Source: a virus
IMG/VR virus record: IMGVR_UViG_3300036985_000802
Coordinates: 1 to 29,630 of that record
Reading direction: 5' to 3' (one strand)
DNA length: 29,630 nucleotides
This document shows positions 1 through 29,630 of this stretch, one piece after another; within the stretch, counting starts at the first letter, position 1; each line of letters opens with the position of its first letter. Below the pieces are notes generated by a model. It searched no databases. It worked only from the letters and a program-made list of their open reading frames with translations, and was not told the origin of the DNA. The position numbers and the translations under genes were made by a program.

Positions 1-141
1 CAATCCTTTGGCAGTTCTCTCTGAGAAAGTACCATTGAACATAATTGCATTGAGTTCTTTTTTAGATGCTGAATATCTTGGGTCTTTCTTGTCTACTGAC
101 CTAATTAGATTGATTTTTTCTCTAAGCTCCTCAGTTCCTAA
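1..141. repeat. Terminal direct repeat, left copy
   Basis: Bases 1-141 match 29490-29630 with a single difference (C at 127, T at 29616). Both copies lie in the same reading frame of the primase-helicase gene, and the difference is synonymous (GAG/GAA, Glu). The simplest reading is a circular or circularly permuted genome whose assembly was left with an overlap at the join, giving a unique length of about 29,489 bp. A true short packaged terminal repeat inside a coding gene is less likely. Confidence 0.95.
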
Positions 142-231
142 CCTTATTCTCGCAACTACCTCAGCTGGGTTAAGATTGAATGGAGTCTCTTTTGACTTAA
201 ATAGTGACTTGAATACAGATATTTTTTTCAT
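1..231 (-). CDS. Primase-helicase, N-terminal part (gene continues across the circular join)
   Basis: Read on the minus strand from ATG at 229-231, this frame runs without a stop to base 1 and continues in frame in the copy at the window end. It supplies the first 63 residues before the methionine at 29529-29531, giving a full product of 777 residues. The extra N-terminus begins MKKISVFKSLFKSKET and contains DPRYSASKKELNAIMFNG, which flows into the BT4734/VirE_N-like domain. The start is chosen because it is the first ATG below a good Bacteroidota promoter (319-349). The leader of about 80 bases holds a hairpin at 246-283. No Shine-Dalgarno site is seen, as usual in Bacteroidota. Confidence 0.85.
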   Translation of the reverse strand, partial: MKKISVFKSLFKSKETPFNLNPAEVVARIRLGTEELREKINLIRSVDKKDPRYSASKKELNAIMFNGTFSERTAKGL

Positions 232-245
232 AACTCTTGTTTTTA

Positions 246-283
246 TTCTTGCTAAAAAAAAAGAAGGGGAAAAGTAGCAAGAA
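246..283 (-). promoter_or_regulatory. Leader hairpin with pyrimidine-only loop upstream of primase-helicase
   Basis: A perfect 9-base inverted repeat, TTCTTGCTA (246-254) and TAGCAAGAA (275-283), encloses a 20-base loop that on the minus-strand RNA is made only of pyrimidines (CUUUUCCCCUUCUUUUUUUU). It lies 14 bases before the ATG at 231 in the about 80-base leader below the promoter at 319. It may control translation or be a binding site for a protein. No known riboswitch class matches. Confidence 0.55.
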
Positions 284-318
284 AACTTTTTATGTGGATG
301 CCTCCGACAACCCCTTTG

Positions 319-349
319 CAAATGTAATAATAATTTTCAATTATCCAAA
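319..349 (-). promoter_or_regulatory. Bacteroidota promoter for the replication operon
   Basis: On the minus strand TTTG (plus 346-349), then exactly 19 bases, then TACATTTG (plus 319-326) match the Bacteroidota consensus TTTG-N19-TAnnTTTG perfectly. Transcription would start near 312 and reach the ATG at 231. The TACATTTG core with the bases upstream (AAAATTATTAT) recurs identically in the promoter at 26415. Confidence 0.82.
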
Positions 350-447
350 TGCGTGACAAACGTGGCAACTATGGGACAACTTCAAAAGTAGTTGTCACGC
401 CTATAAGTTATACTGCTATTGAGTTACAGCAAAAGCGTGACAACTAG
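349..447 (+). CDS. Possible 32-residue peptide in the origin region (plus strand)
   Basis: ATG at 349-351 opens MRDKRGNYGTTSKVVVTPIS followed by YTAIELQQKRDN and TAG at 445-447, 12 bases before a plus-strand terminator. Two GCGTGACAA repeats form its first and last codons, so the frame may be a by-product of the repeats. No plus-strand promoter with a good -33 box is visible. Listed because a small frame followed by a terminator is notable; translation is uncertain. Confidence 0.28.
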   Translation: MRDKRGNYGTTSKVVVTPISYTAIELQQKRDN

Positions 448-459
448 ACAACTTTTTTT

Positions 460-482
460 GGGGGTGTCCCCCTTGTTTTTTT
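460..482 (+). terminator. Plus-strand terminator inside the origin region
   Basis: GGGGGTGTCCCCC (460-472), a five-pair stem with a three-base loop, is followed by TTGTTTTTTTT on the plus strand. It reads as a terminator for plus-strand transcription, although the only upstream plus-strand frame is a 32-residue one (349-447). On the minus strand the stem is followed by A, not T, so it would not stop the small-gene operon. It could also act as a structural element of the origin. Confidence 0.6.
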
Positions 483-515
483 AAAAAAGCTAGCTACCCC
501 CTATAAGAAAGCTTG

Positions 516-890
516 TCAGTTGTCACGCTCTAAGTACTGATTGTTAGTTATTCTCTCCTTAATTATCTTTAAATCTGTAGTGTTGTTACACTTGATAACA
601 TCCTCAAAGATAGAGTACTTATGTATTTCATTTGGTGGATAGAGATACTCTTTAATAGGTGCAATTATGTCATTATAAATCTTGTCAAAGTTTTGAAATT
701 GCTTGTCTACTTTTATTCCATGGATTACAGTGACATGGTCTTTATCCAGCATTCTACCTATCTGAGTAAGATTAATGTTTAACTTATACAGCTCAGAGTA
801 GATGTAATTACGTTTGTACACCAGCTCTCTTTGTCTACCTTTATCACATAGGTTATGGAGCTCAATCATGTATTTAATTTTTTTTAGCAT
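516..890 (-). CDS. DnaA domain IV-like DNA-binding protein, candidate origin-binding initiator
   Basis: The 124-residue product has at residues 16-60 the helix arrangement of the DnaA C-terminal DNA-binding domain: GRQRELVYKRNYIYSELYKL, then LTQIGRMLDKDHVTVIHGI at 41-59, which mirrors the DnaA signature IG..F.-DHTTVIHA. It lacks any AAA+ ATPase part, so it would bind DNA but not melt it alone. It is the last gene before the repeat region at about 290-530, and its stop falls in one of the four GCGTGACAAC repeats (519-528). It may recognise those repeats, or act as a regulator that binds host-type DnaA boxes. ATG at 888-890 follows TCAGAATAAA. Confidence 0.74.
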   Translation of the reverse strand: MLKKIKYMIELHNLCDKGRQRELVYKRNYIYSELYKLNINLTQIGRMLDKDHVTVIHGIKVDKQFQNFDKIYNDIIAPIKEYLYPPNEIHKYSIFEDVIKCNNTTDLKIIKERITNNQYLERDN

Positions 891-901
891 TTTATTCTGA
901 T

Positions 902-1057
902 TTAAAGGTTTAAATTGTTAAATTCTTTTACTATATCTTCAAGATAATAAATCCTTTTTAATAATTTTTCCATTAAATCATATTGTTCTTTATTTCCTCC
1001 CCAAAACCAAGCTCTTTGATATGATAATATTTCCTTTTCTCTTTCTTTTTTATTCAT
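902..1057 (-). CDS. Small basic protein (51 residues)
   Basis: The chosen start is ATG at 1055-1057 (MNKKEREKEILSYQRAWFWG), two bases past the previous stop, rather than a start at 1135 that would run far into the upstream gene. It is preceded by the same TCAGAATAA string that precedes the DnaA-like gene's ATG at 890. The product has NKEQYDLMEKLLKRIYYLED and a NNLNL end, and looks like a short helical hairpin. No family is recognised. Confidence 0.62.
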   Translation of the reverse strand: MNKKEREKEILSYQRAWFWGGNKEQYDLMEKLLKRIYYLEDIVKEFNNLNL

Positions 1058-1058
1058 C

Positions 1059-1268
1059 TTATTCTGATTTAAAAGTTTCGTTGTAGTATTCTTGTGTCGT
1101 AATAAAATTCCCTTGTATTCCATTATTCCATCCATTACTATGAGCTCTAAGTATCTGCTCCTTCTCCATTTCTTTTGCTTGGTTAATTGCCAATTTTAAG
1201 ATTGAATCTTTCAAGTCAACATCATTAAAAATCTGCTCAATCAACCATTCTACTGCTGTTTGTTTCAT
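1059..1268 (-). CDS. Small conserved phage protein, KQTAVEWL type (69 residues)
   Basis: The 69-residue product begins MKQTAVEWLIEQIFNDVDLK and contains AINQAKEMEKEQILRAHSNG, ending EYYNETFKSE. The 'KQTAVEWL...QAKEMEK.QI..A...G......EYY..TF' pattern recurs in many Bacteroidota phages as a small protein with no assigned function. It is coupled by ATGA to the previous gene; its TAA stop overlaps the next ATG as TAAGATG spacing at 1055-1061. Confidence 0.8.
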   Translation of the reverse strand: MKQTAVEWLIEQIFNDVDLKDSILKLAINQAKEMEKEQILRAHSNGWNNGIQGNFITTQEYYNETFKSE

Positions 1269-1507
1269 GATATTTTCTTTTGGTCAATATTTTTAAATAT
1301 CTCAGAGTCTGAGTCCATCCTTCCAGTAGCCTTGATAAAGTCTACTTCTAGCTTAGCTGAGTTAATAATAACAGATCCAATTGAGCTGATAGCTTTTGCT
1401 TTATCTACCTCTTCTTTAATCTGTTCATTTGTTAAAGACTCATCATTAAGTCTTTCTAGTGCTGCAAACATGTGGTCACGTAGATCACTAATTTTGTTTC
1501 TTGCCAT
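1265..1507 (-). CDS. Small conserved phage protein (80 residues)
   Basis: The product begins MARNKISDLRDHMFAALERL and continues EQIKEEVDKAKAISSIGSVI, then NSAKLEVDFIKATGRMDSDS. The arrangement 'I.DLRDH.FA.LE.L.......KAKAI...G..IINSAK.EV.F.K.TG' is a widespread small Bacteroidota and Firmicutes phage protein of unknown function. It overlaps the HNH gene by 20 bases and the next gene by ATGA (1265-1268). Confidence 0.75.
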   Translation of the reverse strand: MARNKISDLRDHMFAALERLNDESLTNEQIKEEVDKAKAISSIGSVIINSAKLEVDFIKATGRMDSDSEIFKNIDQKKIS

Positions 1508-2108
1508 TTATTGTTTTATTTAATTTAGTTGTTAATTTAATGATCTGTTGTATTTCTTCGGGGAATCTTTGGATGGTATTCCTTGCCATGTTTTCCTTCA
1601 TTGATACCATTTCTAAGTTGCTGATGTCACAGTTCCTGGTGTTACCATCAATGAATCTGACTATAGACTTTTTAGGTATTAATCCATTGTGGTCAATCCA
1701 TACTTTGTTGTGGTAAAGAATCCACTTGCTATCTCTTACCTTGTAGTACAGGTATACTCTACCACTTTTATCAGCATCTTTTCTAGCTACAATTGTTCCA
1801 TCAGGCTTCCAGTTGTGTGGTCTATTACCTTTTTTAAACATTGTAGCTTTGACTTTCTCATAGACTTCTGATGGCATTTCTTTACCTTTGTTAAATGGTA
1901 CGTTGCCTTTTTTATATCTAAATCTTTTACCACCTTCAATGAGATTGTGTCTACCAGATGACTCTGACCTTTTGAACTCTAAGGTCTTTTTAAGTCCCAT
2001 TGAGAATGCTCTATTAGCAACTTGAGAATAAGTCAATCCTAAGTCATCTGCAATACCTTGAGTCTTTTCATGAGGGAATCTTTGTCTTATTATTTCATTC
2101 TGTGTCAT
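1488..2108 (-). CDS. HNH endonuclease (phage free-standing type)
   Basis: The 206-residue protein has an N-terminal HTH-like helix pair near 14-40 (TQGIADDLGLTYSQVANRAF), a basic GKRFRYKKGNVPFNKGK linker with a second KKGNRPHNWKP patch near 92-102, and an HNH core from about 115 to 175: KVRDSKWILYHNKVWIDHNG (H133, H140), IPKKSIVRFIDGNTRNCDIS and NLEMVSMKEN (N156, N164, N173). The FIDGN...N..NL..VS..EN order is the phage HNH pattern. It could act as a homing-type nuclease or in packaging. It overlaps the next gene by 20 bases and sits among unrelated small genes, which hints at past insertion. Confidence 0.8.
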   Translation of the reverse strand: MTQNEIIRQRFPHEKTQGIADDLGLTYSQVANRAFSMGLKKTLEFKRSESSGRHNLIEGGKRFRYKKGNVPFNKGKEMPSEVYEKVKATMFKKGNRPHNWKPDGTIVARKDADKSGRVYLYYKVRDSKWILYHNKVWIDHNGLIPKKSIVRFIDGNTRNCDISNLEMVSMKENMARNTIQRFPEEIQQIIKLTTKLNKTINGKKQN

Positions 2109-2278
2109 AACTCCTCTACTTTATAACCATTGTTAATATACCATTGTGGTGTCTCTGGTAGGTCATCAGGATACTTCTCATCTTGTAAACATTCATTATG
2201 GTCTAGGTAGCAATACCACCAAAATCCACCTAACTCTTCTACTGAGTCCTCTAACCATACTCTATGTGTTGATTTCAT
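2105..2278 (-). CDS. Small acidic, tryptophan-rich protein (57 residues)
   Basis: ATG at 2276-2278 opens MKSTHRVWLEDSVEELGGFW, then WYCYLDHNECLQDEKYPDDL, and ends PQWYINNGYKVEEL before TGA at 2105-2107. It has four tryptophans and is acidic. Both ends show the ATGA overlap used throughout this operon (with the 66-residue gene before and the HNH gene after). No family is known to me. The frame is short but very well placed. Confidence 0.7.
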   Translation of the reverse strand: MKSTHRVWLEDSVEELGGFWWYCYLDHNECLQDEKYPDDLPETPQWYINNGYKVEEL

Positions 2279-2475
2279 AATAGCTCTATTTCTTGTTTAA
2301 CTTTATTCCACCAGCTAAAATCATCTTCATCTGTTACCTCACACATAACTTCATCAACTGCTATTAATGCACATTCTTTAGCTGTCATTTTGTGCCACCA
2401 TCCATTAAACATTTGGTGCGTTTTTACTTTTAAATATTTTAACACTAACTCTTGTGCTTTCTCTTTTGGTGTCAT
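2275..2475 (-). CDS. Conserved small phage protein (MTPKEKAQEL type)
   Basis: The 66-residue protein opens MTPKEKAQELVLKYLKVKTH and contains KECALIAVDEVMCEVTDEDD, ending SWWNKVKQEIELL. This is the very common 'MTPKEKA.EL...AK.CALIAVDEI......WWN.VKQEIE.L' small phage protein family with no defined biochemical role. It is coupled by overlap to the 57-residue gene at 2278 (stop TGA at 2275-2277, ATG at 2276-2278). Confidence 0.78.
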   Translation of the reverse strand: MTPKEKAQELVLKYLKVKTHQMFNGWWHKMTAKECALIAVDEVMCEVTDEDDFSWWNKVKQEIELL

Positions 2476-2481
2476 AGCTCC

Positions 2482-2682
2482 TCAATTTTTAAGATTAAAC
2501 ATATCCACTTGTCCACCATCAAGAATGCATGATGCCTGTCGTATGCCTTCACTATCTTGAAGGACTTGTCTTTCATTGTGACTCTGTATGTTTTCATTTT
2601 TAGCTCTTAGGTAGTTAATGTATAGTAAGATGTTAAAGTGACCTCTTTTAGTCCAGTAGGATTCAATATCAGCTAAGTTCAT
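2482..2682 (-). CDS. Small phage protein of unknown function (66 residues)
   Basis: The start ATG at 2680-2682 (MNLADIESYWTKRGHFNILL) is preferred to the upstream candidates because it keeps only a 14-base overlap with the zinc-ribbon gene. The product has a YINYLRAKNENIQSHNERQV helix and a CILDGGQVDMF end. No family is recognised. The gene end lies seven bases before the start of the 66-residue neighbour. Real by spacing; role unknown. Confidence 0.6.
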   Translation of the reverse strand: MNLADIESYWTKRGHFNILLYINYLRAKNENIQSHNERQVLQDSEGIRQASCILDGGQVDMFNLKN

Positions 2683-2800
2683 CTTTTTCAATTTGTCCGT
2701 TGTTACATCCACACTCCTCTTCTGTGTAGTGAATTTCATTTCCAAATGTGCAGTAGTGTACCTCTACAGTACCCTCTCCATTGCAGTCAGGGCAAATCAT
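2669..2800 (-). CDS. Zinc-ribbon peptide, DnaJ-like CxxCxGxG motif (43 residues)
   Basis: ATG at 2798-2800 opens MICPDCNGEGTVEVHYC with CxxCxGxG at residues 3-10, further C17 and then EEECGCNNGQIEK with C30 and C32. The paired cysteine motifs with glycines are the signature of a DnaJ-type zinc ribbon. The start is coupled to the 76-residue gene by ATGA, and the stop overlaps the next start by 14 bases. The frame runs across a region also open in other frames, but the ordered cysteines and coupling make it the preferred gene. It may bind zinc and nucleic acid or protein. Confidence 0.72.
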   Translation of the reverse strand: MICPDCNGEGTVEVHYCTFGNEIHYTEEECGCNNGQIEKDELS

Positions 2801-3027
2801 AGCTCACAAGTTTTAACAGTTGTATACTTTTTATGCTTGAATGTGCTCAGGTTTCTTTTTTTAGGAGCAGTCAAGTTGAATTCTTTAATCATCATGTTGT
2901 AAGTATTCCAAATTGACTTCCATCTTGTTGCTGGCTCAGACTCAGCACCAAATTGTTTAAGTGCAAATAGGTACATGTCCCAGGTGTGTTTCTCTTCTTG
3001 AATGATGTAATTAATTAAATTTTGCAT
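2797..3027 (-). CDS. Small phage protein of unknown function (76 residues)
   Basis: The product begins MQNLINYIIQEEKHTWDMYL and has a helix-rich pattern (FALKQFGAESEPATRWKSIW, NTYNMMIKEFNLTAPKKRNL) with a basic tail of FKHKKYTTVKT. I recognise no family. The stop forms an ATGA overlap with the zinc-ribbon peptide gene below. Its upstream neighbour is the 26-residue membrane peptide. It probably belongs to the operon of small host-takeover genes. Confidence 0.7.
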   Translation of the reverse strand: MQNLINYIIQEEKHTWDMYLFALKQFGAESEPATRWKSIWNTYNMMIKEFNLTAPKKRNLSTFKHKKYTTVKTCEL

Positions 3028-3028
3028 G

Positions 3029-3109
3029 TTACTTTGATTTAAGGGTTAAAATTTTGATTGTTGCTACTATGCTGTAAAGCACTAATAAGTAAAAGATTTT
3101 TCCTTCCAT
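3029..3109 (-). CDS. 26-residue single-span membrane peptide
   Basis: ATG at 3107-3109 opens MEGKIFYLLVLYSIVATIKI ending LTLKSK, with a TAA at 3029-3031. A membrane span covers about 5-22, with a basic C-terminus, so it is likely N-out, C-in. It is the first gene below the probable promoter at 3140 and its stop lies one base before the next start at 3027 (ATG at 3025-3027). Tight spacing supports translation. Function is unknown; small host-membrane inhibitors are a possibility only. Confidence 0.5.
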   Translation of the reverse strand: MEGKIFYLLVLYSIVATIKILTLKSK

Positions 3110-3139
3110 GATTTATTGTTTTGGTTAATAATTATGAAA

Positions 3140-3147
3140 CAAAGTTA
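3140..3147 (-). promoter_or_regulatory. Probable promoter (TAACTTTG box) for the small-gene operon
   Basis: On the minus strand TAACTTTG matches the Bacteroidota -7 consensus TAnnTTTG. It lies 31 bases before the ATG of the 26-residue peptide at 3109 and below the late terminator. The -33 box is weak: a TTTT stretch is found at the expected distance (19 bases) rather than TTTG. The place between a terminator and a gene cluster supports the call. Confidence 0.5.
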
Positions 3148-3201
3148 GTAACTCTTTTCACTTATGAAAATTAATTAACATATTTTAACATTTGATAAGA
3201 T

Positions 3202-3234
3202 AAAAAAAGGGATAAACTATCACTAGATCATCCC
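3202..3234 (-). terminator. Rho-independent terminator with GNRA loop, end of late operon
   Basis: On the minus strand the sequence folds as GGGAUGA, a U-U mismatch, then CUA, closed by a GUGA loop and followed by seven U residues (A-run at 3202-3208 on the plus strand). Pairs are GGGAU/AUCCC, a G-U, A-U, then CUA/UAG. It lies after the last gene of the lysis cassette and before the promoter region at 3140-3147. A strong stop for late transcription. Confidence 0.82.
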
Positions 3235-3282
3235 TCTTAGGTGTTATTGTAACCAAACAATATACATGCGGTACAAATATAA

Positions 3283-3558
3283 CTATTTTTTTCTTCTGAG
3301 AATTAATTTTATTAACTTTCCTATCAATCCAGACTGCTCATTAACATCTACATTCACATCACCATTGGTAACTTGTACGTCTACCTTGTTTGTGTCTATT
3401 TTAAGGCTCTTAGAGTCACTTTCTTTATGAAAGTCTACGTCTACTTTATCTGTGTCAACTTTAACGTCTGTGACACCATCTTTTCGTGTCACTTTAATAT
3501 CTACATTCTTAGTATCAATGTTGATATTGATGTCTTTTTTCTTTTTTGGCTCTTTCAT
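3283..3558 (-). CDS. Repeat protein with cationic amphipathic tail, end of lysis cassette
   Basis: The 91-residue product is built of a repeated strand unit, (I/V)DT.(N/K)VD(I/V), found as NIDTKNVDIKVTRKDG, VDTDKVDVDFHKESDS and IDTNKVDVQVTNGDV, then NVDVNEQ. This suggests a small beta-solenoid or sheet. The last 15 residues are sharply different: GLIGKLIKLILRRKK, a cationic amphipathic helix like a membrane-active peptide. It is the last gene before the strong terminator at 3202-3234 and directly follows the endolysin. No family is recognised; a role in cell-envelope disruption or release is a guess. Confidence 0.66.
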   Translation of the reverse strand: MKEPKKKKDININIDTKNVDIKVTRKDGVTDVKVDTDKVDVDFHKESDSKSLKIDTNKVDVQVTNGDVNVDVNEQSGLIGKLIKLILRRKK

Positions 3559-4073
3559 TATGCTTCGTTTTGACTAATTCTACCTTGACTCTCTAATTTT
3601 ATTACTCTTACATTAGCTGGTTGTGCTATTTTCCAAGCTGTTCTCCTAGCTTCATGCAGTCTTACCTTAGCAATCCTCATGATGCTAACTTCATTGCCTT
3701 GATTACCACCAATAATGTGATAGTGAGTTTTGTCTTCACCTACATAGATTCCAACATGACCACCACCATCTCGCTTGAATGTTAACACATCACCTAGCAT
3801 TGGTTGATTAACTTGTGTGCCATACTTAGCCCAGTTCAAAGCCCACAATGGAGCATCTACTACCTCAACACCAGCCTTGTGAGCACAGTAAGCTATGAAT
3901 AAACCACACCAGGGGATTTCATCATTAGTGTATGCCTTAATCCCAAGCTCAATAGCCCATCCTAAAATGATTGGATTGTGATTTTTACCTATAATTTCTC
4001 TAGTGCCCATCAAACTGATAGCTTGCACTAATATTCTTGGAGATTTCTCTTCTTCTAGCCAACTATATTTCAT
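3558..4073 (-). CDS. Endolysin, TIGR02594/CHAP-type cysteine peptidase
   Basis: The 171-residue protein matches the TIGR02594 phage family: MGTREIIGKNHNPIILGWAI, then DEIPWCGLFIAYCAHKAGVE with catalytic C56, PMLGDVLTFKRDGGGHVGIY with H106 and HIIGGNQGNEVSI with N124 as the third polar residue. Such CHAP-type enzymes cut peptidoglycan cross-bridges or amide bonds. No signal peptide is visible, so release depends on the holin upstream. Its stop region abuts the 91-residue gene (shared base at 3558). Family and catalytic residues are well supported. Confidence 0.87.
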   Translation of the reverse strand: MKYSWLEEEKSPRILVQAISLMGTREIIGKNHNPIILGWAIELGIKAYTNDEIPWCGLFIAYCAHKAGVEVVDAPLWALNWAKYGTQVNQPMLGDVLTFKRDGGGHVGIYVGEDKTHYHIIGGNQGNEVSIMRIAKVRLHEARRTAWKIAQPANVRVIKLESQGRISQNEA

Positions 4074-4140
4074 AATAATAGATTACAATGATTCCTAACA
4101 CCATACCACATACAGCTCCCATAATAACATTGAACATCAT
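4063..4140 (-). CDS. 25-residue membrane peptide nested between holin and endolysin
   Basis: ATG at 4138-4140 opens MMFNVIMGAVCGMVLGIIVI followed by YYYEI and a TAG stop at 4063-4065. It is almost entirely hydrophobic, with a small-residue face (GAVCGMVLG) suited to helix packing. Its start overlaps the holin stop by ATGA and its end overlaps the endolysin start by 11 bases, matching the tight coupling of the lysis cassette. It could be a second pore protein, antiholin or spanin-like element. The frame is short, so confidence rests on spacing and the clear membrane character. Confidence 0.58.
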   Translation of the reverse strand: MMFNVIMGAVCGMVLGIIVIYYYEI

Positions 4141-4340
4141 TTCTGTACTGTTAACTGTGATAAAGTAGCTCCAATTGTGCCAGCTGTTACTAAATAGCCA
4201 GCCATATCTACTACTATTTTAGGAAGGTCAAATGGTGAAGTCAATAAGACAGCTCCAATAGTACCAATAGTGATTGATAAGTTGCGAACTCTAAGCCAAA
4301 AATTAGGAGTCTTGGCACACCATCTGTCTCTTAGTGTCAT
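4137..4340 (-). CDS. Holin
   Basis: The 67-residue protein has two membrane segments: about 21-38 (LSITIGTIGAVLLTSPFD) and 42-62 (IVVDMAGYLVTAGTIGATLS), with a basic N-terminus (MTLRDRWCAKTPNFWLRVRN). Two-span small proteins of this kind are common holins in Bacteroidota phages and here sit just ahead of the endolysin, which supports the call. It makes the membrane permissive for endolysin release. The stop forms an ATGA overlap with the 25-residue peptide gene at 4137-4140. Confidence 0.75.
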   Translation of the reverse strand: MTLRDRWCAKTPNFWLRVRNLSITIGTIGAVLLTSPFDLPKIVVDMAGYLVTAGTIGATLSQLTVQK

Positions 4341-4630
4341 TTTATTAACTGTATTTCTATTAATTTCTTCACTGATTGTGTCAACTCACTGATGTGCTCA
4401 GCTAAATGCTTGATCTCAAGCTGTGTCATTTTCTCAATTGAGTCACTTCGGAATCTTGCCTCGTTATCTACAAGGTCAATCTTGCCTCTTAGAGCACCAA
4501 CATCACCAATAATCTTTTTTTGCTCATTAACTACAGATTTTATCTCACTATGTACATTCTTAACGAAGTATCCTATAGCTGATAGTAGTACTGTAATAAT
4601 TGTAAATGCTGTCTCGTTGAATCCCATCAC
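4337..4630 (-). CDS. Membrane-anchored coiled-coil protein, lysis accessory (XhlA-like arrangement)
   Basis: The 97-residue product has one hydrophobic segment at about 8-23 (AFTIITVLLSAIGYFV), then a long charged heptad-like region from 28 to 92 (SEIKSVVNEQKKIIGDVGAL, EHISELTQSVKKLIEIQ). This single-membrane-span plus coiled coil is the character of holin-associated proteins of the XhlA kind, though in those the membrane part is usually C-terminal. It is coupled by ATGA overlaps to the connector gene before it and the holin after it. Its role in lysis timing is inferred from place. Confidence 0.66.
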   Translation of the reverse strand: MMGFNETAFTIITVLLSAIGYFVKNVHSEIKSVVNEQKKIIGDVGALRGKIDLVDNEARFRSDSIEKMTQLEIKHLAEHISELTQSVKKLIEIQLIK

Positions 4631-5193
4631 AAAATAAGTATTGAATTGTTATAACCATTCTCTCTCATCCCTCCACAAGGACATCCACTATGGCATTGAC
4701 CAACACAATTGCAAGAGCACTGGTCTATCATTGGTCGAAGGTCAGTGTCTCTGTTAGTGGCATCTGTGAAGCCAGGATAAAGGTCTTTGTTAGCTATCAA
4801 GTATCTAATTAATCTCTGCTCATAAAATGAAGCCTTTTGTGCATAGTGCTCCATTCCGAATGCTACCTCACTTCTACTCACAGATGCTGAGAAGTCACCG
4901 AACTGAGTCTGCAATCCTTTATTTTTTAGCTGATAAGTCAATCCAAAAATAGCATCCTCTGCTGATCGCCAAGCTATCACTGGCTGAATGAAGGTAACAA
5001 GTGTCTCCTCATCATTGGTAAGTGTCTGATCATTATAAGCAGCAAGCAAGTAATTGTAGTAAGTTGTACCTAAGATAGGCATTACTCTCAATTGTGCCTG
5101 AGTAGCTATGTATGGAGTAACATCTGTCACATCTACATTCGCTGTGATAGGGGTGTTGACCTTTAAGTAGGTTTCTGTGATAAAGTAGATCAT
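4627..5193 (-). CDS. Head-tail connector-like protein with cysteine-rich tail (188 residues)
   Basis: The protein starts MIYFITETYLKVNTPITANV and has an all-helical core (PILGTTYYNYLLAAYNDQTL, TLVTFIQPVIAWRSAEDAIF, YEQRLIRYLIANKDLYPGF), which I believe is a conserved connector-type protein of Bacteroidota phages placed just after the portal. The last 30 residues are unusual: six cysteines at 159, 161, 163, 167, 171 and 173 (CSCNCVGQCHSGCPCGG), a probable metal-binding knot. It overlaps the portal gene by ATGA and the next gene by four bases. Connector role is inferred from place and length. Confidence 0.68.
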   Translation of the reverse strand: MIYFITETYLKVNTPITANVDVTDVTPYIATQAQLRVMPILGTTYYNYLLAAYNDQTLTNDEETLVTFIQPVIAWRSAEDAIFGLTYQLKNKGLQTQFGDFSASVSRSEVAFGMEHYAQKASFYEQRLIRYLIANKDLYPGFTDATNRDTDLRPMIDQCSCNCVGQCHSGCPCGGMRENGYNNSILIL

Positions 5194-6503
5194 AGTGCTG
5201 GTGTTTCAATTGGTATAACATCACCACCTTCAATTGGTGGTAAAGATGCAAGTGATCTCACTTCATTAGGAGTCATAGCATTGAGTACTTTTGTCGCTAC
5301 CAATGGACTCAAAGAGTTGATAGCATCAGCTGTTTTACTGGCATCACCTTCAATCTCTACAATTGTCTCATTGATTATTTGGAAGTTGTTAATAGTGTAT
5401 TCACCTGGTATCTTAGCAATCTCTAATAGCTCATTAATTATCTCCTCAACTTGTGCTCTTAATGGCATAACAACATTTTTCTCAAAGATGACGTATGCTT
5501 GCTTGATGTCAGCTCCTCCACCTAGTGAGCCAGTAGTTCTGACACCCATAAGAATAGGATCAATTGTATGAGCAAAACAAATCTGTTCAGTATTCAAAGC
5601 TGATGCCTCGTGAAACAGCTTATCATTGCTATTTGTAGGTAGTGATTCTATTTTAGGTAGTTGGTCTGCTGAGTTAGCAAAGAATGCAACTGCTTTCCCA
5701 GCATTAGCCGCACCTTTAAGTCTATCAATAGTGTGCTTAATCATTGATTTCTCCTCCTCTGACTGTGGTCTCTTAGGAAACATCATAGCAAAAGAAGGAA
5801 ACACACTATTTTGAATGTTAGATTTTGCGAAGTAGCTAAGCTCACCTGATAGGAATGCAAAATTAAGAGCACTAGTGTACTGAGGCAATGGATACCACTC
5901 CTGACCTAGTGTCATAATTTCGTAAACATACAACTGCTCAAGGTCACTATTTGTCGGATGGTATTTTTTTATAGATGTTACGTCTATTCTAGCTGACCAG
6001 TCATCACATAAGAAGTAAGTAACTTTGTCTCTAGCAATTCTTACCTTCTCAGGTGACACATTGTAAATCTTGTACAGCTCTCTCTTAGCATTGTAGCACA
6101 GCTTGAAGTAAACTCTATGGTGTACAGTCAACTGCTGAGCTATTGCTCTCTCTACTTTGCCAAGTTTAATTTTCTTTTCAAATGTGTAGAGCTTGAGCTT
6201 GTCCTCATTGGTCATTCCTTCACTCTTAAGAACGTATCCACCACCTACTACTGAGTTGGTCTTAAAGTCCACAATTGCACCATGTAAAGGTGATGTGTAG
6301 TAGAGTTGATTAAGTAGCTCAGGGAACATGTTATCCTGACCAAATGGAATGTAGCCAGCTATCTGATATCTACCATTAACATAAGGGAGTGATAAGTTAG
6401 CATCACCTACTCTACCAAATGGTGTTGAGAATGATTGATAACCTTCTACTACTTCTGTTGTTGTCTGAGGCTTAGTGCCTATGAATCTGTTATACCAAGC
6501 CAT
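5190..6503 (-). CDS. Portal protein
   Basis: The 437-residue protein shows portal features: an N-terminal MAWYNRFIGTKPQTTTEVVE, a wing with FPELLNQLYYTSPLHGAIVD, a stem helix region near 245-290 (EEEKSMIKHTIDRLKGAANA) and a C-terminal clip/crown with DPILMGVRTTGSLGGGADIK, IFEKNVVMPLRAQVEEIINE and LLEIAKIPGEYTI. The twelve-fold portal ring is the gate for DNA packaging by the terminase and the tail attachment site. The ATGA overlap at 5190-5193 couples it to the connector gene. The match to Bacteroidota phage portals looks good. Confidence 0.87.
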   Translation of the reverse strand: MAWYNRFIGTKPQTTTEVVEGYQSFSTPFGRVGDANLSLPYVNGRYQIAGYIPFGQDNMFPELLNQLYYTSPLHGAIVDFKTNSVVGGGYVLKSEGMTNEDKLKLYTFEKKIKLGKVERAIAQQLTVHHRVYFKLCYNAKRELYKIYNVSPEKVRIARDKVTYFLCDDWSARIDVTSIKKYHPTNSDLEQLYVYEIMTLGQEWYPLPQYTSALNFAFLSGELSYFAKSNIQNSVFPSFAMMFPKRPQSEEEKSMIKHTIDRLKGAANAGKAVAFFANSADQLPKIESLPTNSNDKLFHEASALNTEQICFAHTIDPILMGVRTTGSLGGGADIKQAYVIFEKNVVMPLRAQVEEIINELLEIAKIPGEYTINNFQIINETIVEIEGDASKTADAINSLSPLVATKVLNAMTPNEVRSLASLPPIEGGDVIPIETPAL

Positions 6504-6838
6504 TAGTCATAAATTGAGTTAATAATTGCACCAGCCACTACAAGCCTTCCCTCTTCAATCATTGTCAATCCAGTAGGATCTAATGTAGGAGATGAGCTTT
6601 CATAAACCTTGTATCTGTACTGACCTTTTATAAAGTCAATATCTGCAGGGTCTTCAATAGTGAATAGGTTAAATCTTGAAGGCCACAATGAAGTATCAGC
6701 ACCTTGCCAATAGATTGGGTCAGATGTTGTGTTAAATTCATCCTCGAACTCAAATAAATAGTAAGCATTTGATAGTGTTGTGACCTCAGTTAAGGTCAGC
6801 ACAAAGCTATTAGTTGAGTCTTTCTCAAGATATATCAT
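6503..6838 (-). CDS. Small structural protein of unknown role (111 residues)
   Basis: The product begins MIYLEKDSTNSFVLTLTEVT, then YYLFEFEDEFNTTSDPIYWQ, a ribbon of beta strands, and ends in QYRYKVYESSSPTLDPTGLT and a final RLVVAGA. The pattern is that of a small beta-sandwich virion protein I associate with Bacteroidota phages near the portal gene. It is the first gene after the terminator at 6871-6897, its ATG is directly preceded by the late motif TACAATATAGGT, and its end touches the portal start at 6503. Confidence 0.68.
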   Translation of the reverse strand: MIYLEKDSTNSFVLTLTEVTTLSNAYYLFEFEDEFNTTSDPIYWQGADTSLWPSRFNLFTIEDPADIDFIKGQYRYKVYESSSPTLDPTGLTMIEEGRLVVAGAIINSIYD

Positions 6839-6850
6839 ACCTATATTGTA
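6839..6850 (-). promoter_or_regulatory. Late motif copy, before the 111-residue gene and portal
   Basis: TACAATATAGGT on the minus strand lies directly before the ATG at 6838, just after the terminator at 6871-6897. The exact 12 bases recur at 20960 and 23017, and with one change at 9399 and 13717. It may be a phage-specific promoter giving nearly leaderless mRNA, or a translation signal. Confidence 0.7.
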
Positions 6851-6870
6851 CTTATAGAAAATTTTAATTA

Positions 6871-6897
6871 AAAAAAAGCCTTACATTTCTGCAAGGC
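6871..6897 (-). terminator. Terminator with GAAA loop, after the tail tube gene
   Basis: The minus-strand RNA folds as GCCUUGCA-GAAA-UGUAAGGC (eight pairs including one G-U) followed by UUUUUUU. It separates the tail tube gene from the portal block, right before a late motif copy. Confidence 0.85.
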
Positions 6898-6924
6898 CTC
6901 TTTATCTATGGAAGAAAGAATAGA

Positions 6925-7446
6925 TTACAACAATCCTGGGATAACTGCATCAGCTATTTGGTAAGCTAAAAATTCATTCTCTGCAAGCAAAGTAATAGAA
7001 TATTTACTACCATCAGCTCTAGCTGTTCCTGAGCCTTCACCAGTAGCAGTTAACTGCAAGTAAGGGAAGAACCAGTACAAGCCATTAGCATCTTGAACAA
7101 TACCACTCAAGTACTGCTGACCAGAACCTAATACTTTAATAGCACTAGACTTAAGAGATTCACGTCTGTGAAACATTAAGTTGATTGTCTGAGTCACAAA
7201 AGAAGAGCCATTGATTAAGTCAATATTTGACTCTTCTGTGTAGCCTGAAGTATTGCGTCTGAATTCAAATTCAATGAATGGATCAGCCGCTACTACTAAG
7301 TCTAAGGCATCAATTAAGTAGTCATCAGCTGGGTCAACTGACAATGTAGTCATGTCTACATTATCTTGTAGGTTGACGTAAAATTTGTAAATACCACCAG
7401 TGTTGTTATCACAACTCTTAAGGATGGTCTGAAGTGCATCACACAT
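6925..7446 (-). CDS. Probable major tail tube protein (173 residues)
   Basis: The 173-residue protein begins MCDALQTILKSCDNNTGGIY and has alternating strands typical of a tail tube: GIYKFYVNLQDNVDM, FIEFEFRRNTSGYTEESN, then IKVLGSGQQYLSGIVQDANG and YWFFPYLQLTATGEG near the C-terminus, followed by SKYSITLLAENEFLAYQI. The 'G..DG..Y.ITL.AEN' ending is the usual tube-protein feature. It is flanked by two terminators (7469-7496 before it, 6871-6897 after it), so it could be transcribed apart from its neighbours. The assignment rests on strand pattern and position. Confidence 0.65.
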   Translation of the reverse strand: MCDALQTILKSCDNNTGGIYKFYVNLQDNVDMTTLSVDPADDYLIDALDLVVAADPFIEFEFRRNTSGYTEESNIDLINGSSFVTQTINLMFHRRESLKSSAIKVLGSGQQYLSGIVQDANGLYWFFPYLQLTATGEGSGTARADGSKYSITLLAENEFLAYQIADAVIPGLL

Positions 7447-7468
7447 ATTTTCTTATATTTTTAAAGTG

Positions 7469-7496
7469 AAAAAATAGGGAGGCATTGCTACCTCCC
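7469..7496 (-). terminator. Terminator with GCAA loop, after the major capsid gene
   Basis: The minus-strand RNA folds as GGGAGGUA-GCAA-UGCCUCCC (eight pairs with one G-U), followed by UAUUUUUU. It lies between the capsid and tail tube genes and may lower tail tube transcription relative to capsid, or protect the mRNA end. Confidence 0.85.
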
Positions 7497-7504
7497 ATTA
7501 TGTC

Positions 7505-8437
7505 TTAGATGTAGAATGCATTATACAACACTATCTCAGAAGGGTTAGTGTAGTGAAAACCAATCTTCATGTTAGCACGAGTTCTCAATACTGGCTCAGC
7601 AACTGAGTCAGACAAGTTGATAGCTTTTAAAGCCTTAGAGTCACCTTCAGCATCAAATGCATAGATAAGGTTGTTTTTCAAAGTCAACAAAATAGTGTTG
7701 TCAGGCATACCTTCACAAGCTACTACATTGATTCCTAAGAATGTCAATCCTAATGGTAGAGTAACATAAGTCTGAGTGTTACCTTGTGCAGCTGCAAGCT
7801 CATAAGCATTAGCTACATTTGTAGACACATAAAATCTTAAGTCAGCTTTTCTACGTACAATAGAAGAAGGAGCCGCATTCAATACAGATTCCAAAACCGC
7901 TAACACATTGCCAGTAGTAACAACAGCATCATACAAACCAGTGATAGCCGCATCATAGAACATTGGAAATAAGTAGCCAGTACACAATGACAATAATGGA
8001 TCCTCAGATGCATCATTACCTTGCCATCTTAATAATTCAATATCTTGACCAATTACCATAGCCATTTCATTCCAGTAGTAAGACATAAAAGAAGGTACAG
8101 TGAAGTCACCGTTTGATCCTTTAGTCATTTGCAATGCTAAGAATGATTGCTCTAAGTCAAATTGACAAAGCTCAGCCATTGCTGACAAAGAACATACGTC
8201 AATGTCAATTGCATCTAGAACATCTGTACTTGGAGAAAATCCACAGTTGTATGTTTGTAATACTTGACCAAAAACTACATTAGCTAATTTAGTCTTAGAT
8301 TTTACACCTGGTAAAGTTCTAAAGTTGTTGGGAATGTCAGGGCTAGACAAATATGCCTTAGAGTAGAATTCCTCAGGGTTGGCTGCTAATAACGCATTTG
8401 CGTCTACATCCAAATTGAATTTTAAGTTACGATTCAT
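7505..8437 (-). CDS. Major capsid protein (probable HK97 fold)
   Basis: The 310-residue protein follows the protease-scaffold gene, the normal place for the major capsid protein, and is about the size of HK97-fold proteins of Bacteroidota phages. Landmarks are MNRNLKFNLDVDANALLAAN, an N-terminal arm of about 90 residues, LCQFDLEQSFLALQMTKGSN, a middle with RWQGNDASEDPLLSLCTGYL, and a C-terminal set RRKADLRFYVSTNVANAYEL, LTFLGINVVACEGMPDNTIL and FDAEGDSKALKAINLSDSVA typical of P and A domain strands. The 'G.P.NTILLT.K.NL..' segment is a strong capsid signature. A terminator follows at 7469-7496. Prohead maturation by the upstream protease is likely. Confidence 0.8.
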   Translation of the reverse strand: MNRNLKFNLDVDANALLAANPEEFYSKAYLSSPDIPNNFRTLPGVKSKTKLANVVFGQVLQTYNCGFSPSTDVLDAIDIDVCSLSAMAELCQFDLEQSFLALQMTKGSNGDFTVPSFMSYYWNEMAMVIGQDIELLRWQGNDASEDPLLSLCTGYLFPMFYDAAITGLYDAVVTTGNVLAVLESVLNAAPSSIVRRKADLRFYVSTNVANAYELAAAQGNTQTYVTLPLGLTFLGINVVACEGMPDNTILLTLKNNLIYAFDAEGDSKALKAINLSDSVAEPVLRTRANMKIGFHYTNPSEIVLYNAFYI

Positions 8438-8438
8438 T

Positions 8439-9398
8439 TTATTTTGATTTTGAAAATTTTACAAATTCTTTGAACTTTTCATGCGAGCTCAACGCCATTG
8501 GTGCTACTTCTTCTTCAGTCTCAATTGCAATTGATTCCTCAATTTGATTCTTCAATCCAGCAATCATAGCAATAACTGAATTCATGTGCTCCTCTAATAA
8601 AGGTCTCACAATTGCAATAATAGCTTCAGCATCTACAGCTGGGTCAATAGCCATAGCTACTTCTTCTGTTTCAGCTTCTTCTGTAGCTTGTGCCTCAGCA
8701 TCAGCCACTTCTTCTTCCACAGCTGGATCAACTGATAACTCAGCCTCCATCTCTGTAGGTACATCTTTAATCTCAACAACTTCTCCGTCAGCTATGACAT
8801 AGATTTTGTCACCGATTAGATGCTCTCCATCAGGTAATTTCATAGTATTTAATTTTAATTGTTCCGATAATTTCATACCTAGAAAGCCCTCAATTGAATA
8901 GCCTACTTGACCTGACTCAACAAGCTCATCATAGTATGCTCTGTCAGTCACTTGACTTGTTAGCATCAATGTTCCCTTAGGTACTTCAATGCCATAAGTA
9001 GTGAATGCTTTGTCAGTTGTAGGGTTGTCTACTATCCAAGCCTCTAAGATGTAAGCTGGGACTTTCTTAGTAGTGTCATGCTCTAAGTTAAAGATGTCTT
9101 TGTTCTGTAAGTTAAGCATAAACTTAGCATGTATCTGGTCAATAACCTCAGCTGAGAATTGTACATCATACTCTTCCTCAGTATCCTCATCCATTCTGTA
9201 AATTTTCATAGGAATCATAGCTGGTGCCACTATCCTCATCTTTACATTATCTTTGAATGCCATTGCTACATGAGAATTGAATGCCATACCTTTAACCTTT
9301 ATTGCTGGCTTAGAAGTAAATGCAATCATTTCGATACCTAGGTTCTCACCATCGGCATACTCATCCTCAATTGTTATCTTATAGACTGGTCTATCCAT
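8439..9398 (-). CDS. XkdF-like prohead serine protease fused to an acidic scaffold-like domain
   Basis: Residues 1-175 match the XkdF-type phage serine protease: EDEYADGENLGIEMIAFTSK, then FNLEHD with H107, PAYILEAWIVDNPTTDKAFT, GTLMLTSQVTDRAYYDELVE and GYSIEGFL with S168 as the likely nucleophile. From about 210 the chain changes to an extremely acidic, alanine-rich stretch (VDPAVEEEVADAEAQATEEA) and a helix (HMNSVIAMIAGLKNQIEESI), the usual character of a scaffold. The fusion suggests a self-cleaving scaffold used in capsid assembly. The late motif TACAATATAGGC directly precedes its ATG. The major capsid gene starts two bases after the stop. Confidence 0.82.
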   Translation of the reverse strand: MDRPVYKITIEDEYADGENLGIEMIAFTSKPAIKVKGMAFNSHVAMAFKDNVKMRIVAPAMIPMKIYRMDEDTEEEYDVQFSAEVIDQIHAKFMLNLQNKDIFNLEHDTTKKVPAYILEAWIVDNPTTDKAFTTYGIEVPKGTLMLTSQVTDRAYYDELVESGQVGYSIEGFLGMKLSEQLKLNTMKLPDGEHLIGDKIYVIADGEVVEIKDVPTEMEAELSVDPAVEEEVADAEAQATEEAETEEVAMAIDPAVDAEAIIAIVRPLLEEHMNSVIAMIAGLKNQIEESIAIETEEEVAPMALSSHEKFKEFVKFSKSK

Positions 9399-9410
9399 GC
9401 CTATATTGTA
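9399..9410 (-). promoter_or_regulatory. Late motif copy, before the protease-scaffold gene
   Basis: TACAATATAGGC lies directly before the ATG at 9398, differing from the common form in its last base. The same stretch also lies upstream of the plus-strand chaperone genes, so any factor binding it could affect both directions. Confidence 0.68.
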
Positions 9411-9418
9411 AAAAGTAT

Positions 9419-9426
9419 TATATTTG
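9419..9426 (+). promoter_or_regulatory. Possible promoter of the plus-strand gene pair
   Basis: TATATTTG on the plus strand fits the Bacteroidota -7 box (TAnnTTTG) and lies 17 bases before the ATG at 9443. The -33 box is not clear: no TTG is found 19 bases upstream, but a late-motif copy in reverse lies at 9399-9410. Divergent expression from this 44-base gap is plausible. Confidence 0.42.
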
Positions 9427-9442
9427 TTAAAAATTAAAATCT

Positions 9443-9988
9443 ATGGTAAATATTTTAGGCTTTGAAGTACCTAACCAACTGAATGAGTTAACGGTACAAC
9501 AATTTGAAACAATTACAACTATCCATGCTGACACTGAGCTGGATGCTATTGATAAGCATTTGCAAGTTTTTGAATTCTTAGGAGTGCCAACAATAAAATG
9601 GGATGATGTTGAGATAGAAGAGTTCAAAGAAATAGTAAGAGCTTTCAATGATGTGATTGGCAAACCTGAGTTAGTGAACACACTAGAAATTGATGGCTAT
9701 ACTTATGTTGCATTTGAGGACAAGTTCAAGCTCTCAGTTAAAGACACTAAGCACATTGAGAGAATAATGAACTCCAAGCATAAAGGCTATATCTCTGAGC
9801 TGTTAGCAGTGTTATTCAAACGTACTGACTTAACTAAGGTAGAGCACTACTCAGATGCTCACATCAAGTTGAAAGCCAAATTAATTAGAGAATTGAAAGC
9901 GGAGTTAGCTGTGCCTTACCTGGTGGAGATTGGTCAAAAGTTATCTAAACACATACCTAAGGATGTCCCTACCGAAATCTTGGAGTGA
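9443..9988 (+). CDS. Tail assembly chaperone-like protein 1, on the opposite strand
   Basis: This is one of two convincing plus-strand genes in the genome. The 181-residue acidic protein begins MVNILGFEVPNQLNELTVQQ and has a helical middle (EIEEFKEIVRAFNDVIG), then a beta-rich segment DGYTYVAFEDKFKLSVKDTK and a C-terminal helix. Its layout parallels the neighbour at 9963: an 'L.E..V.QF..I' start, 'D.EIEEF..I', a 'Y.F.DK..L...' strand and a 'F.R' helix. That doubled architecture, with the second protein longer, resembles tail assembly chaperone pairs (G and GT of lambda). A TATATTTG box lies 17 bases before the start. Role is inferred. Confidence 0.6.
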   Translation: MVNILGFEVPNQLNELTVQQFETITTIHADTELDAIDKHLQVFEFLGVPTIKWDDVEIEEFKEIVRAFNDVIGKPELVNTLEIDGYTYVAFEDKFKLSVKDTKHIERIMNSKHKGYISELLAVLFKRTDLTKVEHYSDAHIKLKAKLIRELKAELAVPYLVEIGQKLSKHIPKDVPTEILE

Positions 9989-10694
9989 GATTGATGTATT
10001 GCAGTTCAAAGAGATTCGAGAGCTGTATACTATCACAGAAGTATTCAATAGAGAGATAGAGATTCTTGCTATAGTAGCTGACGTTAGCTCAGAGGAGCTT
10101 GAAGACCTTGATATTGAGGAAGTAACTGATATGATTAATGAGATTAAATTCGTTAACTCTGAGCCATCTAAGCAATACAAGCATCAACTTAATGACTACC
10201 ACTTTAAGCCATTGGATAAACTAACCATAGGTGAGTATATTGACCTTGAGTTCTATTTTTCAAAAGACTATAATCAGCACATTGGTCACATTGCATCCAT
10301 CTTTTATAGGCAAAAATCTACCAATGAATGGGGTGTGACTATCTATGAGCCTTACAACTTCTCACCTAGACAAAGATTTGAGCTATTTGAAGAGTATAGC
10401 ATCAATGATATCTATGGTATTGTACCTGAATTCATAGCTTTTAGAGAAAACTTCATGGAGACTTATGGCAATCTATTCCATGATGAGAGTGATAGTGATG
10501 AGGAAGAGGATAAACCTACCACCTCTCAGGAGTCTAAAGACTTACAGCTCAAGAAAAGTGAGTTAAAATGGGGATGGGAAAGACTAATCTATTCTCTATG
10601 CAATGAAGACCTCACTAAGTTTGAAGAGGTAACTAACCTACCACTAATTATGACCTTCAACATGTTAGCCATGAAGAAGGAATTAAACATCTAA
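9963..10694 (+). CDS. Tail assembly chaperone-like protein 2, on the opposite strand
   Basis: The start is taken at ATG 9963-9965 (MSLPKSWSEIDVLQFKEIRE); a TTG at 9930 would add 11 residues and deepen the overlap with the first gene. The frame is +1 relative to the upstream gene and overlaps it by 26 bases. The 243-residue product has an N-terminal half like its neighbour (DLDIEEVTDMINEIKFVN, YHFKPLDKLTIGEYIDLEFY), a short acidic linker (HDESDSDEEEDKP) and a C-terminal helical block LKWGWERLIYSLCNEDLTKF that resembles the T-type chaperone domain. It converges with the minus-strand gene ending at 10683. Confidence 0.6.
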   Translation: MSLPKSWSEIDVLQFKEIRELYTITEVFNREIEILAIVADVSSEELEDLDIEEVTDMINEIKFVNSEPSKQYKHQLNDYHFKPLDKLTIGEYIDLEFYFSKDYNQHIGHIASIFYRQKSTNEWGVTIYEPYNFSPRQRFELFEEYSINDIYGIVPEFIAFRENFMETYGNLFHDESDSDEEEDKPTTSQESKDLQLKKSELKWGWERLIYSLCNEDLTKFEEVTNLPLIMTFNMLAMKKELNI

Positions 10695-11132
10695 TGGATA
10701 GCCTACTTTGAATCCTTCTGGTGGATCAAGTGCCTCAAATGTGTAAGTGATTCTTTGATTTTTCTCAAGTATCTCAGCCACTTTCAGCATTGGATACCTT
10801 TTAGTTAACCATTCTGTGTACTGTGAGTAGATTTCAGCTGTGATTCCTGAGTTGTTTAGCTCATTTGTAAAGGCGTTAACATAGTCTCTAGGTGTAATTA
10901 CTCCACCATTCCACAAAAATGCACCATTGTTAAGGAAAATAAAGTAATACATTGCTATAATTTGAATCTCTAGCTTCTCAAAGCTGGTGATTTTAGCATT
11001 GATTCTGATTGATTCTACCAATGTACCTTGACCATCTACTATGTCATTCCTAAGAATTCTCTTAAGTATGTTAGCCATCCTTCTTCTAGTAGGATAGAGC
11101 ACATTGAATTCACCATTTTTTGCGTATGCCAT
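10683..11132 (-). CDS. Unknown protein in the structural region (149 residues)
   Basis: The 149-residue product opens MAYAKNGEFNVLYPTRRRMA, has a basic helix (NILKRILRND), then VDGQGTLVESIRINAKITSF and the hydrophobic strand block IQIIAMYYFIFLNNGAFLW. The pattern 'G.L..S......I.....I.I.AMYYF.FLN.G' is typical of small phage connector or neck-type proteins, but I cannot assign a family firmly. Its 3' end overlaps the 3' end of the plus-strand chaperone gene by 12 bases (10683-10694), so the two transcription units converge. Confidence 0.65.
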   Translation of the reverse strand: MAYAKNGEFNVLYPTRRRMANILKRILRNDIVDGQGTLVESIRINAKITSFEKLEIQIIAMYYFIFLNNGAFLWNGGVITPRDYVNAFTNELNNSGITAEIYSQYTEWLTKRYPMLKVAEILEKNQRITYTFEALDPPEGFKVGYPLDV

Positions 11133-11353
11133 TAGTCTAGGGGTGTTGGTGTTATTTTAGGTACATAAGGACTCAAAGGTATATCTAGCAAGTATGCGTA
11201 TTCAGTTGGTGCTATGTCAACCTCATCTGAACTGCTCAAAAATAAGAAATAAACATCATTAATATCTTGAACAAATCCAAGATATGTATTTGCATCAAAA
11301 AATATTCCTTCTAATTCTTGTGCTTGTTGCGGTGTTACTATTCTACCTTCCAT
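11132..11353 (-). CDS. Small unknown structural-region protein (73 residues)
   Basis: The product begins MEGRIVTPQQAQELEGIFFD and continues NTYLGFVQDINDVYFLFLSS, ending in a proline-rich tail (PLSPYVPKITPTPLD). I have a general sense that short proteins with QDINDV.F.FL occur between fibre and tail genes in gut-type Bacteroidota phages, but no function is known to me. It may be a small virion or chaperone protein. Its stop overlaps the next start as TAATG (one shared base at 11132). Confidence 0.65.
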   Translation of the reverse strand: MEGRIVTPQQAQELEGIFFDANTYLGFVQDINDVYFLFLSSSDEVDIAPTEYAYLLDIPLSPYVPKITPTPLD

Positions 11354-11354
11354 T

Positions 11355-12113
11355 TTAATTGTATCTACTTAATGCTGTTTGATAAGCCGTCACAGCTGTG
11401 TTAAAGTTAGTCATATCTGTGTCTGTTAAACCATCTCCAACGGAAGCAAATTTACAAATTCCATTAAAGAAATCAGTAGCACCACCTAACCTAGCTAAAA
11501 GTATATTAGTTGTAGGTCTTAAAGTTGAAACCGCTGTGCCACTATAAATAGTTCCGTTGTTTGCAAATTTTTGAACTGTTGAAGATAGTCGGCTTGTAAT
11601 TCTAAATTTTGGAGTACTACTAAGTCCAACATTGTAGTTAGTAAATGTAGCTGTATTTACTCCATATATACCATTCCCAGAATAAATCAAAATGCCATTT
11701 GGAGCTGTATATGCTCCTATCATACACGCTTGTGTTGAATCAATGGATCCAGTTGTAAAATAACTTAAATGCGCATCATTCAATCCAAGAACAGTAGACG
11801 GCTGTATTCCAGTATTTGCAGAAGTGTTTAATGGAGTCATTCCATTAGAATTATGAGTCCAACCAGTTTGAAAAGTTAAATTGTAAGTTCCTGGAGTCTT
11901 AAGATTAACCGCATGACTTGAGGCTATTCCACCAACTACAGGATAGATTGCTTTGAATTTTGTCCAGATTGAATGTCCTTTTAAAGCTAAAACCAAAGTA
12001 TTAATTGCATTCTGTTGTGTACCGTCAGTTATTCCAGCCGCTGTAATGAATGCTTGTGCATCTGCATCAAAGCTACTTTTAGGCATTAAAGAAATTAAAC
12101 TGTAGTAACTCAT
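11355..12113 (-). CDS. Second fibre-like protein, LamG/concanavalin-like adhesin
   Basis: The 252-residue protein starts with a helical cap (DADAQAFITAAGITDGTQQN, then ALKGHSIWTKFKAIYPVVGG) typical of Bacteroidota phage surface proteins that continue into a lectin-like beta sandwich. Here the sandwich spans about 70-250, with many N, T, S and G turns and a C-terminal helix (DTDMTNFNTAVTAYQTALSR), a pattern seen in LamG/concanavalin-like phage adhesins. It follows the main fibre gene with a one-base gap. It probably decorates the virion and binds cell-surface polysaccharide. The fold is inferred from sequence character. Confidence 0.7.
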   Translation of the reverse strand: MSYYSLISLMPKSSFDADAQAFITAAGITDGTQQNAINTLVLALKGHSIWTKFKAIYPVVGGIASSHAVNLKTPGTYNLTFQTGWTHNSNGMTPLNTSANTGIQPSTVLGLNDAHLSYFTTGSIDSTQACMIGAYTAPNGILIYSGNGIYGVNTATFTNYNVGLSSTPKFRITSRLSSTVQKFANNGTIYSGTAVSTLRPTTNILLARLGGATDFFNGICKFASVGDGLTDTDMTNFNTAVTAYQTALSRYN

Positions 12114-12114
12114 A

Positions 12115-13716
12115 TTACGCTTGTGTTGTTACTCCTACCACATCCCACTTTGTGTCAGTATCATTGTAGATAATGCCTAAATAAGTAGTCTTGCTTAGTA
12201 CAGTTGTTGTTGGTAAAGTTACTCCTATTGCTCTGTAGTTAGTGCCATAAGTAATAGCTCTTGCAGTTGCATTGTCTTTAATTCTTATAATCAAACTTTG
12301 ACCTTCTGAAAATGTACCAGTAGGATTAGCAAGTGCCAAAGGTACTGCCTGAGCTGTAATTGTTACTATATCATTAGTGCTTGTTGGTGTTACTGTAGCA
12401 CTAGATGTTACTGTTTGAACTCGTGGAGTGTAAGATGCTTTGTCATTGAATGTAGTCCAATCAGCAGAGCTCAATGCACCTCTATTAGTAGCTGAGGCTG
12501 TAGGTAGATTGAATGTGTGTGTTGATGTAACTGAGCTAATTGCAAAGTCAGTGCCACTTGTACCTACTGCTAAGTTCTGTACTTGAGCTGTTAAGCCATT
12601 CAATGCTGTTAAGCCAGTTGAAAAAGTAGTTATTATCTGACTAAGGTGATTGTCTTCTGTGTGAAGTGTAATAGTTCTACCACTATGTGTAACATATATC
12701 CTTACAACTAGTCTATCTGTAAGAGCTAAGCTAGTCTGTGGTACAGCTAATGCTGATAGATACAAGTCTATTGCTGTGCCTCCAGTGATGCCTTCAGGAT
12801 TAGCTGAGTTAGATGCAATCAAAGTAAGTGTAGCACCATCCCATTTGTACAGCTCTACATAAAATGAAGGTGTACCACCAGAACTAGATGCAGAGAAATA
12901 GGTTTCAAAGTTCCAATTCCCACCAGGTATCTCTAACTGATTAGGGTCATTAGCATCTGTTATAAATGATTGAATGTAACCATTAGCATTAATAGTGAAA
13001 TCAGTACCAGCACCTATGATTGGTGTCTTATTAATCTCTTTCATGGCAACACCACCAAATGTACCCTGACTCACTGAGCCATTAAGGTAGTAGCTAACAG
13101 ATGCACCACCTCCACTTGTTGTAGGAAAGTTAGCTAACTGACCATCACCTCTTATGTATTGTGTTGCAACACCAGCACCAGCAACTGCTAATGTGCCAGC
13201 TGTAGTTATTGGATTGCCAGTCACTGTAAATGCAGATGGCATAGTTAAATCAACACTTGTAACTGTGCCACTTGTTAAGTCAGCTGTAGTTGCTATTGTG
13301 TAGCTACCAGTTGCTTTGTCAGGAAATTCAAGAATAACACCAGGATTCGTTACTGCTGTATTCTGTAGTGAGCTTTCCTCAGCTCCAGTCTTCAATGCTA
13401 ATTCACCAGTATTAACTAGCTTAGCCGATGTGCTAGCAAATATATTCGCTGTCATTATATTAGTACCTAACACTGTGCTTAATTCATTAGCTCCAGCTGT
13501 GACCTCTATTGGATTAGTAGTAGTAGCTCCTATATCAGTAACTTGCTGTAAATCCTGACTACCACCACCACCAGCAGCATTGATAATCTCTTGACCAGTA
13601 ATTGACTTAGTGATGTACCCAGTGCCACTAACTTCACTTATCTCTAATAAGTCTGTAGCTTGTAGGTTAGCTCCCTTAGGAGGCATCTGTGATATTTTCT
13701 GTCTACGATATGCCAT
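12115..13716 (-). CDS. Tail fibre / receptor-binding structural protein (533 residues)
   Basis: The N-terminus MAYRRQKISQMPPKGANLQA then DLLEISEVSGTGYITKSITG is an attachment-domain pattern I associate with fibres of Bacteroidota phages. A low-complexity, threonine/serine/glycine-rich shaft follows, with phage fibre signatures such as PITTAGTLAVAG...QYIRGDG near 165-192 and TNRGALSSADWTTFNDK near 410-427. A carbohydrate-binding-like beta domain may lie at 205-350 (SYYLNGSVSQGTFGG, FYVELYKWDGATL). Such proteins sit at the tail tip or head surface and contact the host. The late motif variant TACAATATAGTT directly precedes its ATG. The next fibre gene starts two bases after the stop. Confidence 0.78.
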   Translation of the reverse strand: MAYRRQKISQMPPKGANLQATDLLEISEVSGTGYITKSITGQEIINAAGGGGSQDLQQVTDIGATTTNPIEVTAGANELSTVLGTNIMTANIFASTSAKLVNTGELALKTGAEESSLQNTAVTNPGVILEFPDKATGSYTIATTADLTSGTVTSVDLTMPSAFTVTGNPITTAGTLAVAGAGVATQYIRGDGQLANFPTTSGGGASVSYYLNGSVSQGTFGGVAMKEINKTPIIGAGTDFTINANGYIQSFITDANDPNQLEIPGGNWNFETYFSASSSGGTPSFYVELYKWDGATLTLIASNSANPEGITGGTAIDLYLSALAVPQTSLALTDRLVVRIYVTHSGRTITLHTEDNHLSQIITTFSTGLTALNGLTAQVQNLAVGTSGTDFAISSVTSTHTFNLPTASATNRGALSSADWTTFNDKASYTPRVQTVTSSATVTPTSTNDIVTITAQAVPLALANPTGTFSEGQSLIIRIKDNATARAITYGTNYRAIGVTLPTTTVLSKTTYLGIIYNDTDTKWDVVGVTTQA

Positions 13717-13728
13717 AACTATATTGTA
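13717..13728 (-). promoter_or_regulatory. Late motif copy, before the tail fibre gene
   Basis: TACAATATAGTT abuts the ATG at 13716, differing from the common form at one base. It directly follows the stop codon of the tail completion gene (TAA at 13729-13731), filling the entire intergenic gap. Confidence 0.66.
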
Positions 13729-14181
13729 TTAAGATGGTAAATTAGTTATAAGAGGGACTTGACAATTACTCCAGTTACTGATATCAACATCTAATGTCAT
13801 CACCCAACCTGCAGCATAGTCTAATAATTGATTATTTAATGGAGTGATAGATGGTGAGCCTACTATATCAAAGGAATAATCATCACCAAAATTGAAATAG
13901 TTAATTAAATCCACTAGAATTTGATGACAGTCTGACAATATCACTGTGATGTTAGCTCTATCCTTTTGGATGATGTCTAAACAATACACCTCTAAGCTGA
14001 TAGTGTTCACATCCATTGTAGTAGATGCCACAATTGGAGTGATAAATACCAAAGGATACCTCTCATCTTTTGTAGCAAAGTTAGGAAGTTGCTCATTGAA
14101 GTCACTACCTACCTTTTTAACTTGTAGGTGATCGTTATAAAATGCTTCAATCTTGTTTATTAGTGCTTGATAACTTGTCAT
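13729..14181 (-). CDS. Probable tail terminator / completion protein (150 residues)
   Basis: The protein begins MTSYQALINKIEAFYNDHLQ, then has VKKVGSDFNEQLPNFATKDE, a YPLVFITP strand, SLEVYCLDI and DILQ-like helices, and ends near LLDYAAGWVMTLDVDISNW. The alpha/beta pattern (helix, then strands, helix, closing strands) fits tail terminator proteins, and I associate this sequence type with tail genes of Bacteroidota phages. Its ATG overlaps the tape measure stop. The stop (TAA at 13729-13731) abuts a late motif copy in front of the fibre gene. The specific role is inferred. Confidence 0.6.
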   Translation of the reverse strand: MTSYQALINKIEAFYNDHLQVKKVGSDFNEQLPNFATKDERYPLVFITPIVASTTMDVNTISLEVYCLDIIQKDRANITVILSDCHQILVDLINYFNFGDDYSFDIVGSPSITPLNNQLLDYAAGWVMTLDVDISNWSNCQVPLITNLPS

Positions 14182-16736
14182 AATTCTGCGTTTCTTTGGA
14201 TTCTGTTAACTCTATTCTGTGTTGATGTCATTTCTGTCTCACTTACTACAGCTGTGACTGTGAAGTTAGGTGTTGATTGGTCATTATTATTAGCATCTCC
14301 ACCTACATTGTTAGCGTTGTTGTTGCTACCAAATAAGTTAGGTGTTGCCATCTGACCAGTGTTAGATGGAGGAGTTCCAGCATCTGGCGGAGTTGGAACA
14401 CTACCACCTCCTTCAAATGATGTAGAAGAGATTGCTGAGATAGATGCCGCTGTTGCCGCTATAGATGCCGCTATTCTTATCCCTGATGCAATACCTAATG
14501 TAAAGTCAGGAACTGATAAGATAGCAAGGATAGCTTGAGCACCATTGATAGCCGCCATTGCTAAGTTCATTTTCTTCTGTTGTTCAAATTGTTGCTTAAG
14601 GATAGCTTCCTCTTCTATACTTCCCTTCTTAACACCTTTAAGTTTATTCCTAGTAGTAATTTCTTGAATGCTTGAGATAGCTCCTAGTGCTTCTTTAGCA
14701 GTGTCAAAGCCTTCATTGATGTTCTTTAATGTCTTAGCCTGAGCCTCAGCTTCAATCTCTTCAATTTTTTTAGCTGTAGCTTCTTCTGCTGTGATTTTAG
14801 CTTGTCTGAATTTTTCCTCAATAGCCGCTATCTCTTCTTTTGACAAGTTAAGTGCTGAGATTTCAGCTAATCTCTGTGCCTCTAATGCTGTAAGTTGTTG
14901 AGCTAAAAATTCATTATTAAGTCTTATCTCCTCATCCTTATTGCCTTTAAATCTCTCAAGCTCAAATGTTAAATTGGATAGCTTAGTGTCTCTAAGTAAT
15001 TGAGCCGATGCAAGTATCTTGGCATTCTTTTCAGTCTCAATAGCTGTTATTTGAACAGACACAGCCTTAGTGTCCTCAACTGCTTTAGCGTTGATCTCTT
15101 TAATTTGTTGCTCAGTCAAATCCTTAGCTTCAATAGCTGTTCTTCTTTCAACTTCAATTAATTGCTTTTGTAACTCAAGTTTTTTTATAGCATCTTGCTC
15201 TTCTATAATTTTGATTCTAATTCTCGATGCAGCACCCTCATTTGCTATAGCTATCTTATCAGCTTCAAGTTGTTCAAATGCAATCTTTATATCTTTGTCA
15301 ATAGCTTTTAATGCTATCTTTCTCTCCATTTCAGTTGCAAAGATTTTAGTCTTCTTAATGTCAAGGCCTTTTATCTCTTCATACTCTTTAACCATTTGGT
15401 CAATCTTGAGCTGGTCGATTTCCATAGTAGTCTTACCATTAACAATAGCTGCATCAAGTTGTATCTTAAATAAATCTCTAGTCTTTTTTAGATGCTTATC
15501 TTGTTCAGATTCTATCTTAGCATTTGCTGTTTTAATCTCTTCGACTCTCTTCTTATTGGATGCAGTGGTAATGTCAGTTCTTTGTTGCTCGAAATCTTTT
15601 TGAGTTGCTAAAATTAACTCATCAATTTTGATAACTGTTTTCCAATCTTGTGACCTTGAGGCTTCTCTTCTTTGTGTCTTCAACTTCGATATAGCCTCAG
15701 TCTCTTGAATCTTAAGCATAGCCTTAGACCTTTCAGTCTCATTCTTGATTGATTTAGCATTCAGCATTTCAATCTGCTTGTCAATGTCAAGAGCTAACCT
15801 CTTTTTGTTAGTAGCATTTTGAATTGCTAACTGGTTAATCTTATTGATAGCATCACCTTCTTGATTCTTTAACTCTCTGAATCTTTTAGTTTGCTCCTCA
15901 TCCATATCAGCAAGCTCACCCATTGCTTTGATTTCTTTCTTCCTCCAGTATTGTTTTCTTTGCTCCTCTTCAATCTGTAGTTCCTCTAATGTAGCCCATC
16001 TATCAATCTCTACTCCTAGTTGATCTTCTATAGCTGTTATCTCTTCATTAGATAAGTCTTTGGTCACATTGTATAATCCTATTCTTGCCGCCATTTCAGA
16101 TTCAATAGATTTGATATTGGACTCAGATGCCGCTTTAATTGTCTCAGCGTTTTTTTGTGCGGCATTATCTGTCAAGCCTAGCCAATCTGTGAGAGCTTCA
16201 AAGCCAGCTATCAGTGCATTGATAGGAGCCATAAGTACATCAAGCACTTTAGAAAGCACTCCGATTTTATTCAAGAAAATAGCCACCGCTGCTACTATAG
16301 CCACAATGACAGCCACTAGTAAGAATATAGGATTAGCTAGGATTTGAATACCTAACTTAACAAATGCACCACCCATGGTCTTTATAACACCAGTGAAGGC
16401 TTTGAATCCAGCTGATATCTCTTTTGGATTGACGTTACCCAATGCACTAGCAAAGACCTTAGCTTTCTGTTGAGCTTCTGCAAAGTCTAATGATAGCAAT
16501 GAGTCCTTGATACCTCCTAATGAGTTGCTGACTTGCTCGAATTTAGATCCAGTAGCAAAGTTATTCACAGCCTCATTGGCATCTGCTAACTTATCTTTCA
16601 GCTCACCAGCTCTCTGTGATAGCTTGGCAATTGACTCAGGATCTGTTGCGTCTGCAATAGCACCCTTTAACTCTCTTAGCTCAGCCTTTATAGCACCTAT
16701 GCCAGTTATCTTTAATGGTATCTCAACTTCATTCAT
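14178..16736 (-). CDS. Tape measure protein
   Basis: The 852-residue protein has the classic tape-measure layout. Residues 1-120 are helical. Near 133-185 there are strongly hydrophobic segments (ILANPIFLLVAVIVAIVAAV and LMAPINALIAGF). A very long charged coiled coil rich in E, K, I and A runs from about 190 to 700. Near 735-795 there is an alanine-rich hydrophobic region (AINGAQAILAILSVPDFTLG), followed by a proline/glycine/asparagine-rich tail. At roughly 0.15 nm per residue this predicts a tail of about 125-130 nm. The stop forms an ATGA overlap with the tail completion gene. No lysozyme or peptidase domain is visible. Confidence 0.88.
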   Translation of the reverse strand: MNEVEIPLKITGIGAIKAELRELKGAIADATDPESIAKLSQRAGELKDKLADANEAVNNFATGSKFEQVSNSLGGIKDSLLSLDFAEAQQKAKVFASALGNVNPKEISAGFKAFTGVIKTMGGAFVKLGIQILANPIFLLVAVIVAIVAAVAIFLNKIGVLSKVLDVLMAPINALIAGFEALTDWLGLTDNAAQKNAETIKAASESNIKSIESEMAARIGLYNVTKDLSNEEITAIEDQLGVEIDRWATLEELQIEEEQRKQYWRKKEIKAMGELADMDEEQTKRFRELKNQEGDAINKINQLAIQNATNKKRLALDIDKQIEMLNAKSIKNETERSKAMLKIQETEAISKLKTQRREASRSQDWKTVIKIDELILATQKDFEQQRTDITTASNKKRVEEIKTANAKIESEQDKHLKKTRDLFKIQLDAAIVNGKTTMEIDQLKIDQMVKEYEEIKGLDIKKTKIFATEMERKIALKAIDKDIKIAFEQLEADKIAIANEGAASRIRIKIIEEQDAIKKLELQKQLIEVERRTAIEAKDLTEQQIKEINAKAVEDTKAVSVQITAIETEKNAKILASAQLLRDTKLSNLTFELERFKGNKDEEIRLNNEFLAQQLTALEAQRLAEISALNLSKEEIAAIEEKFRQAKITAEEATAKKIEEIEAEAQAKTLKNINEGFDTAKEALGAISSIQEITTRNKLKGVKKGSIEEEAILKQQFEQQKKMNLAMAAINGAQAILAILSVPDFTLGIASGIRIAASIAATAASISAISSTSFEGGGSVPTPPDAGTPPSNTGQMATPNLFGSNNNANNVGGDANNNDQSTPNFTVTAVVSETEMTSTQNRVNRIQRNAEL

Positions 16737-16737
16737 A

Positions 16738-19473
16738 TCAGTATGTTCTTATTTCAATTGTGTTAAAATCAAGCTGTCCATCTTGAAGTGTGTTAGTGAA
16801 GTCAGCAGTTCTAATCTGTACTACATTTGCAGATGTCCAATAAAATCTTATGTAATTATTCGTTTGAGTTATGCTGTTAAGTAAGTATGTTTTGCTTTGG
16901 TCAGGGAAAGCTCCTACTAATGTACCTTCATATCTACCAGCTAATGCTCTAGTCCACACTATATCACCTATTGTATTCTCAAGTACTGTGACTGTTGGAT
17001 CACTTGTGCCAGTCTGACTGATTGTAGCAACATACTTCTTATAAGGTACTACAACATCACCATTGATTGTGCCAGTGACAGTTAGATTATTTATAACCAT
17101 ACCACTATCACTCAAGGTCTGACCATCACCTACTATGATTCCTTTTGTACCAGCTGTGACCACGTTGCCCTTTCCAAAGACTTGAGCATTCGCACCAGGT
17201 AAGATGACATTGTTGTTAAAGGTATTTCTACCTACCAATGCATCTACTCCGACTCCTATCATAATGTCACCAAATGGTCTACCTAAGCCAGTCTTAAATG
17301 GTGCTAGGTCTATCTCAGTGTCAATACTAATTAGCTCTACCTTAGTAAGCTGTCTTTGGTTACCATTGTAGTCTTGAATCTTATTGATATTCCACCAGGA
17401 GTTATCTATGTAAATCTTATCATTCAGCTTAAGTGATTGAATATCTACCTCAGTCAAGTCAAACATAGCTATCAGCATCTTGCCTACATTAATTTGATTG
17501 ACTGTTCTCCTCCAATAGAGATTGTATAGATTGTTAGATGTCAATGATATTGGCTCATAGAAATAGAAGTCATTAGTGCCAAAGTTGATATCAAAGCTAG
17601 GTGTCGACGCATTGTCGAAATGTCCCAACATTGGATAGTCAGTCAAGCCAAACTCTCCAGTAGTGCCAAAGTCTAAGATGTCAAATGGCTGACATGACTG
17701 CAATCCACCATCATACAAGATGCGAATATTAGTATTTGGTGATGCACCAATTATCGCTGGCACATAAGCACCAAATGATGTCAAGAACACTGGTGTAGGT
17801 GAGAAGATTAACTCTTGAGTAGCAACATCCTTCACATACTCATTATCAAAAGTATACTCTAATTGACCATACGTCTCACTAGTCGCTTGCTCATACATTG
17901 TATTGAACTCATCTGTGTCAGGAGCATAAGTTAGCTTGAGCTTTTTATTACTCAAGTCAGGTAAAAATATAAGCTGTTGGTCTTTATCCTTTGCTAGCTT
18001 TCTGCTCCAATCCTTCTCAGCCCCTGAGTCATAATACTCATCTCTGTGTCTTAAGATTAGATTGTTAGGATTGTTAACATCTTGCTCCACATACAAGTTG
18101 TACATCTGTAGAATAGACTTAACAAAGTCTGACTGCTTGATCTCTTTTGGTACGTATTGGTTGACTGATAGTGTACTACCAGTTACTTGTATGTTGTTGC
18201 TAGGTAAGATTGACATGTTGATAGATGTCAAGTCAAGTACCACGTTAACTGGTGCTAATGTGTCAGTTGATACTGTATACCAATTGCCAGTAGTGAATGC
18301 AGCATCTGTGTGAAATATCTCAACACCAGTATTAAGAATTTGAATATCTAATAAGTCTATGCTTGGAGTACCATTGCTAGCTGATGGTATTTGAAGTGTA
18401 TTTGAAAATGTTAATATAGTAGTGTTACCATTAGGTAGAACTGTAGTGATGCCATTAAGAGCCACAGTTGATCCATAGACTATAGGATTGTCAAATCCAT
18501 CTACAGAAACCCTCATAAAAACTTTATAATACTTAGCTGGTGTATCTACATAACAATTCTCTCCACTTGTATTCTCTAATATTATTGATCCACCAATTGT
18601 CAGGTTATAGATGTAATGCTCCCCAGCTGATAAACTAGTATTTATTGGTGATGTATATTCACCAGTAGTAGGATCAAATATTGCTTGAGTATCTAATATC
18701 TCAGTCCATCCTGAGTCAATAGCTTCCTGAAATGTTACATTTTGTCCAACTGCTTGAACATTGGTAGTAGTCCATGTGTTCGTAGCCTCAACTAAAAAAT
18801 CATTGTAATCTTGATCATTCTTGTCACCATTGTAAGGAATTAACAACTTGTCAAAGTGAGCTGACACTATATCATCCCAAGTATACGTGAATCCAGCCAC
18901 AGCGAATATCCTATCAAAGTAAGTCTTAGCATAGATAGCTGGCTTGAAGTCATTAGCATTGTAGTCATTGCTCTGAATGTACGGCATCACATACTTGTAG
19001 CCATCCAATACAGTGTGACTGAATGACGCTGCAATATCTGTAGAGCTAAATGTATGGTCTAAGTCTGAGAAATCTAAGTCAGTCAAGTTAGCATTTGTAA
19101 TGGCTGTGAAAAACTCAGCTCTGCTATCCTTGATTAACACTTCATAGCTTACCTCATCCTCATACCTGGTGTTAGTCTGTAGCTTGTTAACACTTACCAA
19201 TTGCAATAGAGCCTCATCTAAGATAGGTACACCATTCTGAATGACTTGACACTTAGTTAGTGTGTTTATGTTGAATGTACCAGCTTGGATGTTGACATCA
19301 TAGTAGTGACCTAGTAGGTCGTTGTTATTCTTTGTGCCAGCTAATGTTACAGTCTTTGAGAATGTACCTTTCCTTGAGGATAAATCTCTAATGTCACCAA
19401 CACTGAATGTGATAGGTAGTGCAAGATTCTCAGATACATCAAGCACTCCATTAGGTAGAACTATTTTAACCAT
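16738..19473 (-). CDS. Tail hub / tip protein with fibre-like C-terminal domain (911 residues)
   Basis: The 911-residue protein begins MVKIVLPNGVLDVSENLALP and SVGDIRDLSSRKGTFSKTVT, which I associate with a large tail protein of Bacteroidota phages. The long beta-rich middle is followed from about 755 by a glycine/asparagine-rich stretch (VGVDALVGRNTFNNNVILPG) and a NNLTVTGTINGD link, then a C-terminal domain from about 800 (YKKYVATISQTGTSDPTVTV, TIGDIVWTRALAGRYEGTL) of the kind used in phage fibres. It probably forms the tail tip or hub with a receptor-facing end. The tape measure start lies two bases after its stop. Confidence 0.72.
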   Translation of the reverse strand: MVKIVLPNGVLDVSENLALPITFSVGDIRDLSSRKGTFSKTVTLAGTKNNNDLLGHYYDVNIQAGTFNINTLTKCQVIQNGVPILDEALLQLVSVNKLQTNTRYEDEVSYEVLIKDSRAEFFTAITNANLTDLDFSDLDHTFSSTDIAASFSHTVLDGYKYVMPYIQSNDYNANDFKPAIYAKTYFDRIFAVAGFTYTWDDIVSAHFDKLLIPYNGDKNDQDYNDFLVEATNTWTTTNVQAVGQNVTFQEAIDSGWTEILDTQAIFDPTTGEYTSPINTSLSAGEHYIYNLTIGGSIILENTSGENCYVDTPAKYYKVFMRVSVDGFDNPIVYGSTVALNGITTVLPNGNTTILTFSNTLQIPSASNGTPSIDLLDIQILNTGVEIFHTDAAFTTGNWYTVSTDTLAPVNVVLDLTSINMSILPSNNIQVTGSTLSVNQYVPKEIKQSDFVKSILQMYNLYVEQDVNNPNNLILRHRDEYYDSGAEKDWSRKLAKDKDQQLIFLPDLSNKKLKLTYAPDTDEFNTMYEQATSETYGQLEYTFDNEYVKDVATQELIFSPTPVFLTSFGAYVPAIIGASPNTNIRILYDGGLQSCQPFDILDFGTTGEFGLTDYPMLGHFDNASTPSFDINFGTNDFYFYEPISLTSNNLYNLYWRRTVNQINVGKMLIAMFDLTEVDIQSLKLNDKIYIDNSWWNINKIQDYNGNQRQLTKVELISIDTEIDLAPFKTGLGRPFGDIMIGVGVDALVGRNTFNNNVILPGANAQVFGKGNVVTAGTKGIIVGDGQTLSDSGMVINNLTVTGTINGDVVVPYKKYVATISQTGTSDPTVTVLENTIGDIVWTRALAGRYEGTLVGAFPDQSKTYLLNSITQTNNYIRFYWTSANVVQIRTADFTNTLQDGQLDFNTIEIRTY

Positions 19474-20959
19474 TGATTGTGTCGTTGTTGCCTATCCTTA
19501 CTTGAATAGATTGCTTGATTAAATTCTTATTTCGTTGCTTGTAAACTTCAAAGGTGTTAGTAGTAACATTGCAACTCACATACTCAGTGCTCTCAGGCAC
19601 ATGAATGACACATCCATTCTCATCGAATAGTACAGCTCCATCCTCTGTGATGTGATATAGAACATTCTTAATGTAAGTTTGTGGTGATGTTAGCAACTGC
19701 TGAAAGTACTCACCCTCATTCTCAGTCATAAAATTGGTTGATAAGTCATAGAGCTTAGTCACCTCAGTGTTGATGTTGACTGTGCCTTGTTCATAACTTT
19801 TGTATCCCCACTGACTATCAACTACTGCACCAGGTACATCTTGATTGTATGTCTGTCTGTTGATGTTGCCTCTCTCGTATGCCTTAAGCTGGAAAGCAAA
19901 GCTACTCCATGAGCCTAATCTATCTAAGAATACAATGTGACTCTCAGAGATTAGTATACGTCTATCTATGTTGACCTTGTACTTGATTGACTTCTGAGTT
20001 GGCACATTACCATCAACATACCAAAACTCATAGCTAGTAGTGTCATTTTTTAACAATGGAGCTGTGCCACTTACTACTGTTAGTGAGCCATAGTTGTTAG
20101 CACCAACTGCCACACCTTTGATAGTCTCAGTCCCAGCTACCACCTTAGAGAATATATCTCCATTGTCATTCTCAAAGTAAACCTTGCCACCTGGTGCAAC
20201 ACCAAAGCCACGCATGTTAAGCCATAAATCTTGACCAGGTGTTGAGCTGAATTCTTGAGGTTGGTCTGTTAGCCATTCCTTAGTCACACCATCAAGCTCA
20301 TAGTCTGTCTCTTCCCAATAAGGAAAGTCAAGCCATGAATAAACACCATTGAACACAAACTTATCTAGTGTAGAGATTATGTCTAAGTCTATAGTCTTTC
20401 TCTTATCAGCATACTCTACTACTCCATTGATAGTAGCATCTGTGACTCCTGACCATAGTGAATTGATTGTAAAGTTAGTAGTGCCAGTGATAGCTATCAC
20501 AGTGTGCAACCCCTCAACACCAGGATTGGCTACTCCACTATCAGCTTGAGTGATATTCACCTGGTCACCTACTTGGAATGGATGAGTAGCTGTGATGCGA
20601 ACATTGCCACTATTATCAGTCAGAGATGCTGTGTAGCTCATGTCAAAAATATACTCCTCACCAAATTTAACATCATAGCCAAAGTAACTATTCTCAGCGT
20701 CATAGAAAGTAGTGATTGAAGGATTGAAGTCAAAGCTCACACTATTGCTTAATAGCTTGCTCAAGTCTTGCTCACCATAGCCAGTGCCAAATGTAGGCAG
20801 TGCTTTGTAGTATCCTATTCTATCATTGGTCACTGAGTCAAAGACCTCAAAAATGTATCTAAAGCCTGACTTATTCTTGTTAGTAGAGTCAATGATAAAT
20901 TTGCACTCGTTGTATGCTGGAGTAAAATCCTGAGGCTGTGCGATGATTGTTGTTGCCAT
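19466..20959 (-). CDS. Tail tip / minor structural protein (497 residues)
   Basis: This large beta-rich protein follows the terminase and overlaps the next tail gene by eight bases. It begins MATTIIAQPQDFTPAYNECK, with alternating aromatic strands and turns (FRYIFEVFDS, YYKALPTFGTGYGEQDLS). A segment near 125-185 (NSGNVRITATHPFQVGDQVN...TINSLWSG) looks like an inserted small beta domain of the kind found in phage structural proteins. I associate this type with tail-associated proteins of Bacteroidota siphoviruses, located beside the hub and tape measure genes. Enzymatic motifs are not seen. The late motif TACAATATAGGT lies directly before its ATG. Confidence 0.68.
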   Translation of the reverse strand: MATTIIAQPQDFTPAYNECKFIIDSTNKNKSGFRYIFEVFDSVTNDRIGYYKALPTFGTGYGEQDLSKLLSNSVSFDFNPSITTFYDAENSYFGYDVKFGEEYIFDMSYTASLTDNSGNVRITATHPFQVGDQVNITQADSGVANPGVEGLHTVIAITGTTNFTINSLWSGVTDATINGVVEYADKRKTIDLDIISTLDKFVFNGVYSWLDFPYWEETDYELDGVTKEWLTDQPQEFSSTPGQDLWLNMRGFGVAPGGKVYFENDNGDIFSKVVAGTETIKGVAVGANNYGSLTVVSGTAPLLKNDTTSYEFWYVDGNVPTQKSIKYKVNIDRRILISESHIVFLDRLGSWSSFAFQLKAYERGNINRQTYNQDVPGAVVDSQWGYKSYEQGTVNINTEVTKLYDLSTNFMTENEGEYFQQLLTSPQTYIKNVLYHITEDGAVLFDENGCVIHVPESTEYVSCNVTTNTFEVYKQRNKNLIKQSIQVRIGNNDTING

Positions 20960-20971
20960 ACCTATATTGTA
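20960..20971 (-). promoter_or_regulatory. Late motif copy, before the first tail gene
   Basis: TACAATATAGGT lies directly before the ATG at 20959 in the 29-base gap that follows the large terminase gene. It is identical to the copies at 6839 and 23017. Confidence 0.7.
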
Positions 20972-20988
20972 TTTTTATCTGATTTCAA

Positions 20989-22140
20989 TTAGAAGGATAA
21001 GTAGCTGTCATCCGTAAAGTATTCCTTCTTGATGTAGGTTGCCGCATACCTGATAGCATCCATAGCATCATCCCACAACTTCACTGGCTCATCTGTAATT
21101 TGGTCACCTATTTTCTTCCACTTATAATTCTCGTATTCCTTCTTAATAGCTGGATGGTCTTCACAGAATATACCAAAGGTCTTAATGTTATCTATCCCTT
21201 GCTTGACTACCTTGTTAGCATTCTCAATGTAATAGCCAGCTCTGTCTATTTCAGCTATTGTCTCAGGTCTTGAGTAGTCAGCTAGTATGTTGATGCTCTT
21301 CTCAATTCCTAGTTGATCCATGCGAGCTATCAGGTCAGTAGTTGTTAAGTAGCTTTCATAGATGACTGGCTCAATGTAGATGTCTTTGTCCCTCCAGTAG
21401 ACTCTGACCAATGCAGTAGGGTGATTGTAACCAAAGTCTAAGCCATACACATAAGACGTGAACTTAGCTGGTCTATGCTTGACAAATGACCAATTGCTGT
21501 AGATGTTACTTTTGCTGATAGCTTTCTCTCCTAGTGCATAGATTTGATACTGTGCCTCATCTGTCCTCTTCAAGTCTTCAATCTGTCTTTTGATGCTCTC
21601 AGGTAGGAAGGGATTGTCTTTATAAGTTGACTTGATTAGGATGCTCTCCTCAACTGGTAGCTCATACAGCCACGAGTTACTCTCAGATGGATTGTAGTCA
21701 AAGATTAGCTTTCCTTCTGTCCTCATGTTGAGCTGTGTAAAGTCATCATAGTACAGCTCATTGGCTTCATTGCACCAGGCAAGGTCTCTCTTTCTACCTC
21801 TTATCTTTTGCTCATCATCAACAGAGAAGAACTCCACTATAGATCCATTACCAAATGTGTAGATGTGCTCTGACTTGTTGTGCCTTGCCACGTCATAAAT
21901 ATCTAGTGTCTTCATTATCTCTAAGAAGTCACGCATAACAGTAGCTCTCAATGCTGGGAAGGTCTTACGAATGATTGACACCACCTTGTTAGGATTCTGT
22001 AGGCAGTAGACTATTATCAACTGACATAGTGAGTAGGTCTTAGATGACCTTGAGCCACCTTCATTGATTATAAACCTATGCTCAGGGCTATTAAGAGCCT
22101 CATGATTCTTTTGAAAGATTACTGTGCTGTTTAACTCCAT
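20989..22140 (-). CDS. terL: Terminase large subunit
   Basis: The 383-residue protein is a phage packaging motor ATPase and nuclease. Walker A is GGSRSSKT at 28-35, Walker B is DLAWCNEAN at 119-127, and the coupling region STYKDNPFLP is at 171-180. The RNase H-like nuclease has GLDFGYNHPTA at 233-243 (catalytic D), ILADYSRPET near 285 (second D) and a last acidic site in KLWDDAMDAIRYA near 363. ATG at 22138-22140 is preferred over a TTG two codons upstream. A variant of the late motif lies at 22152-22163 in front of it. It translocates DNA into proheads through the portal and cuts it. Confidence 0.93.
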   Translation of the reverse strand: MELNSTVIFQKNHEALNSPEHRFIINEGGSRSSKTYSLCQLIIVYCLQNPNKVVSIIRKTFPALRATVMRDFLEIMKTLDIYDVARHNKSEHIYTFGNGSIVEFFSVDDEQKIRGRKRDLAWCNEANELYYDDFTQLNMRTEGKLIFDYNPSESNSWLYELPVEESILIKSTYKDNPFLPESIKRQIEDLKRTDEAQYQIYALGEKAISKSNIYSNWSFVKHRPAKFTSYVYGLDFGYNHPTALVRVYWRDKDIYIEPVIYESYLTTTDLIARMDQLGIEKSINILADYSRPETIAEIDRAGYYIENANKVVKQGIDNIKTFGIFCEDHPAIKKEYENYKWKKIGDQITDEPVKLWDDAMDAIRYAATYIKKEYFTDDSYLSF

Positions 22141-22151
22141 AGACAAATCAT

Positions 22152-22163
22152 ACCACTATTGTA
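22152..22163 (-). promoter_or_regulatory. Divergent late motif copy, before large terminase
   Basis: TACAATAGTGGT matches the late motif at 10 of 12 positions and lies 11 bases before the ATG at 22140. It may be a weaker copy. Confidence 0.4.
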
Positions 22164-22188
22164 GTACTTATATTATTATTTATTAAGA

Positions 22189-22641
22189 TTACTCCCCTTT
22201 ATTAGAAGTAATAATATTAACCTTTATCTCTGAGATAGATTCACCCTTTGATGTAGTATCAACTCTCTCAGTTAGGTTGTTCAGTCTCTGAGTTATGGAG
22301 GCATTATACTGCCCAACCATACCGCCAGTTACTTGATCATTTGTTCTTGCTCTCTTAATGCGTGAACAGATACGGATATATGCTGAATATCTATTATCCT
22401 TGTTCTCAAAATAATCACTTAAATCTGGAGTATCAGTATCAAATTTTGTCTCAGGGTGATCACATACAAATTCATAAAAGCCATCAAGAGTTAATGGACA
22501 TTCTAAAGGCACAGCTACTATCTCACCAGTCTTATTAGATAGGCTATAGGTATACCTTGGATTGTTCTTTACGTACTCCTTATACTCAGTCCATAACTCC
22601 CACATCTTTTCGGGAGTTTCTATGTATTTAGGCTTTGCCAT
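22189..22641 (-). CDS. terS: Terminase small subunit
   Basis: The 150-residue protein has the shape of a Bacteroidota phage small terminase: MAKPKYIETPEKMWELWTEY, a central LTLDGFYEFVCDH helix, YSAYIRICSRIKRARTNDQV and the segment GGMVGQYNASITQRLNNLTE near 111-130, which matches the gp3/DNA-packaging-protein type. TerS binds the packaging site and hands DNA to the large subunit. It is followed 48 bases later by the large terminase gene, as expected. Position and segment pattern make the call good, though the N-terminal DNA-binding part is divergent. Confidence 0.8.
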   Translation of the reverse strand: MAKPKYIETPEKMWELWTEYKEYVKNNPRYTYSLSNKTGEIVAVPLECPLTLDGFYEFVCDHPETKFDTDTPDLSDYFENKDNRYSAYIRICSRIKRARTNDQVTGGMVGQYNASITQRLNNLTERVDTTSKGESISEIKVNIITSNKGE

Positions 22642-22760
22642 AATAATTTCTTTAACATTCTAACATCCACAATAGTAGTATAATTAGTAAAATCAAATAT
22701 AAATTCTGATTTCTTGCCTGGGCATTCAGCTTTTATTGTTGGTATATTAAGACAACTCAT
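22620..22760 (-). CDS. Small basic protein (46 residues), probable
   Basis: Starting at ATG 22758-22760 gives MSCLNIPTIKAECPGKKSEF and then FDFTNYTTIVDVRMLKKLLW. The frame could start further upstream at 22817, but that would lie inside the 84-residue gene; the inner start overlaps that gene by only 14 bases, in keeping with the tight packing here. The 3' end overlaps the TerS start by 22 bases. Two cysteines and a VDVRMLKK helix are the only landmarks. The real expression of this frame is moderately supported by spacing alone. Confidence 0.5.
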   Translation of the reverse strand: MSCLNIPTIKAECPGKKSEFIFDFTNYTTIVDVRMLKKLLWQSLNT

Positions 22761-23001
22761 CTGTTTTCTTCTTTCTCTTTTTCTTAACTGGTACGTCTTC
22801 CACTGCTGTGTACTCAATAACCATAGGCTCAGGAGCTGTAGCAGTCACTACCTCATCAAATACATGCTTGAGTCCAATTGTCATGTAGTAGTTTACTTTA
22901 GTTAGGTCAAGTTTATCAATGACAATAGTCTTAGTGCCTTTAAATCTGTCATAGATTTTCACTGTTTTACCTACGAATTCTGGTTTGATTGTGTATTCCA
23001 T
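22747..23001 (-). CDS. Conserved-looking small protein before terminase (84 residues)
   Basis: The 84-residue product starts MEYTIKPEFVGKTVKIYDRF, a compact beta-rich domain that ends near YMTIGLKHVFDEV, followed by a flexible tail with a strongly basic patch (VKKKRKKK, residues 72-79). I believe similar small proteins occur just before the terminase genes of Bacteroidota phages, but none has a known function to my knowledge. It is the first gene after a late motif copy (23017-23028), 15 bases upstream of its ATG. A DNA- or capsid-binding role would suit the basic tail, but that is a guess. Confidence 0.72.
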   Translation of the reverse strand: MEYTIKPEFVGKTVKIYDRFKGTKTIVIDKLDLTKVNYYMTIGLKHVFDEVVTATAPEPMVIEYTAVEDVPVKKKRKKKTDELS

Positions 23002-23005
23002 AATA

Positions 23006-23545
23006 TTAGTCTTTATACCTATATTGTATCTCTTTTATATTTTGTTTTATTTCTTTGATTAGAAAGTATGCCGATGTGCTGTTGATGTTAAAGTACTTAG
23101 CTAGAGCAGTCTGAGTTGAGTGCCCTTTGTCATAGTATGCCTCAAATATAATCTTTTTAATTCTATCATCCAAAGAGTTGCGATATATCTCTACCATTGC
23201 CTTCTTGAAATTGTAGCTCTCTTCTAAATTAACCTTGTGCTCAATGTCAGATGGATCATCTAGTGAGTCCTCAAGGTATTCATGTGATCTGTAAATATCA
23301 TCTTTCTTAGTTCTTGAGCCTTGAGTCCAAATAAGCTCATACTTGATTGTGTTGAGTAGGTAGCTTTTTGCTTTGTCCTCTGTAGCTTCTTCTATCTGTA
23401 GCTTAGCACAGTGAAGGTAAGCATTGTTGATTACAGCATCAGCTTCAATTGAGCTAGGTATTTTAAGTCGTTGAATAAAGTGCTTTGTGTATTTGAGCAC
23501 CTCAAGGTAGTTATTCTGAATGTATTGGTCAAGCATTCTTTTCAT
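23006..23545 (-). CDS. Sigma-factor-like transcription protein, candidate late-gene regulator
   Basis: The 179-residue protein has two helical domains arranged like an ECF-type sigma factor. Residues 5-85 resemble region 2 (SIEADAVINNAYLHCAKL, then AKSYLLNTIKYELIWTQGS), and residues 118-172 resemble region 4: DDRIKKIIFEAYYDKGHS followed by QTALAKYFNINSTSAYFLI, a helix-turn-helix. An acidic linker (DDPSDIEHK) joins them. The gene sits directly before the packaging and structural genes, where a late regulator would be expected. Its 3' end contains one copy of the late motif TACAATATAGGT. A sigma or sigma-like role is plausible from layout; the protein could instead be an HTH activator. Confidence 0.62.
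   Translation of the reverse strand: MKRMLDQYIQNNYLEVLKYTKHFIQRLKIPSSIEADAVINNAYLHCAKLQIEEATEDKAKSYLLNTIKYELIWTQGSRTKKDDIYRSHEYLEDSLDDPSDIEHKVNLEESYNFKKAMVEIYRNSLDDRIKKIIFEAYYDKGHSTQTALAKYFNINSTSAYFLIKEIKQNIKEIQYRYKD
23017..23028 (-). promoter_or_regulatory. Late motif copy, before the packaging genes
   Basis: TACAATATAGGT lies within the last codons of the sigma-like gene, 15 bases before the ATG at 23001. Here the motif does not touch the start codon, which argues that it acts at the DNA level and not only as a translation signal. Confidence 0.7.
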
Positions 23546-23732
23546 ACCAGGATAAAAAGTCCTTATACCACACTTTGCGTCTTACTGTAGAGCAAAAGCA
23601 CTCCTTATCAATCACCTTAGTAGCCATAAATTTTACCATCTTAAGCTGTGATAGTGACCTCTTAGTCATTATTTCGGCCTCAGGTAGAGTTATGATTGAC
23701 TCTACGAGTTGTATATCAGCTTCTGTAAGCAT
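23529..23732 (-). CDS. Small conserved phage protein with CFCS motif (67 residues)
   Basis: The chosen start is ATG at 23730-23732 (MLTEADIQLVESI), not the longer frame from 23816, because the extra 28 residues would run deep into the upstream gene and look non-conserved. The 67-residue product has a basic middle (TKRSLSQLKMVKF) and the block CFCSTVRRKVWYKDFLSWYE. Small proteins with a C.CS...R..WY..FL.WY pattern are, to my knowledge, common just before packaging genes in Bacteroidota phages. Paired cysteines could bind metal. It overlaps the sigma-like gene by 17 bases. Confidence 0.65.
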   Translation of the reverse strand: MLTEADIQLVESIITLPEAEIMTKRSLSQLKMVKFMATKVIDKECFCSTVRRKVWYKDFLSWYEKNA

Positions 23733-23929
23733 ACGGCAGTTAATGATGTGGCACAAGCCACTGTGAATGATTGTGAGTAGATTAATGCAGTCCAAAATGA
23801 CATACACTTCCAGCATCCTAGAGCAGTGTGTAGCCAGTCAGGTAGAATGAATCTGTTAATGAAGTTCTGAATTGGCTCGAAGTTAACGAACCACCAGGTA
23901 GCTACCAATGAAGTAAAGAATGCTGTCAT
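23702..23929 (-). CDS. Small membrane protein with a CWKCMSFW motif
   Basis: The 75-residue product has an N-terminal hydrophobic segment (residues 3-16), an amphipathic middle (FINRFILPDWLH) and a second hydrophobic region near 38-66. The motif GCWKCMSFWTALI, a paired cysteine signature at the start of a membrane segment, resembles that of DUF1360-like small membrane proteins found in phages. It probably sits in the inner membrane; its role is unknown. It overlaps the next gene by 31 bases. Confidence 0.62.
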   Translation of the reverse strand: MTAFFTSLVATWWFVNFEPIQNFINRFILPDWLHTALGCWKCMSFWTALIYSQSFTVACATSLTAVCLQKLIYNS

Positions 23930-23941
23930 AGTGTAAAGATA

Positions 23942-24169
23942 CTAATTTTGGATATACCATTTAAACCATTTGTCATAAAATGCGTCAGTCACAGTATTGC
24001 CACTCATAAACCTAGACAGCTGTGAGTTATGTACTCCGATGTCCTCAGCTATGTGAGTCTGCTTGTATCTGTTTGTTACCCTCATAGTAGTTTGCTCTAT
24101 CATCCATTGCTTGATAGAGAAGTCATTATCTGTTAAGATAGTGATTGTATAAATCTTTGACAAATCCAT
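23942..24169 (-). CDS. Small helix-turn-helix DNA-binding protein
   Basis: The 75-residue protein carries a helix-turn-helix near 33-58: RYKQTHIAEDIGVHNSQLSRFMSG, in which HIAEDIGV is the first helix and NSQLSRFM the recognition helix. FSIKQWMIEQT before it and the aromatic end DKWFKWYIQN are features I associate with regulators in Bacteroidota phages. It may act as a phage transcription regulator of the early-to-late switch, lying between the recombination operon and the sigma-like gene. A later ATG at 24103 would avoid overlapping the 59-residue gene, but the FSIKQWM block favours the longer form. Confidence 0.68.
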   Translation of the reverse strand: MDLSKIYTITILTDNDFSIKQWMIEQTTMRVTNRYKQTHIAEDIGVHNSQLSRFMSGNTVTDAFYDKWFKWYIQN

Positions 24170-24305
24170 AGGTGAAAAAAGTTAGTATTAGTATTGAAAC
24201 GATTGTGACTCCTATCTTTCCGAGCAAGTAGTGCATGCCATAGAATAACAGCCCAAATGTAGCCATTAAGCATAGCACTACTATGATGTACTTAACTAGT
24301 CTCAT
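24126..24305 (-). CDS. Small two-pass membrane protein (59 residues)
   Basis: ATG at 24303-24305 opens a 59-residue frame ending TAA at 24126-24128. Two hydrophobic segments are plain: residues 5-22 (KYIIVVLCLMATFGLLFY) and 31-48 (IGVTIVSILILTFFTYGF), joined by a short loop GMHYLLGK. The gene starts exactly at the end of the DUF3127 gene but overlaps the start of the following HTH gene by 44 bases in another frame, an unusually large overlap. Function is unknown; a membrane role in takeover or superinfection exclusion is possible but unproven. Confidence 0.6.
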   Translation of the reverse strand: MRLVKYIIVVLCLMATFGLLFYGMHYLLGKIGVTIVSILILTFFTYGFVKDLYNHYLNR

Positions 24306-24586
24306 TAGAATAGCTTAGAAGTTACTTTTGTAGCATTTAGAGTCACATAGTGTGTGCCATTGTATTCTCTACCTCTCAGGTCAAATGTTACCTCTACCAC
24401 ATCATTCACCTGGATAAAGTCTAATAGGTCGATATTGTCATTGACTAACTGAAATTTAATCTCTTGCGGATACTTGTCCTCAGGCTGTCCTACTCTTAGG
24501 ATAAATTCTTGTACCTTGAACTTCTCAGATACTTGTTTTGGTGGCAATTTAGTGATGATTGCTCCAGTTGCTGTGTGTTGATTCAT
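24305..24586 (-). CDS. DUF3127-family OB-fold protein, probable single-stranded DNA-binding protein
   Basis: The 93-residue protein matches DUF3127, a Bacteroidota family related to SSB: a TGAIITKLPPKQVSEKFKVQEF strand pattern at the start, then YPQEIKFQLVNDNIDLL near 39-53, VNDVVEVTFDLRGREY near 60-75 and a final LNATKVTSK strand. It probably coats single-stranded phage DNA during replication and recombination, complementing the ERF annealing protein. It shares its last base area with the start of the membrane protein gene at 24305. Family assignment is good; DNA binding is inferred from the family. Confidence 0.82.
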   Translation of the reverse strand: MNQHTATGAIITKLPPKQVSEKFKVQEFILRVGQPEDKYPQEIKFQLVNDNIDLLDFIQVNDVVEVTFDLRGREYNGTHYVTLNATKVTSKLF

Positions 24587-24708
24587 ATTATTTGTTTAAT
24601 TGTTACTTAAAAAACCCCTCCTTGTTATTCACATCAGTTTTAACTTCCCAGGTTTTAACTTAGGAGGGGTGGCTTACCAGAGCCTGATTACTTGCTTTTG
24701 CCGAGCCT
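24587..24708. other. Intergenic stretch with terminator between recombination and transition genes
   Basis: This 122-base gap separates the recombination operon from the DUF3127 gene. It contains a stem of eight perfect pairs with an unusually long loop (24615-24669), two copies of AGGCTC on the minus strand and a minor GGCT/AGCC hairpin. I find no Bacteroidota-type TAnnTTTG box before the downstream start at 24586, so expression of the following genes may depend on read-through. Confidence 0.6.
24609..24669 (-). terminator. Long-loop terminator at the end of the recombination operon
   Basis: On the minus strand CCCCTCCT (24662-24669) pairs with AGGAGGGG (24615-24622), followed by six T. The 39-base loop contains the direct repeat AAGTTAAAAC twice, separated by CTGGG. 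The shape is that of a terminator that could be regulated, with the DUF3127 gene starting only 23 bases beyond it. Confidence 0.68.
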
Positions 24709-24921
24709 CTATACTATTTTTTCAGGGAATGGATTATCAAGTCTCATTTTAGCTACTTCAATCTCTGCTCTTATTGTCAGAGCTTTTGCATACTCATCAG
24801 CCATTGATGCTATAGTTGAATAAGGATGTACGTACTCAGCTTCATAGCCATTTCCGATAGCTGATAACAAGCCTTGCATTGCAGCAATCATTGCTTGTTG
24901 ATAAAATTCTTTTTCCGTCAT
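24709..24921 (-). CDS. Small conserved phage protein (70 residues)
   Basis: The 70-residue product has the form MTEKEFYQQAMIAAMQGLLS, then SMADEYAKALTIRAEIE. Proteins with this layout, a helical N-terminal 'AAMQG' block followed by an 'A..A..Y..AL' helix, are very common small phage proteins without assigned function. It is the last gene of the recombination operon, 40 bases before a terminator hairpin at 24615-24669, and overlaps its upstream neighbour by ATGA. Confidence 0.72.
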   Translation of the reverse strand: MTEKEFYQQAMIAAMQGLLSAIGNGYEAEYVHPYSTIASMADEYAKALTIRAEIEVAKMRLDNPFPEKIV

Positions 24922-25094
24922 TTTGTTAATTTATATAGGTTTAAAAATCGTGCAGTAGTGCACTTAAATTCTTTCATAGGATTGTTAGTGCTAGCTTTAG
25001 TCACTTGATAAATCACCATGCCAGCCTTATTTGAGATAGGCACAACTAACTGCTCTCTAGTCTCGTTTTTGTACGTTTTGTTTACTTCTATCAT
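24918..25094 (-). CDS. Small protein of unknown function (58 residues)
   Basis: ATG at 25092-25094 opens a 58-residue frame ending TGA at 24918-24920. It begins MIEVNKTYKNETREQLVV and includes AGMVIYQVTKAST and EFKCTTARFLNLY, a predominantly beta pattern that could be a small SH3-like or OB-like barrel. Four-base ATGA overlaps join it to the genes on both sides, which is the main support for this otherwise easily missed gene. Function is unknown; the neighbours suggest a DNA-recombination accessory. Confidence 0.7.
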   Translation of the reverse strand: MIEVNKTYKNETREQLVVPISNKAGMVIYQVTKASTNNPMKEFKCTTARFLNLYKLTK

Positions 25095-25273
25095 TTTTTG
25101 TTGTTTAAATTGTTAAATTCTTCTTTTGTTACCTTCCTAACATCTAGCTGGTCATAGTTTTTTGTCACCAAAATACAATAGTCATGACCTGACTTGTTAA
25201 ATATCTTAGCTGAGTATCTAGCATACTTGAGATTCTCTAGGCTTGACTCAATAATGAAGTAGGACTTTTCCAT
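25091..25273 (-). CDS. Small protein of unknown function (60 residues)
   Basis: The product begins MEKSYFIIESSLENLKYARY and has a possible alpha/beta fold with a lysine/asparagine-rich end (EEFNNLNNKK). The start directly abuts the exonuclease stop (shared base at 25273) and the stop forms an ATGA overlap with the 58-residue gene below. Coupling at both ends argues that it is translated. I recognise no family. Confidence 0.72.
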   Translation of the reverse strand: MEKSYFIIESSLENLKYARYSAKIFNKSGHDYCILVTKNYDQLDVRKVTKEEFNNLNNKK

Positions 25274-25893
25274 TACTTAGATTTTAATTGTTCAAGATAT
25301 TCATTGTAGTACTCAGTACAAGCTGTTAGCCTCTCTCTAATAGCTTCTTCTATAGAAGTGTTACGTTCATACTCTAATACTGTGATTCGTTTCTTAGGAT
25401 CAATGTGAGATACTTTGTGGATAGTTTTGTTATCCCAATCAGAAAGTAGAAAGTCATCTGTATCAATCATGCAGTAGATAAGCTCAGCTGATTGCTTATC
25501 ACATAGCATCATGTAGCCTCTTAGTTGCCATTCATAATCTTTGTTAATTCCTTCTGCTGAGATAGCTGGAAAAGTCTCAAGTGACCATGAAGTCTTAATG
25601 TCAATGATTGAATTGTCCAGGATAATATCAGGAGTACCTATTAAGTAGTCATTCTCAATAGTGTCTTCATTCTTGATGTAGAATGTGTCTCTAACCTGGT
25701 TAACAAGCTCAATTGACTCATGCTCCCAGTCAGTGCCTTTCTGCATTGGCTTAGTTGATATAAAAGAATTGTAGCCAAAGAAGTCCTCTTTTGCCTTAGA
25801 TGCTATGTAAGACTTAGTAGTCTGTGATAGTGTCTCTGACTTTGTTCTTGACTCAGTCATAAGTTTTCCTAGTGATGATGGATGCCATTTCAT
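25273..25893 (-). CDS. YqaJ/lambda-exonuclease-like recombination nuclease
   Basis: This 206-residue protein has the PD-(D/E)XK exonuclease pattern: an N-terminal helix with DWEHESIE (E57, E59), GTPDIIL with D89, IIDIKTS with D98 and K100, and a later YEWQLRGYMML helix typical of the YqaJ-like viral recombinases. Such enzymes resect duplex ends to give single strands for an annealing partner, here the ERF protein encoded just upstream with an ATGA overlap. The last base region overlaps the start of the 60-residue gene. Metal-dependent exonuclease function is well supported by motifs; polarity of digestion is not visible. Confidence 0.85.
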   Translation of the reverse strand: MKWHPSSLGKLMTESRTKSETLSQTTKSYIASKAKEDFFGYNSFISTKPMQKGTDWEHESIELVNQVRDTFYIKNEDTIENDYLIGTPDIILDNSIIDIKTSWSLETFPAISAEGINKDYEWQLRGYMMLCDKQSAELIYCMIDTDDFLLSDWDNKTIHKVSHIDPKKRITVLEYERNTSIEEAIRERLTACTEYYNEYLEQLKSK

Positions 25894-26393
25894 AGTGCTT
25901 GTATTTGTTGTTTGGTTAGGTTAAAATCTGATTTTAATTTCTCTACTGTGTACTTGCCTGACTCGATTGACTTAAGAGCTTCTTTGAATCTGTCATCTGT
26001 AAGAGATGGCTTAGCAGATGCACTAGCACTATTACCATCATCATCTACAGCTTGCAAGCTCAAAAGTGATTGAAGTGTTGCTCTTCTGTAATAAGTAGTA
26101 GCTCCAATCATCTTTTGTGGATCAATGTTGTCAGGTAGTGTTAACCAGGACTCAATCATCTCACCAGTCTCAATGTCAATTATCTGAGTAGTCAGAATCT
26201 TGTCATGGATAGGTTGTAACAGGAGCAGTCCATTCTCGTGAAGGATTGGCTCAACTGTCTCAAGTAATGCGTTGATGTCAGCATAGCTCTTTTTAAAGTG
26301 AGGATTGGTGGAGTTCTTAACTACCTTACCGATACTCATTTTTGCCTTGTGAATTTTGATCCACAATGACACTTTGGTTACTTCTGTTTGCAT
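25890..26393 (-). CDS. erf: ERF-family single-strand annealing protein
   Basis: The 167-residue protein matches the ERF family of phage recombinases: SLWIKIHKAKM at the N-terminus, NPHFKKSYADINALLE near 30-45, a mid-domain LPDNIDPQK and the signature GATTYYRRATLQSLLSL near 97-113, followed by DDDGN. ERF proteins anneal complementary single strands and can circularise or recombine phage DNA. A low-complexity linker (SASASAKPSL) leads to a C-terminal helical tail, as in the family. The gene follows a strong Bacteroidota promoter (26415-26445) and overlaps the start of the exonuclease gene by four bases (ATGA), so the two form a two-component recombination system. Confidence 0.88.
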   Translation of the reverse strand: MQTEVTKVSLWIKIHKAKMSIGKVVKNSTNPHFKKSYADINALLETVEPILHENGLLLLQPIHDKILTTQIIDIETGEMIESWLTLPDNIDPQKMIGATTYYRRATLQSLLSLQAVDDDGNSASASAKPSLTDDRFKEALKSIESGKYTVEKLKSDFNLTKQQIQAL

Positions 26394-26414
26394 ATATATT
26401 TAATTAATTGTTTA

Positions 26415-26445
26415 CAAATGTAATAATAATTTTTAGTTGTGCAAC
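26415..26445 (-). promoter_or_regulatory. Bacteroidota promoter for the recombination operon
   Basis: On the minus strand GTTG (26442-26445), 19 bases, then TACATTTG (26415-26422) match the consensus, and 19 bases (26415-26433) are identical to those of the replication promoter. It lies 22 bases before the ERF gene ATG at 26393. Its -33 box overlaps the last codons of the 49-residue gene. Confidence 0.8.
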
Positions 26446-26594
26446 TATTTTTCATTTAATTTCATGCACATTTCACAATATTTAATTAATTTATCTAGTG
26501 CTATTCCTATCTCAGTAGGATGTGGCTGTGGAATTTCAGCTCCACGTCTCCATTCTTGAAAGTTCTTAATGAAGTCTAAGTCTTCTTGTGTCAT
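26445..26594 (-). CDS. Small acidic phage protein (49 residues)
   Basis: Reading from ATG at 26592-26594 to TAG at 26445-26447 gives 49 residues beginning MTQEDLDFIKNFQEWRRG and containing PQPHPTEIGIALDKLIKYC. The start forms an ATGA overlap with the nuclease gene stop. Short proteins with an N-terminal FQEWRRG-like helix and PHP.EIG.A.D are common in phage replication regions, but I know of no assigned function. Its last codons overlap the -33 element of the promoter that serves the next operon. Confidence 0.72.
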   Translation of the reverse strand: MTQEDLDFIKNFQEWRRGAEIPQPHPTEIGIALDKLIKYCEMCMKLNEK

Positions 26595-27151
26595 TTGATT
26601 GGTATTAAATTGTTTATTTCTAATTGGAATTGCTCAAAGTCTACCCATCTACATAGGTAATAGATAGCTTTTGACTGTGTTAAATTTGATTGATGTTGTA
26701 TTTGTTCTTTTCTCTGAGTATCACCTTTACTGGCTTTCAATTCAATTGCGAATTTTACACCATTAAGTAAAGTTCCTTCAACATCAGCCATTCCTTTGTT
26801 TAGTCCTTTAAGAAAGAAACCTCCTGATTTTTTACTGGCATCTTTTCTCCATCTACCTTCACTGGATACTCTCCTGACATCTAAACATCCGTACATTACT
26901 ATCATGTAGTCTTCAATCAATTTAGTAATTGCATTAGTATCATTTACCTTTTTGCTAGTTCCTTTGGTCACCTTAGTGTATGGTATACCATTCTCATCTA
27001 GCAATGTTTCGGTGACTGTTTTTATGACATCTTTTGATTTTAATAACTTATGTCTCTTTTTGTATTTCTTTTCAGTTGCTCCTAAAAACAAAGGATTCTG
27101 TCCTTGCATTTCTAAATCAATACAAATCTTAGTGAATTCTTGAAGTGTCAT
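26591..27151 (-). CDS. VRR-NUC-like PD-(D/E)XK nuclease (possible junction resolvase)
   Basis: The 186-residue product has the hallmarks of a small PD-(D/E)XK nuclease in its C-terminal half: GMADVEG with D123, then a strand with AIELK (E137, K139), followed by GDTQRKEQ with a glutamine near 150. The order G.D, E.K, Q matches phage VRR-NUC proteins, which cut branched DNA such as Holliday junctions. Residues 1-80 are basic and have no family I recognise. It overlaps both neighbours by ATGA and sits between replication and recombination genes, which fits resolution of replication or recombination intermediates before packaging. Nuclease fold is likely; exact substrate is inference. Confidence 0.8.
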   Translation of the reverse strand: MTLQEFTKICIDLEMQGQNPLFLGATEKKYKKRHKLLKSKDVIKTVTETLLDENGIPYTKVTKGTSKKVNDTNAITKLIEDYMIVMYGCLDVRRVSSEGRWRKDASKKSGGFFLKGLNKGMADVEGTLLNGVKFAIELKASKGDTQRKEQIQHQSNLTQSKAIYYLCRWVDFEQFQLEINNLIPIK

Positions 27152-27390
27152 ATTGCTTTTGATTTGTAATAATTTTCAACTAAGTGCTCATTTTCAAGCT
27201 CCCAAAAATCTTTTAGTAAATTTATAAACCCTTTATGTGGATTTGGAATTATCCATTCTACTTCTAAAGTCCCTTTGTGGTCAGTTAAGCTAATGATTTC
27301 TTCATCAAAGCAATAGCCAACTATTTTATTTTTAACATTTTGAAGTCTCTCAGACCTCCATTGTTCTTCTTGATTGTAATTTATTATCAT
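27148..27390 (-). CDS. Small conserved-looking protein of unknown function in the replication operon
   Basis: This 80-residue protein is coupled to both neighbours by four-base ATGA overlaps (27387-27390 and 27148-27151), strong evidence that it is a real operon member. It is soluble, mixed alpha/beta in appearance and rich in aromatic residues (QWRSERL at the start, WIIPNPHKGF in the middle, KDFWELENEH toward the end). I recognise no family. Its place between the primase-helicase and a nuclease suggests an accessory role in DNA replication, by position only. Confidence 0.8.
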   Translation of the reverse strand: MIINYNQEEQWRSERLQNVKNKIVGYCFDEEIISLTDHKGTLEVEWIIPNPHKGFINLLKDFWELENEHLVENYYKSKAI

Positions 27391-29630
27391 AGTTCTGAAA
27401 ATATTATGTATCTACCTTTGTGATTTTTATCTTTTGTTATCTTATAACCTTTGTGCTTAGCATACTGAAATAACCATGTTGAGAAACGCTGTGGAGTCAT
27501 GTCTTTATAGTTGTAGTCTACCTCAAATGAACTTAATAATTCGCTGTTATAGTACATTACATCTTTGACAAGTACATTCTCACTAATGAAGTCATAGAAG
27601 TCTTTGCTAGTAGCTTGAATAAATCTTTTTGCATCGGCATTGATTCCTATTGACTTAGTAAGTCCCTCTCTTAAGTAGAGTTGTAGGTTTTTAATCATGT
27701 AATTATCAAATCTTAGCCAGTCATCTGTGCTCCATTGGTCAAATAATAGCTTACCGTAATGCTTAAGAGGTGAGTTAGTAGAGTTAAAGTATTGAAAAAA
27801 CTCAATTTCATGTCTTCTACGATCATGACTACCTCCAGCTCCCTGAATAACATAGTTAGTTGTGATCACTATTTTAGGTGACCTCTCAAATGGAATAAAC
27901 ACCTCATCTTTATTTTTGCGATTAACAGTAATTCCTTCAGACACTATCATGAATAATTGCTCAAAATTAAAGTTCTTCACTACATCATCAAATGCTAGAA
28001 TCTGAGTATCTAAGTTGACTCTTTGATATAAAAAATCTGACTTAGTAGGATTGTAGAGCTTACCATCTATTTTGACTGTCTTTCTTATGTGATTCAAAGC
28101 TGTCAACATTAAAGACTTGCCACTACCACCATTAGGATTCTCATCAATTTCTTGATCATTAAAAATAATTGCTTTTTGATTTGTCCTATCCTTATAGCCA
28201 TGAATTAAATAACCTAAAGTTGATTGTAGTGCTGATATTCTCTTTTGCTCATTATTAGATACCTTTTGCACTAGGTCATAAAAGTCATTATTAAAGTCAT
28301 TCACCAGGTGAAATTCTCTATTGATAATTTGATTCTCCCAAATGTAGCCTTCAACATCAATGTAGCTTAATATCTTAGTCTCATCCTTTGTTACTTTAAC
28401 AACACCATTCAAATAAGGTAGATAGCTATAGTCATGACCATCTTGCAACATTTTGAGACTAACTGAGTCAATCATGTTCAGGTGATTCTCAGAGAATAAA
28501 TAAGGTGACCTAGAGCAATGATTCCAAATATTAATTTGCCCTTTCTTTATCAGGTAGGTAAGCACAAAGTCTTTGATTTGATCTATAGATGATAACCTAA
28601 CTTTATTCTCAATGACTCTGACAAATGTAGGTTTCTCAGCATTCTCAGGATAAAACTTATTAAATCCATTTTTCACTAAGAAATTACTGTATTTTAAAGG
28701 CTCGATTGTTACTATCTCTTTTTTAGATACAGTCCAAAAAATATCATCACTACCACTATCCTCTTTTATATCAATTAAAATATCTGTAGTTATGTTGTGA
28801 TCCTTCTTTATTTGCTCATCATCTACACCATTCTTAACTTTTAGCTTGATTCTGTCAATGGTTAATTTATCCTCAAAATATTTGCTGTTAAAGTTGCTCT
28901 TTTTGTATGCTGACTTGATAGCTGATATCATTTCAGAGTGAGTAAAGTCTTCATTTGTTGTGTACTTGTTATAAAGATATTGCTCAGCTACATCTTGATT
29001 AATTCCATAATCTGACAAACAACAAGCTAGTTCAAAAATAAAATGATTTCTTGAGCCATCTGAAAAGGAAGTTTTAAATTTAAACTTTTCAATTAGTTCT
29101 AGCTTCTTATTCTCATCTTGAAGGATGCACAGTGGTGGCTTCTCAATGTATTCAAATCCTTTATCTTGTGTAATTCCTTCAAATACTAAACAAAACTCAT
29201 TAAAATACACCTCAGGGTCATAAGATTCAAAGCATACTCTACTGACATCTTGATTCTTTGAGTCAAAATATTCTGATTTAAAGTATTCAGCATAGGCTAA
29301 AAACCGTCTCTTATGTTCTACAGCTGTTGACTCAGGTATTCTTATCACAGCTTTTAGTCCATTGCCACCAGGTGAAGTGAAAACTATTATAACATAAGGG
29401 TCATTAATCAATCTTTCTCTTTCAGATTGCATTATCTCAGTAGATGGATAACCATCAAAGTCTAAGACACAAAGCCCTGAGTGCTCAATCAATCCTTTGG
29501 CAGTTCTCTCTGAGAAAGTACCATTGAACATAATTGCATTGAGTTCTTTTTTAGATGCTGAATATCTTGGGTCTTTCTTGTCTACTGACCTAATTAGATT
29601 GATTTTTTCTCTAAGTTCCTCAGTTCCTAA
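27387..29630 (-). CDS. Replicative primase-helicase (BT4734/VirE_N-like domain plus SF3/D5-type helicase)
   Basis: This is the main part of the 777-residue replication protein; its first residues are at 1-231. In full-length numbering, residues 60-175 resemble the BT4734/VirE_N primase-like domain: a CVLDFDG acidic motif near 84-90, SPGGNGLKAVIRI near 116-128 and DVSRVCFESYDP near 158-169. A helical PriCT-like stretch follows near 220-275. The C-terminal half is an SF3/D5-type helicase, with Walker A NPNGGSGKS near 528-536, Walker B ILAFDDV near 574-580 and a sensor strand KIVITTN near 616-622. A winged-helix-like tail (MTPQRFSTWLFQYAKHKGY) ends the protein. It probably primes and unwinds phage DNA at the nearby origin. 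Its stop overlaps the next start by four bases (ATGA at 27387-27390). The helicase call is firm; the primase activity is inferred from domain resemblance. Confidence 0.88.
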   Translation of the reverse strand, partial: LGTEELREKINLIRSVDKKDPRYSASKKELNAIMFNGTFSERTAKGLIEHSGLCVLDFDGYPSTEIMQSERERLINDPYVIIVFTSPGGNGLKAVIRIPESTAVEHKRRFLAYAEYFKSEYFDSKNQDVSRVCFESYDPEVYFNEFCLVFEGITQDKGFEYIEKPPLCILQDENKKLELIEKFKFKTSFSDGSRNHFIFELACCLSDYGINQDVAEQYLYNKYTTNEDFTHSEMISAIKSAYKKSNFNSKYFEDKLTIDRIKLKVKNGVDDEQIKKDHNITTDILIDIKEDSGSDDIFWTVSKKEIVTIEPLKYSNFLVKNGFNKFYPENAEKPTFVRVIENKVRLSSIDQIKDFVLTYLIKKGQINIWNHCSRSPYLFSENHLNMIDSVSLKMLQDGHDYSYLPYLNGVVKVTKDETKILSYIDVEGYIWENQIINREFHLVNDFNNDFYDLVQKVSNNEQKRISALQSTLGYLIHGYKDRTNQKAIIFNDQEIDENPNGGSGKSLMLTALNHIRKTVKIDGKLYNPTKSDFLYQRVNLDTQILAFDDVVKNFNFEQLFMIVSEGITVNRKNKDEVFIPFERSPKIVITTNYVIQGAGGSHDRRRHEIEFFQYFNSTNSPLKHYGKLLFDQWSTDDWLRFDNYMIKNLQLYLREGLTKSIGINADAKRFIQATSKDFYDFISENVLVKDVMYYNSELLSSFEVDYNYKDMTPQRFSTWLFQYAKHKGYKITKDKNHKGRYIIFSEL
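29490..29630. repeat. Terminal direct repeat, right copy
   Basis: This is the second copy of the 141-base terminal repeat, differing from the left copy only at 29616. Joining the two copies restores one uninterrupted reading frame, which independently supports circularity. Confidence 0.95.

Follow-up and report, generated by a model that had tools for sequence, protein, structure and literature searches.

The window, that is, the whole 29,630-base stretch of viral DNA analysed here, carries near its left end a cluster of short repeats (boxes) lying between the promoter of a replication gene, rep, and the gene of a small DnaA-like protein. The rep product is a primase-helicase of 777 aa whose gene runs over the join of the record ends. 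The features of the locus are as follows, with positions in the window and strand:

516-890, minus: 124-aa DnaA domain IV-like protein, which does not determine the boxes
519-528, minus: box 1, GCGTGACAAC, overlapping the ERDN-stop of the DnaA-like gene; left edge of the exchanged cassette
512-518, minus: secondary TGACAAG adjoining box 1, a tandem pair in many relatives
453-511: spacer with A/T homopolymers between the box groups; candidate unwinding region
447-452, plus: half box GACAAC adjoining box 2, seen in the sequence
435-444, plus: box 2, GCGTGACAAC, a motif match
401-434: core between the inner inverted boxes, minus-strand consensus CtgaAAgtCAATacca...TatAG
391-400, minus: box 3, GCGTGACAAC, a motif match
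375-380, plus: half box GACAAC, seen in the sequence
351-360, plus: box 4, GCGTGACAAA, 1 bp upstream of the -33 element of the rep promoter
319-349, minus: rep promoter TTTG-N19-TACATTTG, assigned from its sequence
232-318, minus: rep leader RNA, candidate attenuator, with a GGGG/CCCC + T-run stem and TTCTTGCTA/TAGCAAGAA arms
1-231, minus: N-terminal part of rep
27387-29630, minus: remainder of rep, with BT4734-like_N primase, PriCT_1, DUF5906 helicase and C-terminal winged helix
27390-27557, minus: coding sequence for winged-helix residues 722-777 of Rep, the putative box reader
27420-27422, minus: codon of Rep His767, at the wing tip

Exact matches to GCGTGACAAM (GCGTGACAA) number four in the 29,630 bases, all within 351-528 and alternating in orientation, as the first-pass annotation had described (351-360 plus, 391-400 minus, 435-444 plus and 519-528 minus), and its statement that this is the sole cluster in the window holds for exact matches. 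When one mismatch is permitted, two extra matches appear, at 7697 and 21477, and 100 shuffles searched with the same tolerance gave a mean of 1.27 matches and a maximum of 5. The extra GACAAC cores that it had listed are present at 306-311, 375-380 and 447-452, accompanied by TGACAAG at 512-518 (minus), and the cluster is indeed flanked by the rep promoter (349-319, minus) and the DnaA-like gene. The suggestion that the cluster is a phage-specific initiator site unlike the host DnaA box gains support, in that no TTATCCACA, and hence no DnaA box of the TTATNCACA type, was found in the 29,630-base window, and in related phages the repeats are kept at the equivalent place. Two stop codons had also been described as lying under boxes: box 519-528 does encode the last codons (ERDN-stop) of the minus-strand gene at 516-890, whereas the KRDN-stop belongs to a mere plus-strand frame, no plus-strand ORF of at least 50 aa ending there.

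The rep gene is found uninterrupted in L001. In the window the record ends, 1-141 and 29490-29630, are alike at 99.3% without an exact terminal repeat, so that joining them gives a circle of about 29.5 kb, and a circular or terminally redundant genome is probable. Domain searches recovered BT4734-like_N (E 2e-20), PriCT_1 (E 1e-5) and DUF5906 (E 2e-4, under its cut-off), which places an AEP primase and a helicase domain within one protein. A structural model of the C-terminal 98 residues of Rep forms a winged helix (pLDDT about 90 from fragment residue 21) in which His767 occupies the tip of the wing and Gln744 begins the recognition helix. The full-length model is of low confidence (pLDDT 62), and its fold matches, which include the SaPI5 primase-helicase structures 7ola and 7om0 as weak matches, are used as a hint alone. 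No PDB chain matched Rep in sequence at E up to 1, a fold search with the C-terminal domain gave no convincing match (best E 0.019), and no P4 alpha origin-binding domain stood among the 50 fold matches listed for that domain. A prophage search with the Rep sequence alone found none, and an alignment of Reps used as query found distant relatives, mostly in Bacteroidota MAG contigs. Upstream of rep, TTTG-N19-TACATTTG conforms to the Bacteroidota-type promoter consensus.

The 124-aa protein carries a helix-turn-helix of the Bac_DnaA_C type (PF08299; E 3e-7, just under the Pfam cut-off), and with this protein as query nine viral contigs were found. Five of the nine share this Rep (type A) and carry three or four copies of the same boxes. 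In L003, L005 and L008 a DnaA-like protein of 63-79% identity is followed by the repeats GTGTAAAG and ACTTTACAGT and by a type B replication gene (Prim-Pol and DUF3987 with a C-terminal HTH), while L009 has a third kind of cassette (type C). About 180 loci were collected with the three replication genes as queries. Among those with a DnaA-like identity of at least about 55-57%, boxes of types A and B are each confined to rep genes of their own type, and the box type always accords with the downstream replication gene. On the tree of DnaA-like proteins the cassette type changes 11 times, as against a mean of 11.4 for shuffled labels, and supported branches force at least six changes. The best pairs lose their homology 7-10 nt ahead of the stop codon of the dnaA-like gene, and in one of them (L036 and L104) it picks up again at the end of rep; the DnaA-like proteins of these two loci are identical over residues 1-122, the last two residues alone differing and being encoded by each cassette's box 1. 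So the boxes (as putative origin), the promoter, the leader and rep pass between phages as a single cassette, whose left edge is box 1 in the last codons of the dnaA-like gene. The box over that stop codon, which had been read as a binding site placed over a gene end, instead marks the edge of what is exchanged.

The arrangement is that of an iteron origin, with several short repeats clustered beside a presumed initiator gene. Type A loci share an order in which forward boxes (one or two) are followed by about 75 bp containing A/T runs, then by reverse boxes (again one or two), the core, a forward box, a reverse box and the promoter. Comparison of 51 distinct type A relatives shows the distance between the inner reverse and forward boxes (GTCA to TGAC) fixed at 44 nt, around CtgaAAgtCAATacca...TatAG, and a PSSM of this type A core found no significant match in the type B and C origins. 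The A/T content rises to 0.78 at 321-360 and homopolymer runs occupy 453-511, in a genome that is A/T-rich as a whole. Because nearly all genes lie on one strand, the GC skew, which is negative almost throughout the window, neither supports nor excludes an origin at the boxes. Inside the candidate origin, at 460-482 (plus), there is a perfect GGGGGTGTCCCCC hairpin followed by TTGTTTTTTT, kept in close relatives and resembling a terminator on the strand opposite rep transcription. Elsewhere in this otherwise minus-strand genome, a pair of neighbouring ORFs of 181 and 254 aa on the plus strand occupies 9443-10694, the 181-aa one, which comes first, having no Pfam or PHROG match.

The box sequence tracks the Rep clade, and on comparative grounds the repeats are specific to their cognate initiator. 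For type A we used 54 distinct Reps with clear boxes and a tree built without the C-terminus. A His at the wing position (767; NHKGR) goes with GTGAC boxes and any other residue there (N, S, A, V, Q or M) with ATGAC boxes in 54/54, and this column is the only perfect one among 856 columns of the type A alignment, the runner-up reaching 51/54. Wing residue and box base each change five times on the tree, and the independent pairs on well-supported branches are concordant in four cases out of four. Close relatives fit the rule, as in L280 (Gln, ATGAC) and L269 (His, GTGAC), and so does L352, whose Rep was obtained later and has 52% identity (His and Gln, boxes CGTGACAAC). A parallel rule, Gln744 with GACAA and Arg744 with GACGA, is only a suggestion, which fits most loci and involves one clade change, with exceptions in the L271 group. 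L271 and L276 have the same Rep C-terminus and different mixes of TGACGCA and TGACAAG boxes upstream of rep, so the 3' half of the box would be read loosely or by another residue.

In the type B family the helix residue that follows Ser/Thr-Arg predicts the box base (Q-A, R-G, T-T, V/I-A) in all 31 cases; it is again the only perfect column, and the three independent pairs are all concordant. Here too close relatives agree with the rule (L304 with Gln and A; L300 and L301 with Arg and G). The most telling pair is L108 and L109, whose Reps differ at 11 of 748 residues, five of these within the last 13: the recognition helix of the HTH is SRQQIINLIKKIEEK in one and SRTQIQRLINKIDEK in the other, and the boxes go from GTGTAAAG to GTGTTACC, every box being altered and the layout kept. 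The covariations were first spotted by eye in a few sequences and further relatives then fetched; on well-supported branches the independent changes (4 + 3) are concordant in 7/7 (sign test, p ~0.016). Below about 50% Rep identity the residue-base code fades, the boxes being different or not found and the GTGAC/ATGAC rule inapplicable. Among such distant Reps, L396, L399, L398 and L369 have other candidate boxes upstream of rep (CGACACTAA, TATGTCGA and CGACACAA), which are possibly a further part of the code.

The repeats very probably serve a Bacteroidota phage as its replication origin. From a comparison that took in hundreds of related phages, we consider it likely that the four boxes are origin iterons, placed upstream of the rep promoter and bound by the C-terminal winged helix of Rep. 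The winged-helix model and the covariation both support this domain as the reader. Copies of Rep, likely as a multimer, would bind the boxes through it, and two residues, Gln744 where the recognition helix starts and His767 at the tip of the wing, would read bases of GCGTGACAA; binding on either side of the A/T-rich spacer and the 44-nt core would open the DNA, and Rep would then load its helicase domain and prime synthesis. Opening, helicase loading and origin activity are suggested by the domain content and by the SaPI Rep, Cch2 and PICI replicons. Rep may also repress its own promoter by binding box 4, which is 1 bp away from the -33 element.

Other readings of the boxes have to be set against this one. 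One, supposed from the sequence of the window, takes the DnaA-like protein as initiator and the boxes as its equivalents of DnaA boxes; in its favour are the helix-turn-helix of the protein and the position of the gene beside the boxes in most relatives. Yet the recognition motifs EKDHVTVMHG, NKHHATVLNG, DKHHATVLNG and DKDHVTVMHG are each found with both box sets, the L036/L104 pair, identical over 122 residues, has unlike boxes, and boxes occur in loci with no DnaA-like homologue (L108 and L111, with B boxes) or with the gene not adjacent (L053). Among the relatives compared, the boxes therefore do not track the DnaA-type HTH but covary with the Rep C-terminus; we reject the protein as the reader and regard this role for it as highly improbable. 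Linkage in a cassette would by itself yield co-inherited box and rep types, and the boxes might on that account bind a host or third phage factor. Linkage cannot, however, explain why exactly one column in each Rep family tracks the base without exception, nor why the nearly identical Reps of L108 and L109 diverge mainly in the recognition helix, with all their boxes altered, and within type A and B cassettes no further gene precedes rep; we give this alternative very little credence.

The main rival accepts the same winged helix as reader and makes the boxes mere operators for Rep autoregulation, with the origin elsewhere. Box 4 does abut the -33 element, and in every cassette the boxes all lie upstream of the rep promoter, but the outer box is about 170 bp further upstream, beyond the A/T-rich spacer, the 44-nt core is rigidly kept, and related primase-helicases use a like domain for origin iterons (PMC7581432). 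We therefore hold a purely regulatory role to be unlikely, and an origin read by Rep remains the explanation we favour.

Our best model, by analogy, is that Rep works like SaPI5 Rep, Cch2 and P4 alpha. Membership of this kind is not claimed, because no sequence homology of Rep to the solved members was found (PDB, E up to 1, with weak fold matches) and its origin lies upstream. The C-terminal domain of Cch2, from SCCmec, binds short origin repeats, and SaPI5 Rep and Cch2 resemble the system proposed here in being a self-contained helicase or primase-helicase with a C-terminal domain for such repeats; in those systems, however, the origin is downstream of rep, not upstream of its promoter (PMC7581432), and Rep differs further in its BT4734-like primase domain and in matching no PDB chain in sequence. 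In PICIs, two iteron sets flank an A/T-rich region, as in this phage, and the Pri-Rep-ori units of P4 alpha and PICIs likewise join a primase and initiator helicase to a cognate iteron origin, although the PICI origin is 3' of rep and the proteins are different (PMC6092414). In the PLE satellites of Vibrio cholerae the DNA-binding domain of the initiator, RepA_N, covaries with the origin and is swapped with it as a module, which was proposed as an escape from an origin-directed nuclease (PMC8263062). That parallels the exchange described here, with the differences that RepA_N is an N-terminal domain of another kind and that the PLE shuffle domains inside one repA, whereas here whole unrelated rep genes are exchanged and the reading residues undergo point changes (PMC8263062). 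C-terminal winged helices of AEP primases from mobile elements had been predicted to recognise origins (PMC5862659); the residue-to-base covariation lends support to this published prediction for two families and specifies which residues would do the reading.

As far as the literature searched shows, two things are new, namely the rules that link residue to base in two families and the finding that unrelated ori-rep cassettes are exchanged at one junction. They replace the plausible guess of a DnaA-like initiator with a specific assignment to the Rep C-terminus, explain the exchange of unrelated replication genes beside one conserved gene, provide a rule for locating origins in uncultured Bacteroidota phages, and supply natural altered-specificity pairs (L108/L109 for type B; L269/L280 or L083/L209 for type A). 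A broader reading, which we put forward tentatively and with our doubts slightly outweighing our confidence, is that the C-terminal DNA-binding domains of two unrelated families of phage initiators carry a readable residue-to-base code, which in type A lies in residue 767 of the wing and residue 744 of the helix and in type B in the helix residue that follows Ser/Thr-Arg. Natural phages would then switch replicon identity in one of two ways, through substitution of one or a few residues, matched by a change in every iteron, or through a swap of the whole ori-rep unit at a fixed junction, perhaps as an escape from origin-directed interference or incompatibility.

Between promoter and rep, the leader looks like an undescribed transcription attenuator RNA. 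Its arms, TTCTTGCTA/TAGCAAGAA in the window, covary among relatives (TGACACTG/CAGTGTCA, ACTTGCGT/ACGCAAGT and others) and surround CCTTTTCCCC and a T run, with GGGG upstream, and the leader is common to rep types A and C and some of type B, these types of rep being unrelated to one another. Folded on its own, the leader reaches a minimum-energy structure of no greater stability than shuffles do, so that covariation is the only evidence for its structure. Rfam gave nothing at gathering scores for the leader and origin region, and weak matches, such as one to a miRNA family, were dismissed as chance. The interleaving of GGGG...CCCC and T run with covarying X/X' arms recurs in the window, L187, L208, L209, L346 and others, and a partial second X' copy lies ahead of the rep ATG in the leader. 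A second leader class, with a-b-a'-b' and a T run in pseudoknot-like order, occurs in L005, L108, L059, L118, L150 and L239; L005, L108 and L059 are among the leaders in which a third a copy adjoins the rep start codon (e.g. ATGCAG / CTGCAT / ATGCAG).
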